From Natranaerobius thermophilus JW/NM-WN-LF (GTDB taxonomy: Bacteria; Bacillota; Natranaerobiia; Natranaerobiales; Natranaerobiaceae): a stretch of DNA of 64,000 bases. The notes under the pieces are model-generated. The model was not told where the DNA came from. It ran no database searches and saw nothing but the letters and a program-made list of their open reading frames with translations. A program made the translations under genes and the position numbers. Location of the stretch: the NCBI RefSeq assembly GCF_000020005.1, contig NC_010718.1, positions 2,252,001 through 2,316,000 of the forward strand, in the 5' to 3' direction. Below are positions 1 to 64,000 of the stretch, one piece after another (position 1 is the first letter of the stretch; every line of letters starts with the position of its first letter).

Positions 1-678
1 TATCTGAAACTGCTCCGAAAATTACGTAATATGGAAGGTGTTAAAAAGGTATTTATCCGGTCAGGTATCAGATTTGATTACCTACTTTATGATGACGATG
101 ACAGCTTTTTTGAAGAACTTTGCCGCCATCATGTGAGTGGTCAATTAAAAGTAGCCCCAGAACACGTTTCCAATCGAGTATTAAAGAAAATGAATAAACC
201 ACCTCATAAGGTTTATGAAAAATTTAAAAATAAGTACCATGCAATTAACGAAAAATTTGGTATGGAACAATACCTGGTACCGTATTTCATTTCCAGTCAT
301 CCTGGCTCAGATTTACACGATGCTATCAAACTAGCTGAATACGTAAGGGATATTGGTTATAACCCTCAACAGGTACAAGATTTTTATCCAACACCCGGGA
401 CCCTGGCAACATGTATGTATTATACCGAACTAGACCCCAGAACCATGGAACCAATTTATGTGGCCAAATCTCCTCACGAAAAAGCTATGCAAAGAGCTTT
501 GATACAGTACAAAAATCCCAAAAATTATCATCTGGTATATCAGGCTCTTAAACAAGCCGGAAGAGAAGATTTAATCGGATATCATGACAAGGCATTGATT
601 AAACCAAAGAAAAAACCTAACAGAGCCTCGACTAAGAGAGAAAATAAAAAGAAAAATAAAAGAAAACAAAAAGGATAG
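1..678 (+). CDS. YgiQ-type radical SAM protein, C-terminal part (5' end outside window)
   Basis: The frame is open from the first base and reads into the window, so the gene begins upstream; the first in-window Met at base 31 is internal. The visible 220 or so residues match the C-terminal half of the YgiQ (UPF0313) radical SAM family. They include a stretch with the motifs SGQLKVAPEH, YFISSHPGSD and QVQDFYPTPGT that is typical of these proteins, followed by the DUF3362-like tail (KSPHEKAMQRAL). The last 25 residues are a Lys/Arg-rich tail. The CxxxCxxC cluster motif would lie outside the window. The substrate of the family is unknown. A strong terminator follows the stop immediately. Confidence 0.85.
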   Translation, partial: YLKLLRKLRNMEGVKKVFIRSGIRFDYLLYDDDDSFFEELCRHHVSGQLKVAPEHVSNRVLKKMNKPPHKVYEKFKNKYHAINEKFGMEQYLVPYFISSHPGSDLHDAIKLAEYVRDIGYNPQQVQDFYPTPGTLATCMYYTELDPRTMEPIYVAKSPHEKAMQRALIQYKNPKNYHLVYQALKQAGREDLIGYHDKALIKPKKKPNRASTKRENKKKNKRKQKG

Positions 679-705
679 GCCTCAAAAAAGGGCCTATCTT
701 TTTTG
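675..705 (+). terminator. Rho-independent terminator after the YgiQ-type gene
   Basis: The stem ATAGGCC / GGCCTAT (675-681 and 691-697) is followed by CTTTTTTG. The stop codon of the upstream gene lies inside the 5' arm. Confidence 0.85.
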
Positions 706-759
706 TTTTATCTTAATAAGATCTTAGAAAACATTCTTAGAAAATATCTCAAAAAACCA

Positions 760-788
760 TTGACAGATATAAAAATCTAGTTTAATAT
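760..788 (+). promoter_or_regulatory. Sigma-A promoter of the peroxiredoxin gene
   Basis: TTGACA at 760-765 and TAATAT at 783-788 are separated by exactly 17 bases, which is close to the vegetative consensus. The start point would fall at about 795, inside the palindrome described next. Confidence 0.8.
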
Positions 789-791
789 TAA

Positions 792-812
792 TATTAGTAA
801 TCATTACTAATA
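792..812 (+). promoter_or_regulatory. PerR/Fur-like operator palindrome
   Basis: A perfect inverted repeat of two 10-base arms (TATTAGTAAT and ATTACTAATA) surrounds a single central C at 802. It begins four bases after the -10 box and ends at the ribosome site. The 7-1-7 core TAGTAAT-C-ATTACTA resembles the PerR/Fur family box (TTATAATnATTATAA). Its position over the transcription start and the downstream peroxiredoxin gene suggest peroxide-responsive repression. The identity of the repressor is inferred; no PerR gene is in the window. Confidence 0.6.
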
Positions 813-826
813 AGGAGGAATTACTG

Positions 827-1498
827 ATGACTTTTAATGAAAATCAAAATACTATGCCTTTATTAGGTGACAAATTTCCTGAGGTTGATGTTCAAACCAC
901 CCATGGAACTCTAAAATTACCCCAGGATTATAAGGGGAAATGGTTTGTTTTATTTAGTCACCCTGGAGATTTCACGCCAGTTTGCACTACTGAATTCGTC
1001 AGTTTTGCACAAAAAGCAGATAAATTCAAAGAGTTAAATACTGAATTGATTGGTTTATCTGTTGATCAAGTTTTTTCCCATATAAAATGGGTGGAATGGA
1101 TTAATGAAAATTTTGATGTAGAAATTCCTTTCCCCGTAATAGCTGATGAAATGGGAGAATTATCTAAAATGTTGGGCATGCTTCATCCAAACAAAGGTAC
1201 TAATACAGTTCGAGCTGTCTTTGTAGTTGATGATAAAGGTGTTCTCAGATTAATGAAATATTATCCTCAAGAAATTGGCAGAAATATTGAAGAAATACTT
1301 AGATCAATAAAAGCTTTACAGACTCATGAAAAAAATCAGGTGGCCCTTCCAGAAAACTGGCCAAATAATGAAACATTAGGTGATAAAGTTATTATCCCTC
1401 CCGCCAGTACAGAGCAAGAAGCAAAGGAAAGGAAAAAACAAGCTGAAGCTGGAGAATTAGAGTACAAAGATTGGTGGTTTTGCTACAAGAATCTATAA
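827..1498 (+). CDS. Peroxiredoxin (AhpC/TSA family, Prx6-like)
   Basis: A cytoplasmic thiol peroxidase that reduces H2O2 and organic peroxides. It has 223 residues, with the peroxidatic Cys53 in the motif [10 protein letters not shown] and the long C-terminal domain typical of the Prx6/archaeal-type group. A second Cys (Cys219) sits in the C-terminal WWFCYKNL, a plausible resolving Cys. The start is fixed by AAGGAGG at 812-818. The gene has its own promoter and palindromic operator, and a terminator at 1529. The thioredoxin-reductase-like gene 230 bases downstream is a likely electron-supply partner, although a thioredoxin is not encoded nearby. Family assignment is firm; the exact reductant is inferred. 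Confidence 0.92.
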
Positions 1499-1528
1499 TT
1501 ATAAATTAGGTTTATTGTTTATAACCTT

Positions 1529-1558
1529 AACCGCAGTTGTTTTGAACTGCGGTTTTTT
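1529..1558 (+). terminator. Rho-independent terminator after the peroxiredoxin gene
   Basis: The ten-base stem AACCGCAGTT / AACTGCGGTT with loop GTTTTG ends in a T run (1553-1558). Confidence 0.9.
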
Positions 1559-1728
1559 ATTTACAGTTATCACTGTTATATTTCTTATAAATAATTGTAA
1601 AGTTAAAGAACATAAAAAAGCTTAGAACTACAAAAGCTAATGTCAGTTAATTTTATAATGTTTCTGTTTATTTAATAGATCCTTTATAATATAAGTTTTA
1701 ACCGATACATTCAGGAGGATGATAGTTT

Positions 1729-2601
1729 ATGTCAAATACGAACACAGAAATTGCCATAGTAGGCTGTGGCCCTGCCGGGTTGTCTGCAGCTATAAACGTT
1801 AAAGCTCGTAATAAAACAAGTTTGATTTTTGGCACTGAGGTATGTAGCCCCAAACTTCAAAAAGCTCCTCATTTACATAATTATCTAGGTTTTTTTGACA
1901 TTACAGGCGAAGAATTTCAAAAACGTGCCTTAAAACAAGTTGAACACTATGGAATTGAAATGTTGAGGTCTAGTGTTGACAGTATTTTTCCTCTAGGCGA
2001 TGGTTTTGATCTCATGGTTAAAGACGAAGTCTATCATGCAAAAGTCGTCATCTTAGCTACTGGAGTTACCCAAGGTCATGTACTACCAGGAGAAAACGAA
2101 TTTTTAGGTAAAGGGGTCAGTTACTGCGCTTCTTGTGATGCTCCAATATTTAAAAATAAAACGACTGCTATCATAGCTGAAGTAAAAGAAGCTGAACAAG
2201 AAGCGGAACTGTTATCCGAATTATGCGAACATGTGTATTATATTCCCCAGTATCGAGAAGAAATCCAAGTAAACGATGGAGTAGAAATAATCCAAGACAA
2301 ACCCAAAGCAATCCTTGGCAAAAATCAAGTTACTCACCTACAATTGAAAAATCAACGAATAGAATGTGACGGTATTTTTATAATTCGCGAAACTGTTCCC
2401 GCAAGCCAGCTAGTTCAAGGCCTAGAAACAAGTGGCTCTGCAATAAAGGTCAACCGAGATATGAGTACGAATATTGAGGGTCTATATGCAGCTGGTGATA
2501 TTACCGGTTGGCCCTATCAACTCGGCAAAGCAGTAGGAGAGGGCCAGGTTGCAGCACTCAATGCAGTGGATTTCATTTCACAACAAAAGAAAAATGATTA
2601 G
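1729..2601 (+). CDS. Thioredoxin-reductase-like flavoprotein lacking the NADPH motif
   Basis: This 290-residue protein has the FAD-binding GCGPAG motif (residues 12-17), the redox pair CASC at Cys133/Cys136 and the C-terminal FAD motif around GLYAAGDITG (251-260). These are the landmarks of low-molecular-weight thioredoxin reductases. The second Rossmann motif, normally GGGxSA, is replaced by AEVKEA (150-155), and the HRR motif that binds the NADPH phosphate is absent (YIPQYREE). Known clostridial ferredoxin-dependent flavin thioredoxin reductases (FFTR) also lack NADPH-binding motifs, so ferredoxin is the likelier donor here. The start follows AGGAGGATGATAGTTT. It probably supplies reduced thioredoxin to the upstream peroxiredoxin; that link is by proximity only. 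Confidence 0.8.
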   Translation: MSNTNTEIAIVGCGPAGLSAAINVKARNKTSLIFGTEVCSPKLQKAPHLHNYLGFFDITGEEFQKRALKQVEHYGIEMLRSSVDSIFPLGDGFDLMVKDEVYHAKVVILATGVTQGHVLPGENEFLGKGVSYCASCDAPIFKNKTTAIIAEVKEAEQEAELLSELCEHVYYIPQYREEIQVNDGVEIIQDKPKAILGKNQVTHLQLKNQRIECDGIFIIRETVPASQLVQGLETSGSAIKVNRDMSTNIEGLYAAGDITGWPYQLGKAVGEGQVAALNAVDFISQQKKND

Positions 2602-2625
2602 GGAAAGATGATTAAGATGTATCAA

Positions 2626-3210
2626 TTAATAAATTTTTAAATCATCAAAAGGATAATATCTCATGAGTACATTTCCTTTGACATTATCCATAGGGACAGG
2701 CCCAATTTGTCTGCTGTCTCTACTTTGGTTTATATTATCACCTATTACAAAAACATGATTTTCAGGAACTACCAGCGGATCAGTTGAAGGATAGATTTCC
2801 CCTGTTAAAATCTCTGGTTCTTCCAATGTCTCTCCATTCCTATAAATACTACCATTCTCAAACTTTATTTTGTCACCTGGCATCCCAATCACTCTTTTAA
2901 TCCAAAAGTGATCTCCTTGATTATCTAGTATTCTGCTTATTATGGGACTTTCAATCAAGCCGTCCATCCAATTTCTATCCCTATTAACTCTACTATCCAG
3001 GACTACTATATCCTGATATTCAGGTTCATTATCCAAGTGATAGGGGATTTTAAATGCAATGACTTTATCCCCATCAGTGAAAGTAGGTTCCATTGATGAA
3101 CCTCTAACAGCATACACTTGAAAAATAAATATATTTATTATTATCACGGTTATTAATATGAAAACTATTTGTTTAATCCAACGATAAATTTCGCTTATTA
3201 GTCCGAGCAT
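2626..3210 (-). CDS. lepB: Signal peptidase I
   Basis: Membrane-bound serine/lysine protease that removes signal peptides from exported proteins. It has 194 residues with one N-terminal membrane segment (about 13-31). The catalytic serine is in GSSMEPT (Ser39), the lysine in WIKRVIGMPGD (Lys105), and the C-terminal box is GDNINQSRDSR. I chose the ATG at 3210 because AAAGGAG lies nine bases upstream; a TTG six bases earlier is too close to the ribosome site. It is convergent with the preceding thioredoxin-reductase-like gene, with only about 25 bases between stops. Confidence 0.93.
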   Translation of the reverse strand: MLGLISEIYRWIKQIVFILITVIIINIFIFQVYAVRGSSMEPTFTDGDKVIAFKIPYHLDNEPEYQDIVVLDSRVNRDRNWMDGLIESPIISRILDNQGDHFWIKRVIGMPGDKIKFENGSIYRNGETLEEPEILTGEIYPSTDPLVVPENHVFVIGDNINQSRDSRQIGPVPMDNVKGNVLMRYYPFDDLKIY

Positions 3211-3410
3211 CCACAAAGTCTCCTTTATTGATATTTTAAAATCTTATTAAGAGGATAAAGTAATAAATGTTTTTTTCGCTTTTCTCTCAACTTGTCCATT
3301 CTTACTCAAATTCAATCCTTAATATCACCCTAATTCAAAGTTGTTATTCCTATCAATATTATCACTTTATTTTATTATAATGCTTATCACTTTTGGTAAG
3401 CAATGGAATC

Positions 3411-4481
3411 TTAATACCATTTCCCTGGAATTAATGTGTGGCAAAACCGGCATCTACCCTCATCTGTAATATTTAACTCTTGAATTGAAAAATGAAAACG
3501 ATTTACAAGAACATTCCCACATCTGTGACAAAAAGTAGAATTATATAAATGCCCAGCAACATTACCAATGGTCACATAATTAAGACCTTCTTCTTTGGCT
3601 ATAGACCGGGCTTCTTCTAGTACATTCAAAGGAGTCGGTGATAAATGTGTCAACTTGTAAACCGGTACAAAACGGCTAAAATGTAGAGGAATATCATATC
3701 CTAAGTTTTGATATATCCACCGACACATGGTCCGGATCATTCGAGGATTATCATTTAGTGTAGGAACGACTAAATTTACTAATTCCAGCCAAGCCCCTTG
3801 TTCCCTGACAATTTTTGCCGTATCTAAAACAGGTTCTAACTGTCCTTTAACCACATCTCGATAAAATTTATTACTAAATCCTTTCAAATCAATATTAACC
3901 CCATCTAAAAAGGTGATCAATTCCTTCATTGGCTCAGGGTTAATAAAGCCATTGGTATTTAACAAAACCTCCAGATTTTGAGATTTTGCTTCTCTGCTAA
4001 TTTCATACAAATATTCATAGAATACAGTGGGTTCGTTTCCGGTAAAGGCAAGTATTTTTATATTGTTTTTTAATGCATTTTTTACTACATCAACAGGAGA
4101 TAAGTAATGATACTCTTTTACTATGTCGATATCCCCTTGGGATAAGCGCCAATTATGACAGTATTCACACCTTAAATTACACCCTACTGTGCCTACATTA
4201 TAACACCAAACCCCTGGTCTATAATGAGAAAAGGGTAGTTTTTCTACAGGATCACTACTTACCAAAGAAGGTCGATTATAGACCTGGGAATATAGAGTCC
4301 CTTGTTTGTTTTGTCTGTTTAAGCAGGAGCCTTTTTCACCTAGATGGATAACACATCTCTTGGGACATAGTTCGCATTGCACAACGCCCTTTCCAAGTTT
4401 TTGATAAAACATGGCTTCTTTAGCAAAAAAATTATAACACCCCTGGCATTTTTCAGAAGCAAAAAAGTATCTTTTATTCAC
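3411..4481 (-). CDS. AmmeMemoRadiSam system radical SAM enzyme
   Basis: A 356-residue radical SAM protein. The cluster-binding motif is CNLRCEYC near residue 100. It is preceded by an N-terminal Cys-rich domain (CELCPKRC, GSC) and the family signature PVEKLPFSHYRPG, and there are two more CxxC pairs near the C terminus (CHRCG, CRFCH). This layout matches the enzymes that accompany Memo and AMMECR1 proteins in the AmmeMemoRadiSam system. Neither Memo nor AMMECR1 is in the window, so it stands alone here. The GTG start at 4481 has GGGGTG ten bases upstream. Substrate unknown. Confidence 0.82.
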   Translation of the reverse strand: MNKRYFFASEKCQGCYNFFAKEAMFYQKLGKGVVQCELCPKRCVIHLGEKGSCLNRQNKQGTLYSQVYNRPSLVSSDPVEKLPFSHYRPGVWCYNVGTVGCNLRCEYCHNWRLSQGDIDIVKEYHYLSPVDVVKNALKNNIKILAFTGNEPTVFYEYLYEISREAKSQNLEVLLNTNGFINPEPMKELITFLDGVNIDLKGFSNKFYRDVVKGQLEPVLDTAKIVREQGAWLELVNLVVPTLNDNPRMIRTMCRWIYQNLGYDIPLHFSRFVPVYKLTHLSPTPLNVLEEARSIAKEEGLNYVTIGNVAGHLYNSTFCHRCGNVLVNRFHFSIQELNITDEGRCRFCHTLIPGKWY

Positions 4482-4590
4482 ATGAATTCACCCCTAAATA
4501 TCCGTTAAATTCCATTCTCCACTGATTAATAATATTCTAAACCATTGGCCTTCATACTTTGGAATTTAAACATTTAGGAGTTTTATATTT

Positions 4591-4642
4591 TCCCACAGCT
4601 AAAGTAGTGGTGTGGGCTTTCTGCTAGTGTTTATCGTAATCA
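4591..4642. repeat. Dispersed repeat copy A (hairpin, partner at 47818)
   Basis: About 50 bases with CCCACA / TGTGGG hairpin arms followed by CTTTCTGCT and TGTTTATCGTA. A second, 4-base-shorter copy lies at 47818-47862 with the same order of blocks. The stop codon of the helicase gene on the minus strand lies inside this copy. It may be the end of a decayed insertion sequence; no transposase is adjacent. Confidence 0.6.
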
Positions 4643-7218
4643 CTCTTTATAAAATTTAGATATTTTTTAGGTATTAATTTGGCAAATCGACTGATGGCTT
4701 GATTAAAACTATGTTCATCTTTACTAGCCCAGCTAATAAATAAAGCTTGTTTAGCCCTAGTCATAGCTACATAAAACAATCTATGTTCTTCATCGATATT
4801 GCCAAGTTTTTTGTTTCTAAAGTAGGGAAAATTATTGTCATCGGCAGAAGCTATAAATACCGCATCAAATTCTAAACCTTTTGCCTGATGAACAGTTAGT
4901 AATGCCACTTTATCCTGGTCCAAGACATGCCTGTCAGAGTCACTTCCCAAAGATACATATTCTAAAATATTCTTTAACGACATATTGGGAGATAGAGTCT
5001 CGTCATCAAAATAGTCAAAAATTGACACTAACTCTTTAAGGTTATTAATTCGTTGCTTATCTTTTTTCCAATAATCAGCCAACCCGGATTCTTGGATGAC
5101 ATGGGAAAGTAGTTCTGGAGGGCGCATAGTCAAGGTTTTTCTGCGCCAGGAATTTAAGGCTATAGCCAGGTTGGCAAATTTATCTCCATAACTATTGACA
5201 TATTCTTTTCGTTTTTCAATTCCGGGCTTGATTTTCTCTAACAAGATCTGCAGTAGTTCAAAAGTGGCTTCTACATCATCCATAGCTCTATGAGTCGGTT
5301 TACTAGAAATTTGTAAATCTTCACAGAGACTTTCTAAGTTATACTTTTCCAATCTAGGAAAATAACGACGAGATATATCCACAGTATCATAGCCGTGTAG
5401 CTCCAAATCCTGATTTAAAAGTTTTTTACACTGATTCTCTACCATTGTTATATCGTAATTGACATTATGTCCTACCAGGTCACAATCATCTATAAAATTA
5501 GTAAAAGAAGCCAGAGACTTCTCCGGAGGTTTACCTTGCTCTAATAAGACTTGATCTGAGATGCCGTGAACCTGGAATGATTCACCAACGGGCTTGGAGT
5601 TTCGTAAATATTCATGAAATTCATCAACCACACCATCTTTCCCTGCCTTTAAAGCTGCTAATTCAATAATTTCATCCTTTGTAGTATCTAGACCTGTTGT
5701 TTCAACATCAAAAACAACTAATTTATTTTGTTCAAATTTATTTACTAATCGGGCAAAGGGATCTCTGTATTTTAAAGTTGATGTATTGGCAAAATCTACT
5801 AACTTGAGGCCAACATCAGATGGAATATTTAAGAGTGTTTCTATTGTTTTTTCACCAATACCTCGGGCAGGTTTTTGCAAAATTCTTCTCAAACTATTAC
5901 TGTCGTGTTTGTTAAACAATAATCTCAAGTACGCCATGGCATCCTTTATTTCAGATCTTCTAAAGAACTTATAACTATCTACAGTAAAGTGAGGTATCTG
6001 GTTTTTAGCTAGTTCTTGGGAAATCAAGTGATTAACTTGATTTGTCCTGGTCAATAAGGCAATATCTTGAAATTTAAACCCTTGCTCCCGAACCAATCTA
6101 AAAATTTGATCTGCTATTAACTCTACTTCTTGTTGCCGATGGGCACCTTTAATAATCCCGGTTTTTTCACCTTCTACTTGTGCTTCAGGCCAAATATCCA
6201 AAGAATCTCCTTTGTACTTACTGGCTACACAGTAACAAGCCCTCAAAATATTTCGGGTGGAACGGTAGTTAACATTTAAGTTAATTTCTGTTACAGGAGA
6301 AAATTCAGACTTAAAATTTTCCATCACTTGATTGGGTGCAGACCCTCTCCATTCATAGACAGTTTGCTGAATATCTCCAAATAAAGATAAATTTTTATGT
6401 TTTTGACTCAATTCAGAAATAATCCCATATTCCTGATAGCTAGTATCTTGTACTTCATCAACCTGTACAAACTCAAATTTATCTTGCCATCGTGTTTTAG
6501 CATCTGTCCTCTCACTGAAGAGCCTGTCCACATAAAATATTAGATCCGAAAAGTCCAGGGCATGGTTTTCGGAAAGAAGCCGATTGTATTCACGAAATAT
6601 CTCTTTGTGTTTGAAATCTTGATCTTTGCTCGTGTTTTTAAAATATGCTTCTGATAATCTTTCCCTAAACAATTGATCCATCTTGTCCTGTTCTCCCAAT
6701 GGGTTATTAACATTTATTTTTTCCACATCTACATTTGCTGCTTTTACTCGAGCAATATAATTCATCATAAAATTAATAAATCTTTTGGCATCAGTACTGG
6801 CAATTTGAAAGTCTTTGGTCTTTATAACGTCATTTAAAATTGTCTTGGCATCTTCTTCATCAAATATATTAAAATCAGCTGGAATTCCCAAAATATCTGA
6901 TTCTATTCGTATAATCTCAGCACATAAAGCATGAAATGTTTTTATAGTTGTATTTTGTGCCCTTGGACCTAAATCCTGAATGATTCTTTCCTTCATTTCC
7001 CTAGCAGCACGATTTGTAAAAGTAAGGCATAAAATCTTGTTGGGATCAAAACCATTTACAATAGCATTGGCAGCTCTAAGGCTTATAACACTTGTTTTCC
7101 CTGTACCTACAGGTGCAGTAACCAAAAGAGAACCTTCTATTTGATTTACAGCCTGCTTTTGTGAATCATTTAATTTTCGAAACAGCTCTTCAACATGATA
7201 GTTTAGATGAGAAATCAA
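4624..7218 (-). CDS. UvrD/Rep-type helicase with an inserted DEDDh (DnaQ-like) exonuclease domain
   Basis: An 864-residue superfamily 1 3'-5' DNA helicase. Motifs appear in order: Walker A APVGTGKT (about residue 35-42), Walker B QVDEVQD (about 252), motif III FGDIQQTVYEWRGS, motif IV NVNYRST, then motifs V/VI TVHQAKGLEFD and FYVAMTRAK near the C terminus. Between motifs IV and V sits a complete DEDDh exonuclease of about 165 residues (499-663): VVFDVETTGLD, GHNVNYD, HRAMDD. I place the start at TTG 7218, which has AGGAGGGG nine bases upstream; the longer ATG at 7245 lacks a spaced ribosome site. The role is probably DNA repair or end processing, which is inference. Confidence 0.88.
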   Translation of the reverse strand: MISHLNYHVEELFRKLNDSQKQAVNQIEGSLLVTAPVGTGKTSVISLRAANAIVNGFDPNKILCLTFTNRAAREMKERIIQDLGPRAQNTTIKTFHALCAEIIRIESDILGIPADFNIFDEEDAKTILNDVIKTKDFQIASTDAKRFINFMMNYIARVKAANVDVEKINVNNPLGEQDKMDQLFRERLSEAYFKNTSKDQDFKHKEIFREYNRLLSENHALDFSDLIFYVDRLFSERTDAKTRWQDKFEFVQVDEVQDTSYQEYGIISELSQKHKNLSLFGDIQQTVYEWRGSAPNQVMENFKSEFSPVTEINLNVNYRSTRNILRACYCVASKYKGDSLDIWPEAQVEGEKTGIIKGAHRQQEVELIADQIFRLVREQGFKFQDIALLTRTNQVNHLISQELAKNQIPHFTVDSYKFFRRSEIKDAMAYLRLLFNKHDSNSLRRILQKPARGIGEKTIETLLNIPSDVGLKLVDFANTSTLKYRDPFARLVNKFEQNKLVVFDVETTGLDTTKDEIIELAALKAGKDGVVDEFHEYLRNSKPVGESFQVHGISDQVLLEQGKPPEKSLASFTNFIDDCDLVGHNVNYDITMVENQCKKLLNQDLELHGYDTVDISRRYFPRLEKYNLESLCEDLQISSKPTHRAMDDVEATFELLQILLEKIKPGIEKRKEYVNSYGDKFANLAIALNSWRRKTLTMRPPELLSHVIQESGLADYWKKDKQRINNLKELVSIFDYFDDETLSPNMSLKNILEYVSLGSDSDRHVLDQDKVALLTVHQAKGLEFDAVFIASADDNNFPYFRNKKLGNIDEEHRLFYVAMTRAKQALFISWASKDEHSFNQAISRFAKLIPKKYLNFIKSDYDKH

Positions 7219-7291
7219 AACCACAACCCCTCCTGGATTAAACATCCTTACTTACTCAATTATAGCAAACTCCTGTTCGCCTAGAAAGTAT

Positions 7292-7335
7292 AAAAAAACC
7301 TGGATGTTTGGCCTTAACAGGGCTAAACTCCAGGT
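7292..7335 (-). terminator. Terminator after the HD-GYP gene
   Basis: ACCTGGA / TCCAGGT plus an inner GTTTRGCC pairing forms a long stem (7298-7335); on the minus strand it runs into a T tract (7297 down to 7292). Confidence 0.85.
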
Positions 7336-7350
7336 CTAAAATAATTATCA

Positions 7351-8460
7351 TCATCCGGTAGCTTCTTGACTAAAATTAGATTGTTCAGCTTCACCTTCAG
7401 CAACCTTTACAATAGTTACTTTGTTATATTTAGTTTCACGCAAATCGATATCGTAAGGCTGAATATCTTGTCCCTTTTCCTTAATAATTCTTACCCTAGG
7501 GCGCAAGCTATAGCTTTCAAAGTTTTCAATAACTAAGCCTTGCCTTCCGTCATTTAAAACAACTTCGGAACCTACAGGAAAAGCAGCCACTTTTTTGAAA
7601 AAGTGTCCTACTACTCGTTTATCAAATAACGAACCCGCTCCTCCTAGAATATACTCCATAGCTTCTGAAGGAACAACTCCTTTTCTATAAGGTCTATCAG
7701 ATATCAAGGCATCAAAGACATCAACTACACTGACTATGCGACTGAATACGTGGATATCTTCTCCTGCTTTTCCATTGGGATACCCTTCCCCATTATATCT
7801 CTCATGATGTTGCAAAATTACAATTTTAGCAGTAGATGGGATTTGTTCTTGGTCTTTTAATTTTTCGTAACCTTGTTGAGAATGGGTTTTTACCTGTTCA
7901 TATTCTTCTTCTGTCAGTTTCCCTTCCTTGTTTAATATATCATTGGATATTTCCAGTTTTCCGACATCATGCAGAAGAGCACCTAAACCCAGCTTGTATA
8001 AATCATATGAATTAAATCCCATGGACATTCCCACAATCATTGATAAAATAGCCACATTTACTGAATGATGAAATAAGTATTCATTATACATTTTCATGTC
8101 AATAATATCCACTATAGAATTTTTACGATCTAAGACATCTTCCATTATTTTATTCAATACACTTTTTATATCATCAACTTGATTTTCTAAGGAAACTTTA
8201 TTATCCACTTTTTTAAAGGTGTCTTTAATTTCTTCTACTGCCTCACGTTTCAATTCTTCATTAATCAGATCGTTAACTTCTACATCTTCTAAAAGCTCAT
8301 CCTGTATATAAACAGCATTGTATCCTAATTCTTTGATTTTAGGTATGTATTTCTCTTTTAAGGTAGCCCCTTCTTGTAACAGTCTGGTTCCATTGCTACT
8401 GTATACGGGTCTAGCTAATACCATTCCATTTTCAATATCTTCTACATGTACCCTTCTCAA
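7351..8460 (-). CDS. HD-GYP domain protein, probable c-di-GMP phosphodiesterase
   Basis: A 369-residue protein. The N-terminal 100 residues resemble DUF3391. The HD-GYP domain (about 125-300) shows HHSVNVA, ALLHDVGKLEI, KTHSQQGYE, QHHERYNGEGYP and SVVDVFDALISDRPYR, so the metal-binding His/Asp set and the GYP signature are intact. A C-terminal extension (about 300-369) has a small beta-rich look. The TTG start follows AAGGAGG. The 5' leader carries a c-di-GMP-I riboswitch, so the enzyme that breaks down the second messenger appears to be controlled by it. Activity is inferred from motifs. Confidence 0.9.
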   Translation of the reverse strand: MRRVHVEDIENGMVLARPVYSSNGTRLLQEGATLKEKYIPKIKELGYNAVYIQDELLEDVEVNDLINEELKREAVEEIKDTFKKVDNKVSLENQVDDIKSVLNKIMEDVLDRKNSIVDIIDMKMYNEYLFHHSVNVAILSMIVGMSMGFNSYDLYKLGLGALLHDVGKLEISNDILNKEGKLTEEEYEQVKTHSQQGYEKLKDQEQIPSTAKIVILQHHERYNGEGYPNGKAGEDIHVFSRIVSVVDVFDALISDRPYRKGVVPSEAMEYILGGAGSLFDKRVVGHFFKKVAAFPVGSEVVLNDGRQGLVIENFESYSLRPRVRIIKEKGQDIQPYDIDLRETKYNKVTIVKVAEGEAEQSNFSQEATG

Positions 8461-8532
8461 ATCAAAACCTCCTTCAGATACTTAATCTGATTGCTAGACT
8501 AGATAGTTAAACCATTATAATTATTAGATAAT

Positions 8533-8558
8533 TAAAAAGCCCCGGTAAGCGGGGCTAA
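8533..8558 (-). terminator. Terminator in the leader of the HD-GYP gene
   Basis: The stem AGCCCCG / CGGGGCT (8539-8545 and 8551-8557) is followed on the minus strand by TTTTTAATTATC. It lies between the c-di-GMP aptamer and the start codon, so it is probably the expression platform of that riboswitch. Confidence 0.8.
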
Positions 8559-8651
8559 TTTTTATATACATGTATGGACAAGCTTACAAACTTTATTACT
8601 AAAAAAGTCCTAAACAAGTTATAGTATCGCAAGATAAACTTGATTTTTTTA

Positions 8652-8762
8652 GGTTATCCTGCGGCAGCCTGGCAGTCCTAGCAATTTAATTATATATACA
8701 ATAAAGTGCCTTAGACCCATGGCTTTGCGTCCCTAACTTTCATTAGGTTTGCCCCGATAACA
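8652..8762 (-). promoter_or_regulatory. c-di-GMP-I (GEMM) riboswitch aptamer, copy 1
   Basis: Read on the minus strand, this holds the GEMM-I hallmarks in order: GGGCAAACC, a P2 hairpin capped by a GAAA tetraloop, GGGACGCAAAGCC, a longer P3 arm, and GGCTGCC. A closing stem GATAAC / GTTATC pairs 8756-8761 with 8653-8658. A terminator lies about 100 bases downstream, followed by the HD-GYP gene. Ligand identity rests on resemblance to the known Vc2-type aptamer. Confidence 0.88.
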
Positions 8763-8955
8763 AGCTATCTTATTTTAATTCCCCGATGTTACTATTTTAA
8801 CAAAGTTTCTCGAAATTGCATTAGGACTTAATTATCATTTTTTGAGAAATTTCGACAATTATCAACGAGGGTTTGTTAAACTTTTGCTAGAACATATAAC
8901 ATATATACAAAATGCCAAAACTAGTAAATTTTTATTAATTTAAGGAGTGAGCTTA

Positions 8956-10326
8956 ATGATTCATAAAGAAAGAATAGAAATCCTCCAAGAAGTACAAACA
9001 CCAGCTCAAGAAGGAAAATACGTACTCTACTGGATGCAAAAAGCACAACGAACTCATTACAATCATGCACTTGAATATGCTATCGAACAGGCCAACAAGC
9101 TCAACTTACCCCTGATCGTTTATTTTGGCTTGTACGAACAATTTCCTTATGCTAGTTCAAGACATTTTCAGTTCATGCTTCAAGGATTACAGGATGTCGC
9201 CGAAAACTTGGCGAAAAGAAATATCAAAATGATTATAAAGAGAACTTTTCCTCCTTATGGGGCAATTGAATTAGCAAAAGATGCTTCTATGATTGTAGTT
9301 GACAAGGGGTATCTTAAATTTGAAAAGGACTGGAAAGAAATACTCTCACATCAGTTAAGCTGTCCTATTCACCAAATTGAAACCGACGCCGTTATACCGG
9401 TGAATACAGCCTCTTCGAAAGAAGAGTATGCTGCCTATACATTGCGAAAAAAGCTCTTAAAAATGCTTGACATTTTCCTCACTCCTTTGATTTCAAGGAA
9501 TCCAAATTTTAATTCCTTTGAGATAACAAATCTAGAACAATATAATGATATAGATATTTATACTAAAAGTGCTTCCGAAATTCTAGAGGAATTAGACATC
9601 CATCGAGAAGTACAACCCGTAACAGATATTAAAGGAGGAGAAAATCAAGCTCTAGAACAATTATCCGGGTTTTTGAACCAAGGAAAAGGTTTGGAGCTCT
9701 ATATTCAAAAAAAGAATGACCCTAGTGTTCAGGCCACTTCAAAATTAAGCCCTTATTTACATTTTGGCCAAATTTCACCTTTATTTATCGCACTAGAAGT
9801 ACTTAAATTTACCCAAGATTATAATCATGAATTTCTAGAACAATTAATAGTCAGAAGAGAGTTGAGCCTTAACCTGATTGAGAAAAATATTAATTATCTT
9901 ACTTTATCACCACTGCCTCAGTGGTCTATAAAAACTCTAAATGAACACCGCAATGACCCGCGAAATAACTTTTATACCTTAGAAGAAATAGAAGCCGCTA
10001 ACACACATGATAAATACTTTAATGCAGCCCAAAAAGAACTTATGTCCAGGGGAACAATTCATAATTATATCCGTATGTACTGGGGGAAAAAGATCATAGA
10101 GTGGTCCCAAACGCCAGAAGAAGCTCATAATACCCTCTGTCACTTGAATGACAAATATGCCCTAGACGGTCGTGATCCCAATGGTTACGCCAATATATTA
10201 TGGTGTTTTGGCAAACACGACCGACCATTCCAAGAGAGGCAAATTTTTGGGAAAGTAAGGTATATGGGAGTTAATGCATTAAAGAGAAATGGCAAACCTG
10301 ACCAATATGTGGCTACTTGGGTCTAG
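8956..10326 (+). CDS. phr: Class II deoxyribodipyrimidine (CPD) photolyase
   Basis: A flavoenzyme that uses light to split cyclobutane pyrimidine dimers in DNA. It has 456 residues. The N-terminal antenna domain begins YWMQKAQRTHYNHALEYA, a class II signature. The C-terminal FAD domain contains LSPYLHFGQISP, QLIVRRELS, KELMSRGTIHNYIRMYWGKKI and LDGRDPNGYANILWCFGKHDRP. I chose the ATG at 8956 because AAGGAG (8942-8947) is eight bases upstream; a GTG at 8947 overlaps that site. Its last 14 bases overlap the convergent DUF523/DUF1722 gene. In E. coli a DUF1722 gene (ybgA) is also the neighbour of phr. Confidence 0.93.
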   Translation: MIHKERIEILQEVQTPAQEGKYVLYWMQKAQRTHYNHALEYAIEQANKLNLPLIVYFGLYEQFPYASSRHFQFMLQGLQDVAENLAKRNIKMIIKRTFPPYGAIELAKDASMIVVDKGYLKFEKDWKEILSHQLSCPIHQIETDAVIPVNTASSKEEYAAYTLRKKLLKMLDIFLTPLISRNPNFNSFEITNLEQYNDIDIYTKSASEILEELDIHREVQPVTDIKGGENQALEQLSGFLNQGKGLELYIQKKNDPSVQATSKLSPYLHFGQISPLFIALEVLKFTQDYNHEFLEQLIVRRELSLNLIEKNINYLTLSPLPQWSIKTLNEHRNDPRNNFYTLEEIEAANTHDKYFNAAQKELMSRGTIHNYIRMYWGKKIIEWSQTPEEAHNTLCHLNDKYALDGRDPNGYANILWCFGKHDRPFQERQIFGKVRYMGVNALKRNGKPDQYVATWV

Positions 10327-11332
10327 AAGACTTGCCAGAGTCCTCCAAACTAATCAATTCTTCTGGAAAAGGGGCAAAAAAATACTGACTCAAGAGATAG
10401 CTTTGCTCGTATTTAATAGCCCAAGATCTAAATATATTTATTGGGACAGATAATGGCAGTTGATTTTCACGATATTTTTCAATAGTATCGAGCAGAAATG
10501 ATTTTTCATCACTACTAGCTTCATCCTTGAAAAAGCCCATTATATGCATGAGTACATTGACTTTACGACCTGGAGTATTTTCTCCCTGAAACATCTTATA
10601 GAGTAGAGTTTCATATTCTGAAAATAGTTCCTTAGTAGAATAGTTATCTTGATTTGCCAAAAGACGACCTAACTCATTTTTAACACTTTCGTTATAAGAC
10701 ATAAATAAAAATTTATGGTCAGCATGAAATTTAATTAATTCTTTGACTAATTCACTGGATTTAATCTCTGCAAATCTTGCCAGGCTAAAGATTTTAGTTA
10801 AGAAGTTCTCTCTTATGATACGATTTTTCAACCGGCCTTCATCTTCAACAGGAAGGTTGGGCCATTGTTCTAATAAACATTCACTAAATAGTCCAGCCCC
10901 TCTTTTAGAGGTGATGTTACTGGTTTTCTCAGCATAAATTTTGGCATCTTTCAAAGCACATGATGGAGATCTAGTTTTAAGAATTGCTCCTTGTAAGTTA
11001 TCTACAGTAGAGAGATAATCATAAGCGAAGTCTTTCATCTCCTGGGTCAAATCTGAACCCGTGTCTTGTTGATACAAGCCATGACCCTCTCGTGATTCAT
11101 ATAGTCTCAATGTCTTACGGGGTGTTCCTAAACCCAGTTCTTCCTCAGGGCATACCGGTACGAACTTAACAAAGCCCTGTAATTGATCAATCAAATTCTC
11201 TCGGAACATGCTTCCATCAAATCTGCAAGGGGCAAATCCTAAACATCTACTGATAAGCACACGCGGAGTCACTTTCTTGTGAGACTCCAGTTGCTGTTTT
11301 TTTGTTGAACTGTTCTTATTATCTTGACTCAA
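10313..11332 (-). CDS. DUF523/DUF1722 (YbgA-type) protein
   Basis: A 339-residue two-domain protein. Residues 24-160 are DUF523 (SRCLGFAPCRFDG, PVCPEEELGLGTPR, LKTRSPSCAL, GLFSECL, with several conserved Cys). Residues 185-320 are DUF1722 (FHADHKFLFMSYNE, LGRLLANQDN, NVLMHIMGFFKD). It starts at TTG 11332 with GGGGG about 12 bases upstream. It is convergent with, and overlaps, the photolyase gene. The function of both domains is uncertain; association with photolyase in distant bacteria suggests a DNA-damage context. Confidence 0.85.
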   Translation of the reverse strand: MSQDNKNSSTKKQQLESHKKVTPRVLISRCLGFAPCRFDGSMFRENLIDQLQGFVKFVPVCPEEELGLGTPRKTLRLYESREGHGLYQQDTGSDLTQEMKDFAYDYLSTVDNLQGAILKTRSPSCALKDAKIYAEKTSNITSKRGAGLFSECLLEQWPNLPVEDEGRLKNRIIRENFLTKIFSLARFAEIKSSELVKELIKFHADHKFLFMSYNESVKNELGRLLANQDNYSTKELFSEYETLLYKMFQGENTPGRKVNVLMHIMGFFKDEASSDEKSFLLDTIEKYRENQLPLSVPINIFRSWAIKYEQSYLLSQYFFAPFPEELISLEDSGKSSRPK

Positions 11333-11526
11333 TTTATAAGCCCCCTTTATTACTTGAATTTAGGTTTATTTAAAACAATAACTACTAGTAATTATTTCTA
11401 GTTATATTAAAAAAAACCTTTAATAGCTGGTATTTTTTTGGACAAACTAGTAGAATTAAGGGAAGGAAAAGAAAAAGCATACTATTTAGATTAATTTTTA
11501 GATTATCTAACAGAAAGGAAGGTCTT

Positions 11527-13401
11527 ATGTCAGCTAATTACAGCAGTGTCAATAACAGATCCGAAGCCAATAGTATTAAAAGTAGATACAAAGCACGTAA
11601 AGAACAATTCGCAAGTGAATCAAAAGCACTTTCTAACAAAATGAATCTAATATCTAATTTAAGGTTACTAACCGTTGTTTTAGGTATTGGGTTAACTGGC
11701 TATTTGTTTTATATTGGGAATTATGTAGTCAGTTTTTTCTCTCTAATCATTTTTACAACAATTTTCATATTTCTGGTCATCAGATATCGTGTATTAACAA
11801 ATAAGCGAAATTATGCCTGGGCCCTTGCCGATATTAATGAGCGTTCTCTTATCAGATTAAAGGGGAGTTGGAATAGTTTTGAGGATACTGGTAATGAATT
11901 TTTAGACCATGATCATCCCTATGCAGAAGATCTAGATATCTTCGGACAAAATTCCCTTTTCCAGTGGATAAATACCACTACTACCTTTTCGGGAAGGCAT
12001 AAATTAAAGACCATGTTAACACAACCATGTAATAAGATAGAAGAGATACAAGCAAGGCAAAGGTCCATTCAGGAATTAGCCGAGAAACTCCATTGGCGTC
12101 AACATTTAGAAGCTTTAGGGAAACAACCCGAATACGAACACCGCAATAACAAAGAACTCCAAGTTGATCCCCTTAATTTAATATCATGGGCAAAAACACA
12201 AAACCCCTTTTATTTAAAAACTTGGCTTAAGGTGATCGTGAATCTACTACCCTTAATAACTCTAAGTTTTATAATCGCAGCAATTATGACTGGAGTCACT
12301 TATATTTTTCCTATAATTATGATTGCACTACACATATTGATCCTTACTTATGATTACTCTAATCGCATTAGCGAGTTCAGCTTGATCTCAGGCTTTAATG
12401 AAAAATTGTCGGCTTACAAAGATATTTTAACAGCCATAGAAACAGAACAATTTCATGGAAGTATGTTAACAAAACTACAGGATACAATATTAAATTCCAA
12501 AACGGGGACAAATGCTTCGGATCGTCTAAAGCTCCTTGACGAGATAATGGAATTCATTTCGCATCGCTCAGGCCAGTTTTATATTATATTTAATATCTTA
12601 TTTCTATTGGATTATCGATGGCAAATTTCTTTAGAACATTGGAAACATCAATCAGGAGATGAGCTTGAACAATGGTTTGATATTTTGGGAGATTTTGAAG
12701 CCCTGAGTAGTTTAGCGATAATTCCATGTGATCATCCTGATTGGGCTCAACCTGAGATCACAGCAGAACCTGGTCTATTTCAGGCCGAACAAATAGGCCA
12801 CCCTTTATTAACAGAACATCGAGTTTGCAACGATATTGATATGGGTTCAAGTACAAATAGTTTACTAATTACGGGTTCCAATATGTCTGGTAAAAGTACT
12901 TTACTCAGAACAGCTGGAATCAATCTGGTACTAGCATATTTGGGTGCTCCCGTTTGTGCAAATACTATGCAGGCGTCATTAATGAAAATTTATACATGTA
13001 TGAGAGTTAGCGATAATTTAGAAAAGAATTTATCTTCTTTTTATGCCGAACTACTTAGAATTAAACATATAGTTAAAAGTGCTGAACAGATACCAGTTTT
13101 TTATTTATTAGACGAGATTTTTAAAGGGACTAATTCTCGTGACCGACATACTGGTGCTAGAGCTGTAATTAAAAAATTACAATCAGAAGGTGCCCTGGGC
13201 CTTGTTTCAACACACGATCTAGAATTAGGTGCCCTGGAGAGTCAAAACACAAGTATAAAAAATTACCATTTCAGAGAGTACTATCAAAATGGTGAAATTT
13301 ACTTTGATTATATTTTGAGACCTGGGTTGGCTCCTACTACTAATGCTATTTATCTAATGAAAATGGCAGGCATCGATCCAGATGAAGAAGATTTGGGTTA
13401 A
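11527..13401 (+). CDS. Membrane-anchored MutS-like ATPase
   Basis: A 624-residue protein. Two hydrophobic segments near the N terminus (about 45-87) and two more around 235-280 suggest membrane anchoring. The C-terminal domain is a MutS domain V ATPase: Walker A TGSNMSGKSTLL (about 455), SFYAELLRIK, Walker B YLLDEIFKGTNSRDR, and STHDLEL. The mismatch-recognition domain of MutS1 is absent, so it is not the standard repair protein; it matches the membrane MutS-related family of Firmicutes and Bacteroidetes. It is a single gene with AAAGGAAGG before the ATG and a strong terminator after it. Function unknown. Confidence 0.85.
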   Translation: MSANYSSVNNRSEANSIKSRYKARKEQFASESKALSNKMNLISNLRLLTVVLGIGLTGYLFYIGNYVVSFFSLIIFTTIFIFLVIRYRVLTNKRNYAWALADINERSLIRLKGSWNSFEDTGNEFLDHDHPYAEDLDIFGQNSLFQWINTTTTFSGRHKLKTMLTQPCNKIEEIQARQRSIQELAEKLHWRQHLEALGKQPEYEHRNNKELQVDPLNLISWAKTQNPFYLKTWLKVIVNLLPLITLSFIIAAIMTGVTYIFPIIMIALHILILTYDYSNRISEFSLISGFNEKLSAYKDILTAIETEQFHGSMLTKLQDTILNSKTGTNASDRLKLLDEIMEFISHRSGQFYIIFNILFLLDYRWQISLEHWKHQSGDELEQWFDILGDFEALSSLAIIPCDHPDWAQPEITAEPGLFQAEQIGHPLLTEHRVCNDIDMGSSTNSLLITGSNMSGKSTLLRTAGINLVLAYLGAPVCANTMQASLMKIYTCMRVSDNLEKNLSSFYAELLRIKHIVKSAEQIPVFYLLDEIFKGTNSRDRHTGARAVIKKLQSEGALGLVSTHDLELGALESQNTSIKNYHFREYYQNGEIYFDYILRPGLAPTTNAIYLMKMAGIDPDEEDLG

Positions 13402-13413
13402 ATATGATACCAT

Positions 13414-13441
13414 AAAAAAACCGGGGAGCCCCGGTTTTTTT
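13414..13441. terminator. Bidirectional terminator
   Basis: AAAAAAACCGGGG / CCCCGGTTTTTTT lies between convergent genes and can serve both strands. Confidence 0.92.
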
Positions 13442-13446
13442 ATGGT

Positions 13447-14163
13447 CTAAGTCTCTGACAAGCTTTTCTTTAATAGATCTAATCTGTAACGGCTTACCAA
13501 AGCTGTTTTGTCAAAGTTTTCAAAATAAGCCTCGTAAAATTTTTGTGAAATTGCTGTAATTTTTCTAATTTTGTGTTTGTTTACGATATAAGAACGGTGA
13601 GACCTGACAAAATTGATATCTAACATTTCTTCAAGTTCATTTAATGTCTTTGATACTTGATAAACTTCGTCGTCTTCTAAGTATATACTTACTTTTTTCT
13701 GCTCTTTTATTTTTTCCAAAAATAGAATTTTATGCATTGGAATCTGTAATACTTCACCTGGTTCATCCAAAATTAATTTTTTGTAACTTAAATTAGCTTT
13801 AATCCTTTCCACTATATTGTTAACTGATTCTAATAAATTTTCTTCTCCTACTGGTTTAACAAAATAGTCATATGGATGGACTTCAAAGGATTTTAAAGCG
13901 TATTGAGAATAAGCAGTTACAAATATAAATTCCATTTCCGGGTTTATTTGTTGGGCAGTCCGAGAGGCTTCCAGGCCATTAATGTATTGTTCAGGCAGTT
14001 CTATGTCTATTAAACCTATTTGAGGTAATTCTGACCCTACAATTTCTAGTGCCTCGTTAACATCTCCGGTAGCATAGACCTCATCAATATTTTTATTTCT
14101 TTGAACTAATTCCTTTAAATATTTTCTTGTAAAATTTTCGTCCTCTAAGATTAACAGTTTCAC
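13447..14163 (-). CDS. LytTR-family response regulator (orphan)
   Basis: A 238-residue DNA-binding regulator. The receiver domain (1-120) has the acidic pair near the start (LEDEN), phospho-acceptor Asp53 in GLIDIEL and the conserved Lys in DYFVKPVG. The LytTR domain (about 140-235) shows FLEKIKEQKKVSIYL, FVRSHRSYIVN and SRYRLDLLK. I prefer the GTG at 14163, nine bases from GGAG; a GTG at 14172 is too close. No histidine kinase gene lies within the window, so the partner is unknown. The downstream subtilisin gene is divergent and could be a target, which is speculation. Confidence 0.88.
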   Translation of the reverse strand: MKLLILEDENFTRKYLKELVQRNKNIDEVYATGDVNEALEIVGSELPQIGLIDIELPEQYINGLEASRTAQQINPEMEFIFVTAYSQYALKSFEVHPYDYFVKPVGEENLLESVNNIVERIKANLSYKKLILDEPGEVLQIPMHKILFLEKIKEQKKVSIYLEDDEVYQVSKTLNELEEMLDINFVRSHRSYIVNKHKIRKITAISQKFYEAYFENFDKTALVSRYRLDLLKKSLSET

Positions 14164-14653
14164 ACCTTTCACTCTCCTTAGGTGTTATAGAAATCCCCCG
14201 TATTTCCCCTCTAAAACTATTTAATAAAATGTAATAAAAATTTCTATCTTATAAGTCTATCATCCTAGCAGTAATTCTAAATAGTTCAATTCTTACCTTG
14301 AAAGTCCTTTATTTGATTGTGATTGTCCATTTATTTTTCATGATTTGAATTAAAGACTCTTTTATACTCCGTTGTTGATAGTTGAACTCTTCGATTGAAC
14401 GGATTAACTTCCACTCAAGTTTGTATTCCTTCTATCGAGGTAATTTTCAGACTATTCACAAATTTATGCAGGTTTTTGCCAGGTATCTTTCTAATAAGAC
14501 AAACACAAAATCATAAATAAATTCTTTTTTTAGAAAGGAGGGATTACAAAATATTTTAAAACCAGTCCCCAAGTAAGTGTAGATAATTGTTAGGTGAGTG
14601 TAGTTAAATTGTTTAAGTGTAGCTTTGAAAAATTTTTAAGGAGGTCATTTACT
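14164..14653. other. 490-base intergenic region, no gene recognised
   Basis: This AT-rich region separates the divergent LytTR regulator and subtilisin genes. It has an AGAAAGGAGGG sequence near 14532 that is not followed by a plausible start codon, and no hairpin or riboswitch motif I can name. It presumably holds the promoters of both flanking genes. Confidence 0.4.
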
Positions 14654-15766
14654 ATGTTTAAAGTTGTCTGTATTTTGTTTGCGTTTTTAGTGATTCAAGG
14701 TGGTGCCTTCGCTCAGCCTGAAAGTGAGCACGATTTCAAAGAAGTTATCATTGGGTTTGAAGACAGACCAGGTCAAGCTGAATTAGAAATAATCGACGAA
14801 GCGAAAGGTGAAATTGATCAGGAATTTGAGATAATCAATGCAGTTTCCGCAAAGATTCCTGAACCAGCTGTTCAAGGTATGGAAAATGCAGAAGGAATTG
14901 ATTATGTTGAGCCCGATTACGAAGCCCAAACATTACAAACTATTCCTTGGGGTATAGAACAGATTAACGCTGATCAAGCTTGGGATGAAGCAACAGGTAC
15001 TGGTATTGATGTAGCTATATTAGATACAGGAATTGACTACGGACACCAAGACCTGGAAGTTGTAGATGGTGTTAACACAGTTGACGGCGGTGATTACATG
15101 GACTATAACGGACACGGTACCCATGTTGCAGGAACTGTAGCAGCATTAGATAATAATTCTGGTGTTGTAGGTGTAGCCCCTGATGCAAATCTATTTGCCG
15201 GAAAGGTCCTTGACGATGATGGTAGCGGTACTACTAGTGACATTGTAGCAGGTATCGAATGGGCAATTAACAATGATATGGATATAATTAACATGAGTCT
15301 GGGAATGTCTCAATATAGCACTGCTTTAGAAGATGTCTGTGATGAAGCTTATTATCAAGAAGATATACTTGTAGTAGCTGCCGCAGGAAATGATGGTGAA
15401 GGCTGGTGGTGGGATCCTGACACCATCAATTATCCTGCTAATTACGATTCTGTTATTGCAGTTGGAGCTACAGACCAAAACAATGATAGAGCTAACTTTT
15501 CCAGTGTAGGAGACAATCTAGAAATAATGGCTCCTGGAGTTGATGTATTAAGTACTGTACCTGGTAATGATTATGATGAATATGATGGAACATCAATGGC
15601 ATCTCCTCATATTGCCGGAGTAGCGGCATTATTGATGGATCAGGGAGTATATACTTCTCCAGCAGAAGTACGAGATCGCATGAATGACACAGCTGATGAA
15701 CTGGGAGATCCATTTTACTACGGAAACGGCATTGTCAACACCACTGAAGCATTAGATATTCACTAA
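14654..15766 (+). CDS. Secreted subtilisin-like serine protease (S8)
   Basis: A 370-residue extracellular protease. It has a signal peptide (1-20, ending AFAQ), an I9-type propeptide (about 28-90) and an S8 catalytic domain with Asp124 (AILDTGID), His154 (NGHGTHVAG), oxyanion Asn245 (AAAGND) and Ser314 (GTSMASP). The mature domain is rich in Asp and Glu, in keeping with an enzyme for salty surroundings. I chose the ATG at 14654 because AAGGAGG lies nine bases upstream; a GTG 60 bases earlier has no ribosome site. A perfect 10-bp hairpin and a terminator follow. Confidence 0.93.
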   Translation: MFKVVCILFAFLVIQGGAFAQPESEHDFKEVIIGFEDRPGQAELEIIDEAKGEIDQEFEIINAVSAKIPEPAVQGMENAEGIDYVEPDYEAQTLQTIPWGIEQINADQAWDEATGTGIDVAILDTGIDYGHQDLEVVDGVNTVDGGDYMDYNGHGTHVAGTVAALDNNSGVVGVAPDANLFAGKVLDDDGSGTTSDIVAGIEWAINNDMDIINMSLGMSQYSTALEDVCDEAYYQEDILVVAAAGNDGEGWWWDPDTINYPANYDSVIAVGATDQNNDRANFSSVGDNLEIMAPGVDVLSTVPGNDYDEYDGTSMASPHIAGVAALLMDQGVYTSPAEVRDRMNDTADELGDPFYYGNGIVNTTEALDIH

Positions 15767-15804
15767 ATCTGGATAAACTATCTAATACGTCAAGCTAATT
15801 ATAA

Positions 15805-15826
15805 CCTGCCGGGATATCCCGGCAGG
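15805..15826. other. Perfect hairpin after the protease gene
   Basis: CCTGCCGGGA-TA-TCCCGGCAGG is a ten-base stem with no T run after it. It could protect the 3' end of the message; the true terminator is further on. Confidence 0.6.
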
Positions 15827-15960
15827 TCCTTAAAAACAACAAAATTAAAAATATACAAGAATTTAATTTGCGATCATCCTTACTTTCACCTAGTAATTTT
15901 CCTGAATAGTCCTTTTTAGCACCTGAATAGACCTATATAGAACTTTGATGTAAAGTACAA

Positions 15961-15987
15961 AGGGAGCCAAGAAGGCTCCCTTTTTTT
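15961..15987 (+). terminator. Terminator between convergent protease and enamidase genes
   Basis: AGGGAGCC / GGCTCCCT is followed by a run of seven T on the plus strand. It may also stop minus-strand transcripts of the nicotinate cluster, with a weaker T run in that direction. Confidence 0.85.
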
Positions 15988-15993
15988 ATCTGA

Positions 15994-17157
15994 CTATTGA
16001 ACTTCAGCCATTCTAACGGCTGGTGGAGTGTTTCTACTCTTGGTAAACATCACTTCACCATCAACTATCACCATTGATACACCTGGTAGATCTCCTTCTT
16101 GGAATGCAGTCAAACTATCTTCACCCACCGATCCCATAGGAGCATCCATAATTACAAAGTCTGCCTCTCTGCCTTTTTCAATTAAACCAACATTTAAATC
16201 ATAAACTTTGGATGTATTTCCTGTAGCCATGCAAATGGCCTTTTCTGGAGGAATACCAGCAACAGATGATAAAAATGAAATCACTCTTATTATACTGAGA
16301 ACTATTACTCCCGTTCCTGAAGGAGCATCATTACCAATTATAAATCTATCAAGACAATCCTTTTCCATGGCATACTCTGCTGCTTGCTTCATTATTTTGG
16401 GATTGCCATTATGAACAAGTTCTAAAGTTATGTCGGAATTATCGATAAGTTTTTTTACGTCATCAAAGGGAATAGAAGTCGGCCCGCCATTTAAATGAGA
16501 TACCACCGTAGGTTTTGCATTGATGACATCTTCATACCCTACATTACTACTACCGGGAATAGAAGTCCCGCCAGTATGCATCATCACCTTCATACCGTAG
16601 TTTTTAGCCATTTCAATCATGGGTGCAGCTTCTTCTGGATCCTTTACTGTGCCAAGACCTACTTCTCCTACTAGCCAAACGCCTTCACGAGTCACTTCTT
16701 TAAAATCTTCTTCAGTTAATCCTTTTTCTAAAATTAAAGCTCCACCGTGAACTTTTACACCACCGGGCCTTAAATTGTTAAAGCTTTTATGAACTAACTT
16801 AGCCAAGGATTTAGCACCTTCTTTGTCCCCTTTAGGCCTACCTGGAGTATGTGGTTCACCTGCGGAAATCATTGTTGAAACACCGCCGTGAAGTGAACTT
16901 TCAATAAAACCCATGGTTTTTTGCCTAGGAGTAAAATCTCCCAAAACAGGATGAGCATGAGAATCGATCAAACCAGGAGCTACTGTAGTACCCTTGGCAT
17001 CAACAACTTTATCCAAGTCGTAGTTATTCAATAACTCTGTTCCACCTATTTCTTTTATCTTTCCGTTAACTACAATAATTGTATCATGTTCCGACACAGG
17101 ATTATTAAGATCACCTGTAATTAACTTGCCAATGTTTTTGATAGCTAAAGTTGACAT
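15994..17157 (-). CDS. ena: Enamidase (1,4,5,6-tetrahydro-6-oxonicotinate hydrolase)
   Basis: An amidohydrolase of 387 residues that hydrolyses tetrahydro-6-oxonicotinate to 2-formylglutarate and ammonia, the third step of nicotinate fermentation. It shows the metal-binding DSHAHPV motif (near 62), a conserved HTGGTS segment, VSHLNGG, and the catalytic Asp in IGNDAPSG. Length and sequence agree with the Fe-Zn enamidase of E. barkeri. GGAGG precedes the ATG. It is the last gene of the cluster and lies beyond the IS110 insertion and a terminator, so it probably needs read-through or its own promoter. The functional call depends largely on context with hnr and ndh genes. Confidence 0.9.
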   Translation of the reverse strand: MSTLAIKNIGKLITGDLNNPVSEHDTIIVVNGKIKEIGGTELLNNYDLDKVVDAKGTTVAPGLIDSHAHPVLGDFTPRQKTMGFIESSLHGGVSTMISAGEPHTPGRPKGDKEGAKSLAKLVHKSFNNLRPGGVKVHGGALILEKGLTEEDFKEVTREGVWLVGEVGLGTVKDPEEAAPMIEMAKNYGMKVMMHTGGTSIPGSSNVGYEDVINAKPTVVSHLNGGPTSIPFDDVKKLIDNSDITLELVHNGNPKIMKQAAEYAMEKDCLDRFIIGNDAPSGTGVIVLSIIRVISFLSSVAGIPPEKAICMATGNTSKVYDLNVGLIEKGREADFVIMDAPMGSVGEDSLTAFQEGDLPGVSMVIVDGEVMFTKSRNTPPAVRMAEVQ

Positions 17158-17243
17158 GTATATACCTCCTCTTACTGTTTTACTATCACTGTTTTAAAAC
17201 CTGATCAACAGAAACTTCTAAGAGTCATTATAAAAGCTGTATG

Positions 17244-17272
17244 CTTAAAAAGCGGGTTCATAACCCGCCTTT
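17244..17272 (-). terminator. Terminator between the AA_synth gene and ena
   Basis: The stem GCGGGTT / AACCCGC (17252-17258, 17262-17268) is followed on the minus strand by TTTTTAAG. It would partly uncouple ena from upstream genes. Confidence 0.75.
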
Positions 17273-17316
17273 TAAGTTTTGTGGTTTCACACTTTAATAA
17301 ACCTCTTAATTTTTAA

Positions 17317-17901
17317 CTATCTCAAACCATCTTTTCCTTCAATTTCATCCTTTTGTAAACCGCCAATTCTAGGATGAGGTCTTCCACAATTGCTAACTGC
17401 TACTATCAATACTATTTCGTCATCTCTTGGGGCATCAGGCACACGGCATTCAATAGCATCATAATGTGATCTCACATAAGCAGCATCTTTGTGATGTAGG
17501 GGTACATCTATAGCACAGCCTGGATATCCCATTTTCTTTGCAGAGGGAATTATAGATTTTCCTCCACCAATTTCATTTCTGAAGGGTTTGCCCAGTTTCG
17601 GGTGCAAACATGCAGCTGCATGCTCTAGCTCTCCACCGCCTCCTACAATGGCTGCTTTACCATAGTTCTCTACTTCATCGTATTTGATACCAGCAGCACG
17701 TAGCGCTTTCTGTGTCAAAGTAACAGCCAATTCTTCGCTCCATTCAGCCAATTGAGTCAAGTCTTCTTTAAATTCACCTACATACGGGTTTTTAAGCACT
17801 GCAGCTGCAGCAACTTTCTTATTAACTTCATCGGTTTCCTTAGTGCCGTCTTTGTTAATTTCTTCTGTTACTACATAAAATTTTCTAACTTCCATATCCA
17901 T
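17317..17901 (-). CDS. AA_synth (DUF1185, PF06684-like) family protein
   Basis: A 194-residue soluble protein matching the so-called amino acid synthesis family: VRKFYVVTEEI at the N terminus, KAAIVGGGGELEHAAACLHPKLG, RNEIGGGKSIIPS, and the C-terminal VAVSNCGRPHPRIGGL. The function of this family is not established, and it is often found beside amidohydrolase genes. Here it sits directly before ena, separated by a terminator, and just after the IS110 element. A role in the ring-opening part of nicotinate breakdown is possible but is only inference from position. GGGAGG precedes the ATG. Confidence 0.75.
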   Translation of the reverse strand: MDMEVRKFYVVTEEINKDGTKETDEVNKKVAAAAVLKNPYVGEFKEDLTQLAEWSEELAVTLTQKALRAAGIKYDEVENYGKAAIVGGGGELEHAAACLHPKLGKPFRNEIGGGKSIIPSAKKMGYPGCAIDVPLHHKDAAYVRSHYDAIECRVPDAPRDDEIVLIVAVSNCGRPHPRIGGLQKDEIEGKDGLR

Positions 17902-17992
17902 GATAAAACCTCCCTCTATAAATTAATTATTTCTTCAATATACTCACTCATTCTCAAGATTTCACTACCATCCATTTTAAGGACTAGGAAGA

Positions 17993-18013
17993 AAATTTCA
18001 TATAATGAAATTT
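17993..18013. promoter_or_regulatory. Palindrome upstream of the AA_synth gene
   Basis: AAATTTCAT-ATA-ATGAAATTT has perfect nine-base arms. It resembles the TTTCAATATTGAAA sites near the nicotinate activator but is spaced differently. It may be an operator serving the genes beyond the insertion. No sigma-54 promoter is visible next to it. Confidence 0.35.
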
Positions 18014-18035
18014 TTGTAAAACAGGAGTGCCTTTA

Positions 18036-18284
18036 AATAAGGGTTGTTCCTGGCAAAATATGGTGGCACATTTAATGGATCTCCACTTGTTCCTTGGTGG
18101 TTTTACCTCCCATATCTCACTGGGTCCATTATGGCCCTTATAAATTCCTTCGTTCTACCTAGCCAAGGGTGGAGGCCAGTTTTGCTCCTTAGCAGGGTCA
18201 ATGCCCGAATGGATTATTATGACTGGCTTCTCCGTGCTCCTTTTGTGGATGTAGTATAAATTCTTAAGACTCCAATTTGGCTGC
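18036..18284 (-). ncRNA. Candidate bridge RNA region of the IS110 element
   Basis: This stretch has no credible gene and lies 3' of the transposase, inside the element. IS110-family elements encode a structured bridge RNA in their longer noncoding end; in the IS1111 subgroup that is the 3' side, as here. I see several short inverted segments but did not fold it, so this rests on element architecture only. Confidence 0.3.
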
Positions 18285-19568
18285 TTATGCAGCATCCTGC
18301 AATAAATTTAATGAACTGTTCTTTAACATCATCCTGCCATTATAAGGTGTCTTTTTGGTACCTAGGGCAAACAAAACTCTGATCAATCTACACGCTAATG
18401 CTACAAGCGATTGTTTCTTTTTTAAGGGATTTTCTGGCCTTGTGGTATAATAATCGTGTAATAACTTAAATTCAGGATTCTTGGCTACTAATGGAATCAC
18501 GCAGCGATATAAGAGTCCTCTCAAACGAGGTCGACCTCGTTTGGTTATCTTGGTTTCACCTTTGTGCTTACCTGAACTGTTCTCTTTTAGATTTAAGCCT
18601 GCCAGCTTCTTAATTTGATTTGGATGTTGATAATTAGAAAGATCACCCACTTCAGCCAAAAATCCTGCCACTGTTACCATCCCTACTCCAGGAATACTCA
18701 TCATTTCTTCTGCTCCTGGAATTTCTTTTAAAATATTTTCTATCTGAACAAGTACTTGTTCTAACTCTTCTATTAAAGCGTCATACTGCGACAATAGGGT
18801 TTTCAATTCTTGTCTTGCCATTATTTCGCCTTCTGTTATACCAGTACTATTCTTGGCTGCTTCTTTCAGCTTTCTTGCTCTTTTTTTACCTACTGCTCGA
18901 TTCACTTCTCGTTTCCAGCAACTTACTATCTCTTCTTCACTATGACCTAATATTTCTTTTGGTAAAGGGAAATTTTTTAGGGTTAATAGTGCTGCTTTTC
19001 CATCCCAGTTCTTAAACACTGTGCTGAATTCTGGGAAGTAACGATCTAACCAATTGTCTATCCTACCTTTTACACGCCTTAAGTCATCTGTTAGCCGATC
19101 TCGCAAATTCATCCCATTCCGTAGTTCTGCATATATTCCTGTAGGGATATTGGGTACTGAGTAACGGCCATCTTTTACTAACTGTGCTATCACTTTTGCA
19201 TCTTTAATATCATTTTTAGTTGGTGAGTTGTCGTCTAGTTCTTTGCTCTTTTTTACGTGATTTGGATTTACTAAAATAGTTTGGATACCTGTTTGCTTTA
19301 AAAATTGAGCTAGAGTCAGCCAGTATTGGCCAGTAGGTTCCATACCTACTAAGACTTCTTCTTTTGCTTGTTCTTGTTTGATTACCTCTAGCCAACTTAA
19401 AAACTTCTTAAAACCTTTCCTGGTGTTTTCAAAGGTGATTGGTTTCGAAAACTCCACACCCCGAAAATCCTGAGCTCTTGCTACGTGTTCTGCTTTTGCA
19501 ATGTCTACTCCGATAATCAAACTTGACTCTTTTACTTGATTAATTCTCTCATTTTGGGTATACTTCAT
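18285..19568 (-). CDS. IS110-family transposase (DEDD recombinase)
   Basis: A 427-residue transposase with an N-terminal RuvC-like DEDD domain: IGVDIAKAEH (first Asp), VGMEPTGQYW (Glu), NDIKDAKVIAQL (Asp pair). A central coiled-coil-like stretch (about 225-280) follows, then the C-terminal Transposase_20 domain with MMSIPGVGMVTVAGFLAEVGD and the Ser-containing segment LKENSSGKHKGETKITKRG. It appears full length, so the copy may be active. The ribosome site GAGGAGG pairs with an upstream AAGTACCTCCT (see the leader hairpin). Confidence 0.92.
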   Translation of the reverse strand: MKYTQNERINQVKESSLIIGVDIAKAEHVARAQDFRGVEFSKPITFENTRKGFKKFLSWLEVIKQEQAKEEVLVGMEPTGQYWLTLAQFLKQTGIQTILVNPNHVKKSKELDDNSPTKNDIKDAKVIAQLVKDGRYSVPNIPTGIYAELRNGMNLRDRLTDDLRRVKGRIDNWLDRYFPEFSTVFKNWDGKAALLTLKNFPLPKEILGHSEEEIVSCWKREVNRAVGKKRARKLKEAAKNSTGITEGEIMARQELKTLLSQYDALIEELEQVLVQIENILKEIPGAEEMMSIPGVGMVTVAGFLAEVGDLSNYQHPNQIKKLAGLNLKENSSGKHKGETKITKRGRPRLRGLLYRCVIPLVAKNPEFKLLHDYYTTRPENPLKKKQSLVALACRLIRVLFALGTKKTPYNGRMMLKNSSLNLLQDAA

Positions 19569-19572
19569 GGTA

Positions 19573-19652
19573 AGTACCTCCTCTGCTTAAATTAAGGGTC
19601 GTCATTTCTAGGTGTAGCGACACCTCGTATATTAGCAGGAGGTACTTTTTTT
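19573..19652 (-). promoter_or_regulatory. Leader inverted repeat hiding the transposase ribosome site
   Basis: On the minus strand AAGTACCTCCTGC near 19650 is complementary to GCAGAGGAGGTACTT just before the ATG, with two extra bases. Folding would bury the ribosome site in transcripts entering from outside, a way some insertion sequences limit transposase synthesis. Confidence 0.5.
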
Positions 19653-19689
19653 ATCAATCTTCATTTTAATTCATTACAGGAATGCTCCT

Positions 19690-20535
19690 TTATGTTAATT
19701 TAGCTAGATTTTCGGGAAACATGGTAATTTCATTTTTTACTGATAGTACTGCCCCTTGGATTAGTTTGTCAGCAACTAAATTTTCTGCTTGGTTTAGACC
19801 ATTCAGTAGAGCTCTGTAAACTTTTTTCTTATCTAATTCTCCCACTTCTATGGTAACTAGTTCTTCGGGAATATCCGTTCCTGAATCTAGTTCTTTTGCT
19901 TTACAGCGTGAAATATTTTCATCTTCAACATTGGTTTCATTAGCTATATATGTTGCACATACATCAGCGGTAGGGGGAGAAGAACTGACCACTACCACAG
20001 CATCAGCAATTCCTTTGGTAAAACTTCTCCCCCCAAGACCACTGGTGCATATCCCGAAGATGCCTTTATTAGCATTAACAGGAATGAGTATCTTATTATC
20101 ATCACAGTCAGACAAAGGAAGTCCTACATTAACCACTTCGTCAAATTTACTCATTAGGGCAATATCTCCACCGTTATTGACAATAGCCTTATGGGCTCCT
20201 TTTTCCATGGCTAGCTCTACAGCAAGTTCGGAAAAAGAACCGGCCACTGCAGATAAAGGTGTCATTTCCTTGAGGCCAGTACTTCGGACAGCAGTTATCA
20301 TTTTTTTTGCCACAATGGAAAAACTTTTGTCATCACTCAACTTTTTTAAATCTTGGATATCAGTGGTTTTTAGTATTTCGTAATCATTCTGTAAAGCTAG
20401 AAACTCCTGTTTAATTTCTTCAGCTACTTCTCTAGCTATATCATTAGCTTTACTGTTTTTATGACTGATATCCAAAATCATTTGAATAGGACCGTAGTTT
20501 AAAAAAACACGGTCATCTTCCATGAACTCAATCAT
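19690..20535 (-). CDS. UPF0280 / ApbE-like protein, candidate flavin transferase
   Basis: A 281-residue protein of the UPF0280 group, related to ApbE FMN transferases. It shows TPLSAVAGSFSELAVE, VNNGGDIAL (compare the NVGGDI motif of ApbE), GICTSGLGGRSFTKGIADAVVVVSS and PTADVCATYIANE. It begins at the stop of the reductase gene hnr (stop TAA, then GTG-ATG), which implies translational coupling. E. barkeri 6-hydroxynicotinate reductase is known to carry a covalently bound flavin, so this protein is a reasonable candidate for attaching it. I do not see a canonical DxxS/TGAS/T flavinylation motif in the reductase, so the link is inference. Confidence 0.75.
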   Translation of the reverse strand: MIEFMEDDRVFLNYGPIQMILDISHKNSKANDIAREVAEEIKQEFLALQNDYEILKTTDIQDLKKLSDDKSFSIVAKKMITAVRSTGLKEMTPLSAVAGSFSELAVELAMEKGAHKAIVNNGGDIALMSKFDEVVNVGLPLSDCDDNKILIPVNANKGIFGICTSGLGGRSFTKGIADAVVVVSSSPPTADVCATYIANETNVEDENISRCKAKELDSGTDIPEELVTIEVGELDKKKVYRALLNGLNQAENLVADKLIQGAVLSVKNEITMFPENLAKLT

Positions 20536-20538
20536 CAC

Positions 20539-22065
20539 TTAAGCCTCGCTTTCGTCCAGCTCCTTTAGCAATTCCTTTTTTGTTTTGATATGGTGTGTGT
20601 GACCTCCGAGTTTTTCGAAAGTGTCTCGAGTCATCGTATATTCTACAGGTGCTACGGTAGCTGGAGTAGGTACCCAGGTTATTGGGTCCGAAGCCATTTT
20701 AGAAGCATCTGCCATGAAGTTTATACCGCCACCAGGAAGAACAAAGGTAGGTGCTCCTCCAATAGTTAAAGTGACTTCACCATTGTGAATAGCTTCTGTT
20801 AACTTCTTAGGGATCGTAGTCACTCCACCTCTCGCACTACCGCCAGTACCACCAGTGTATATTATAGAAACATTTGATTTTTCACAGGTATCCTCAATAG
20901 CTTTTACAGCTTGAGCAACTTCGTTAGTCATGGGTATATCCTCTACTGTGCCCTGGGCAGTAACTTCCAACAATGCAGCGGTTTGTCCGGTTGTTTCAGT
21001 TACCAAAACTTTCATACCAGGTCTTGCATAGTTCATATCTAATTCTGCTACAGCCTCTTTAGGTTCATGTATATCGGTTCCACCTATACCATCACCATGC
21101 TCACCAAAGTATCTTCCATTAGTGCTTTTTCGTCCACGAGGAATGACTCCGCTGTACTTTAATCCAAGTTCTCTCCCTGCAGCATGCTCTGTTAACAAAC
21201 CGATAACATGAGCATCTAAAATTATCGCTTCATCAACCACATCTCCTAAAGTTTTCCCAAACAAGCCAATAGTTGCGCTTCCACAGCCTACTCTCATAAG
21301 AGTATCTGTCTTGCCATCGATTACAGGTATCTCTCCTTGTTGTATTTCCAAGGTACTTCCATTTTCCACTTTTAGTTTAACCTGTTTTCCATTAGTTAAA
21401 TCAACAACGGTTTTAGCTACCAAAAATCCATCATTACTTCCGCTTAACAGATTAACTCCACCTATAGTTAACATTTTCGAACCGTACTCTTCTGTTGTGA
21501 CCATGCCTACTACTTTACCATCACGTTTAACTTTTGCTCCTTCTTCTCCAATATACATATTAGTATCTATTTTTACCTTAGCTCCACTGTAACTAAGAGG
21601 AGCTTCTGTTACAGAGGTAACTACATCACAGCCATCAATTTTTTCTTGAATAATAAAAGGTGCTGGTTTAAAGCAAGGATAAGTACTGCCACTTCCCACA
21701 GCCGTAATTAATGGCTTAAATTTGCCTTTTGCAGTACCACCTTCATTATTGTCACTATCCGGGTCAATAACTAAATTTCGATTTCTAACTAAATTACCAT
21801 CCCGATTTTCATATCTTCCACAAGCACCTATTTTAGTTGGAGGAATACTACATCCGATTGGACAGGAAGTACAAACTAATACTCCTTCTCTCTCATCAGC
21901 CACCTTAGTCATGGCATCAAAGGGACATACTCGCACACAGGCATTACAACCAACACAATTCTCATTAATAACGGCTAATTTATTTTCAATTGTTACGGCA
22001 TTTGTTGGACAGGTCTTTTCACATACTTTACAGCCTTTACATTTCACTTCATCTACTCTAATCAT
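20539..22065 (-). CDS. hnr: 6-Hydroxynicotinate reductase
   Basis: A 508-residue iron-sulfur flavoprotein that reduces 6-hydroxynicotinate to 1,4,5,6-tetrahydro-6-oxonicotinate, step two of the pathway; ferredoxin is the likely donor. The N terminus is a double [4Fe-4S] ferredoxin domain (CKGCKVCEKTCP and CVGCNACVRVCP). A further Cys group (CTSCPIGCS and GACG, about 84-103) could hold the [2Fe-2S] centre reported for the E. barkeri enzyme. The remaining 400 residues belong to no common family I can name. GGAGG precedes the ATG. The gene lies between the transporter-like gene and the ApbE-like gene. Confidence 0.87.
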   Translation of the reverse strand: MIRVDEVKCKGCKVCEKTCPTNAVTIENKLAVINENCVGCNACVRVCPFDAMTKVADEREGVLVCTSCPIGCSIPPTKIGACGRYENRDGNLVRNRNLVIDPDSDNNEGGTAKGKFKPLITAVGSGSTYPCFKPAPFIIQEKIDGCDVVTSVTEAPLSYSGAKVKIDTNMYIGEEGAKVKRDGKVVGMVTTEEYGSKMLTIGGVNLLSGSNDGFLVAKTVVDLTNGKQVKLKVENGSTLEIQQGEIPVIDGKTDTLMRVGCGSATIGLFGKTLGDVVDEAIILDAHVIGLLTEHAAGRELGLKYSGVIPRGRKSTNGRYFGEHGDGIGGTDIHEPKEAVAELDMNYARPGMKVLVTETTGQTAALLEVTAQGTVEDIPMTNEVAQAVKAIEDTCEKSNVSIIYTGGTGGSARGGVTTIPKKLTEAIHNGEVTLTIGGAPTFVLPGGGINFMADASKMASDPITWVPTPATVAPVEYTMTRDTFEKLGGHTHHIKTKKELLKELDESEA

Positions 22066-22095
22066 TTAGTGTCCTCCTTTACTGATTTATCTAAG

Positions 22096-22148
22096 CAGGG
22101 ATGTCCATGGGAAGAAGATTTTAAACAAATCTTCCTCCCGAATCCCTG
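22096..22148. other. Long intra-operon stem-loop
   Basis: CAGGGAT / ATCCCTG encloses GGGAAGAAGATTT / AAATCTTCCTCCC with one mismatch, giving about 20 paired bases. No T run follows on the minus strand. It lies between hnr and the transporter-like gene and may be a processing or message-stability element. Confidence 0.6.
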
Positions 22149-22203
22149 TTCTTAAAAATTGCATTTTATTAGTTCATTGTACTTGCCTAGGAAGTTTTTT
22201 AGT

Positions 22204-23244
22204 TTATTCAGGAAGCTTTAGGTCGCCATCCTGAATGTGTCCTTTTTTCCTCATGAATTGTGAAATGGCATAAGCTAAAACAGCTGGTGCAACAAAGTGG
22301 AATACTAGTATTTGAATGTACATAGCGGCTCCACCCATACCTGCTCCTTCCATAGCTGCAATAGCTCCAAATTGTCCTACTAAACCTGAGGTACCCATAC
22401 CTGCTCCCATAGCTAAGTTATACATGGGGAACACTGCTGTTACCATAGGTCCCAATATCGCTGCCGTTAATGTTGGAGGTATTAATAATTTCGGTTTACT
22501 AACTACATTAGGAATTTGAAGCATTGAAGTTCCTAGACCTTGCGCAATCAGTCCTCCAACACCATTTTCCTTATAACTTGCTACTGCAAAGCCAATCATT
22601 TGTGAAGCACATCCCACAGCAGCCGCTCCAGCTGCCAGTCCTTCCAAGTCCAGCATTATGGTCAAGGCTACACTACTAATTGGGAAAGTCAAAGTCAATC
22701 CAATAACTACTGCTACAATAATACCCATGGGAACAGGCTGCATTTCAGTTGCTTCCATGATGATTACTCCAAGACCTCTCATCAAAGCATCTACTCCAGG
22801 TCCAACTAAACTACCGGCTAATACACCCACTAGTATAGTTACAGCAGGAGTAACAACAATATCTACTTTAGTTTCTTTAGAGACAATTTTTCCAAACTCG
22901 GCTCCTAATACAGCTGCTATTAGTGCACCTGCCGGACCACCAAGATCAGCACCAGCGTAACCTGTTATGGTCGAGGCAAAGACTACTAATGGGGGAGCCT
23001 TTAATCCAAAGGCGACTGCAGCACCAATGGCAGGTCCGGTCATTTCATTAGCTATAGGCCAAACAGTTTCTGATAAAAAAGTTATTCCTAACTGAACACC
23101 AATTTCATTAAGGATTACACCGATGATTAGGGATGCGAATAGACCTTGTGCCATGAAACCTAAAACTTCAATTCCGTAACGTCTAAGCGAAATCTCAATA
23201 TTTTTCCGCTGTAAAAAACTTTGTTGTTGAGTTTCTTCAGTCAA
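22204..23244 (-). CDS. PTS EIIC-like membrane protein, candidate nicotinate transporter
   Basis: A 346-residue very hydrophobic protein with about eight to ten membrane segments and many Gly/Ala-rich helices (AANEMTGPAIGAAVAFG-type stretches, GAGMGTSGLVGQFGAIAAM). It resembles the stand-alone PTS_EIIC_2 family. No EIIA, EIIB or HPr gene is nearby, and the substrate of such stand-alone proteins is generally unknown. Its position between ndhM and hnr suggests uptake of nicotinate; this is inference. I chose TTG 23244, seven bases after GAGGGAGG, which removes an overlap with ndhM that a longer reading (23277) would create. Confidence 0.7.
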   Translation of the reverse strand: MTEETQQQSFLQRKNIEISLRRYGIEVLGFMAQGLFASLIIGVILNEIGVQLGITFLSETVWPIANEMTGPAIGAAVAFGLKAPPLVVFASTITGYAGADLGGPAGALIAAVLGAEFGKIVSKETKVDIVVTPAVTILVGVLAGSLVGPGVDALMRGLGVIIMEATEMQPVPMGIIVAVVIGLTLTFPISSVALTIMLDLEGLAAGAAAVGCASQMIGFAVASYKENGVGGLIAQGLGTSMLQIPNVVSKPKLLIPPTLTAAILGPMVTAVFPMYNLAMGAGMGTSGLVGQFGAIAAMEGAGMGGAAMYIQILVFHFVAPAVLAYAISQFMRKKGHIQDGDLKLPE

Positions 23245-23245
23245 A

Positions 23246-24232
23246 TTAATTACCTCCCTCTTCAATTTTTTTCTCAATAATTTTTTCTTGAGTTATCGGT
23301 AATTCTTTAAGCCTTAAACCTGTTGCATTATAAATTCCATTTAATACGGCCGGTGCTGTGGGTATCAAGGCTGGTTCACCGACTCCCTTCGCCCCATAGG
23401 GCCCAGTTGGTTCTGGATCCTCTACGATCAAGGGATAAATTTCAGGTACATCCTTAGTAGTTGAAATTAAATAGTCCGAATAATTTGGGTTTTGAATCTT
23501 ACAATCCTTTACCTTTAGTTCTTCAAGGGCGGCAAAACTCGCCCCCATTACGCACCCCCCTTCAATTTGACTTTCCACCTGCTTGGGATTGACTGCCTTA
23601 CCAACATCGTGGGCAGCAATAACCCTGTTGATCTCTAATTCACCTGTTTCTGTATTAACTTCTACTTCTGCCACATGAGTAGCAAAAGCATAAGTCGCAT
23701 AAGGACTACCTTCCATTGTTTCAGGATCCAAAGGTACTGTCTCTGGGTTGAAGGAACCACTTCCAATGACCAAAATTCCTTGTTTTTTACACTCGGCCAT
23801 GATTTCAGTTATTTTAACACTATTCTTAGTAGAAGTATCAATGGCCTGCCCTGATTCCAAATTAATTTTATCTTTTTCTGTATTTAGCAACTGAGAGGCG
23901 ACTTCTAATAAAGTATCACGAGCCATTTCAGCAGCCTTTTTGCAAGCATTTCCAGAAATATATGTCTGCCTACTGGCTGATGTTGCTCCACTCTCTGGTG
24001 TCACTCCTGTGTCTGCTGAAGTTACAAAAATGTTTTCAAAATTTAAACCTAAAGTTTCAGCTACTATCTGAGCCATGGTAGTATCAGAACCTTGTCCAAT
24101 ATCGGCACAACCAGTAAGCACGGTTGCTGAACAATCGGAATGCACTTCTACAAAGGCTGAAGCTGGATTGGGAAGACCGGTATTACCTATTCCATACCAC
24201 ATGCAACCAATACCTATACCTTTTTGTTTCAT
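23246..24232 (-). CDS. ndhM: Nicotinate dehydrogenase, medium molybdopterin subunit
   Basis: The C-terminal half of the molybdopterin-binding part of a xanthine-dehydrogenase-family enzyme, 328 residues. Motifs include TGCADIGQGSDTTMAQI, SGATSASRQTYISG, AAHDVGKAVNPKQVESQIEGG and GPYGAKGVGE with the catalytic Glu. In nearly all relatives this is fused to the large part; separate NdhL and NdhM chains are the known peculiarity of E. barkeri nicotinate dehydrogenase, with matching lengths. The start ATG shares one base with the ndhL stop (TAATG), indicating coupling. The enzyme hydroxylates nicotinate to 6-hydroxynicotinate. Confidence 0.92.
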   Translation of the reverse strand: MKQKGIGIGCMWYGIGNTGLPNPASAFVEVHSDCSATVLTGCADIGQGSDTTMAQIVAETLGLNFENIFVTSADTGVTPESGATSASRQTYISGNACKKAAEMARDTLLEVASQLLNTEKDKINLESGQAIDTSTKNSVKITEIMAECKKQGILVIGSGSFNPETVPLDPETMEGSPYATYAFATHVAEVEVNTETGELEINRVIAAHDVGKAVNPKQVESQIEGGCVMGASFAALEELKVKDCKIQNPNYSDYLISTTKDVPEIYPLIVEDPEPTGPYGAKGVGEPALIPTAPAVLNGIYNATGLRLKELPITQEKIIEKKIEEGGN

Positions 24233-25506
24233 TAATTGTTCCTCCCTTCATCTCCAAAAATTTCTTCGGCTTTATCTCGTGCTTGCTCTATCGTTTCTGC
24301 AATTCCCACACTGTGTTCTAATACCTGATTCGTAGCAGTTTTGGAACCTTTTCTAAGAGCATTCTTCAATCTGATATCGAAGGGGTTCATATTAAGTTTT
24401 TCTGCCAGTATATCCATTTGACTTTCATGGGCTACTGCAACTTGCGGAACTCCAAATCCACGCATAGCTCCTGCCATAGGATTGTTGGTATAGACTAGAT
24501 GCCCTTTTATACGAACATTGGGGACTTCATAAGGACCAGTAGCGTGTACTATCCCTCTTGTAAGAACACCCGGTCCGTAGGATGCATAAGCACCAGTATC
24601 CAAGAGGATTTCGGCATCTAAAGCTACGATCTTGCCATCTTTGGTTGCACCAGTTTTATATTTCATAAGATAGGGATGACGCTTGGAAGAAGTATGCATC
24701 GTCTCTTCAAAAGTGTGCACTATTTTAACAGGCCTTCCGGTATAGTAACTGAGAAGAGAAGCATGACACTGACCTGCAATGTCCAATTTTCCACCAAAAC
24801 CTGCACCAGTTACGGCCTGAATTCCCCTAACTTTGTTTTGAGGTAAGCCTAATACTCGGCTGACCTCACCTCTATCAAAGTGAATATTTTGTGAAGCAGC
24901 CCAAAATTTCATAATTCCTTCATTATAATGAGCTACAGTTACTTGAGGTTCGATAAAGGCGTGAGCTACTTGTTGAGTAGTGTAGTTATTTTCTACAATT
25001 ACATCACATTCTTCAAAGGCCTTGTCCACATCGTTTTTAATTAGGTTTTTCGTTATAGCCACATTTGAATCACCATGGACTTTCGGTGCCTTTTCATCCA
25101 TAGCATCTTTAACATCTGATACCGGTGTAATTTCTTCAAGCTCTACCTCTACATTACGGGCAGCAGCTTCTGCTATTTCAGGGCTTTCAGCTGCTATCAA
25201 ACAAAGAGCGTCTTGATTTCTTCGAATTTTATCTTCTACTAGGACGGGTTCATCTTTAAATATAATACCTACACCATTTTCTCCGGGAATATCTTCATGA
25301 GTAAGAATCGCTTTTACCCCTGGCATTTCCCTGGCTTTTTGAGTATTAATACTTTTTACATTGGCATGAGGGACATGACTTCGGAGTACTTTACCGTAAA
25401 GCATCCCTTCCATTTTGATATCATTACCAAAAAGGGCTTGTCCTGTAACTTTATCCAATGCATCTCGTTTGACGGCATCAGATCCAATTTGTCTGATCTT
25501 ATCCAT
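24232..25506 (-). CDS. ndhL: Nicotinate dehydrogenase, large molybdopterin subunit
   Basis: A 424-residue chain with the N-terminal half of a molybdopterin hydroxylase: KVTGQALFGNDI, LRSHVPHANVKSI, GAGFGGKLD (cofactor binding) and AMRGFGVPQVAVAHE. It ends where NdhM takes over, so the usual single polypeptide is split. Length is practically that of E. barkeri NdhL. The ATG at 25506 overlaps the ndhS stop (AATGGATAA) and has GGGAGGG upstream; a reading from 25554 would run 56 bases into ndhS. The known homologue contains labile selenium, not selenocysteine, and no in-frame TGA is present here. Confidence 0.92.
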   Translation of the reverse strand: MDKIRQIGSDAVKRDALDKVTGQALFGNDIKMEGMLYGKVLRSHVPHANVKSINTQKAREMPGVKAILTHEDIPGENGVGIIFKDEPVLVEDKIRRNQDALCLIAAESPEIAEAAARNVEVELEEITPVSDVKDAMDEKAPKVHGDSNVAITKNLIKNDVDKAFEECDVIVENNYTTQQVAHAFIEPQVTVAHYNEGIMKFWAASQNIHFDRGEVSRVLGLPQNKVRGIQAVTGAGFGGKLDIAGQCHASLLSYYTGRPVKIVHTFEETMHTSSKRHPYLMKYKTGATKDGKIVALDAEILLDTGAYASYGPGVLTRGIVHATGPYEVPNVRIKGHLVYTNNPMAGAMRGFGVPQVAVAHESQMDILAEKLNMNPFDIRLKNALRKGSKTATNQVLEHSVGIAETIEQARDKAEEIFGDEGRNN

Positions 25507-25993
25507 TGCCTTTGCCCTCCCTTCTATACTTAGCCGCTTGCTTAACTCCATCAACTATTTTGGTATATCCAGTACATCTACAGAGATTACCAGATATTGA
25601 CGTCTTAATTTCCTCTTCTGAGGGAGTATCATTCTTATCCAGTAGAGTCTTGGTTGATAGAATCATGCCTGGGATACAAAAGCCACACTGTACTGCCCCT
25701 TGTTCAATAAAAGCTTCTTGTATGACATCCAACTCATTCTCCCCATTTGATACCCCTTCTATTGTTGTTATTTTAGAACCCTCGGCTTGAGGTGCTAGTA
25801 CCATACAGGAGTTCACTATTTCGCCATCCATGATCACGGTGCAAACACCACACTCGCCTTCACCACAGCCTTCTTTTACTCCTGTCAAGTTAAAGTCGTC
25901 TCTTAACAGGTCCAATAAGCGTTTATTGGGTTTAGTCTCTACATCTACCTGTTTCCCATTTAATTCAAAGGAGATCTTCACTGTTTTATTCAT
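25499..25993 (-). CDS. ndhS: Nicotinate dehydrogenase, small [2Fe-2S] subunit
   Basis: A 164-residue protein with two [2Fe-2S] domains that pass electrons between the molybdenum site and FAD. The N-terminal plant-ferredoxin-type domain holds CGEGECGVC plus a downstream Cys (VNSC). The C-terminal helical domain holds CGFC and CRCTGY. AGGAGG precedes the ATG. It lies between ndhF and ndhL, the usual order for these operons. Confidence 0.94.
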   Translation of the reverse strand: MNKTVKISFELNGKQVDVETKPNKRLLDLLRDDFNLTGVKEGCGEGECGVCTVIMDGEIVNSCMVLAPQAEGSKITTIEGVSNGENELDVIQEAFIEQGAVQCGFCIPGMILSTKTLLDKNDTPSEEEIKTSISGNLCRCTGYTKIVDGVKQAAKYRREGKGNG

Positions 25994-26006
25994 TCTCTGC
26001 CCCTCC

Positions 26007-26885
26007 TTAAATTTTGTCTGCCGAATCCATGGCCTTAATTAAAGCTTTTTTAGCAACTCCTTTGATACTTTCTCGTTTAAAAGGAGCTGAAGATCTGTTA
26101 CCTAAAGTTACTGCAGCTATTTCAGAAATTTTCTCTACTGTTTCAGTGATAACATCTTCATTTAACTTTTTACCTTTTAAATATTCTTCCGCTTCCACTG
26201 CTCTAAAAGGATTTTTAGCTACTGCTCCCAGTGAAATCCTTACATCCTGTAAAACTTTGTTCTCAGGTTCAACTTCAGCGTAAAAACCTACACTTAATCT
26301 GGCTATAGCCAAGGCCTTACGACGACCTAGCTTTTCAAATTCACTAATGCTATCAATCTTAGGTGTCTTAAAATAAATGTGAGTGAGTATTTCATTGGGC
26401 TTTATCACAGTTTGATTAATACCGCATAAAAACTCATCTAAAGCTAATTCTCTTTCACCTTCTTTGTTAGCCAAAACCACCTTGGCATCTAAAGCCATAA
26501 GTGCTGGCACAGAATCAGCAGCGGGAGAAGCATTAACTATATTTCCGCCAACAGTGCCTGTATTTCTGATTTGCGGTGACCCCACTTCTCCACAAGCCTT
26601 TGCTAGTGCTTTGGCTCTATCTTGAATTAGATTTGATTTTTCAATTGTACTAAAAGTAGTCATGGCACCGATCTTAATATAACCGTTTTCTTCTTTAATA
26701 AAATTAAGCTCGGGAATTTGCTTTAAATTAATCACTTGTTGAGGCTTTATTTCTTCTTCCTTTAAGTGAATCATCACATCTGTGCCACCTGCCAAAAGAC
26801 ATGGCTCATTGTCAGCTTTATCTAGTATATTAAGAGCTTCTGACAGTGACTTGGGAGCTAAATAATCAAACTCGGATAATATCAT
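26007..26885 (-). CDS. ndhF: Nicotinate dehydrogenase, FAD subunit
   Basis: A 292-residue subunit with the FAD_binding_5 domain (LLAGGTDVMIHLK near 35; TVGGNIVNASPAADSVPALMALDA near 105) and the C-terminal CO_deh_flav_C domain (FEKLGRRKALAIARLSVG). It passes electrons from the 2Fe-2S subunit to the outside acceptor. GAGGAGG lies about nine bases before the ATG at 26885; a start at 26903 would place that site inside the gene. Confidence 0.93.
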   Translation of the reverse strand: MILSEFDYLAPKSLSEALNILDKADNEPCLLAGGTDVMIHLKEEEIKPQQVINLKQIPELNFIKEENGYIKIGAMTTFSTIEKSNLIQDRAKALAKACGEVGSPQIRNTGTVGGNIVNASPAADSVPALMALDAKVVLANKEGERELALDEFLCGINQTVIKPNEILTHIYFKTPKIDSISEFEKLGRRKALAIARLSVGFYAEVEPENKVLQDVRISLGAVAKNPFRAVEAEEYLKGKKLNEDVITETVEKISEIAAVTLGNRSSAPFKRESIKGVAKKALIKAMDSADKI

Positions 26886-26915
26886 TGGCTTTTCCCTCCT
26901 CATATTCAGGTGATT

Positions 26916-27785
26916 TTACTGGCCTCTGACAAATTTTCCTTCTAAGTCTTTGATCTCTTTAAGTCCAATTAATTCGTTAAATTGTTCAAAAAGTAACATT
27001 TCACTTTCAAAAGATTCTGTGGAACCTTCTGTTTTCAAAGTACTCATTAGTTCGGACATGGCCTTTGCTGTTACATAGGTTGAAGCTGTTGGATAAATAA
27101 CCAAGTTAAAGCCTAGTTCTTCAAGTTTATCTGCTTTCAATGTTGGTGTTCTTCCACCTTCTACCATATTAGCCAGGGTAGGTGCTTCAACTTTTTCATT
27201 AATAGTCTGCATCTCATCCATGCTCTCCGGGGATTCCAAGAAAATTATATCTGCCCCGGCTTTAACATAAGCATCTGCTCTTTTTAAAGCTTCTTCTAAT
27301 CCATAAGTTGTTCTGGCATCAGTTCTGGCTATTATCTGAAAATCTTTATTTTTCCTAGCGGAGATGGCAGCTTCTATTTTCCCTACCATTTCATCTTGAG
27401 AAACAATTTGTCTCCCCACCATATGGCCGCACTTTTTGGGCATGACTTGGTCTTCTAACTGAATGGCCGCAACTCCGGCCTTCTCGTATTCCTCTACAGT
27501 TCGGATTACATTGATGGCATTACCAAACCCGGTATCAGCATCAGCAATTACTGGCACATTCACGGCATTGACAATTTTATTTGCTCTATCAAGCATTTCC
27601 GTCATAGTTAACAATCCTACATCGGGCTTTCCCAGGACACTTGCGGCTTGTCCATAACCTGTCATATATACAGCATTAAAGCCTGCTTGTTCGATAACTC
27701 GAGCTGTTAGCGCATCATGAGCTCCTGGTGCCATTAAAATTTCGTTTTTATTAATTAATTCTTTTAATTTAGTTGTATTGTTCAT
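26916..27785 (-). CDS. dml: 2,3-Dimethylmalate lyase
   Basis: A 289-residue member of the isocitrate lyase / PEP mutase family that cleaves (2R,3S)-2,3-dimethylmalate to propionate and pyruvate, the last step of the pathway. Visible motifs are APGAHDALTARVIEQAGF, IADADTGFGNA (Mg2+ site) and the catalytic KKCGHM loop with its Cys, followed by IIARTDAR. Methylisocitrate lyase is the closest alternative; its place in a complete nicotinate cluster decides the call. GAGGAGG precedes the ATG. Confidence 0.9.
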   Translation of the reverse strand: MNNTTKLKELINKNEILMAPGAHDALTARVIEQAGFNAVYMTGYGQAASVLGKPDVGLLTMTEMLDRANKIVNAVNVPVIADADTGFGNAINVIRTVEEYEKAGVAAIQLEDQVMPKKCGHMVGRQIVSQDEMVGKIEAAISARKNKDFQIIARTDARTTYGLEEALKRADAYVKAGADIIFLESPESMDEMQTINEKVEAPTLANMVEGGRTPTLKADKLEELGFNLVIYPTASTYVTAKAMSELMSTLKTEGSTESFESEMLLFEQFNELIGLKEIKDLEGKFVRGQ

Positions 27786-27831
27786 AACATAACCTCCTCG
27801 TTTTGCATTTAATTATTGATATTTGTCAGTG

Positions 27832-29247
27832 TTACAATTGATATGCCTGTTTCAATATCTGAAAGGCGTAATCTTCATCGACTCTACTAATAACTCCGGC
27901 TGCAAACAGCAGGTACTTTTCATCAATTATGATTTCTGGTTCAGTAGGTAGTAGAGAAATCCCAGGATTTTGAATGACATTATTTATAATTTCCTCACCT
28001 TGTTCCGGGGATCTGTGGGAGAAATACCCACCGACGGCTATTACTTTTTTAACCTTTCTTAAATCCCTGCCTATTGGCGTTCCGGGGACTATGCCCATAA
28101 CTGGGTCTGCCTCTTTAGATATATATCCAGCGTGTCTTTTTAAAGCTACTTCTACCGCTGTTTCTGCCAACAACGAGTCAAATAATTCCTCTTGTTCGTT
28201 GGTAGCTACGTGATTTGTGTTTTCCTCAATATAGTTGCAATAGTTTCTGAATCCCTCTTCATACTCATTAGGATCTAAGTTGCTTTTTGATAAAATATTT
28301 TTGGGATGCATTGTTTCTATTACTCCCAGGGCACTAACCCTTAATCCTAAGTTACCTTCAACAGTTCGATATGCTTCTTGTTTTTCATTACTGACTACCA
28401 AGCCTTTTTCTTCATCCTCTAATTCTTCTAATTCGGGTAAAATGGAGTGAACATCAGTAGTGGCGCCGCCCAGGTCAACCACTACCACACCTCCGAGTCC
28501 TTCGTCCTTGTAAGTACCTTTGGCTAAGAGCTCGGCCCCTAAAAGTACCGCACCTGGAGTAGGGACAATCTGAGAGGTACTTAACTCTTTAACTAGTTGA
28601 TCAGAGCCTTTGGCTTCAGTAATCTGTTTAATAAATTCCCTGTGAATGGCATCTCTTGCTTCTGTAACCTTGAGTTCATGAATAGTAGGCATAATATTAC
28701 TGACTCGAGTGTAGTTCACTCCACCATCTTCAAGGATCTGGGCGGCCTTTTTTTGTGCTTTGATATTTCCGGCTATAATAACAAGACTGTTTACATCACT
28801 TTCCACAATTATCTCAGCATTTTCAATCAAAGATGTTTCATCACCAGAATCGGTCCCACCAGCCAGTAAAATAATGTCAGGATTAATTTCCTTTAGGATT
28901 TCCAGCCGGTACTCAGGCGTGTCTTCATGGGAGATGACTTCCAAAATCTTCGCACCTGCATTCATTGCCACTTCCTTACTGGCCTTGGCAGTTACTCTGG
29001 ACATGTATCCCATGGCTACCATCCTCAGTCCTCCGGCTGCACTACTGGTGGCTAAAAAGTTTTTGGGATCAATTTCATCGACAGCTAGGTCATTTTGCAG
29101 TTTTTGCTTTCCTGACTGATAACCCTGGTATACATCTTTTAAGGTAGTTGGAAGTTGAGTTGTTGCCACTAATGAACTGTCCTTAAAAAGCCTTTGTTTT
29201 AAAAAAGTACTTCCAATATCAATTACCAGGTAATCAAATACACTCAT
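27832..29247 (-). CDS. GlmL/MutL-like mutase reactivation protein
   Basis: A 471-residue protein of the ASKHA ATPase type, as found beside B12-dependent glutamate mutase (GlmL). It shows the phosphate-1 motif IDIGSTFLKQ near the start, LLAGGTDSGDE, VVVDLGGATTDVHS and a C-terminal AVGGYF. Such proteins are thought to keep adenosylcobalamin mutases active. Here the mutase is mgm, two genes upstream. I prefer the ATG at 29247, seven bases from GGTGAG; a GTG at 29259 abuts the mii stop. Confidence 0.82.
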   Translation of the reverse strand: MSVFDYLVIDIGSTFLKQRLFKDSSLVATTQLPTTLKDVYQGYQSGKQKLQNDLAVDEIDPKNFLATSSAAGGLRMVAMGYMSRVTAKASKEVAMNAGAKILEVISHEDTPEYRLEILKEINPDIILLAGGTDSGDETSLIENAEIIVESDVNSLVIIAGNIKAQKKAAQILEDGGVNYTRVSNIMPTIHELKVTEARDAIHREFIKQITEAKGSDQLVKELSTSQIVPTPGAVLLGAELLAKGTYKDEGLGGVVVVDLGGATTDVHSILPELEELEDEEKGLVVSNEKQEAYRTVEGNLGLRVSALGVIETMHPKNILSKSNLDPNEYEEGFRNYCNYIEENTNHVATNEQEELFDSLLAETAVEVALKRHAGYISKEADPVMGIVPGTPIGRDLRKVKKVIAVGGYFSHRSPEQGEEIINNVIQNPGISLLPTEPEIIIDEKYLLFAAGVISRVDEDYAFQILKQAYQL

Positions 29248-29259
29248 GATGAAACTCAC

Positions 29260-30396
29260 CTAGCCTTCTTTTGGTATATAACAGTTCCCATCCATAATTC
29301 TTCGAGCTGTCCGATTAATAGCAGCTTTGTTCAATATCCAATTTCCATTTTGTTCATCCTCATCGACCCGGACTTCAATTTCAATAAATCCTGCTGGATG
29401 TCCGATCTTAATAGTTGCTTCATCTTGGTCTTTTTTGGAACTCATAACCTGATTAACAATGGTGCCTTTAATCATAGCTGCTGAACCCGTACAGATGGTG
29501 CCAGTACCAGCATAAGTTTTGTGCATAACCTGCATAAACATCAAACGGGAATTGAAATCTATGCCACTTTCCTGTTGTGAATCTGAAGCTGGTGATACAA
29601 AAGCTACCATTGGAAAAGCCGGATTATTTTGTTCAGCTTGTTTCCAATCAGTTTCAATTCCCATCATTACAGCTGCTTTTCCCCTTATTTCTTCAAGGGT
29701 TTTTAAAGCTTCTTCATTATTGTCAATTTCTTCGGGGGTTTCATTTCCTCGTAAACCCAAGTCCTCAGCTCTAACAAAAACCATGGGGTTACCAGCATCA
29801 ACTAAAGATGCCTCAATCTCTCCACAAGATTCAGTCGAAATTTTGTTCACTTCCTCGCCTGTAGGAAGTAATTCACCTGTTTTTGCACCGGCAGTATCGG
29901 AAAAGTCTATAGATATTGGAGCACCTTGCCCAGGAACACCATCAATTTGATAATCACCAATTACTTTGGATAAGCCATCTACAACAGGTACTTTCTCAAT
30001 CAAAATCTTGTTAGTATTTGTGTTATGAACTCTCACAGTAGTATATGGTTCTTCAGCTTGGACATAACCTTTATCTATTGCAAACGGTCCTACAGCTGAG
30101 GATACATTCCCGCAATTACCGGAATAATCAATTTTGGCAGCAGTATATGAAACTTGCCCAAAAGTATAATCAATATCAGCATCTTCTCTAGTGGGTGGTC
30201 CAATAATTGCAAGTTTACTTGTTAGAGGGTCTGCCCCCCCAAGGCCATCAATTTGCCTTGGATCGGGGCTTCCAAAAATTCTTAGAATCAAATTATCTCT
30301 TTCTTCCTGATTTGTCGGAAGATCTTTATCCTTAAGAAAAATGGCTTTACTCGTGCCGCCTCTCATAATAGTTGTTGGGACTTTTTCCTGATCCAC
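29260..30396 (-). CDS. mii: 3-Methylitaconate isomerase
   Basis: A 378-residue PrpF-family isomerase that moves the double bond of 3-methylitaconate to give 2,3-dimethylmaleate. Landmarks are MRGGTSKAIFL at the N terminus, DPLTSKLAIIG with Lys61 (probably the general base by comparison with the E. barkeri enzyme), and SGNCGNVSSAVGPFA. It starts at GTG with AAGGAGGGG upstream. It is followed at once by the GlmL-like gene. The PrpF family also contains aconitate isomerases; context decides. Confidence 0.9.
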   Translation of the reverse strand: MDQEKVPTTIMRGGTSKAIFLKDKDLPTNQEERDNLILRIFGSPDPRQIDGLGGADPLTSKLAIIGPPTREDADIDYTFGQVSYTAAKIDYSGNCGNVSSAVGPFAIDKGYVQAEEPYTTVRVHNTNTNKILIEKVPVVDGLSKVIGDYQIDGVPGQGAPISIDFSDTAGAKTGELLPTGEEVNKISTESCGEIEASLVDAGNPMVFVRAEDLGLRGNETPEEIDNNEEALKTLEEIRGKAAVMMGIETDWKQAEQNNPAFPMVAFVSPASDSQQESGIDFNSRLMFMQVMHKTYAGTGTICTGSAAMIKGTIVNQVMSSKKDQDEATIKIGHPAGFIEIEVRVDEDEQNGNWILNKAAINRTARRIMDGNCYIPKEG

Positions 30397-30486
30397 ACTA
30401 ACCCCTCCTTAGTTCCGGCCTTTGAAACGATTGATAAATAGTTACCGGAAGGAATTTAATAACTTAACAGTTCCTTATCTCTTTTC

Positions 30487-32337
30487 TTATTTATTGCCGA
30501 GTTTTGTATTAATCCAATCTACAATCTCTTCATAAGAACTACCAGGTCCAAAGAAAACATCTACACCTAAAAAGCCAGGACCTTCTTTTTCGATTCTTTC
30601 TTCGTACTCTTTGTGTTCCTCTTCTTTTTCCGCTATTCGGCCTCCGGCCATCAAGTGAACTTCATCTCTTAAACCAAGTTCTCTTAGCCTTTGATCAACT
30701 CGCGGATACAATGAGCCACCTAGACCAAGTAAATTACTGACTCCCACCAATTTCGCTTGGGTTTCGGCAGCAACTTCGGCTACCGCCTCTGGTAAGTTCA
30801 TTCCTCTTAAGAAAATAACTTCGTAACCGGCTTCTTCACATGCTTCTTTAACCTTGTTTATACCAATTACATGGGCATCCGCGCCTACTGTAGCAAGGAC
30901 TATTTTTTCATCGTGGATGACTTCAGTTTCTTTAGGTGGTTCTACATCTTCTTTCGCTATCGGCATATACTGCTCATCTACACCTTGAGGTGTACAACCC
31001 GGAATATATCTGCGTATTCCATCCTGATCCCTATGAGTTTTTACGTATCTCTGTAGATCCCATCCACCTGCTCTTGGTGTATCTAGAACTCCGCTCTTTC
31101 CAGCAGTGACAATAAGATCTATCAGCTCTTCTGAATCAAACTGTTGCCAAAATTCTTCGGTGATTTCTTCAGGCGATAACATTCTATCCATTTTGAGAGC
31201 TGCTGATAGTACTGCCATGGCTTCTGTTTGGATTTCTTCTTTTCTCTTCTCGATAAAGGGATCATTTATCTCAGTTTGATACATGCTCTCAAAGACATTC
31301 TGAGATGCCCAAATGGCCTTTGACATTGATTCGCCTGTTGGAATACCTACTGATTCTGCTGCTTTAGGCCTGTAAAAGTTAGCTTCTCCCAATTTGGCAC
31401 TGACTGCCATTCTAGCAAAGTGAGCCTGCTCTGCCCTAAAATCTGCTGGTGGATCCTGGAACGTTTCAGGTACAACGATAATAAACTCACTCCAGGTCGT
31501 CTCTTTAAATGCTTTCATTACTGCTATATCAGCTAACAGGTTGATACCACCTACGTTCATCTGAATAGCACTTAAAGCTCTATCCAACCCAGCTTTAACT
31601 GCCAAACCTTCGGATAATAAACACATGGCCAGGGCCATTCCGTCAGTACCTAAAATATTATTTACATGCTTGTGTGAATCCAATTGAACAAAGATATTAT
31701 TTTCTGCACAAATTTGAATTGCTTTGTAACTGTTAGTCACCTTAGTCTTGTAGTCATGAATTCCTCGGCCTCCGAAATGAACGTGAATAACTGGTCCAAT
31801 ATCTGTTCCATCAAAACCTGCCATCAATGAATTCAAAATCGAAATATGAGGAGTGTCCCCAGTTGCATTTATCCTCATGGGATGGACACTTCCACCACCC
31901 ATTTGAACATACTCTCTTTCACCTTTAGGTGTAATTCCACCTTTACCACGTGACTGTTCAACCAACTCTATTCCATCTAAAGGATCTATATGCCGAGTGG
32001 CCTCAGAGTGAACGAAATGAAACATTTGAACGCCTAGTTCTTCAGCTTTGTCGTACATAATCTTGGATTCTTTGAAGGTTTCTTCAGCTGTATTCCTGCC
32101 TAAAATTGGGTTCATAACTGGCATTTTCTCTTTTTCAGCCTGTCTCCCTAGTTCTGTTAAGCGGTAACCGCTTCTAACTACTCCATTAACTTCTCTAGGA
32201 AATGGGTCTGGCAAGTTTTTAATTTCTCCGTCCTCGCCAATATAGGGCATATCCACATCAAAAGCCTTTTCATAAGCTCTTATTCTGTCAATATCTTCAC
32301 GAATAATTCGCTTAGTATTTGGCCTTTCACTACTCAT
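30487..32337 (-). CDS. mgm: 2-Methyleneglutarate mutase, adenosylcobalamin-dependent
   Basis: A 616-residue carbon-skeleton mutase that converts 2-methyleneglutarate to 3-methylitaconate. The N-terminal 470 residues form the substrate barrel, with [24 protein letters not shown] near residue 310 as a recognisable block. The C-terminal B12 domain has the base-off motif DAHVIG (about 486) and the downstream NLLGLGGS and LMAGGRI loops. Length matches the E. barkeri enzyme. It overlaps dmdB by eight bases, so the two are coupled. Confidence 0.92.
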
Positions 32338-32887
32338 TCATATCACCTCTTATATTTAATATCATTTTGACTTTGTTGATCAGTCCACCGGCTTCCAGTG
32401 TTTCCATGGTGACTTGTGATAGCTCCTCTAGTTGGAAAGTTTTATCTTTTGTGATATTTTCCAACTTATACTGATATATTTTTAATTGCACTTCATCCCC
32501 TGTTTCTATTTCTTCCACCACATCACCATATAATACAGGAAGACCGATATTTATTGCATTCCTTCTAAAAATCCTGGCAAAAGATTTAGCAATAATTGCT
32601 GAAACACCCGCATCTTTTAAAGCTATAGGAGCTTGCTCCCTGCTAGAACCACAACCAAAATTGTCTCCACCTATGATAATGTCACCCTGCTGTACTCGCT
32701 CCGAAAAATCAGGTATTGAACTACCTTTTAAAACGTAGTGTCTCAGCTGTTCCTTTGGTGCTGACATGGCGTATCCTGGTAAAATTTGATCTGTATCTAT
32801 ATTATCCCCCAATACAAAAGCTTTTCCTCTAAACCTTTCATCTTGCATCGGCGAAAACTCTTTCCTTGTCTCTCTTGTCTTATTCAT
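32330..32887 (-). CDS. dmdB: 2,3-Dimethylmaleate hydratase, small subunit
   Basis: A 185-residue aconitase-family swivel domain, LeuD-like: [37 protein letters not shown] and [15 protein letters not shown]. With DmdA it hydrates dimethylmaleate to (2R,3S)-2,3-dimethylmalate. The ATG overlaps the dmdA stop by eight bases and has AAAGGAG seven bases upstream. Isopropylmalate isomerase is the family alternative; no other leucine genes are present. Confidence 0.9.
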
Positions 32888-34076
32888 TTAACCGCTCCTT
32901 TGATAATGTGATTTTTCCTGTCAAAGCGCTCTCAACTGCTGTTCGAGGAGAGACCAAATAAATTTCGGCTTCAGGATGTCCCATCCTCCCGGGGAAATTT
33001 CTATTGGTAGTCGATAGACCAACCTCTCCAGGTGCCAGTAAACCTTGATGAGCACCATAACAAGGTCCACAACCAGGGTTTGTAATCACTGCCCCTGCGT
33101 TTCTAAGTGTTTCGGTAATTTCTCTCTTTTCCATTTCAACCAACACTTTTTCAGAAGCTGGAATCACTATCATATCAACATTTTCGGAAATTCTTTTCCC
33201 ATCTAGTACTTTGGCAGCTATTTCCATATCACTGAACCTTCCGTTAGTACAGCTACCTATAACTACTTGGTCAATTTCGGTCCCGGCCACTTGTGAAATT
33301 GGCTTAACATTTCCGGGAGAAGCAGGGCAAGCAGCCACGGGTTCTAATTCGGAAGCTTTTATTGTATAGCTTTCCTTAACAGAACCAATTTCTTCCCCTT
33401 GATCCACATATCCAATCATAGCTCCCATTTCAATAGCCATATTTGAAATAGTCATTTTCTCATCTATACTCAAATTCGTTATACCACCACCGCCAAAAAT
33501 CACAGCTTTATCAGTAAAACCATTAGTCCCAAACTTACCTAGAATAGTTAAAATGATATCTTTAGCGTATACTCCTTGAGGTAACTCTCCATCGATTTGA
33601 ATCAGGTAAGTGTCCGGTACTTCCAAATCGATGGTTCCAAGAGCCATAACAGCGGCCAGTTCTGTAGAACCAACAGCTACAGATAAAGCCCCAGATGCAC
33701 CGGCTGTGCAGGTGTGAGAATCGGCTCCAACTACCAGTTGGCCTTTTTGATAGAGGCCCTGTTCATAAATTACCTGATGGATCACACCGTCACTTCGATC
33801 GTATAATCTAGCTCCTGTCTTTTTAGCGAATTCTTTCACTGATTTATGCTGCTGACGTGACTGTACAGATGAAGCCGGAATGTTGTGATCAATAACAAAG
33901 GCTACTTTCTTGGGATCAAATAGTCTATCTGTTCCTATATCGTAAAATCTTTCTACAGCTAATGGTCCGGTTACATCGTGGGCAACTACAAGGTCTGCAT
34001 AGCAAGAGACTTCTTCCCCTACTTCAACATGATCTCTACCAGCTTTTTCTGCTATTAATCTTTCAATGATATTCAT
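32880..34076 (-). CDS. dmdA: 2,3-Dimethylmaleate hydratase, large subunit
   Basis: A 398-residue LeuC-like aconitase-family subunit with the [4Fe-4S] ligands in IGSCTNGR and GCGPCYG and the substrate loop GADSHTCTAGASGALSVAVGSTE. It pairs with DmdB. The E. barkeri enzyme is an oxygen-sensitive iron-sulfur dehydratase, consistent with these Cys. GAAGGTG precedes the ATG. Confidence 0.91.
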   Translation of the reverse strand: MNIIERLIAEKAGRDHVEVGEEVSCYADLVVAHDVTGPLAVERFYDIGTDRLFDPKKVAFVIDHNIPASSVQSRQQHKSVKEFAKKTGARLYDRSDGVIHQVIYEQGLYQKGQLVVGADSHTCTAGASGALSVAVGSTELAAVMALGTIDLEVPDTYLIQIDGELPQGVYAKDIILTILGKFGTNGFTDKAVIFGGGGITNLSIDEKMTISNMAIEMGAMIGYVDQGEEIGSVKESYTIKASELEPVAACPASPGNVKPISQVAGTEIDQVVIGSCTNGRFSDMEIAAKVLDGKRISENVDMIVIPASEKVLVEMEKREITETLRNAGAVITNPGCGPCYGAHQGLLAPGEVGLSTTNRNFPGRMGHPEAEIYLVSPRTAVESALTGKITLSKERLNE

Positions 34077-34129
34077 GAAAGTTTCACCTTCTTTCCCTGA
34101 TCATTTTATTGTTTAAATTAGTCATGTTA

Positions 34130-35542
34130 TTAATCCACCAGAACTATGCCCAAGTCTTCCGCTATTTGTTTGGCCTTGTCCAAAGAAGGAGTTGCATCTC
34201 TTAATACTAATCTTCCACCACCACGATTCAAGGTATCTACCATAGCGCTTCCTTCATCGGTTTCTATAGTAACGCGCTGTATCTGACTTTCTTCATTTTG
34301 CTTAACTTCAACTTCAATACCCATGGACTCTATTTTCTTCATGACATTTTGATACATTTCATAATCGGAGGTGGAAGCACCAAATACAGCTCCCATTAAT
34401 ATCCCTGGAACATTGATACCCCTTCTGGCAAACAGTTCAGGGTATAGCTCAATAGTCACTCCTTTAATGTTTCCATTGGTTAAATAATGGGCTATTCTAC
34501 CAGCATTGGTTGGTGAGCCAACTGCCTGACTGCTTCCTCCCACAACTGCTTCTCCTAAAGTTTCAGTAATGGGTTTTGCCCCTTTGGCCAACCCTTTTGC
34601 TATTTCTTTAGCTTCTTTTCCAGTTTCTTCTATTCTAGTTTCTTCTTCATCTTTAATAGATTGATCTATTAACTGTTCAACAGGAGCTTTGGTCTTAAAG
34701 AATGGCTCCATAAATTTGATGACAGAAGGTACTACGTGTTTGGCAGAAATCTTATGAACCTCACTGGCCATAGCTATCATTACGTCCACTGGCACATTGA
34801 CTTCCAGGCTAGTATTAATCGCCAAACCTGCAGACATATTACCCAAGAGTACAGCTCCTCCAATATGAGTTGCACAAAGTCCCGGTACCATTACTCTCGG
34901 AGTACATGGGTTTGCGATGGTGGGCGATAAAGCTAGTACCATTGCTTTTTCCATTTCATCAGGATTTCCACCTTTTATTTCTACAAATGCGGCAGCGCTG
35001 GCAGCAGCACCGGCACCGAAGCCTTCCATATTACAGCCCGTTGTGGTTTTACCAACTCTGAACATGGAACCTACCTTCAAAAGAACGCAGGCAACTTCCT
35101 GAACGCGTTTAATATCATAACCATGATCTTTCATGGCTTTTATGATCCCCGTATAAGGGCATGAATCACCTGTTCCGGCACATGGTTCCACACCGATAGT
35201 GTGATTACCAACCTGGGCAGCTAAAGTATTTGTCAGAATATCATTTATAAAATCATCTTCAAATAACTTGGCTCCTTGTTTCTCGGCTTCTAGTAGTTGA
35301 TCACCTACTGTACCAAATAGTAAGCTTTCCCCAGAAGTTAATCCAATTTCTACAGCCTTCAAGTTGTGTTCAAATTCGCCTAAAGCGTCTTCCAATATTT
35401 CAGCTTGAGATTTATTAGTTTGTAGCTCGGCTTCTGCCAAAACCACATCTACTACTCTGCTATTATTTTCTCGGGCTATATTAATTAGCTCACCCAAAGT
35501 TAGTGGCATTTGAGATTTAACCTGATCAACTAAATTGCTCAT
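34130..35542 (-). CDS. hmd: 2-(Hydroxymethyl)glutarate dehydratase
   Basis: A 470-residue protein resembling the alpha part of iron-sulfur L-serine dehydratases. Cys-containing blocks at EPCAGTGDSCPYTG, KTTTGCNMEGFGAG and ANPCTPRVMVPGLC could hold the [4Fe-4S] cluster. E. barkeri has such a serine-dehydratase-like gene assigned to removal of water from 2-(hydroxymethyl)glutarate to give 2-methyleneglutarate. The start ATG shares a base with the hgd stop (TAATG). A true serine dehydratase is less likely in this setting. Confidence 0.87.
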   Translation of the reverse strand: MSNLVDQVKSQMPLTLGELINIARENNSRVVDVVLAEAELQTNKSQAEILEDALGEFEHNLKAVEIGLTSGESLLFGTVGDQLLEAEKQGAKLFEDDFINDILTNTLAAQVGNHTIGVEPCAGTGDSCPYTGIIKAMKDHGYDIKRVQEVACVLLKVGSMFRVGKTTTGCNMEGFGAGAAASAAAFVEIKGGNPDEMEKAMVLALSPTIANPCTPRVMVPGLCATHIGGAVLLGNMSAGLAINTSLEVNVPVDVMIAMASEVHKISAKHVVPSVIKFMEPFFKTKAPVEQLIDQSIKDEEETRIEETGKEAKEIAKGLAKGAKPITETLGEAVVGGSSQAVGSPTNAGRIAHYLTNGNIKGVTIELYPELFARRGINVPGILMGAVFGASTSDYEMYQNVMKKIESMGIEVEVKQNEESQIQRVTIETDEGSAMVDTLNRGGGRLVLRDATPSLDKAKQIAEDLGIVLVD

Positions 35543-36441
35543 TATTTCTCGTCATCCTTTCTGACTTTTGTTCCAGTCCATTTTTCGTACATATTAATCA
35601 TGGCAGAGATATCTCTGTCTCCTAGACCTTCACATCTGGCAGCTTCGTAAAGCTGTTGCGTCAAATTACCCATTATCAAGGGCATATTCATATCTTTAGC
35701 CGTTGATATCGCTAACTCTAAATCTTTGTATTCCAGATCAATAGAGAACCCAGGGTCAAAATTGCCTTGAGAAATGAATTTGGGATATTTAGCCTCTAGA
35801 GCATAGGATCTACCAGAACTTTCACTAATAACTTCGAATAGCACGTCAGGATCCAAGCCGGCTTTTGTACCCAAAGCCATTGCTTCAGAAGCAATCAACA
35901 TATTAGCGCCTAACATTAAATTGTTAACAAGCTTCAAGGTATCTCCTGCACCCACATCTCCAACATGGAATATTTTATTGCAGATACAGTTCAATACCGG
36001 TCGCGCTTGGTCAACTACATCAGATTTTCCACCTACCATTACTGTCAGCGTCCCTTTTTCTGCTCCAGCTGCCCCACCACTTACAGGAGCATCGATAACT
36101 TCTACACCTTGTTTGGTTGCTTGATCTGCAACTTCTCGAATAGCTTTTGGCGGAATACTGCTTAAATCAATTAAAACAGTGTTTTCTTTAGCACCTTCTA
36201 AAACTCCACTTTCGCCAAGGATAACTTTTTTAACGATACTGTCATTAGGAAGAGATGTAAGAACAACGTCTGCAGTAGCAGCAGCTTCCGCTGGTGAACT
36301 AGCTTTCTCCGCACCTTGATCTACGAATTCTTGTACGACATTTTCGTCAACATCAAAAACTATCATAGAATAATCATTTTTTAATATATTCTGAGCCATC
36401 CTCTTTCCCATAACACCTAATCCGATAAATCCTACTTTCAT
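35542..36441 (-). CDS. hgd: 2-(Hydroxymethyl)glutarate dehydrogenase
   Basis: A 299-residue NAD(H)-dependent enzyme of the 3-hydroxyisobutyrate dehydrogenase family, reducing 2-formylglutarate to 2-(hydroxymethyl)glutarate. The Rossmann motif GFIGLGVMG opens the protein. PVSGGAAGAEKGTLTVMVGG (about 117-136) is the substrate block, and GDTLKLVNNLMLG carries the catalytic Lys. I chose the ATG at 36441, after TGGAGGG; an earlier start at 36456 lies on the ribosome site. It is the first gene of the nicotinate operon, about 75 bases from a sigma-54 promoter. Confidence 0.91.
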   Translation of the reverse strand: MKVGFIGLGVMGKRMAQNILKNDYSMIVFDVDENVVQEFVDQGAEKASSPAEAAATADVVLTSLPNDSIVKKVILGESGVLEGAKENTVLIDLSSIPPKAIREVADQATKQGVEVIDAPVSGGAAGAEKGTLTVMVGGKSDVVDQARPVLNCICNKIFHVGDVGAGDTLKLVNNLMLGANMLIASEAMALGTKAGLDPDVLFEVISESSGRSYALEAKYPKFISQGNFDPGFSIDLEYKDLELAISTAKDMNMPLIMGNLTQQLYEAARCEGLGDRDISAMINMYEKWTGTKVRKDDEK

Positions 36442-36515
36442 ATAATATCCCTCCAAAATTGTAATTTTTTTGTTAGGTTTTCTGCATTCCCTTACATTTT
36501 CTGTACTATAGTTTG

Positions 36516-36531
36516 TGCAACTTCTATGCCA
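36516..36531 (-). promoter_or_regulatory. Sigma-54 promoter of the nicotinate operon
   Basis: On the minus strand TGGCAT-AGAAG-TTGCA matches the -24/-12 consensus TGGCACGNNNNTTGCW, with GG and GC in the required spacing. The start point would be near 36504, leaving a leader of about 60 bases before hgd. A sigma-54 activator gene lies just upstream. Confidence 0.85.
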
Positions 36532-36677
36532 AAATTTCTATATCTAAGAATAAATAGATAGTTAAACATTCATGACTATTTGTGAAAGACTGACACAAAG
36601 GTCTACATAGGGCCTTAGTTTTCTGAAATATTTTGCAATACTCATCCCCTTTTATACAGTATTTCAAAATAAAAATA

Positions 36678-36711
36678 GGCCTACATATTTCAAATTTGAA
36701 ATATGTAGGCC
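36678..36711 (-). terminator. 34-base perfect palindrome, terminator of the activator gene
   Basis: Two 17-base arms meet without a loop. On the minus strand the hairpin runs into TATTTTTATTTT, so it should end the activator message. Its centre is TTTCAAATTTGAAA, which closely resembles the proposed activator sites upstream, so it may also be a binding site. Confidence 0.75.
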
Positions 36712-36770
36712 CCAAAAAAAATTGTAGTAGCTAACAGAAAGCAGTCATATCAGCTTTAAATCATGTGTTG

Positions 36771-36804
36771 TTTCAATATTGAAATGTATATTTCAATATT
36801 GAAA
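36771..36804. promoter_or_regulatory. Two palindromic activator sites (candidate UAS)
   Basis: TTTCAATATTGAAA occurs at 36771-36784 and again at 36791-36804, centre to centre 20 bases, close to two helical turns. They lie some 250-280 bases upstream of the sigma-54 promoter of hgd. Paired, in-phase palindromes at this distance are typical upstream activating sites. Related half-sites (TTTGAAAT, ATATTGAAAT) recur in 38607-38726. Confidence 0.65.
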
Positions 36805-36891
36805 TGCTTCTCAATCTGTCAACTGTGAATAGATTTCTTGTATGATATACTTTCATATAAGTTCCATTTGTTAAGATCCAATTTATTTATA

Positions 36892-38568
36892 TTAACCCTC
36901 AATATTTAACTTTTTCATTTTTCTCCACAATGTAGCCGGACTTATATTTAATCTTTTGGCAGCTTTGGCCCTAATTCCTTTAACTTCTTTCAACACTGCC
37001 TCAATTACTTGTTTTTCGTAATTAGCAACTATATCATCGAGACTTCTTTGTCCTGTATCATTATCTAGATTAATTGGATTACCTTCGGTATCTTCTATTT
37101 CCTCCATGTAATTCTGGGCTGTAATACCATTGCCATTATTAAATTTAAAGTTTAAATGCTTTTTTCTAATGTAATTATCATCACCAATCAGATTAAAAGC
37201 TCTTTCTATACAGTTATATAATTCTCGTACATTTCCAGGCCAATCATAATTTATCAGCATTTCCAGCGCTTCTTTGTCGACACCCTTAATGGCCTTACCG
37301 AAAATCGAATTCATTTTAATAATTGTTTCATTAACAAGCAAGGGGATATCTTCTTTCATATCTCTTAATGGTGGTAATTTAACTTCTATTACATTTAATC
37401 TAAAAAATAAATCTCGTCTAAACTGTCCCTTTTGAATCATGTCTTCCAAGTTCCTGTTAGTAGCTGCAATTATTCGTAGGTTTAAGGGAATTACCTTGCG
37501 ACCACCAATTCTAGTGACTTCTTTTTCTTGTAATACCCGCAATAATTTTGACTGTAGATCCAAGTCCATTTCGCTAATTTCGTCCAAAAATAAAGTTCCA
37601 TTATTAGCTTTTTCAAAAACTCCAGTAGCTCCACCTTTTTTAGCGCCAGTAAAAGCTCCTTCCACATAACCGAATAAATTACTCTCGATCAATGATGGCG
37701 GAAGTGCAGCACAATTAATAGCTATAAAAGGTTTACTGCATCTATAGCTTGCATTGTGAATTGATTGGGCAAATAATTCTTTACCAGTACCTGTCTCACC
37801 GCAAATTAGTACACTTGAATCGGAACTGGCAGCAGCTTCTCCCAATTCTTTAGCTTTTCTCATCTGCTGACTTTCACCAATTATGTCAGTAAAATTGTAT
37901 TTAGCAGTCTGATATTTTTTAACTTCTTCTAAAAGCTTTTGATTTTTAAGAGCTGTATCTTCATTATTAAATCCAAATCCAATTTCCTTAGTAATGGGAA
38001 TCCTAACAGCACTGGCACCACTGATAAAAGTAGATTTCCCCAGTACAGGCTTTTGAGCTTTCATACATTCCTTGGCGGCTTCACTAACTTTGCCAAGTAA
38101 TTGATTGTTGACATCTCCCTTGGAATTAACTGCATTAAGTCTTTTTCCTTCATCATCAAAGAGGACGGCTTGTCCCCCTGCTACTTTTGCAATATAAGGT
38201 AAAGATGCCAATAAAGCTTCTTCAAGATTCCTGTTTCGTTCTGCCACTTCCGCCTTACTGCAGCAGAGCACATAATCGCCAACTGGTAGACACCAAGCTT
38301 CAGCATTATGTTTTAGCTGGCTATTACCGTAGACTGCTTCCCCTTTTTTAGCAGCTTCCCTGGCTAACTCATACTGTAGGTCTTCCAGGTGCTCTAGCTG
38401 CTTCCCATTGGAATCAATAACCTTCAGCCTGACCCCTTTTTTGTCAGTAATAGTGGCATAACCACCAATCACTTTAGCCAAAAGGGGTAAGCTCTTGGCT
38501 AAACTTTCAAAAGTGTTGCTATCCCTATCATTTAGGTTGTCATTTAAATTCTTTTGATAACTTCCCAA
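36892..38568 (-). CDS. Sigma-54-dependent activator with a duplicated sensor region
   Basis: A 558-residue enhancer-binding protein. The N-terminal 200 residues contain two copies of one unit: residues 23-103 (SLPLLAKVIGGYATITDKKG) and 119-200 (SLPYIAKVAGGQAVLFDDEG). The AAA+ domain (about 227-460) has GETGTGKE, the GAFTGA loop that contacts sigma-54, and GTLFLDEISEMD. The C-terminal HTH (RAKAAKRLNISPATLWRKMKKL) is of Fis type. It starts at TTG 38568 after GGGGG. It is placed beside a sigma-54 promoter and palindromic sites, so it very probably switches on the nicotinate operon; the effector is unknown. Confidence 0.88.
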   Translation of the reverse strand: MGSYQKNLNDNLNDRDSNTFESLAKSLPLLAKVIGGYATITDKKGVRLKVIDSNGKQLEHLEDLQYELAREAAKKGEAVYGNSQLKHNAEAWCLPVGDYVLCCSKAEVAERNRNLEEALLASLPYIAKVAGGQAVLFDDEGKRLNAVNSKGDVNNQLLGKVSEAAKECMKAQKPVLGKSTFISGASAVRIPITKEIGFGFNNEDTALKNQKLLEEVKKYQTAKYNFTDIIGESQQMRKAKELGEAAASSDSSVLICGETGTGKELFAQSIHNASYRCSKPFIAINCAALPPSLIESNLFGYVEGAFTGAKKGGATGVFEKANNGTLFLDEISEMDLDLQSKLLRVLQEKEVTRIGGRKVIPLNLRIIAATNRNLEDMIQKGQFRRDLFFRLNVIEVKLPPLRDMKEDIPLLVNETIIKMNSIFGKAIKGVDKEALEMLINYDWPGNVRELYNCIERAFNLIGDDNYIRKKHLNFKFNNGNGITAQNYMEEIEDTEGNPINLDNDTGQRSLDDIVANYEKQVIEAVLKEVKGIRAKAAKRLNISPATLWRKMKKLNIEG

Positions 38569-38606
38569 TGCTAATCCCCCTGACTAATGAGCTTAGTTGT
38601 GATAGA

Positions 38607-38726
38607 ATATTGAAATCATTAGTTTATTATTTTATTAGTTATAATTTAATTGATTAAATCCATTATAACGTAACTGAAATATATTGCAAGTTTGAAATAT
38701 ATCGATAATTAAATTTTGAAATATTG
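38607..38726. promoter_or_regulatory. Cluster of TTGAAAT half-sites between activator and symporter genes
   Basis: ATATTGAAAT (38607), TTTGAAAT (38691) and TTTTGAAATATTG (38714) lie in the divergent spacer. They match one arm of the palindromes at 36771 and 36791. They may mediate autoregulation or control of the symporter. The region is very AT-rich, so chance matches are likely to contribute. Confidence 0.35.
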
Positions 38727-38754
38727 ATAACAAGAATGAAAGGGGGAGCACTAG

Positions 38755-40134
38755 ATGTTGTCCATAACTCATATAGTTAGTATTTTGTTTACTTTGATTT
38801 TAGTTACAGCAGTTGGCATATACTCTGCTTCTAGGGTAAACAGCGCCAGCGATTTTTCTGTAGGAGGGAGATCAATAAGTGCATCCTTAATAATTGGTAC
38901 AATTGTTGGAACTTTAGTAGGAGGAGCGGCTACCATTGGAACAGCTCAACTAGCCTTCACCGATGGTTTTAGTGCCTGGTGGTTTACTCTAGGGGGTGGA
39001 TTGACCTGTATTTTTATGGGAACTTTTTTAGCAAAACCATTAAGACAAGCAGAAGTAGATACAATTCCAGGCTTTTTGGCTTCCTTTTATGGACAAAAGG
39101 CCAGACCTATAGCCAGTACATTTTCCTCCATGGGAATATTTTTAAATGTAGTTGGACAAACCCTGGCAGCTGTGGCTTTAATCACTTCTATGGTCAATAT
39201 TAGTTCCATGTTAGCTGCAATAATTGCGGTGTTTTTAATAATCGTATATGTTATCTTCGGAGGAGTTTGGGGAACTGGTCTAGTTGGAAGGCTAAAAGTA
39301 ATTTTATTGTATATTTCACTAGTAGCAGCCGGTTTAGCTGCTTTTTATTATATTGGCGGCACAGTTGGAATTGCAGAAAATTTCCATCCATTAGAAATGA
39401 ATAGAGAATGGTACAGTTTATTTAATAGAGGTATCAATACCGACTTGGCTGCAGGATTTTCCATGTTTGTGGGGGTTTTATCTACCCAAACCTATTTACA
39501 GGCAGTCTTCTCAGGAAAAAATATCGCAACTTCTATTAAAGGGTCAGTTATTTCAGGAATCATTATTCCGCCCATCGGTTTACTTGCTATGTTGGTAGGT
39601 CTTTTTATGAGGGTTTCTCACCCCACCATAGAGCCCAGAAGTGCATTACCTTTATTTGTGATCAATTATCTTCCTGATTGGATAGGCGGAATTGTCCTGG
39701 CCACCCTGTTAATTTCTATTATTGGAACAGGTGCAGGTCTAATTCTGGGTATTAGCACAATGCTAAGCCAAGATCTATACAAAAAATTAATTAATCCTTC
39801 TGCATCCCAGAAAAAAGTGTTACTATTTACCAGGTCAGCTATTATTTTATTCAGTACTTTAACTCTTTTGTTTGTTACCGGAAATTTACAATCATTGATT
39901 CTTAACTGGAGCTTCTTATCTATGGGATTAAGAGGTGCTACTATCTGTATCCCATTATTAGGAGCTATCTTTTTAAAAGATTATATTAATCCTAAGGCCG
40001 GCCTTGTAGCTTTATTCCTGGCTCCTTTGATTACTATTATTTGGGCAATCATGCCCCAGGCTACAATAGACCCTCTTTACATCGGGTTGGGAGTAAGTCT
40101 TCTTACAGTGTTGTTTGGCTCAATATTTAAATAA
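38755..40134 (+). CDS. Sodium:solute symporter family protein
   Basis: A 459-residue membrane protein with about 13 hydrophobic segments. It shows SSS-family features: SASDFSVGGRSIS near residue 30, GGAATIGTAQLAFTDGFSAWWFTLGGG, and GAGLILGISTMLSQDLYKKL. It probably couples Na+ entry to uptake of an organic solute. It is divergent from the nicotinate activator gene, with activator-like half-sites between them, so nicotinate is a possible substrate. GGGGG precedes the ATG. Confidence 0.87.
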   Translation: MLSITHIVSILFTLILVTAVGIYSASRVNSASDFSVGGRSISASLIIGTIVGTLVGGAATIGTAQLAFTDGFSAWWFTLGGGLTCIFMGTFLAKPLRQAEVDTIPGFLASFYGQKARPIASTFSSMGIFLNVVGQTLAAVALITSMVNISSMLAAIIAVFLIIVYVIFGGVWGTGLVGRLKVILLYISLVAAGLAAFYYIGGTVGIAENFHPLEMNREWYSLFNRGINTDLAAGFSMFVGVLSTQTYLQAVFSGKNIATSIKGSVISGIIIPPIGLLAMLVGLFMRVSHPTIEPRSALPLFVINYLPDWIGGIVLATLLISIIGTGAGLILGISTMLSQDLYKKLINPSASQKKVLLFTRSAIILFSTLTLLFVTGNLQSLILNWSFLSMGLRGATICIPLLGAIFLKDYINPKAGLVALFLAPLITIIWAIMPQATIDPLYIGLGVSLLTVLFGSIFK

Positions 40135-40202
40135 GCAAAATGTCAACAAGCAAATGTCTCTGATATTGTGCTAGTGGTGGTATTGATATATCAAAATTAA
40201 AA

Positions 40203-40811
40203 TTATTGTTTAAGATTATATTCCATAAATTCCTGGGTTTGTTGAGAAATTTCAGCCCCAAACAGCCTTTCAACTACTTGAAAAGCCATATTTATCCCAG
40301 CGGAAATCCCGGCAGAAGTTATGAAATTACCTTCATCCACAACTTTCTGATCTCGTACTACAGTAACCTCTGGATAAGAGCTTGCTAGCTTTGTTAAATT
40401 TTCATGATGAGTTGTTGCTTTTTTGCCCTTCAAAAGTCCAGCTTCGGCAAGTAGTATTGAACCAGTGCAGACAGAAGTTGTTAACATTGTCCCTTCATTT
40501 TGCTTTCTGATCCAGTCTAATAATTTTGAATTTTTCACTTGCCATCTCACACCTAATCCACCCGGAATTACTAATATGTCATATTGTCCACTAGTCTGAA
40601 AAGATCTGTCGGGCTGTACTTTAAGACCATGACGACACTCTACTTGCTCACCTGTTTCCGAAATAGTATCCACTTGAAATGGAGTCCTATCTTCAGAATC
40701 ATAGGATTGACCTTTAAATCTAGTGACTGAAAACACCTCATAAGGTCCAGTAAAATCTAGAACCTCCACCTGATCAAAAATCAGAATCCCCACACTATAA
40801 TGTTGATTCAT
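40203..40811 (-). CDS. DJ-1/PfpI family protein
   Basis: A 202-residue glutamine-amidotransferase-like protein. It begins YSVGILIFDQVEVLDFTGPYEVF, has the nucleophile elbow TSVCTGSILLAEAGLL with the active-site Cys near residue 115, and then KKATTHHEN. It is most like the stand-alone relatives of AraC-type GATase regulators and isonitrile hydratase. No DNA-binding domain is present. Substrate unknown. AGGGG precedes the ATG. It is divergent from the Dps-like gene. Confidence 0.85.
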   Translation of the reverse strand: MNQHYSVGILIFDQVEVLDFTGPYEVFSVTRFKGQSYDSEDRTPFQVDTISETGEQVECRHGLKVQPDRSFQTSGQYDILVIPGGLGVRWQVKNSKLLDWIRKQNEGTMLTTSVCTGSILLAEAGLLKGKKATTHHENLTKLASSYPEVTVVRDQKVVDEGNFITSAGISAGINMAFQVVERLFGAEISQQTQEFMEYNLKQ

Positions 40812-40933
40812 ATAATATCCCCTTTCAGCTATAAGCTATAATATTGGTTATAACTACCATAGTATATTATATCATTTTTTTACAAAAGCTATCAGTGGAT
40901 TTAAATACACTACTACAAGAGAGGAGGGATATT

Positions 40934-41626
40934 TTGGAAGATACTAAAGTTCAACTGTCCAATAGGGTTCCTCAAGACAACCACGATGGAAACTTTAACT
41001 TGCAGACATCAGGTATGGATACCACAATGCCAGGACATTCAAGCAATCACTCAATGATTACCCGGCAAGAACCACGGACAGAAAAGCCCTATCGAGATCT
41101 GGCCTGTGGAATTAATCTACCCTTTAATACCAGACAAGAAATGGGCTTAATGTTAGACGACCATCAGTGCGCTTTGACAGTAGTATTGCATCAGTACAAT
41201 AAACATCACTGGCTAACAGAAGGTGCTGAGTCCTTTTTAAGTCTTCACCATTTATTGGAGGAACACATCCATAAGACCCAGGAACACATCGATAAAATTG
41301 GTGAAAGAGTAGCCCGCCTGGGAGTAGTGCCAACTGCTCACCCTGAGACCCAACATCAAATTTCTTATATTAAGCACGAGATAGAGGGTCGCTACTCGAT
41401 GAGGGATTTCTTGCGAAACGATTTAGAAAATGAACTAAAACTACAAGAAATGCTGCGAAAAACTATCGGCAGGGCTCATGAAATTCAGGACTACGGTACA
41501 GTGGAAGTTCTTGAGGAAATCCTTGTAGATAGAGAAGACTTAGGATATCACCTGTTTAGCGTCCTGGAAGACGACACATTAGTTCAAAAGTCAGCTCTGG
41601 GATTCAGCAATCGAGCTGATTATTAA
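40934..41626 (+). CDS. Dps-like ferritin with an N-terminal extension
   Basis: A 230-residue protein of the Dps / ferritin-like group. The typical Dps core starts near residue 75 with LHQYNKHHWLTEGAESFLSLHHLLEEHIHKTQ-type spacing of His, Trp and acidic residues, followed by HIDKIGERVARLG. About 70 polar residues precede the core, much longer than in classical Dps (about 160 residues in all). The start is TTG 40934, six bases after GAGGAGGG; a longer reading from 40844 adds a hydrophobic leader with no ribosome site. It probably stores iron and detoxifies H2O2. A terminator follows. Confidence 0.75.
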   Translation: MEDTKVQLSNRVPQDNHDGNFNLQTSGMDTTMPGHSSNHSMITRQEPRTEKPYRDLACGINLPFNTRQEMGLMLDDHQCALTVVLHQYNKHHWLTEGAESFLSLHHLLEEHIHKTQEHIDKIGERVARLGVVPTAHPETQHQISYIKHEIEGRYSMRDFLRNDLENELKLQEMLRKTIGRAHEIQDYGTVEVLEEILVDREDLGYHLFSVLEDDTLVQKSALGFSNRADY

Positions 41627-41727
41627 GAGAAAAAAGTGAAAGTTTAATCAAGATCATGTTAATAATTATTGAACCTTAGTTAAATTTTTATTAAGCTTTA
41701 CTGAATTAAACCAAATACTTCAAATAA

Positions 41728-41760
41728 AAAAAGGGGGCCTCAATATTTGGCCCCTTTTAA
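41728..41760 (+). terminator. Terminator after the Dps-like gene
   Basis: AAAAGGGG-GCC / GGCCCCTTTT with a short loop. Its 3' side overlaps the end of the small membrane-protein gene on the other strand. Confidence 0.85.
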
Positions 41761-41930
41761 ACATTATTCCGATAGTTGACCACAGAACCAATAATTGTGA
41801 GAAAACCTAAAACAGCAAATGTATAACCTACAGCCAGATTATTCTCAGTACCCAGTATAATATATAAACCGATTAAAAAAACCGCTATACTTCCAAATAG
41901 ACCTCTAATAGCTTTGCGTTTGGTCGACAT
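41757..41930 (-). CDS. Small two-helix membrane protein (57 aa)
   Basis: A short gene with a good ribosome site (AGAGGTGATCAC before ATG). The product begins MSTKRKAIRG, then has two hydrophobic segments (about residues 11-27 and 33-51) joined by a short TENN loop, and ends VNYRNNV. The positive N terminus suggests the N-in orientation. I know no family for it. It sits just after the YdcF-like gene on the same strand, separated by 22 bases, and could be co-transcribed. Confidence 0.65.
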   Translation of the reverse strand: MSTKRKAIRGLFGSIAVFLIGLYIILGTENNLAVGYTFAVLGFLTIIGSVVNYRNNV

Positions 41931-41952
41931 GTGATCACCTCTTTAAAACTAG

Positions 41953-42570
41953 TTATCGGTATGGTAAAGAAATTATATAACCTATATAAAATATTACCTC
42001 CCGTATCAGAAAGGGTACTTGACTCCTCAATGTTTCATAAGCAGAGCCCGGGGTTGGTGAAGGATAAACATCCATTCCCTTTGTTTCCGCAATAGTAATA
42101 GCGCGTCTCATATGCAGAGGATCACTTACTACAATAAAAGATTCAAGCTCGTGTTCAGCAGCTATTTCTTGAGCATATTTAAAATTTTCTTCTGTTATAC
42201 TTGATTTAGTTTCAATCAGAATATCATCCTTTTGAACTTGATTTTTTATAGCATAATCTTTTGCAACTTGAGATTCAGCACGGTCCGTATCTTCAGCTTT
42301 ACCTCCAGTAAGTATAAGTTTGTCTACATATTCGTTTTCGTAAATCCAAATGGCGTGATTTAACCTCTCTTCAAAAACAGGAGAGGGTTGACCATCCCAT
42401 ACAGCTGCCCCTAAGACAATCGCCGCATCTGCATCAACCAGCTCATTCTGTGCTCCAAAAGTCCAAATTCTAATAGCAGCAAAAATTATTAACATAATTA
42501 TAACCGCTAAAGGGATTAGAAATTTTTTGCTACTCAATATTTTCCGTATGGAAGAGAAAACTTTTATCAT
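41953..42570 (-). CDS. YdcF/SanA-like DUF218 protein
   Basis: A 205-residue protein with one N-terminal membrane segment (about 16-35) and an external DUF218 domain: DAAIVLGAAVWDGQPSPVFEERL, LILTGGKAEDTDRAES, and VVSDPLHMRRAI. Such proteins are implicated in envelope barrier function; the enzymatic activity is unclear. I prefer the ATG at 42570 after AAGGTG; a GTG at 42579 lies on the ribosome site. Confidence 0.85.
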   Translation of the reverse strand: MIKVFSSIRKILSSKKFLIPLAVIIMLIIFAAIRIWTFGAQNELVDADAAIVLGAAVWDGQPSPVFEERLNHAIWIYENEYVDKLILTGGKAEDTDRAESQVAKDYAIKNQVQKDDILIETKSSITEENFKYAQEIAAEHELESFIVVSDPLHMRRAITIAETKGMDVYPSPTPGSAYETLRSQVPFLIREVIFYIGYIISLPYR

Positions 42571-42651
42571 ATCAATCACCTTATCTGTGCTTTATATGAC
42601 TACATGCTTTTTTTACATGACTTAATTTAACATCAACTATATGCTAGCAAC

Positions 42652-43404
42652 TTATTTCTTACAAATATACACACCAAACTCATTTCTATTAGCTTGGTTC
42701 CCCTGTAAATCTTTGTAACTGTCTATTTTGGAGAAACCAGCTTCTGTTAATACATTTTTTACTTCTTCAAAGGAAAAAGCTCTCTGTTTTTCACGATATT
42801 CAATGATTTCTTCTTTAGTCAAGTCTATCACAATACACTTTTCATAGCGATATCCGTCAACTATGGATTTTTCGCTCATAATAAATTTATCTTCCTGTTC
42901 TGCCCAGTCTTTCTCTTGATCCGTAGTCTGATCAGGCTTTATCTGGGGACCAGCAGTCTTTAAAAAGAAAACTCCTTGGGGTTTTAGAGCCTTATAAATC
43001 TTAGCAAAATGATCCATCAACTCTTCAGGGCTCATAAAACCTAGTGTATGATTATATGCAAATATCATATCATATTCATCAGTTTCAGTGAGCTCTGAGC
43101 CTCTCTGCAATCTGTATTCGATCTGTAATCCTTCTTTTTGGCTGCGTTTTCTCGCTTCTTCTAAGTATAGCTCTGCAACATCAATCCCTACTACGGAATA
43201 ACCTTTTTTTGCCAATTCGATGGCATGTCTACCGTTACCACATCCCAAATCCAATATTTTTGCCCCTGGCCTAATTCCAGTTAAACCTTCGGCTTCTTCA
43301 ACTTCTTTAAGGGAGTCTTCATCACTGGGAAAACCTTGCCATTCGATAAACGACTTTTGGGCTTCACTGTCCTCCCACTTCCAGTTGATTACTTTTCGCT
43401 TCAA
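42652..43404 (-). CDS. SAM-dependent methyltransferase (class I)
   Basis: A 250-residue protein with the SAM-binding motif ILDLGCGNGRHAIELAKKG (about 54-72), the acidic loop VVGIDVAELYL, and DMIFAYNHTLGF. The C-terminal part carries the usual substrate-side strands. No substrate can be named. It starts at TTG after GGGGGGG and lies near, but not overlapping, the DUF2284 gene. Confidence 0.85.
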   Translation of the reverse strand: MKRKVINWKWEDSEAQKSFIEWQGFPSDEDSLKEVEEAEGLTGIRPGAKILDLGCGNGRHAIELAKKGYSVVGIDVAELYLEEARKRSQKEGLQIEYRLQRGSELTETDEYDMIFAYNHTLGFMSPEELMDHFAKIYKALKPQGVFFLKTAGPQIKPDQTTDQEKDWAEQEDKFIMSEKSIVDGYRYEKCIVIDLTKEEIIEYREKQRAFSFEEVKNVLTEAGFSKIDSYKDLQGNQANRNEFGVYICKK

Positions 43405-43442
43405 AGGATAACCCCCCCTAAACGAAATTTTAACGTCTCACA

Positions 43443-43979
43443 TCATTCAATCATTATGATAGCGTATCTATTCATTTGCTGCTGATAATTTGACAGCACT
43501 TCTATTGGATAGCCAACTTTTTTAACTGTTTCAAACACGTCTACTCCCAAAGCCTCTGGTGTAGGACGAGACCACTGTTTATAAACACAATCAGTCATTT
43601 CCCTGGGACAATCTTGACATTGATAACAGATAGTTGCTAAAAAAGCCATGACTTTATAATAACCTGCATAAAATATTTCTTTTTCCAGTTCTATTAAGTT
43701 CTTATCAATTTCTCTGAATACTTCAGAATCTTTATCTCCGTGATAAGCTGGGACTTGAATACGTAAAATTACCGCTTTGGAGTATTCAGAAAAAAACTTT
43801 TCACATTCTTGGACTGTGGGCATATTAGGCGGACACACTGCTTTTGTGCCATAAGTATCACACATAAATAAACATTTAAAACGAACCCATTGCTTGACGA
43901 CTATTTCCTTAGAGTCTATCCACTTATAATCTTGAAACCCATATTTGTTTATTAAGTCTTCCACATGTTGATCATTCAT
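43443..43979 (-). CDS. DUF2284 predicted metal-binding protein
   Basis: A 178-residue protein rich in Cys: CLFMCDTYGTKAVCPPNMP near residue 35 and CYQCQDCPREMTDC near 115, patterns that suggest an iron-sulfur or other metal site. These match DUF2284. I chose the ATG at 43979, five bases after GAGGTGAT. Function is unknown, although related proteins are found in methanogens and acetogens. Confidence 0.8.
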   Translation of the reverse strand: MNDQHVEDLINKYGFQDYKWIDSKEIVVKQWVRFKCLFMCDTYGTKAVCPPNMPTVQECEKFFSEYSKAVILRIQVPAYHGDKDSEVFREIDKNLIELEKEIFYAGYYKVMAFLATICYQCQDCPREMTDCVYKQWSRPTPEALGVDVFETVKKVGYPIEVLSNYQQQMNRYAIIMIE

Positions 43980-44057
43980 TGTCATCACCTCACCTTTTAA
44001 TCAATATTAATGATAAATTTAATTTTCTGCCACTATATAATTGATATATATATCAAT

Positions 44058-45032
44058 TCACCTGATTTGTAATTCCACTATATCCCCGTCTTCTAAGACA
44101 TGATCCTGGGGTACCGCCTGTCCATCAAAACGTGCTGACCCCCATACCAAAGCACTTTGCAGTTTATCGGGAAAGTCCCTATGGACAGTTTCGGCAAAGT
44201 CCAAAACTGTACTTCCCTTTCTTAAAATAAATGGACGTTCGGTGTCTACGGGTTTTCCAGCAGGTTTACCATATACTCGAATAACTTCTAAAATTTCAAA
44301 TAACTCTTCTCTTAATTGATCTAGACCTGTACCATCTGTAGCTGCCTCCCAAATTGTCAGTTCAGGATTGAACTCCTTTATTAGATCCATATTTTCCTTT
44401 GCCCCCGGCAAATCCATTTTCATAGCCACCACCATATAAGGTATAGGAGCGACAATTTCCCCATCTTCCGACAGGTCAATCACACCTTTATCCTGTAGTA
44501 AGTTTAAACAACCTTCCAGTTGATCCAAACAATCATCAGAACCAGCATCAATCATAATAAGTAAAGCATCGGCATTTCTGATAGTACCGATTAATTCCGA
44601 AGCAATACTATCTTCCATCACCGGAGGTGTGTCGACTAATTGTACCCATGTGTCCCGATAAGGCATCATTCCCGGAAGAGGTAAAGCTGTAGAGTAGGGG
44701 TAATCTGCCACCTTGGCTTTAGCACGTGTCAATGTTGCTACTAAAGAGGATTTCCCCGTATTAGGATAACCAACTAAAACTATCTGTCCGGCTCCCTGCT
44801 TTTCAATATGAAAAGGGTTGTACGTACTTTTATAAGATTTCTTTTTCTTGTCCTCTTCTTCTCGGAGGCGAGCCATCCTTCTTTTAATATCAGCTTGAAG
44901 TTTTTCCGTACCCTTATGTTTGGGAATTTCCTTTAACATAGTTTTCAATGCTTCCATTTTGTCTTCAGGAGTTGTAGCTTTACGATACGCTTCTTCAGCC
45001 TCATAATATTGTGGTGGAAGATTAGCAGGCAT
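44058..45032 (-). CDS. DRG/Obg-like GTPase with TGS domain
   Basis: A 324-residue GTPase. A helical N terminus (about 1-80) is followed by the G domain with G1 VGYPNTGKSS, a G3-like VDTPP, and VAMKMDLPG as the G4 equivalent. The C-terminal 85 residues (TERPFILRKGSTVLDFAETVHRDF onward) are a TGS domain. This is the arrangement of DRG-type translation-associated GTPases, which are uncommon in bacteria. I chose the ATG at 45032 after AGGGGGG. Confidence 0.85.
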   Translation of the reverse strand: MPANLPPQYYEAEEAYRKATTPEDKMEALKTMLKEIPKHKGTEKLQADIKRRMARLREEEDKKKKSYKSTYNPFHIEKQGAGQIVLVGYPNTGKSSLVATLTRAKAKVADYPYSTALPLPGMMPYRDTWVQLVDTPPVMEDSIASELIGTIRNADALLIMIDAGSDDCLDQLEGCLNLLQDKGVIDLSEDGEIVAPIPYMVVAMKMDLPGAKENMDLIKEFNPELTIWEAATDGTGLDQLREELFEILEVIRVYGKPAGKPVDTERPFILRKGSTVLDFAETVHRDFPDKLQSALVWGSARFDGQAVPQDHVLEDGDIVELQIR

Positions 45033-45094
45033 TATAACCCCCCTTTTAAACAATCAATTTTGAAGCTTCTTTAGAGAGCATCACAGTTACACAG

Positions 45095-45580
45095 TTAATA
45101 AAAAATCAAATACAACAAATACTGTCCCATTACAACCAAAATAAAAATAAAAAATACCCCTAAAGTTAGCATTGTCGCAAAATTAATCATAAGCCGTAAT
45201 GGACCTTGATCTGTTACAAAAAAATGGTGTTTATAAAATTCAGGCTTTCTAAGGATAGCCTCACAAATTGCCCAAACCCAGCCTACAAACAACCATCTTG
45301 GATCGATAAAAAATATAATTGCCATATTTACAAGTATTTTCCACCCATCTATCTTAAAAGTATATAGCCATCCAAAGATACCAAATACCACATTTAAAAT
45401 TATCGCTATCACTTTGTTCTTTGCCTGACTTTTTTGGCTTATCTCAGAATTACATATAGTGCACCTTCCATCACGCAATTCAACAATCTGCTCACAGTTA
45501 CTACAATATACTCCGCCCCTTCTGGCAGCTCTTTTTGTTTGTTCTAATAGATCCCAATTTGGGAATCCTCTCCAGGGCAT
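45095..45580 (-). CDS. Zinc-ribbon membrane protein, unknown function
   Basis: A 161-residue protein. Residues 24-46 hold a zinc ribbon (CSNCEQ and CTICNS). About three hydrophobic segments follow (VIAIILNVVFGIFGWLY, ILVNMAIIFFI, and a C-terminal pair with FIFILVVMGQYLLYLI). The ATG at 45580 has GAGGAGAGGTG upstream; a longer reading to 45649 lacks support. I do not recognise a characterised family. Confidence 0.65.
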   Translation of the reverse strand: MPWRGFPNWDLLEQTKRAARRGGVYCSNCEQIVELRDGRCTICNSEISQKSQAKNKVIAIILNVVFGIFGWLYTFKIDGWKILVNMAIIFFIDPRWLFVGWVWAICEAILRKPEFYKHHFFVTDQGPLRLMINFATMLTLGVFFIFILVVMGQYLLYLIFY

Positions 45581-45719
45581 TGTTTCACCTCTCCTCACCC
45601 AGCATAAAATAATTTTACCGATCAAACTAAACACTGAATAAGTACTCAAATTAAAGGTTACTTTATGTGGTGAGTAATTATTGTATTAAAGTATTTATTT
45701 TATCTTCTGGAGTGATTAA

Positions 45720-46187
45720 ATGAATTTAGAGTTAGAGCCCTATCATTATTCCATGATTTTTACCACCATCTTGGCATTAATCGTAATTTTAGCCATACCA
45801 AAAAAATCTATTCGAGATTTATTTATCTGGGCTGTTCTATTCGGTTATGTAATAGATTTTCTGATCCTATTGGGATTTTATTTCTTAAACCTTCAGGCTG
45901 GTTATCAAAACTTTGGTCCATTTGGTTTTTACAATATTTCTATCTTTCATCCTATGGCATGGACTTTCTATTTTATAATTTATCTCTATTTTCTTCCTAA
46001 AGAACGCTTGTATAGATTTGTAGCGCCATTTATTGCTGCTCTACATAGTACCTTTGTTGCTAATATTCTAGTTGAATTAAATGTTTTTCTTTGGGTATAC
46101 GAACGAATCTTTATACCTTATTTAATTTATTTAACCTGGCATTTACTGGTAACTTATATATATGATCGCTATGTTTTCATCGATTAG
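45720..46187 (+). CDS. Small integral membrane protein (CBO0543-like)
   Basis: A 155-residue protein with about five hydrophobic segments, beginning near residue 12 (MIFTTILALIVILAI). Aromatic residues are numerous, with WTFYFIIYLYFLPKERLYRF in the middle. It resembles the CBO0543 family of clostridial and bacillar membrane proteins, whose function is unknown. TGGAGTG lies seven bases before the ATG. It is divergent from the zinc-ribbon membrane gene and convergent with the lipoprotein gene. Confidence 0.6.
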   Translation: MNLELEPYHYSMIFTTILALIVILAIPKKSIRDLFIWAVLFGYVIDFLILLGFYFLNLQAGYQNFGPFGFYNISIFHPMAWTFYFIIYLYFLPKERLYRFVAPFIAALHSTFVANILVELNVFLWVYERIFIPYLIYLTWHLLVTYIYDRYVFID

Positions 46188-46201
46188 TAGAATTACTTTA
46201 A

Positions 46202-47098
46202 CTAGTAGGGCTCTAACTCCAACTCCTCTTCTTGATCTTCCCATCTGATTACAAACTCAATCACCTCATCCTTTTTCAAAGGATAGTCCATATGATTATC
46301 AAAGGAATATCTACCATTTTCATCCAGTAGAGTCTCTTGACTACTTTGTGAGGTTGTACCGCTTCCATCACCATGTTTATTATAAAAATATTTGCATCTT
46401 ATATAAGAAAGATCTTCTACATTATCATTTAAATATTGGAGATCAAATTCATAATAACCATAAAATTCTAACTCATCATCTTCTTTGTTATTAGTCCACT
46501 CATACTCATAGAATTCAAATTGTACTTCCACTTCCCAGTTATCACCGTGTCCACGAAAAATTTCTTCTTGTATATCATGCATTCCGTAAAATACTGCATC
46601 TCGCAATTGTTCTAATTCACTTTTTATTTCAATATTATCAAGTTCAACTGGATCATAGAGAATAAAAACATTTTTAGCACTTGCTAGTTTATAATCTTCA
46701 TCAAATAAATGGGCAAACTCGTCTAATTGTGACGGTGTAACATGGTAGTCCATGGGGAATGATTCCATGCGATCAGCAACACTTTCAAACTCGTAAACAA
46801 ATAAATGATTTTGATGTTCTCCAACTTTATAAGATTTCATCCTAACAGCTGAACCTTCCCACATTACTTCCTCTGTTAGTGGAGAATCTAGTTCCACTTC
46901 TTGCAGTGCTAATCCTTTATCTTTTATACTATCTTCAACTTTTTCGTGGGTTAATAATTCCAAATGGGAGTTTTCCACGTCTTGATTAATGCTTTCATCA
47001 TTATTCATGCATCCAGTAGCCGCAATCAAAATGCATATTAAAAAAGCATAATGTATTCCAATCATAGTATACCTAATTTTATTTTTAGATTTCCTCAC
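46202..47098 (-). CDS. Putative lipoprotein, unknown function
   Basis: A 298-residue exported protein. After a basic N terminus (VRKSKNKIRY), a hydrophobic stretch ends in the lipobox IAATGC, so it is probably lipid-anchored at about residue 31. The rest is strongly acidic, with many Glu/Asp. GTG 47098 is chosen because GGAGGTGG lies just upstream. No known domain is recognised. Confidence 0.7.
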   Translation of the reverse strand: MRKSKNKIRYTMIGIHYAFLICILIAATGCMNNDESINQDVENSHLELLTHEKVEDSIKDKGLALQEVELDSPLTEEVMWEGSAVRMKSYKVGEHQNHLFVYEFESVADRMESFPMDYHVTPSQLDEFAHLFDEDYKLASAKNVFILYDPVELDNIEIKSELEQLRDAVFYGMHDIQEEIFRGHGDNWEVEVQFEFYEYEWTNNKEDDELEFYGYYEFDLQYLNDNVEDLSYIRCKYFYNKHGDGSGTTSQSSQETLLDENGRYSFDNHMDYPLKKDEVIEFVIRWEDQEEELELEPY

Positions 47099-47324
47099 GG
47101 TTCCACCTCCACAAGATATAGTTAGCATTGCATCTTATTTTTCATTTTTCATCCTTTTATGTTTATGCAAATTCATTATAAATTGCCATGGTCACCACCT
47201 TCATTGTTATAGTTATTACCAATATTGTACTCATCGTTATTTCGATAGTTATTGTTTTATGTTAAAATCAAAACAAATATGTGAATAATATAACTTTTAA
47301 ATATTTTACAAGGAGTGACTCGAG

Positions 47325-47798
47325 ATGTTACAAGCAAAGGATAGAGTTAAGGAATACATCAACTCATTAGACTTGGATCTACAAGTCATTGAATTTGAAG
47401 AAGGCTCAACCAAAACAGCTCAAATGGCAGCAGATAAACTTGGAGTAGCAGTAGGACAGATTGCTAAATCAATTTTATTTAAAGCTGATGATGAGCCAGT
47501 ATTAATTGTCACCAGTGGAGACGTTAAGGTACATACCAGTTCATTAAAAAAGGTTATAGGAGCCAAACCTAAAATGGCTAAACCTGAAGAGTGCTTGGAA
47601 ATCACTGGATTTTATCCTGGTGGTTTATGTCCCTTTGCTTTGAAACAGCCTATCAGAATCTTAATTGACAAAAGCATGGGAAGGTTTGAAAAGGTTTATG
47701 CCGCAGCTGGCTCAGCCGATACTGCTGTCCCGATAACAATAAATGACCTTTTAACTGTAACTGGTGGAGAATTGGTGGATGTTTGCCGAAAAGAATAA
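47325..47798 (+). CDS. YbaK/EbsC-type aminoacyl-tRNA deacylase
   Basis: A 157-residue single-domain YbaK-family protein, which hydrolyses mischarged tRNAs (for example Cys-tRNAPro) in trans. It shows TKTAQMAADKLGVAVGQIAKSILFK with the conserved Lys, VHTSSLKKVIGAKP, GFYPGGLCPFAL and AAGSADTAVPI. AAGGAG lies nine bases before the ATG. The exact tRNA substrate cannot be told from sequence. Confidence 0.87.
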   Translation: MLQAKDRVKEYINSLDLDLQVIEFEEGSTKTAQMAADKLGVAVGQIAKSILFKADDEPVLIVTSGDVKVHTSSLKKVIGAKPKMAKPEECLEITGFYPGGLCPFALKQPIRILIDKSMGRFEKVYAAAGSADTAVPITINDLLTVTGGELVDVCRKE

Positions 47799-47817
47799 TT
47801 AAGTTGATTGGACATAC

Positions 47818-47862
47818 TCCCACAGCGAAAACAGTGAGCTTTCTGCTGCTGTTTATCGTATG
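47818..47862. repeat. Dispersed repeat copy B (partner at 4591)
   Basis: TCCCACAGC, AGTG, GCTTTCTGCT and TGTTTATCGTA occur in the same order as in copy A, with a four-base deletion. It lies 20 bases after the YbaK stop. The 3' hairpin arm is decayed here. Confidence 0.6.
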
Positions 47863-47906
47863 AAAAAGAGTTTTACAGTTATCTACAAAGGAAATAACAG
47901 CTTATT

Positions 47907-47943
47907 AAAAAATGGAGCCTTACTGGTTGTGGCTCCATTTTTA
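47907..47943. terminator. Bidirectional terminator
   Basis: AAAAATGGAGCC / GGCTCCATTTTT lies between the convergent YbaK and lipoprotein genes. Confidence 0.88.
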
Positions 47944-48012
47944 CTTCTATAAAGGTATATTACTATAGTCCTACTAGATCTTAACTATATTTTTCCTAGC
48001 CTTATACAGGGA

Positions 48013-48768
48013 TTACCAGGCCTCTTTTAAGTCATCCCCTTCTAAAAACTTATCCTGACTCATATGGTCCCTAATTTCGTCATTTATGGAAATATATACA
48101 GAATTAATAGGAGCTGTTTTACTCTCACTGGTGAAATCAACTAAAAAATCTCCTGCATAGTAGTAAACTGTATGGGGGGCAATCTCCCCTCCGTCTGCAA
48201 TATGAATATCTTGATCTGTCATATTATCAATATCTTCATATGTTGTTTCTCCAGCTTTTATATCTCCGAAAGAATCTACCGAGACCATAGTAACTCGAGC
48301 ATCATCTTCAGGTCTTCTAGTCCATATAACTAAATTTTCCTCAATTTGAAAAATCCCTTCTGGATTATCAACTTCAATATCTTCATATCTCATGAAGTAG
48401 CCGCCGGCAAAGCCGCCGCCACTGTCATACTCCCCAAAAAGGTCAATAATTTCGTGATGTTTTTTATTAAACAACTCAATGAATTTATCTTTTCCCAGAT
48501 AGTCTGCCAGATCTTTATCAGAAACGTCTTCTGGAGAAGTCGTTTCATCATCATTTTCATCTTCTTTAGCTTTATCTTCTTTATCTTCGTCCTTTGAATC
48601 TTGTTCTTCATTCTCGTCATCTTTAGCTTCTGCTTCCTGTTTCTCTTCCTCTTCTTTCATTTCATTTTCTTTAGTCGGTTCTTCGTCTATTTCCTGATTA
48701 CCACAGCCAGCCACCACTATACCTAGAACAAATACTAGTAAAGCAAAGATTAAAGCTAGTTTCTTCAA
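48013..48768 (-). CDS. Putative lipoprotein with a highly charged linker
   Basis: A 251-residue exported protein. A signal sequence ends in the lipobox IVVAGC (Cys about 22). Residues 30-80 are almost entirely Glu, Asp and Lys, a low-complexity linker. The C-terminal 160 residues contain many aromatics and form an unrecognised domain. TTG 48768 follows AAGGAG by nine bases; a GTG at 48777 is too close. Function unknown. Confidence 0.7.
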   Translation of the reverse strand: MKKLALIFALLVFVLGIVVAGCGNQEIDEEPTKENEMKEEEEKQEAEAKDDENEEQDSKDEDKEDKAKEDENDDETTSPEDVSDKDLADYLGKDKFIELFNKKHHEIIDLFGEYDSGGGFAGGYFMRYEDIEVDNPEGIFQIEENLVIWTRRPEDDARVTMVSVDSFGDIKAGETTYEDIDNMTDQDIHIADGGEIAPHTVYYYAGDFLVDFTSESKTAPINSVYISINDEIRDHMSQDKFLEGDDLKEAW

Positions 48769-48815
48769 TAGTACCACTCCTTTTACAGTTATACTTAATA
48801 CAATTATACTTAATT

Positions 48816-49376
48816 CTAAATGTATTTTATTATTTGGCTATCGTACTCAAATTCACTGGCTAATATATCCATGTAAACATCATCATACTTATTACCTCCG
48901 ATGATGTAGGCCTCTCTTCTTCTACCGATTTCTTTAAAGCCACACTTTTTATAACATTGAATTGCTCTATCATTAAATGAATGAACCCTCAAGTAAACAC
49001 TGTTTAAATTAAGGAGATTAAAAGCGTAGTCGAGCAATAAATTGACGGCATCTACTCCATAACCACCATCCCAACAATTTTTATCACCAATAAAAATTCC
49101 CAGCTCAGCTGATCTATTTATCAAATCAACATTGTGCAATCCACAATTGCCAATTAATTCCTCAGCATCTTTTTTAACTACGGCAAACTGATAACCATCT
49201 TTACTCATCTGCTGAAGCATTTCTTTTTCTTGTTGTTCTGAAAAAATCTTATAAGCAAAGGATAAATTAATTGATATTTCCAGATCATTTACCCACTCGG
49301 TATATTTTTCATAATCCTCGGGATTAACAGGTGAAAGATAGACTTTCGTGCCAATTAACTTTTTATAGTAATTCAT
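48816..49376 (-). CDS. GNAT acetyltransferase (RimJ/RimL-like)
   Basis: A 186-residue protein typical of the Acetyltransf_3 group: KVYLSPVNPEDYEKYTEWVNDL at the N terminus, LIGNCGLHNVDLINRSAELGIFIGD with the acetyl-CoA region nearby, and NDRAIQCYKKCGFKEIGRRREA. It could acetylate a protein N terminus or a small molecule. ATG 49376 follows GGAGTG; a longer reading to 49424 has no ribosome site. Confidence 0.87.
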   Translation of the reverse strand: MNYYKKLIGTKVYLSPVNPEDYEKYTEWVNDLEISINLSFAYKIFSEQQEKEMLQQMSKDGYQFAVVKKDAEELIGNCGLHNVDLINRSAELGIFIGDKNCWDGGYGVDAVNLLLDYAFNLLNLNSVYLRVHSFNDRAIQCYKKCGFKEIGRRREAYIIGGNKYDDVYMDILASEFEYDSQIIKYI

Positions 49377-49527
49377 ATTAATCACACTCCAAAATAAAGC
49401 TATTATAATTAAATTCTGTAACATCTTGGGAAATCCTGCTGGTATTAGAATTAATCATAGTTTTTTTACAAGGCTGTATTAAAGTAGAATCTTGATAACT
49501 AAAAATCTTACAGTATCAACAACATTA

Positions 49528-51615
49528 TTAATAAGTGATAGTTTGATTGTTACGCCTGAGCTCTATAACTTCCTGTGACATAAAGTGAGGCGCGATTAAA
49601 TAAATTAGTAAAACATAATTAATCAAAATCAATAACATCAATAAGGGCAATCCATCCAAATCAGTTACTTTTTTAATCAATGTAAATATCAATAAGGATA
49701 TTCCTAGTACTATTAAAGGTAGCACGTATTCTACATAACTAAACTGAAGAAAATTGGGATATAAAGCATTATAGTAGTGTGAATAATTGTTAATCAGTAA
49801 ATGAACATTACAGAAGTACAGTACAGCTGAAGTTATAATTATTTGAAATCTGGTAATATACCAATTAGAAATTGCTGCGGCTATTACACTGGGAATATAA
49901 TAAAGCCAGGTCCAGAAAAACATTGCCATTACCGAAGGTATAGCCAAGGCCAACCCGTTAAGCAGTATAAAAGGATCAAGGCTTATCTCCTCTGGCAGCT
50001 GCCATGTATTATCGAGCTGATAATGCATGGAGTGAAGAGCCGTAGCAAAGATAAATACAGTTACTACTGCTAAAGTTATTAATACTGATTTTTTAGCATT
50101 TTTACCCCTAGTTACAGGAACAGCAATTGCTAGGCCGGCCAGGGGGATTAAGGCAATTGACGCGCCTCCCCGGATTTCCTTTAAAACATCCTGTTCAGTT
50201 ATAGTCTCAAGGGCAGCTTTATTGTACTCTACCAATGTATTTAGTTCGTCATGCTCTAATTCCAAATCACCGTGTCTTATTTCCAAACCATCTTTATCAG
50301 TTTCCAGATTGGGGTCACTTAGTTCGCCTGATAGGGATACTGCAATCATCCCACTATGTCTGAAGACATGATGAGAACCCACCATAGTCTGATGGTCCTT
50401 TTCAACATCAATATTAAAGTCATCCCCAACATCAGCCATTTTTCTCATCAATCGAGCTGATGGCATTCTCTCGGCCCTGGGGCTTTCAAAAGTATTTACA
50501 TGCAACTGTTTTTCACTATTTTCACCGTAAAATATATTTTCTAGATAAATGACTTCTTTTAGTTCCCCGGGAAAAGGTGAATCATCCAAGTATTCCCGGG
50601 ATCCCATATTACCTAATTGTTCTGCATTAAATGCTGCAAAAACTACAGTTTTATCTGGCTTAAAATCTGACTCTGTTAATTCTCTGATAGTTTCTAGCAT
50701 AATCGCTTGAGGTATAACACTTTCGGAAACTGCTGGATCATAATTACCTTCTCCATCTCGACCATAACCATCAAGGGAAACTGCTAACATAATGTAACCA
50801 TCCAATAATTCATCTTTGCCAGGCATTACTCCCATAACATTAGAAGCTGCAGCCTCTTCATCAATTTCTAAGGGGATCTCAACATTTAAGAAACTTTCAT
50901 CTTGACCTTCCACCAGTTCTTGAAACAGTTTTGGAGTAACTCCAATTTTTATAATACCGCGCGAATGAATAAAAGTTTTTTTCTCCCCAATTTCTAAATT
51001 GCGTTCAGATATCATATCCTCCTCTTCAGGGTATATCACAACTTCTGCCCCTTGATGTACCAACCACTTATCCATTTCATATTCATCATAACCCCGTTCT
51101 TCAAAATCAGAACCATAATAATCAACCAACACCGCACTTCCTTCTAAATCGTCCCGTATCTCAAACATCTGTTGATATTCTTCAAGATGCTTAAATTCTC
51201 CCTGATAATTTCCACCTGCACTATAATCGTCCTTCCGCGGCCGATAATCTGTCCTGTAATCTAGTTCCTTTGTTTCATCTTCTAGTTCGATTTCAAAAGT
51301 AGGTTCACCACCCCATCGAACTAGGGGTGTATTAATTTCATGTTGATAGCCTTCAAACCTGGGATATCCCAGGTCTTCTGGTGATTTAAGACCATATTCC
51401 TTAAACTTATCTTCCAAGTACTTTACGGTTGTTTCATTTCCCTCAGTACCCACTTTTCTTCCTGCCAATTCTTCATCTATTAAAAAGTCTAAATGATACT
51501 CCATGTTATCGTGGTAATTAGTTCCTTCCTCTCCTTTAGCTACAGATGAGTTAGAAACAATTAGTACAGGTATAAAAATAATAGTTATAATTACATAAAA
51601 TGAAAATTTTCTCAT
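49528..51615 (-). CDS. M28-like membrane protein with degenerate active site
   Basis: A 695-residue exported protein with a signal-type segment (7-25), an M28-peptidase-like domain (about 30-465) and six or seven C-terminal membrane segments (about 485-685). In the M28 region the first ligand position reads AVSLDG (278-283), with Ser where metal-binding His is usual. The Glu-Glu pair is AEQLG (331-335), so the ligand Glu is Gln. The Asp of the bridging site may survive at 293. Loss of ligands suggests a non-catalytic receptor or scaffold. GGGGGG precedes the ATG. Confidence 0.72.
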   Translation of the reverse strand: MRKFSFYVIITIIFIPVLIVSNSSVAKGEEGTNYHDNMEYHLDFLIDEELAGRKVGTEGNETTVKYLEDKFKEYGLKSPEDLGYPRFEGYQHEINTPLVRWGGEPTFEIELEDETKELDYRTDYRPRKDDYSAGGNYQGEFKHLEEYQQMFEIRDDLEGSAVLVDYYGSDFEERGYDEYEMDKWLVHQGAEVVIYPEEEDMISERNLEIGEKKTFIHSRGIIKIGVTPKLFQELVEGQDESFLNVEIPLEIDEEAAASNVMGVMPGKDELLDGYIMLAVSLDGYGRDGEGNYDPAVSESVIPQAIMLETIRELTESDFKPDKTVVFAAFNAEQLGNMGSREYLDDSPFPGELKEVIYLENIFYGENSEKQLHVNTFESPRAERMPSARLMRKMADVGDDFNIDVEKDHQTMVGSHHVFRHSGMIAVSLSGELSDPNLETDKDGLEIRHGDLELEHDELNTLVEYNKAALETITEQDVLKEIRGGASIALIPLAGLAIAVPVTRGKNAKKSVLITLAVVTVFIFATALHSMHYQLDNTWQLPEEISLDPFILLNGLALAIPSVMAMFFWTWLYYIPSVIAAAISNWYITRFQIIITSAVLYFCNVHLLINNYSHYYNALYPNFLQFSYVEYVLPLIVLGISLLIFTLIKKVTDLDGLPLLMLLILINYVLLIYLIAPHFMSQEVIELRRNNQTITY

Positions 51616-51733
51616 ATTATTCCCCCCAGCTATTTTTTTCCATAATAAAGATTTGACTTTATACTACGATGGTATTAGTTTTTTGTCAATAGAATTTTCT
51701 GAATGTTTGGGCGCTATAAAGAATGACCTGAAT

Positions 51734-51792
51734 TTTGACACGTGTCAAACCAAACCGTCAGCTAACCGTCTAATATTCGACACATATTTATG
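51734..51792. promoter_or_regulatory. Candidate activator sites upstream of the sigma-54 promoter
   Basis: TTTGACACGTGTCAAA (51734-51749) is a perfect 16-base palindrome, and a looser GACA...TGTC repeat lies at 51777-51792. They sit 55-110 bases upstream of the -24/-12 promoter, suitable for a sigma-54 activator. The CBS-PAS activator at 55542 is the likely protein, which is inference. Confidence 0.5.
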
Positions 51793-51845
51793 TCCCCTCC
51801 TGCGGTCCTTCCCATCATAAAGGGATTTCTGCCTTTTACCAGGAT

Positions 51846-51861
51846 TGGCACGAATTTTGCA
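51846..51861 (+). promoter_or_regulatory. Sigma-54 promoter of the AhpD-like gene
   Basis: TGGCACG-AATT-TTGCA is an exact match to the consensus TGGCACGNNNNTTGCW. The start point would be near 51873, 50 bases before the ATG. Confidence 0.92.
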
Positions 51862-51924
51862 ACTATTTAATAATGATGTTTTTTTATCAAATCTTGATAC
51901 TAATTTCACTAAGGAGGGGTTATA

Positions 51925-52278
51925 ATGAACGATCCGAAACAATTATTAAACGAATTTATGGAAGGTCTTCAAAGTTTTGAAGATGAGGCACCTGAACAAA
52001 CTCAGGCATTTATGAACCTATTAGGAGCTTCCTACAAAGATGAAGCTTTATCAAACAAGACAAAGGAATTAATCAGTGTGGCCATCGGTGCTTATAACCG
52101 CTGTGAATACTGCATCGCTTTCCACGTTTATAAAGCCCTTGAAGCTGGAGCCACAAAGGAAGAGATTTATGAATCAGCTATGGTTTCTGTTGCTTTCGGT
52201 GGTGGACCATCCATGGCTTACTCCGTCACTTTGGTCAAGAAATCAGTAGAAGCATTTTTACCTGAATTTCAAAGCTAA
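51925..52278 (+). CDS. AhpD-like carboxymuconolactone decarboxylase family protein
   Basis: A 117-residue helical protein. It carries the full AhpD signature E-x11-C-x2-C-x3-H: Glu48, Cys60, Cys63 and His67 in ELISVAIGAYNRCEYCIAFH. In mycobacterial AhpD this site works as a thiol peroxidase or reductant of AhpC, reduced by a lipoyl protein and dihydrolipoamide dehydrogenase. The next native gene here is a lipoyl-domain dihydrolipoamide dehydrogenase, now behind an insertion sequence. It is transcribed from a sigma-54 promoter. AAGGAGGGG precedes the ATG. True decarboxylase function is unlikely with this Cys motif. Confidence 0.87.
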   Translation: MNDPKQLLNEFMEGLQSFEDEAPEQTQAFMNLLGASYKDEALSNKTKELISVAIGAYNRCEYCIAFHVYKALEAGATKEEIYESAMVSVAFGGGPSMAYSVTLVKKSVEAFLPEFQS

Positions 52279-52284
52279 TCAACA

Positions 52285-52316
52285 CTGGGTAGCCATCGTG
52301 CTACCCAGTACTTTTG
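52285..52316 (+). terminator. Weak terminator after the AhpD-like gene
   Basis: CTGGGTAGC / GCTACCCAG is a nine-base stem followed by TACTTTTG. It may stop only part of the transcripts entering the downstream region. Confidence 0.6.
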
Positions 52317-52378
52317 CTAATTCATTCCGTTCGTTTTCATGAATTTAAACAAGGTTAGATAATAAGACTTCTAGATAC

Positions 52379-53620
52379 ATTATATTGAGTCTGTTAAGTT
52401 GTTATGAAAAATAAGCTCATTTGCTCGCAAGATTTCAAAAGATTTGGCAGTCAAGCGGCATTATTACTATGTAAAAGCCAAAAAGTCCTATTACGATTAG
52501 AGTAATTAATCCCAGCAACTTGAGCAGGAGTAGACTGATTCAAAACATTGCTTGTCCTAACAAAGTTAAAAGCAAACACAAATACCGCAATCAACTTGTT
52601 GGCTGACTGGAAAGAAGCAAATCCTCTGCGTTGCTTAACCCAGCTTTTGAAAATCTGAAAAAAAGATTCAATTAAGTTATTAGAGATATCATCTTGAAAA
52701 GACTCGACTCTGATGTGATTAGAGTTTGGAAACAGAACTTTAATTGGAGCATTGTAAGCCCAGTATCTATCTGTAACGATACTATGAGGCTGTCCAAAAT
52801 GTTTCTTAGCATAGTTCAGCACTTTAAAAGCAGCCTGGCTATCTCTGTAAGGAGATAGATGAAATGCAAGCACAAATCTAGTTTCAGCATCAATAACAGT
52901 CCAGGCGTAGAATCTTTTGCCTTTAATTTTAATTACAGTTTCGTCGACATGCCACTCATCAGAAGAGTCAAGATCTATTGGCTTTAGATATCTAGAGATA
53001 TAAAGAAACAGAGGAGCAAACTTTTTAGTCCAGTCAGCAATAGTAACATGAGATACTTTAATTCCTTCACAATCAATAAGGAACTGTGAGACACCTCTAG
53101 TAGAGCTACCATTGATAAAGTACAGGTAAAGAGCTCGAATAACAGTATGAAGAGAATGTCTCATGTTAGAGAAGTCTACTTTGCCGTCAATATCAAGTTG
53201 CGAAGGTTCAGGAATACTTTGAGGTTTAGGGACATAGAAAGAATGATTACAGCTTTTGTCCCAACACCTCAAATTAGAATAAAATTCATAGTCGTGATGT
53301 AAAAATGTAGCTTTACCGCATTTAGGGCAAGAGGGATATTTACGAGGTTTATTAGGACCTCTTTTATCCCCGCCTTTAGAAAGTGTCTTAGGTGCAAACT
53401 GACTAAAACATTCTTGACATTGATACTTTTGATGACCATGATTATCAAAACCAAACCTATAAAACTTGTCAGAGCAGTTATTATTGCATCTAGGGCATAC
53501 AACTTTAGTCATGGATCAGTCTCCTTTCTCCCGGAGGGTTTTGATTTCTGTCTAAAACTATCTTAACTCCGGGACGGAGACTGATTCAAATATCATATAA
53601 CTTAACAGAACTATTATATT
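52379..53620 (-). mobile_element. IS6-like insertion sequence with 8-bp target duplication
   Basis: Imperfect terminal repeats (GAGTCTGTTAAGTT at 52387-52400 and AACTTAACAGAACT at 53599-53612) bound a 1226-base element. ATTATATT occurs directly outside both ends (52379-52386 and 53613-53620), as expected for an eight-base target duplication. Removing it would leave the AhpD-like gene about 125 bases from the lipoyl dehydrogenase gene. Confidence 0.85.
52451..53512 (-). CDS. IS6/IS240-like DDE transposase with N-terminal zinc ribbons
   Basis: A 353-residue transposase. Two Cys-rich ribbons occupy the N terminus (CPRCNNNC and CQEC; CPKCGKATF and CWDKSC). The DDE residues are in WHVDETVIKIKG, SIVTDRYWAY and NNLIESFFQIFK. 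The Trp-His-Val-Asp-Glu motif is typical of IS6-type enzymes, which are usually about 230 residues; the ribbons account for the extra length. The reading frame is intact. GGAG lies near the ATG. Confidence 0.87.
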   Translation of the reverse strand: MTKVVCPRCNNNCSDKFYRFGFDNHGHQKYQCQECFSQFAPKTLSKGGDKRGPNKPRKYPSCPKCGKATFLHHDYEFYSNLRCWDKSCNHSFYVPKPQSIPEPSQLDIDGKVDFSNMRHSLHTVIRALYLYFINGSSTRGVSQFLIDCEGIKVSHVTIADWTKKFAPLFLYISRYLKPIDLDSSDEWHVDETVIKIKGKRFYAWTVIDAETRFVLAFHLSPYRDSQAAFKVLNYAKKHFGQPHSIVTDRYWAYNAPIKVLFPNSNHIRVESFQDDISNNLIESFFQIFKSWVKQRRGFASFQSANKLIAVFVFAFNFVRTSNVLNQSTPAQVAGINYSNRNRTFWLLHSNNAA

Positions 53621-53637
53621 ATACAGGAGGTAGATTT

Positions 53638-55395
53638 ATGGATTTTTTAGTTAAAATTCCAAAATTGAATCAAAAAAGTAACCAAGTCACGGTATATCAA
53701 TGGTTCATACAAGAAGGGGAAGAGGTCAAATCTGGAGATCCGCTTCTAGAAGTGACATCGGATAAAACCAATGTGCGAGTTGAAGCTGAAGTTAATGGAA
53801 CAGTAAAAGAGATAATGGTTTCTGAAGGGGAAAAAGCAAAACTCAATCAAGCCGTTTGTAAATTAGAAACAACTGAAACAGTGTCAAAAGATAAGCCTAA
53901 AAGTTCACCCAAAGATAAAGATACATCCAAGACTAGTGGTTCAGATGAATCTCAATTTAACTACTTTGGTAGCTTACTTGGCAAAAAAGAACCCGAAAAA
54001 GAAAGTAAAGAAGTTGATTTATGTATCTTAGGAGGGGGACCCGGAGGATATACAGCAGCTATCAGAGCTGCCAAAGCAGGTTTATCTGTAGCTCTCGTGG
54101 AAAAAGACAATTTAGGAGGAACCTGCTTAAATAGAGGTTGTATACCAACAAAAGCCCTTATCCAATCCGCTAATCTCTTAAGTCAAATAAATTCTGCCGA
54201 AAACTTTGGAATTACTACTGATGCGGTAATAGGAGATTTTTCAAAAGCAGTTTCTTATAAAGATAATGTAGTTACTACTCTAAAAGATGGAGTTGCAAAT
54301 CTGTTAGCCAACAACCAGGTTTCAGTCATTTCTGGTGAAGGACAACTCAAATCATCTACTGAAGTGACAGTTGAAGCTGACAATAAGATAGTAAATATAA
54401 CAGCTAAAAATATCATTTTAGCAACAGGGTCAAAACCTAAGCTCCCTCCAATTGAAGGAATAGAACACGAAAATGTTTTAACCAGTACAGAATTACTCAA
54501 TTTAAAGGAATTGCCATCAAAAATGGTAATTATCGGTGGCGGCGTTATCGGTATGGAACTATCATTTATTTTAAATAAATTCGGTGTTGATGTGACTGTA
54601 GTAGAAGCAATGGACCATATCCTGCCTTATATGGATAAACAAATTGGTGAAGAAATTAAAATCAGTGCCGAAGAACAAGGCATCAATATTATTACAGGAG
54701 CTTTTGCAAAAGAAATTTCTCAAGTTGAAAATGGCGGTCTAATGATCACCTTAACTAAAAATGAAGAACAATTAAAAGTTTTTGGTAACCAAATCCTTGT
54801 GGCCATAGGAAGAGATTTCAATACTAAAGCTTTAAATGCAACCGAGCTTGGACTGGACACAACAAAACAAGGTGCTATTCAGGTGGACAAACACCTAAAA
54901 ACAAGTCTAGACAATGTATATGCCATAGGTGATGTGATTGGAGGTTATCTCCTGGCCCATGAAGCTTCTCATGAAGCCATTGTTGCCGTTGATAATATTC
55001 TCGGAATAGAAAAACAGATAAACTACGATAATATACCATCGGCTGTGTTCACTGATCCTGAAGCTGCCCAAGTAGGATTGACTCAAAAAGAGGCCAAAGA
55101 TATGGGATATCAGGTTAAAACAGCTGAATTCCCCTTTTCTTCCAATGGTAAAGTTTTAACGACGCAGAAGCTGTCCGGATTTAGCAAATTAGTTGTGAAT
55201 TCTACAGATAACGTAATTTTAGGGGGTAGCCTGGTTGGAGTAGGTGCTACTGAACTCATCCATCAAATTGCAATAGCAGTAACTAATCAATTAACAGTAG
55301 AACAGTTAACAAACACAGTTTTTGCTCACCCCACCGTGTCAGAAACAATTTTTGAAAGCTCTTTAGCTTTTTTTGGAGAAGAAATCCATGGTTAA
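53638..55395 (+). CDS. lpdA: Dihydrolipoamide dehydrogenase with N-terminal lipoyl domain
   Basis: A 585-residue flavoenzyme. Residues 1-78 are a lipoyl domain with the lipoylated Lys43 in EVTSDKTNV. A charged linker (80-122) leads to the FAD domain (GGGPGG, 132-137), the redox pair Cys163/Cys168 in GGTCLNRGCIPTK, the NAD domain (IIGGGVIGMELS), and the C-terminal HPTVSE with the catalytic His-Glu. It transfers electrons between NADH and lipoyl groups. No 2-oxoacid dehydrogenase E1 or E2 gene is present, so partners differ from the usual complexes; the AhpD-like protein upstream is the obvious candidate. AGGAGG precedes the ATG. Confidence 0.92.
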   Translation: MDFLVKIPKLNQKSNQVTVYQWFIQEGEEVKSGDPLLEVTSDKTNVRVEAEVNGTVKEIMVSEGEKAKLNQAVCKLETTETVSKDKPKSSPKDKDTSKTSGSDESQFNYFGSLLGKKEPEKESKEVDLCILGGGPGGYTAAIRAAKAGLSVALVEKDNLGGTCLNRGCIPTKALIQSANLLSQINSAENFGITTDAVIGDFSKAVSYKDNVVTTLKDGVANLLANNQVSVISGEGQLKSSTEVTVEADNKIVNITAKNIILATGSKPKLPPIEGIEHENVLTSTELLNLKELPSKMVIIGGGVIGMELSFILNKFGVDVTVVEAMDHILPYMDKQIGEEIKISAEEQGINIITGAFAKEISQVENGGLMITLTKNEEQLKVFGNQILVAIGRDFNTKALNATELGLDTTKQGAIQVDKHLKTSLDNVYAIGDVIGGYLLAHEASHEAIVAVDNILGIEKQINYDNIPSAVFTDPEAAQVGLTQKEAKDMGYQVKTAEFPFSSNGKVLTTQKLSGFSKLVVNSTDNVILGGSLVGVGATELIHQIAIAVTNQLTVEQLTNTVFAHPTVSETIFESSLAFFGEEIHG

Positions 55396-55541
55396 TTTTC
55401 TAAACCAAAACAGGTATTGATTAAAATTTATCGAATAATAATTATGAATCTATTTACAGTTACGCTGAAAACGAGCATCAACATTAATGAGCATTAACAT
55501 TAAATTGATCCGATTCACCACTTATAGAGGGGTGTATATTT

Positions 55542-57326
55542 ATGGACTTTTCCAATCTGACAGTTTTAACAGCAGGGGATGCAGTCATTAAAGATATTTC
55601 TATTGTTTCACCTAGTGCCACAGTCAAAGAGTTAAATGAAATTATGCTGCTAAAGAAAAAAGAAGAAGTACTGGTGATGGAAAATCAAGCTATAGTCGGT
55701 GTGATTACAAAAAACGATTTAGTAAAAAACTTAGCAACAGGAATAAAATGGGATACTGAAGTAAAATATATCATGACACGTAATGTCATCCGCTTTAAAG
55801 ACCACGAAGATTTAACTGGAGTTCGGGACAACATGCGATTTCACGGTATTAAAAGAGCTCCTGTTTTAAATGAAAATGAGGAATGCCTTGGCTTGATAAC
55901 TGTCAAATCTATCTGTGACGCATTTTCAAATAGACTGTGGCATGTGGTGGATTACCTGCAAATGGTTTTAAATAATCTCAATGAAGGTGTATTTATTCTC
56001 TCGAGTGATGGAGAAGTCCTTTATCAAAATAATGCACTAGCCGGTATTCTAGCAACTCAGTCCGCTCAATCTACTCAGCCCGAGATTCCAAGGGAATTAT
56101 TACAAAAAATCCAATCCGGAAGTGGAGGAGATTTCGTATACCATCTGAATAACAAAGTTTATTCAGTTAATGTAGCACCTTTTCCATGTAATGAGTCCGA
56201 AGAAAATAAATTAGTCACAATCAAGAATGTTACTCACATAACGGAACTCCAAGAACAACTAAGCCGAGCCAATAGTAAACTAAACTATCTGGAAAATACA
56301 GTCAGTAAAATTTCTCAAGAGCATTATACTTTTGGTAACATTTTTTCTGTTAGTCCAAAAATGGAACATGTAATTGAACTGGCAAAACAGGTAGCACCAA
56401 CTAAAGCCACAGTCCTCATAAATGGTGAAAGCGGAACAGGAAAAGAATTACTGGCAAATGCCATTCATCAACACAGTGATAGAAAAGACGCTCCATTGAT
56501 CACTATTAACTGCGGTGCTATCCCTGAAAATTTAGCTGAAAGTGAGTTCTTCGGATATTGTTCGGGGGCTTTCACAGGGGCAAAAAAAGAAGGTAAACCA
56601 GGGGCTTTTGAAATAGCGGATGGAGGGACTTTATTTCTCGATGAAATAGGTGATCTCCCTCTTAATATGCAAGCAAAATTACTAAGAGCACTACAAGAAG
56701 GTTCCTTTTACAGAGTAGGAGGGATAGAACCTGTCAGTGTCGATGTCAGAATTATAGCAGCTACTAACCAAAACCTAGAAGAACTGGTTCAGAATAATCA
56801 GTTTAGAGAAGACTTATATTATCGAATCAATGTAGCGAATTTAGAACTTCCACCGCTAAGAGAAAAAACCGAAGACATTATGCCCCTAACTAAAAGATTT
56901 ATAGATCATTTTTCCCAGGTTCACGGAATTGAGATTACAGAAATCGAACAAGCTGTTATGGATACTCTAGAGGAATATCACTGGCCCGGTAATGTAAGGG
57001 AATTAAAAAATGTAATAGAAAGACTTGTGATCTTTTCAACACAAGGCAAAATCAGTATCAAAGCGCTCCCCTCTTATCTACATCCAGGGCCAAAATTTGG
57101 CAGTCAAGATCAACAACAGTTACATGAACAGCTACACAGACAGCATTCACAGGATGATAATTTCAGTAATAAAAGTAATTCAGAAAGTAAAATTGATGAG
57201 CTTGAACGAAAAACCATTCTTGATTCCCTAAAGAAACATTCTTTCAACAAAGCTAAAGTTGCCCGTGAATTAAATATTCCCCGGAGTACACTTTATTATC
57301 GCATGAAAGTTTTAAATATAAATTAA
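55542..57326 (+). CDS. Sigma-54-dependent activator with CBS and PAS domains
   Basis: A 594-residue enhancer-binding protein. Two CBS repeats (about 10-125; note VGVITKNDLVK and LGLITVKSICD) suggest nucleotide sensing. A PAS domain follows (about 140-235; GVFILSSDGEVLYQNNA), then a short coiled coil, then the AAA+ domain (about 265-490) with GESGTGKE, GAFTGA and GTLFLDEIGDLP. The C-terminal Fis-type HTH has FNKAKVARELNIPRSTLYYRM. It is downstream of lpdA, 145 bases apart on the same strand. It is the likely controller of the sigma-54 promoter at 51846. Confidence 0.9.
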   Translation: MDFSNLTVLTAGDAVIKDISIVSPSATVKELNEIMLLKKKEEVLVMENQAIVGVITKNDLVKNLATGIKWDTEVKYIMTRNVIRFKDHEDLTGVRDNMRFHGIKRAPVLNENEECLGLITVKSICDAFSNRLWHVVDYLQMVLNNLNEGVFILSSDGEVLYQNNALAGILATQSAQSTQPEIPRELLQKIQSGSGGDFVYHLNNKVYSVNVAPFPCNESEENKLVTIKNVTHITELQEQLSRANSKLNYLENTVSKISQEHYTFGNIFSVSPKMEHVIELAKQVAPTKATVLINGESGTGKELLANAIHQHSDRKDAPLITINCGAIPENLAESEFFGYCSGAFTGAKKEGKPGAFEIADGGTLFLDEIGDLPLNMQAKLLRALQEGSFYRVGGIEPVSVDVRIIAATNQNLEELVQNNQFREDLYYRINVANLELPPLREKTEDIMPLTKRFIDHFSQVHGIEITEIEQAVMDTLEEYHWPGNVRELKNVIERLVIFSTQGKISIKALPSYLHPGPKFGSQDQQQLHEQLHRQHSQDDNFSNKSNSESKIDELERKTILDSLKKHSFNKAKVARELNIPRSTLYYRMKVLNIN

Positions 57327-57336
57327 TACTTTCAAA

Positions 57337-57399
57337 ACCGCATAATTTGTTCACTACCGCATAATTTCACTACCGTATGATTTCACTACCGTATGATTT
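57337..57399. repeat. 16-base tandem repeat, about 3.9 units
   Basis: CACTACCGYATRATTT repeats three times without gaps from 57352 to 57399, preceded by a partial unit with an extra GTT. It lies just after the CBS-PAS activator gene. It is noncoding; no known element matches. Confidence 0.75.
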
Positions 57400-57468
57400 G
57401 TCTCACTGAAGATTTTACATTAATAGCACTACGCAGTATAACAACGCCATAAACATAAATAACTGCAA

Positions 57469-57495
57469 AAAGGAGCCTTACAATAAGGCTCCTTT
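57469..57495. terminator. Bidirectional terminator
   Basis: AAAGGAGCCTTA / TAAGGCTCCTTT is a twelve-base perfect stem between convergent activator and chemoreceptor genes. Confidence 0.88.
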
Positions 57496-57515
57496 AAACA
57501 TTGGTAGTGGTAGGA

Positions 57516-59564
57516 TTAATACTTAAACTTAGATGCTTCTTCCTGCATGTCCTCGGCCAATTTGGCAAGTTGCTCACTGGCTTTTGCTATTTCATCCATT
57601 GAAGCCGTTTGCTCTTCAACTGATGATGATATCTCTTCGGAAGAAGATGAATTTTCTTCTGCAATAGCTGATAAGTCTTGTAAAGCTTCGATAATCTCAT
57701 TTTTCTGGGTTTGCATGTCACCACCGGTATCTTGAAATTCTTCGGTTTTTTCTTTTATCTTATTTATTCTTTCGGCAATTTCCTCAAACTGTTCTTTGGT
57801 TTTACTTACATTTTCCCGCTGATTATTAACCGTTTCTTTGGTCTCTTCCATATTGTTAACTGCACCTTCTGCGTTATCTTTCAGCCCCTTGACTGAGGAT
57901 AATATTTCTTCGGAGTGTTCGTTGCTGCGTTCAGCCAACTTTCTGATTTCGTCTGCAACTACTGCGAAACCTTTTCCATCTTCTCCGGCTCTCGCCGCCT
58001 CTATACTGGCATTTAAAGCCAACAGATTTGTTTGTTCAGCAATATCCTGGATAGTACCACTTACTGACTGGATGGTATCTGCACTTTCTTTTGTTTTATT
58101 AACTACTTCCATCATTTTATCCGTTGCTTCATTTACTTTTTGAGTATCTTCAGTCAAATTTTCTACGATTTCAAAGCCTTTTTCTTTATGATTTGTCACA
58201 TCTTTTGTTATATCAATTAATTCTTGGACACTTTTCTGGTCTTCATCAATTATTTCTCCTAGTCGTTCCGAGTTATTTGAGGTTTGTTCTGTTTTTTCCG
58301 CCTGATTAGCTGCACCACTGGCAATATCTTCAACAGCTTTTGATACTTCATTAGCTGCACTAGTATTTTCCTCTGTATTAGCACTTAAATTTTCGGAAGA
58401 GGAGGCTACCTCATTGGATTTTTCTTGTAATTTTTTAATTAGAGAGACCACATTGTTTTGCATAGTAGCAAGGGAATTAGTGATTGTCCCAATCTCATCG
58501 GATCTATTCATGTATTTGACTGCTTCATGCCCTTCATCAAAGCTAAAATCATAATCGGCTAATTTATTGATTATATGTGTTAAATTTGAAATTGGCTTCG
58601 TTAGTAATTGTTTAAAAATAACCATATTTGTCCCGATTAACAATAAAATTATAATTGCTATAGCTGCAACTACTATTTGATTAAAAGTATTAATCGGTTC
58701 CCTGATTTCATCCATACTGATCATGCCACCGACATAAAGATCTTCCCACTTTTCAAATGTTATATAATATTCTTCGCCCTCTATATCCATGCTGGTTTCT
58801 CCACTTTGATGTTCAAAAATATAATCCTGCAATTCTTGATATGGCATGGGTTGATTAATCATATCTTCATTAGAATGTAGGCTATAAGTACCTTGATCGT
58901 TAATTGCAAAGACAAGCCCTTCTTCACCTAACTCTGCATTTTCAGCAATCGATTGCGCCTCTTGATCAACGAATTCGTAAAGCTCTTGCAGTTCATCCAC
59001 TTCAATACCGATTTGAACGATACCATCTTGATCCTGTCTGGATACTCCTATGTATTGAAACATAGTATCGTCTTGAGCCCTTTCTTCCGCCTCCTGGACA
59101 AGGACCGCATCTTCTTGGTCAATTAAATCAAGAAAGGGTTGCGTTTGTTCACTTTCACTAAAATCTAGTCCTATGGCATCTTCAAAACTACTATATTGGA
59201 TTATGCCTTCTGAATCTGTTACATGAACTTCATCAACTCCTAGCGTTGCCCTTAACTCCTCCATCCCATCCTGGGATAAATAATCTGGATGTTCTTCAAT
59301 TAATGTTGCTGCAGCCCAGGTGTCATCCAAAAACTGATCTTCCATAATATCCATTAACATTACATTGTTTTGACTGGCAGATGTTAAACCATCAACCACT
59401 GATTCCATCTCACTCTCTGCATTGTTAGTCATCAAATCAATTACAAGATCTTCAACATTATTGGATAATGTATACCCCATTACCACAACTGCTAAGACTG
59501 TGATAATAATTAAGGGTATTAACATCCTCCACTGCAAACTAAGACCACTGAATAAGTTTCTCAT
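57516..59564 (-). CDS. Methyl-accepting chemotaxis protein with dCache-like sensor
   Basis: A 682-residue receptor. Membrane segment 1 lies at about 14-32 and an acidic extracellular sensor of Cache type follows (about 33-300). A second membrane segment ([21 protein letters not shown]) and HAMP domain precede the signalling domain, whose hairpin tip is [19 protein letters not shown]. Many Glu/Asp outside suggest a saline environment. ATG 59564 has GGGGGGGAG upstream. The longer reading to 59741 runs through a riboswitch and is rejected. No other chemotaxis gene is in the window. Confidence 0.93.
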
Positions 59565-59611
59565 AATTACTCCCCCCCATTTGTGTTTAAATTTTTGCTG
59601 ATTAAGTATTC

Positions 59612-59645
59612 CAATAAAATAAAAGCTGCTCCAAAGAAGAGCAGC
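59612..59645 (-). terminator. Terminator in the leader of the chemoreceptor gene
   Basis: GCTGCTC / GAGCAGC on the minus strand leads into TTTTATTTTATT. It lies between the c-di-GMP aptamer and the chemoreceptor start. Confidence 0.82.
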
Positions 59646-59654
59646 ACAAACCCC

Positions 59655-59740
59655 TTTCCTTGGCAGCCCGACTGTCTTTATAATAATCGTAAAGACTCGT
59701 GGCTTTGCGCCCCCACCTCGCGATAGGTTTGCCTTTATCA
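59655..59740 (-). promoter_or_regulatory. c-di-GMP-I (GEMM) riboswitch aptamer, copy 2
   Basis: On the minus strand: GGCAAACC, a hairpin with a GCGA tetraloop, GGCGCAAAGCC, a P3 arm, and GGGCTGCC. The order and GNRA tetraloop agree with GEMM-I and with copy 1 at 8652. The closing stem P1 is weak by eye. It should couple chemoreceptor expression to c-di-GMP. Confidence 0.85.
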
Positions 59741-59989
59741 AGATTCTATTCTATTAAATAGTCATAAAATAAACTATTTTAGTTAATATTTTAAATTCTA
59801 GTTAATTATTATCTTTCCTCTGAGACCTGAGCACTAATTGTCTAATTTTTTCTATTTTTGTCTATTTTTATCGAATTTATGGATGAAAAACTTATAGCTG
59901 CCATTATCTTGGTTTTTATAGTAATTACAGGTGATTAGCCATTTGCTCCCGCAAAAGCTAAGAAATGTATTATAATATTTTATAGCCAC

Positions 59990-60180
59990 GTGTTTACATA
60001 AAATGTTGTACCAATTTTTCACTGTAATATCACACCCGGGGCCACTTTTTAAGGTTCATAGCTTTAAAACCCCTATGCTCTACCAAACATGGATAGCTCC
60101 CCAGTCCCCTGGCGAAAGTTCATTTAATTTCTAACGGACCTTCCAGAGTAAGACCTAATAATTTCAGAAATCAAAATGAG
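59990..60180 (+). promoter_or_regulatory. Structured leader of the amidase gene, possible c-di-AMP riboswitch
   Basis: No gene fits this stretch. A P1-like stem (CCcGGGG, near 60036, with CCCCtGG, near 60116) encloses a second hairpin, GGT-CATAG / CTATG-ACC. The order GGGGCCA...AAGGTTCATAG...GGATAGCTCCCC loosely resembles the ydaO (c-di-AMP) aptamer, and cell-wall hydrolase genes are common ydaO targets. The highly conserved CAGCUAAC is not matched well, so the identity is uncertain; the presence of a structured leader is more secure. Confidence 0.35.
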
Positions 60181-60198
60181 AAAGGAGATTTGTTAAAA

Positions 60199-61494
60199 AT
60201 GAATAAAGTTAAGCTAGGCCTTTCTATGTTAGTCTTTCTCACTGTTTTAACTATGGTAAGCGGTGTGTTAGCAGGACAGGAAGTTAAGGTGTTTGTCGAT
60301 AACGAGGAAATAAACTTTCCAGATCAAAACCCGTACATAGACCAAAACAACAGAACTCAAGTTCCAGTCAGATTTGTCAGTCAAGCTCTAGGAGGATATG
60401 TTGAGTGGCATAGTGATAGCCAAGAAATTGAGATAAAATTGGGGGACGATCGATTAATCTTAGAAGTAGGTATCCAAAATTACAGTTTAAATGGACAGGC
60501 ACTGGATATGGATACAGCTCCATTAATAACCAATCAAGGCCGGACTATGGTTCCACTGAGGTTTGTTAGTGAGGGACTTGGGGCACAAGTTAATTGGGTA
60601 GAAGAAGAGAATTCTGTTTATATTTCACAGAGGGAAAATAATCACCAAATTGAAGATCTAGAACAGGCTGAGGTAACCGCTACTACATTAAATGTAAGAA
60701 CTGGCCCAGGACTAAACCACGCACCAATCCATCAAGTTCATGCTAATGAAACTTATCCAGTATTAGAAGAAGTTTCGTATGAGTACGATAATACTCATCA
60801 TGAATGGATGAAAATCAATTTACCAGAACACAATGAAGTAGGATGGGTAAGTAGAGACTTTGTAAGATTGGCTGATGATAATGATGGAGTAACCGAGGAC
60901 ACGAACAAGCAAGAGGGACATGAAGGATCACCCTTACAAGGTTTTAAAATAGTTATTGACCCGGGACATGGCGGAACTGACCCTGGAGCAGTTGGGCCTA
61001 CTGGGCTAACAGAAAAGGAAGTTGCTTTAGATGTATCCCTGAGGGCAAGAGATCTACTTGAGGACTTAGGTGCTGAAACATACCTTACTAGGTATTCTGA
61101 TATTGATGTAACACTATATGACAGAATCAATTTGGCTAATCAAATTAACGCCGATATTTTCATAAGTGTTCATGCTAATGCAGCATTAAATAGATCTGCC
61201 CAAGGAACTGAAACTTATTACTCTTCACAAAGAAGTCTTTACGACTATAACTTGGCAAATAGCCTACAAACAGCTTTAGTAAACAAACTTGGTACAATAG
61301 ATAGAGGTACTCTGGATAGAAGTTTCTATGTGCTCAGGCACGGAAATATGCCTTCGGCTTTAGTAGAGCTGGCTTTCGTTTCTAATTACTGGGAGGAATC
61401 TCTATTAAAAGACAATTATTTTAGACAAAACGCAGCCCAGGCCATTACCGATGGTGTTTATAATTATTTTAAAAGCATCTCTCAAAGTTACTAG
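60199..61494 (+). CDS. N-acetylmuramoyl-L-alanine amidase with copper-amine-oxidase-N and SH3 domains
   Basis: A 431-residue secreted cell-wall hydrolase. A signal peptide (about 1-26) precedes a copper amine oxidase N-terminal-type domain with twin VPVRFVSQALGG and VPLRFVSEGLGA motifs (30-150). Next come an SH3-like domain (ATTLNVRTGPG) and an Amidase_3 domain (about 250-430) with zinc ligands in DPGHGGTDPGA, a Glu (TEKE), SVHAN and VELAF. It cuts the bond between muramic acid and the stem peptide. ATG 60199 with AAAGGAG upstream; a TTG at 60190 is too near that site. Its leader is long and folded. Confidence 0.92.
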   Translation: MNKVKLGLSMLVFLTVLTMVSGVLAGQEVKVFVDNEEINFPDQNPYIDQNNRTQVPVRFVSQALGGYVEWHSDSQEIEIKLGDDRLILEVGIQNYSLNGQALDMDTAPLITNQGRTMVPLRFVSEGLGAQVNWVEEENSVYISQRENNHQIEDLEQAEVTATTLNVRTGPGLNHAPIHQVHANETYPVLEEVSYEYDNTHHEWMKINLPEHNEVGWVSRDFVRLADDNDGVTEDTNKQEGHEGSPLQGFKIVIDPGHGGTDPGAVGPTGLTEKEVALDVSLRARDLLEDLGAETYLTRYSDIDVTLYDRINLANQINADIFISVHANAALNRSAQGTETYYSSQRSLYDYNLANSLQTALVNKLGTIDRGTLDRSFYVLRHGNMPSALVELAFVSNYWEESLLKDNYFRQNAAQAITDGVYNYFKSISQSY

Positions 61495-61592
61495 CCTACC
61501 TCACTTAACACTTAACAGGAAATGGCATAAAATCAACCCTTCATATAGAAGCTGATTAGTTAATAAATTGATGAAATAACAAAACATATTAT

Positions 61593-61630
61593 AAGCGAGG
61601 CAAGCTAATTTAGTCTGCCTCGCTTTAGTT
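61593..61630 (+). terminator. Terminator after the amidase gene
   Basis: AAGCGAGGCA / TGCCTCGCTT is followed by TAGTTTATC. The T run is weak but the stem is strong. Confidence 0.75.
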
Positions 61631-61704
61631 TATCGTACTAATTTAGTTAATTTGCACTTTTTTACTTGACCCGATTTACTTAACCAAAAATATTAGCAAA
61701 CATA

Positions 61705-62694
61705 TTATGTTGTAATAAATTCTGCAAACTCCTCGGGATCAATCCCTTGAAAATAATCTTCCAAGTCAATCTCTTTCTCTTGTAAAGCCTTTTTTAGGCT
61801 TTCTTGTTCATAAGTTTGATTACATAAGAAGTTTTCCAGTTCTTCAAGCTCTCTTCTGGTGAAAAAATCACCGTAAATTTTACAGTCTTTAATTTTACCT
61901 TTGCGAACATTTAATTTTACATTGATCAAACCACAGGAGAATTTATCAACTTTACTAATTTCAAAAGCCGGGGACTTACCCCAATTCCATTCCCATTTAC
62001 TAAATTTATTTTCTGCAGCGTCTTCAATTTTCTTAAGCTCTTCTTGACTTAAGACATATTCCTCAACACCTAAAGTATTAGAAATATATTCTAGAAGATA
62101 GTTTTTCAACTCATAAATTGACATATCTTGATCCATATAATCTTTAATGTTTGCCACTCTACTTTTAACTGATTTTACCCCTTTTGACTTAATCTTAAGG
62201 TCATTTGCCTTTAGAGCTTTGGTTAAATTGGACATTTCGGAGTTAAATAATAAGGTCCCATGGCTTAATATCCTTCCATTGGCATAATACTGGGCGTTTC
62301 CTGAAATTTTCTTGCCGTCTACCAGAATATCATTTCGCCCGGAAAGTTCAGCTTTTACCCCTAGTTCATTAAGGGCCTCTATTATCGGTCTCGTAAATTT
62401 CTCAAAATTATTAACATCTTCCTTGTCCGCTTTTTGAACAAAAGAAAAATTCAAATTACCTTCATCATGGTAAACTGCCCCGCCGCCAGAAATTCTTCTA
62501 GCCACTATGATATCGTGCTCATCAACAAACTCTTTATTAATTTCTTCAATAGTGTTCTGATACTTACCTACGATAATAGATGGTTTGTGAATGTAAAAAA
62601 ACAAATAGCTGTCTTCCGGTGCTTCATTTATTAAATATTCCTCAAGAGCAAAGTTGTAATACGGTATGTTCCAGTCCGTTTGTATGTATCTCAT
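61705..62694 (-). CDS. lplA: Lipoate-protein ligase A
   Basis: A 329-residue enzyme that attaches lipoate to lipoyl domains through lipoyl-AMP. It shows the lipoate-binding ARRISGGGAVYHDEGNLNFSF motif (near 66-86), DILVDGKKISGNAQ with the catalytic Lys, and a C-terminal accessory domain (about 250-329). The lipoyl domain of LpdA at 53638 is the only substrate visible in the window. GGAGGG precedes the ATG. Confidence 0.92.
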   Translation of the reverse strand: MRYIQTDWNIPYYNFALEEYLINEAPEDSYLFFYIHKPSIIVGKYQNTIEEINKEFVDEHDIIVARRISGGGAVYHDEGNLNFSFVQKADKEDVNNFEKFTRPIIEALNELGVKAELSGRNDILVDGKKISGNAQYYANGRILSHGTLLFNSEMSNLTKALKANDLKIKSKGVKSVKSRVANIKDYMDQDMSIYELKNYLLEYISNTLGVEEYVLSQEELKKIEDAAENKFSKWEWNWGKSPAFEISKVDKFSCGLINVKLNVRKGKIKDCKIYGDFFTRRELEELENFLCNQTYEQESLKKALQEKEIDLEDYFQGIDPEEFAEFITT

Positions 62695-62971
62695 TTTTCA
62701 TCCCTCCAGATCTATGCAAGTTTATTATTACTATTATAATAACATTAATTAGTTCAATGTGTTAACGCTTATCAATCACAAGTTATCTCGGTAAATGAAT
62801 AGCTTAACAAGTCCACTCATTCTCTTCCATTAAAAAGTTCTGTTTTCATCTAAAGAATACTCAATTGCTTGATCAGATTCCGCGTAAGTCAAACAAAAAA
62901 AGCCGAGAATGTGAAAATGCTTCAATTGATAATATTACACTATCATCAACTAAATACAACAGCGCCTATCC

Positions 62972-63022
62972 AAAATAAAAAGTGCTGTACTCCCTACATA
63001 TATAAATCATAAGAAGTACAGC
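62972..63022 (-). terminator. Terminator downstream of the group II intron
   Basis: GCTGTACT / AGTACAGC (62984-62991, 63015-63022) runs on the minus strand into ACTTTTTATTTTG. It ends transcripts that pass through the intron from beyond the right edge. The rest of 62695-63200 shows no gene. Confidence 0.7.
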
Positions 63023-63202
63023 CCTTAACCTATCTTTGTTCATCTTTAATTAATATACTTTAATAGTTGTCTTCTACCTACCACTCTTTCCATACCTTTC
63101 CTGCCAGATCAGAATGAGGTTTTAAAGTCTGTTTACCTGGTTTATTTTTTATGCAATAGCAAAATCAACTAACCGTTAGCTTTTTTAACTCATTAATACT
63201 TA

Positions 63203-64000
63203 ATCGAGTAGGAGGTAGATAATTATTTTATCTACCGACCTCTCACACCACCGAGCAAACCGTTCGGTACACGGCGGTTCCTAGTTTACGCTTTAACTTG
63301 TCGATAATATTCCGAAAAGAATAGGAAACCAAATCCTTTGATTACATCATTTCCAAGGGATTTGGATAAGACGGGGCTATTGGAAATTCTCCAGTAGCCC
63401 TTTCTTGTGTTTGCATATTCCCATGCTTTGTATTTATTGGCTCCAAAGAACTTGAGCATTTTAAATTTTGTTCTCACTTTCTTCCATTGTTTCCAGTAAA
63501 TCATGCGAATACGCCTTCTCATCCAACTGTCAGTATTTATTAACAGATTCTTCATATCAGCTGGTTTAAAGTAGTTAACCCAACCCATAATGTATCGGCT
63601 AAGTTTCTTTGCTCTGGCTTCGTTGCTTATTCCATAACTTCTAGATGTGAGTTCTTTTATTCTCGTTCTCATCTTTGTAACTGATTTAAGATGAACTCTT
63701 AATCTGGCTTTTCCTTTATGTCTGTAAAAGCCAAACCCAAGAAATCTTACCTTTCCTACATAGGCAACTACAGTTTTATCTTTATTTACTTTGAGAAATA
63801 GTTTATTTTCGATGAAGGGTAGTATGTTCTTCAAGGTGCGTCCGGCACTTCTTCTGCTTTTACAAAAGATTAGCAGGTCGTCCGCATAGCGGACGAATTC
63901 GTGCCCCCTTTTCTCAAGTTCTTTATCCAATTCGTGGAGCATTATGTTACTGAGGATAGGGCTAAGAGGCCCGCCCTGGGGCACGCCAACTTCTGTATCC
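63203..64000 (-). mobile_element. Group II intron, 3' part (continues beyond window)
   Basis: The reverse-transcriptase gene is followed on the minus strand by domain V (63243-63282; CCGCCGTGTACCGAACGG with its pairing partner CTCGGTGGTG) and domain VI (about 63208-63241; GGTAGATAA / TTATCTACC with a bulged A). The intron end falls near 63203 at CCTACTCGAT. Confidence 0.85.
63286..64000 (-). CDS. ltrA: Group II intron reverse transcriptase/maturase, C-terminal part
   Basis: The frame is open to the right edge, so the N terminus lies outside. The visible 237 residues start in RT motif 4 (VGVPQGGPLSPILSN), contain the catalytic YADD box, and then the thumb/X domain and GIIM maturase region (AKKLSRYIMGWVNYF, WMRRRIRMIYWKQWKK). 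No HNH endonuclease domain is seen; the protein ends SEYYRQVKA. It helps the intron splice and move. Confidence 0.92.
   Translation of the reverse strand, partial: DTEVGVPQGGPLSPILSNIMLHELDKELEKRGHEFVRYADDLLIFCKSRRSAGRTLKNILPFIENKLFLKVNKDKTVVAYVGKVRFLGFGFYRHKGKARLRVHLKSVTKMRTRIKELTSRSYGISNEARAKKLSRYIMGWVNYFKPADMKNLLINTDSWMRRRIRMIYWKQWKKVRTKFKMLKFFGANKYKAWEYANTRKGYWRISNSPVLSKSLGNDVIKGFGFLFFSEYYRQVKA

Follow-up and report, generated by a model that had tools for sequence, protein, structure and literature searches.

Analysis of a 64,000-nt stretch of the Natranaerobius thermophilus genome (hereinafter, the window, which lies within the 3,165,557-base contig of a 3.19 Mb genome consisting of three contigs) points to a transcriptional riboswitch of the c-di-GMP-I class that probably controls a gene for an HD-GYP phosphodiesterase and, judging from the predicted folding of the leader, most likely operates as an OFF switch. 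The initial annotation had recognized here an aptamer, a terminator and a gene for c-di-GMP breakdown that line up, over a span (8533-8762) that extends from the aptamer through the terminator and with the strand left unnamed, and had suggested feedback control. The identities of the three elements and their alignment, all on the minus strand, are borne out by the present analysis, and feedback control is a reasonable inference from the gene order. The sign of the feedback had been left open; the modelled folding predicts that it is positive, with c-di-GMP repressing its own phosphodiesterase, as opposed to the homeostasis that is usually implied by this term.

The order of elements on the minus strand is a promoter-like site, the aptamer, a spacer of ~100 nt, the terminator, a Shine-Dalgarno sequence and the HD-GYP gene. 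The aptamer (8660-8763) matches the RF01051 covariance model over its full length (model positions 1-87 of 87; 73.9 bits, more than twice the gathering score of 35; E = 1.2e-12). Just 5' of it, a consensus scan detects a weak sigma-70-like promoter (TTAAAA-17-TAAAAT, 8772-8800, 9 of 12 consensus matches), a kind of evidence that is itself weak given that the scan returns 13 promoter-like sites vs 7.6 in shuffled sequences. The intrinsic terminator hairpin (8556-8538) reads AGCCCCG-CTTAC-CGGGGCT and is followed by TTTT (sequence TTTTAATTAT); the terminator scan taken alone is also weak evidence (3 terminator-like sites vs 1.0 +/- 1.0 in shuffles), and no other helix in the leader is as strong as this hairpin (-13.2 kcal/mol). 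The Shine-Dalgarno sequence GAAGGAGG (8468-8475), read directly, is located 7 nt 5' of the TTG start codon.

The gene itself (7351-8460) encodes a protein of 369 aa that contains the Pfam domain HD_5 (PF13487, E = 2.8e-30) and has PDB 4mcw as its best solved relative by sequence (E = 4e-31, HD domain residues 91-291). In an alignment of five sequences, namely this protein and four homologues, H132, H164-D165, H193, H218-H219 and D247, which we take to be the metal-binding residues, are invariant, and the HD, H, HH and D positions of 4mcw are all retained. The signature HHExxDGxGYP is represented by HHERYNGEGYP, i.e., everything is kept except for the replacement of D by N, and accordingly HHExxD in 4mcw corresponds to HHExxN here. 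As far as the sequence goes, the protein is likely to be enzymatically active in the breakdown of c-di-GMP.

Directly 3' of the HD-GYP gene, on the same strand, is a gene (4624-7245) for a UvrD-type helicase fused to an RNase_T (exonuclease) domain. Scans for terminator-like sites (3 in 7200-9100 and 5 in 2500-7500) found none between 7351 and 7245, so that the riboswitch may control more than one gene. The divergent plus-strand neighbour (8947-10326) is photolyase-like, its sole match being to the N-terminal domain of photolyases (PF00875), and a transposase gene of the IS110 family (PF01548, PF02371) is present on the minus strand at 18285-19568.

For comparison, we compiled 134 distinct c-di-GMP-I aptamers, a set that leans to the best-scoring among the matches listed and comes mostly from 61 genomes; RF01051 is present in 50 of the 61 genomes searched, with four matches in the analysed genome. 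The set derives from 138 covariance matches (from 51 and 78 sources) after removal of three repeats (the match at window position 59656, which is the L002 element, and two matches of L098, which are those of L022) and one duplicate (L161). Two loci, L012 and L110, hold further aptamers outside the survey, and the other omitted loci are repeats or were fetched for other reasons. A regular-expression search for aptamers yielded only 50 sequences and was replaced by the covariance model.

In an alignment of 26 aptamers, the conserved letters of the class (GGCAAA, GACGCAAAGCC and 3' GCTGCC) are all intact in the analysed element, and the G in column 11, presumably equivalent to G20 of Vc2, is in keeping with c-di-GMP, not cGAMP, as the ligand. 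An exception to the usual sequence is found in columns 8-10, which read CGG where AAA is commonest in the 134-aptamer survey, and CGGGGC in columns 8-13 is the sole case in the set, the commonest sequence being AAAGGC (53 rows). Apart from this aptamer, only three others of the 134 lack A in both columns 8 and 9, and the C and G at these positions could weaken ligand binding. The aptamer thus departs from the consensus where its match to the terminator lies. The element belongs to a known riboswitch class; its expression platform is possibly a variant.

Three helices stand out in the leader as the strongest: the terminator, an anti-P1 hairpin (8663-8654 x 8637-8628, -11.7 kcal/mol) and a helix between the 5' strand of the aptamer and the left arm of the terminator (-11.6 kcal/mol). 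In the anti-P1 hairpin, predicted from the helix listing, the folds of growing transcripts and the survey comparison, the aptamer 3'/P1 strand CGCAGGAUAA (8654-8663) is the left arm and UUAUCUUGCG (8628-8637) is the right arm; in the third helix, CGGGGC (8756-8751), the predicted antiterminator strand, is complementary to GCCCCG (8555-8550). Growing transcripts were folded length by length, either free or with the aptamer and P1 held folded as a stand-in for bound ligand. In the free transcripts, the aptamer is closed by a shifted P1 (0.89) as long as the 3' end has not passed 8640, the anti-P1 hairpin is dominant at 3' end 8626 (0.97), and the 5' strand pairs with the emerging left arm (0.87 at 8550, 0.97 at 8542 and 0.93 at 8540) until, upon completion of the right arm at 8538, the terminator replaces this pairing (0.89). 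The alignment allows the canonical P1 (CUUGU x GCAGG), but in the free ensemble it is never favoured (0.00-0.01), the shifted P1 being preferred. With the aptamer and P1 held, pairing between the 5' strand and the arm is 0, and the terminator reaches 0.96-0.98 from 8538 on (37 C). Raising the temperature to 53 and 60 C leaves the order of folding unchanged and lowers the pairing at 8540 to 0.77 and 0.73, respectively.

The aptamer, the terminator, the gene and the complementarities, along with the predicted order of their formation, all follow from computation. On this basis, we propose that, at low c-di-GMP, extension of the RNA to approximately 8628 would let the 3' strand of the aptamer refold into the anti-P1 hairpin, and the aptamer would open; the freed CGGGGC would then capture the emerging left arm of the terminator, GCCCCG, with read-through of RNA polymerase into the HD-GYP gene. 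At high c-di-GMP, bound ligand would lock P1 and the 5' strand in the aptamer, such that the terminator would be formed and no enzyme produced. Since the terminator still wins in the full-length RNA in the absence of ligand (0.89-0.92), the OFF model requires kinetic control, that is, polymerase would have to be past the U tract by the time the antiterminator is displaced. Ligand binding and this kinetic behaviour, as well as the activity of the enzyme and the feedback in the cell, are what we infer from the computed picture.

Both complementarities were compared with what could arise by chance. Among the 45 riboswitches of the 134 that have a terminator under the strict rule, the helix between the 5' strand and the left arm is the best, and none of the 44 swapped partners is as good, in either direction, although related genomes are not independent samples in such comparisons. 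The rules for terminators are our own and miss real ones, so that both 45 of 134 (strict) and 59 of 134 (looser) are undercounts; an evident terminator in the printed leader of L003, for example, is missed even by the looser rule. Own pairs at or below -10 kcal/mol number 3 in the 45 riboswitches, vs 0.2 expected. The generalization that class I riboswitches use the 5' strand as the antiterminator was considered and rejected, the mean for own pairs being -3.3 kcal/mol vs -2.6 for swapped pairs. Shuffling the spacer leaves the long-range pairing undiminished or stronger in 46 of 200 cases; hence the spacer adds nothing, and the pairing depends on the two fixed strands alone. The anti-P1 hairpin ranks second of 132 riboswitches (L013 and L096:104-185, which have fewer than 120 bases downstream, were left out of the 134), none of 60 shuffles gives one as good, and a second test, in which the spacer was shuffled 200 times, gave equally full engagement of the P1 3' strand in 4 cases. 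This hairpin is unlikely to be due to chance.

The dominance of the terminator in the free full-length RNA would also be expected of an ON switch, in which the ligand prevents termination and c-di-GMP raises the level of the phosphodiesterase. Such negative feedback, i.e., homeostasis, is the intuitive use of a riboswitch/phosphodiesterase pair, and class I ON switches are known (reported in passages of PMC4759541 and PMC6366702), including Bc3-Bc5 of Bacillus thuringiensis, which likewise combine a class I aptamer with an intrinsic terminator (PMC4759541). However, in Bc3-Bc5, as described there, the ligand prevents termination and aptamer nucleotides enter the terminator, that of Bc4 taking nucleotides from P1 and P3, whereas in the analysed leader the terminator is separate, ~100 nt past the aptamer, shares no strand with it and is predicted to form with ligand bound, equally well or better than in the free RNA. 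Moreover, in our reading of the 40 strongest helices, there is none through which a strand released by the ligand would pair with an arm of the terminator in the bound state. We therefore regard an ON switch as unlikely.

A different route to the OFF state is suggested by a hairpin rich in A and U (8653-8609), with six U after it, that would form in the bound state, leaving the strong terminator as the second one, partly constitutive. The inner stem of this hairpin (8642-8637 x 8620-8615) is at ~0.9 with the aptamer held and near 0 in the free RNA, and a class I platform with two terminators, Bc1, has been reported (PMC11218506). The outer stem, however, is weak (0.2-0.45), rich in A+U and separated from the U run, and the CGGGGC match would be unused and hence a product of chance; in our assessment, this route is decidedly improbable.

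The preferred OFF model, with the 5' strand as the antiterminator, finds its closest known counterpart in Cd1, the class I OFF riboswitch in the Clostridioides difficile flgB leader, for which a transiently stable antiterminator that refolds later has been described (passages of PMC9262584); according to a review, the class I riboswitches of this organism are all OFF switches (PMC6366702). Both leaders have an aptamer and a separate downstream terminator, and the termination favoured by the ligand and the transient antiterminator described for Cd1 are predicted for the analysed leader. The wiring differs: in Cd1, as described, the antiterminator is formed by the 3' strand of the aptamer (A) with T and H (PMC9262584), whereas for the analysed leader the prediction is that a separate hairpin sequesters the 3' strand and that it is the 5' strand that pairs with the terminator arm. 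Cd1 also differs in controlling flagellar genes.

A second apparent case of the analysed arrangement is L079, a c-di-GMP-I riboswitch (1501-1589) from another genus of the same order. It has an anti-P1 hairpin of 11 pairs (fourth of 132), and its 5' strand GGGGC matches the terminator arm GCCCC, the pairing reaching 0.99 at arm emergence and 0.42 four bases later in the free fold, so that it fades earlier than in the analysed leader. This riboswitch also differs in preceding a chemotaxis-receptor gene (PF00015, E = 7.3e-44); a DUF418 gene is found upstream of it. The full relay, whereby the anti-P1 hairpin opens the aptamer, the 5' strand antiterminates ~200 nt downstream and the phosphodiesterase is repressed in a possibly bistable loop, with the platform recurring in another genus, is a proposal to which we would give somewhat less than an even chance.

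Sister elements of the same genome appear to be wired in other ways. In L004, the P1 3' strand can pair with the left arm of its own terminator, which resembles the Cd1 wiring, and in L002 it pairs with the terminator loop and the first bases of the right arm. The L002 element (window 59742-59658, minus strand) is a c-di-GMP-I-GGC riboswitch (RF03167, 73.3 bits) with its own terminator and precedes a chemotaxis-receptor gene (57516-59567, PF00015). A third riboswitch, also c-di-GMP-I-GGC (L073:3499-3581, minus strand), is located just outside the window, making three within ~60 kb; it is flanked by a GGDEF and HD-domain gene (PF00990, PF13487) and a chemotaxis-receptor gene (PF00015) (ORFs 3639-5420 and 1597-3327). 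Beside this cluster, at the end of the window, there is an ORF for a group II intron reverse transcriptase/maturase (window 63286-63984, minus strand; PF00078, PF08388), with matches to group II intron RNA nearby (L073:1238-1533). A search of the analysed genome for c-di-GMP-II elements gave no match, which shows little given that the control genomes gave none either.

The association of c-di-GMP-I riboswitches with HD-GYP genes is recurrent rather than new: in 18 of the 134 rows (17 loci, with a tandem pair counted twice and the analysed one included), a same-strand HD-GYP gene lies no more than 1.5 kb downstream, though in some cases not as the nearest gene. One of these rows, L006, a named record outside the 61 genomes, owes its place to the HD-GYP query, so that this count is favoured by one. 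The looser rule detects a terminator in 6 of the 18 rows. Other HD-GYP-linked riboswitches in the phylum (e.g., L089, L093 and L091) share the aptamer class and the downstream gene with the analysed one, but among the three HD-GYP rows examined for it, only the latter has the strong 5'-strand match.

The closest orthologues of the HD-GYP protein (64% in G001:C16; 62% and 56% in G002:C1) are encoded in loci where no RF01051 match was found, L042 and L043 having also been scanned at the gathering threshold; accordingly, the riboswitch was either gained in the analysed genome or lost in the orthologues, and no orthologous leader for covariation analysis was found at these genes. This distribution, together with the CGG in columns 8-10, would fit an element that no longer regulates the HD-GYP gene, its altered conserved positions leaving the terminator to fire regardless of ligand. 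Non-regulating class I elements have been reported, as 11 functional riboswitches (passages of PMC6366702) stand against 16 predicted (passages of PMC6200980) in C. difficile, and Bc1 is described as unresponsive (PMC11218506). We nevertheless find such decay quite unlikely, considering the full-length match to the model, whose score is more than double the gathering threshold, the intact GGCAAA and 3' GCTGCC, and the improbability of the anti-P1 hairpin arising by chance.

A literature search of titles and abstract openings found no description of this leader, which does not establish that it is unpublished. According to passages of one review, many class I target genes concern the production or degradation of c-di-GMP or signalling by it (PMC7266159), and those of another name metabolic genes as rare targets (PMC6366702). 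In C. difficile, transcription of one phosphodiesterase gene is down 5.1-fold at raised c-di-GMP, a parallel in behaviour to the proposed OFF loop that the passages concerned do not tie to a riboswitch (PMC6200980). Given that aptamer, terminator and degrading enzyme are in line, the sign of the loop is testable with one leader and one transcription assay. An OFF switch implies that c-di-GMP silences the enzyme that removes it, which amounts to positive feedback. If this is the case, c-di-GMP would protect itself from breakdown and the loop would be switch-like rather than a thermostat; should the relay hold as well, the double-negative loop could render the c-di-GMP state of the cell bistable.
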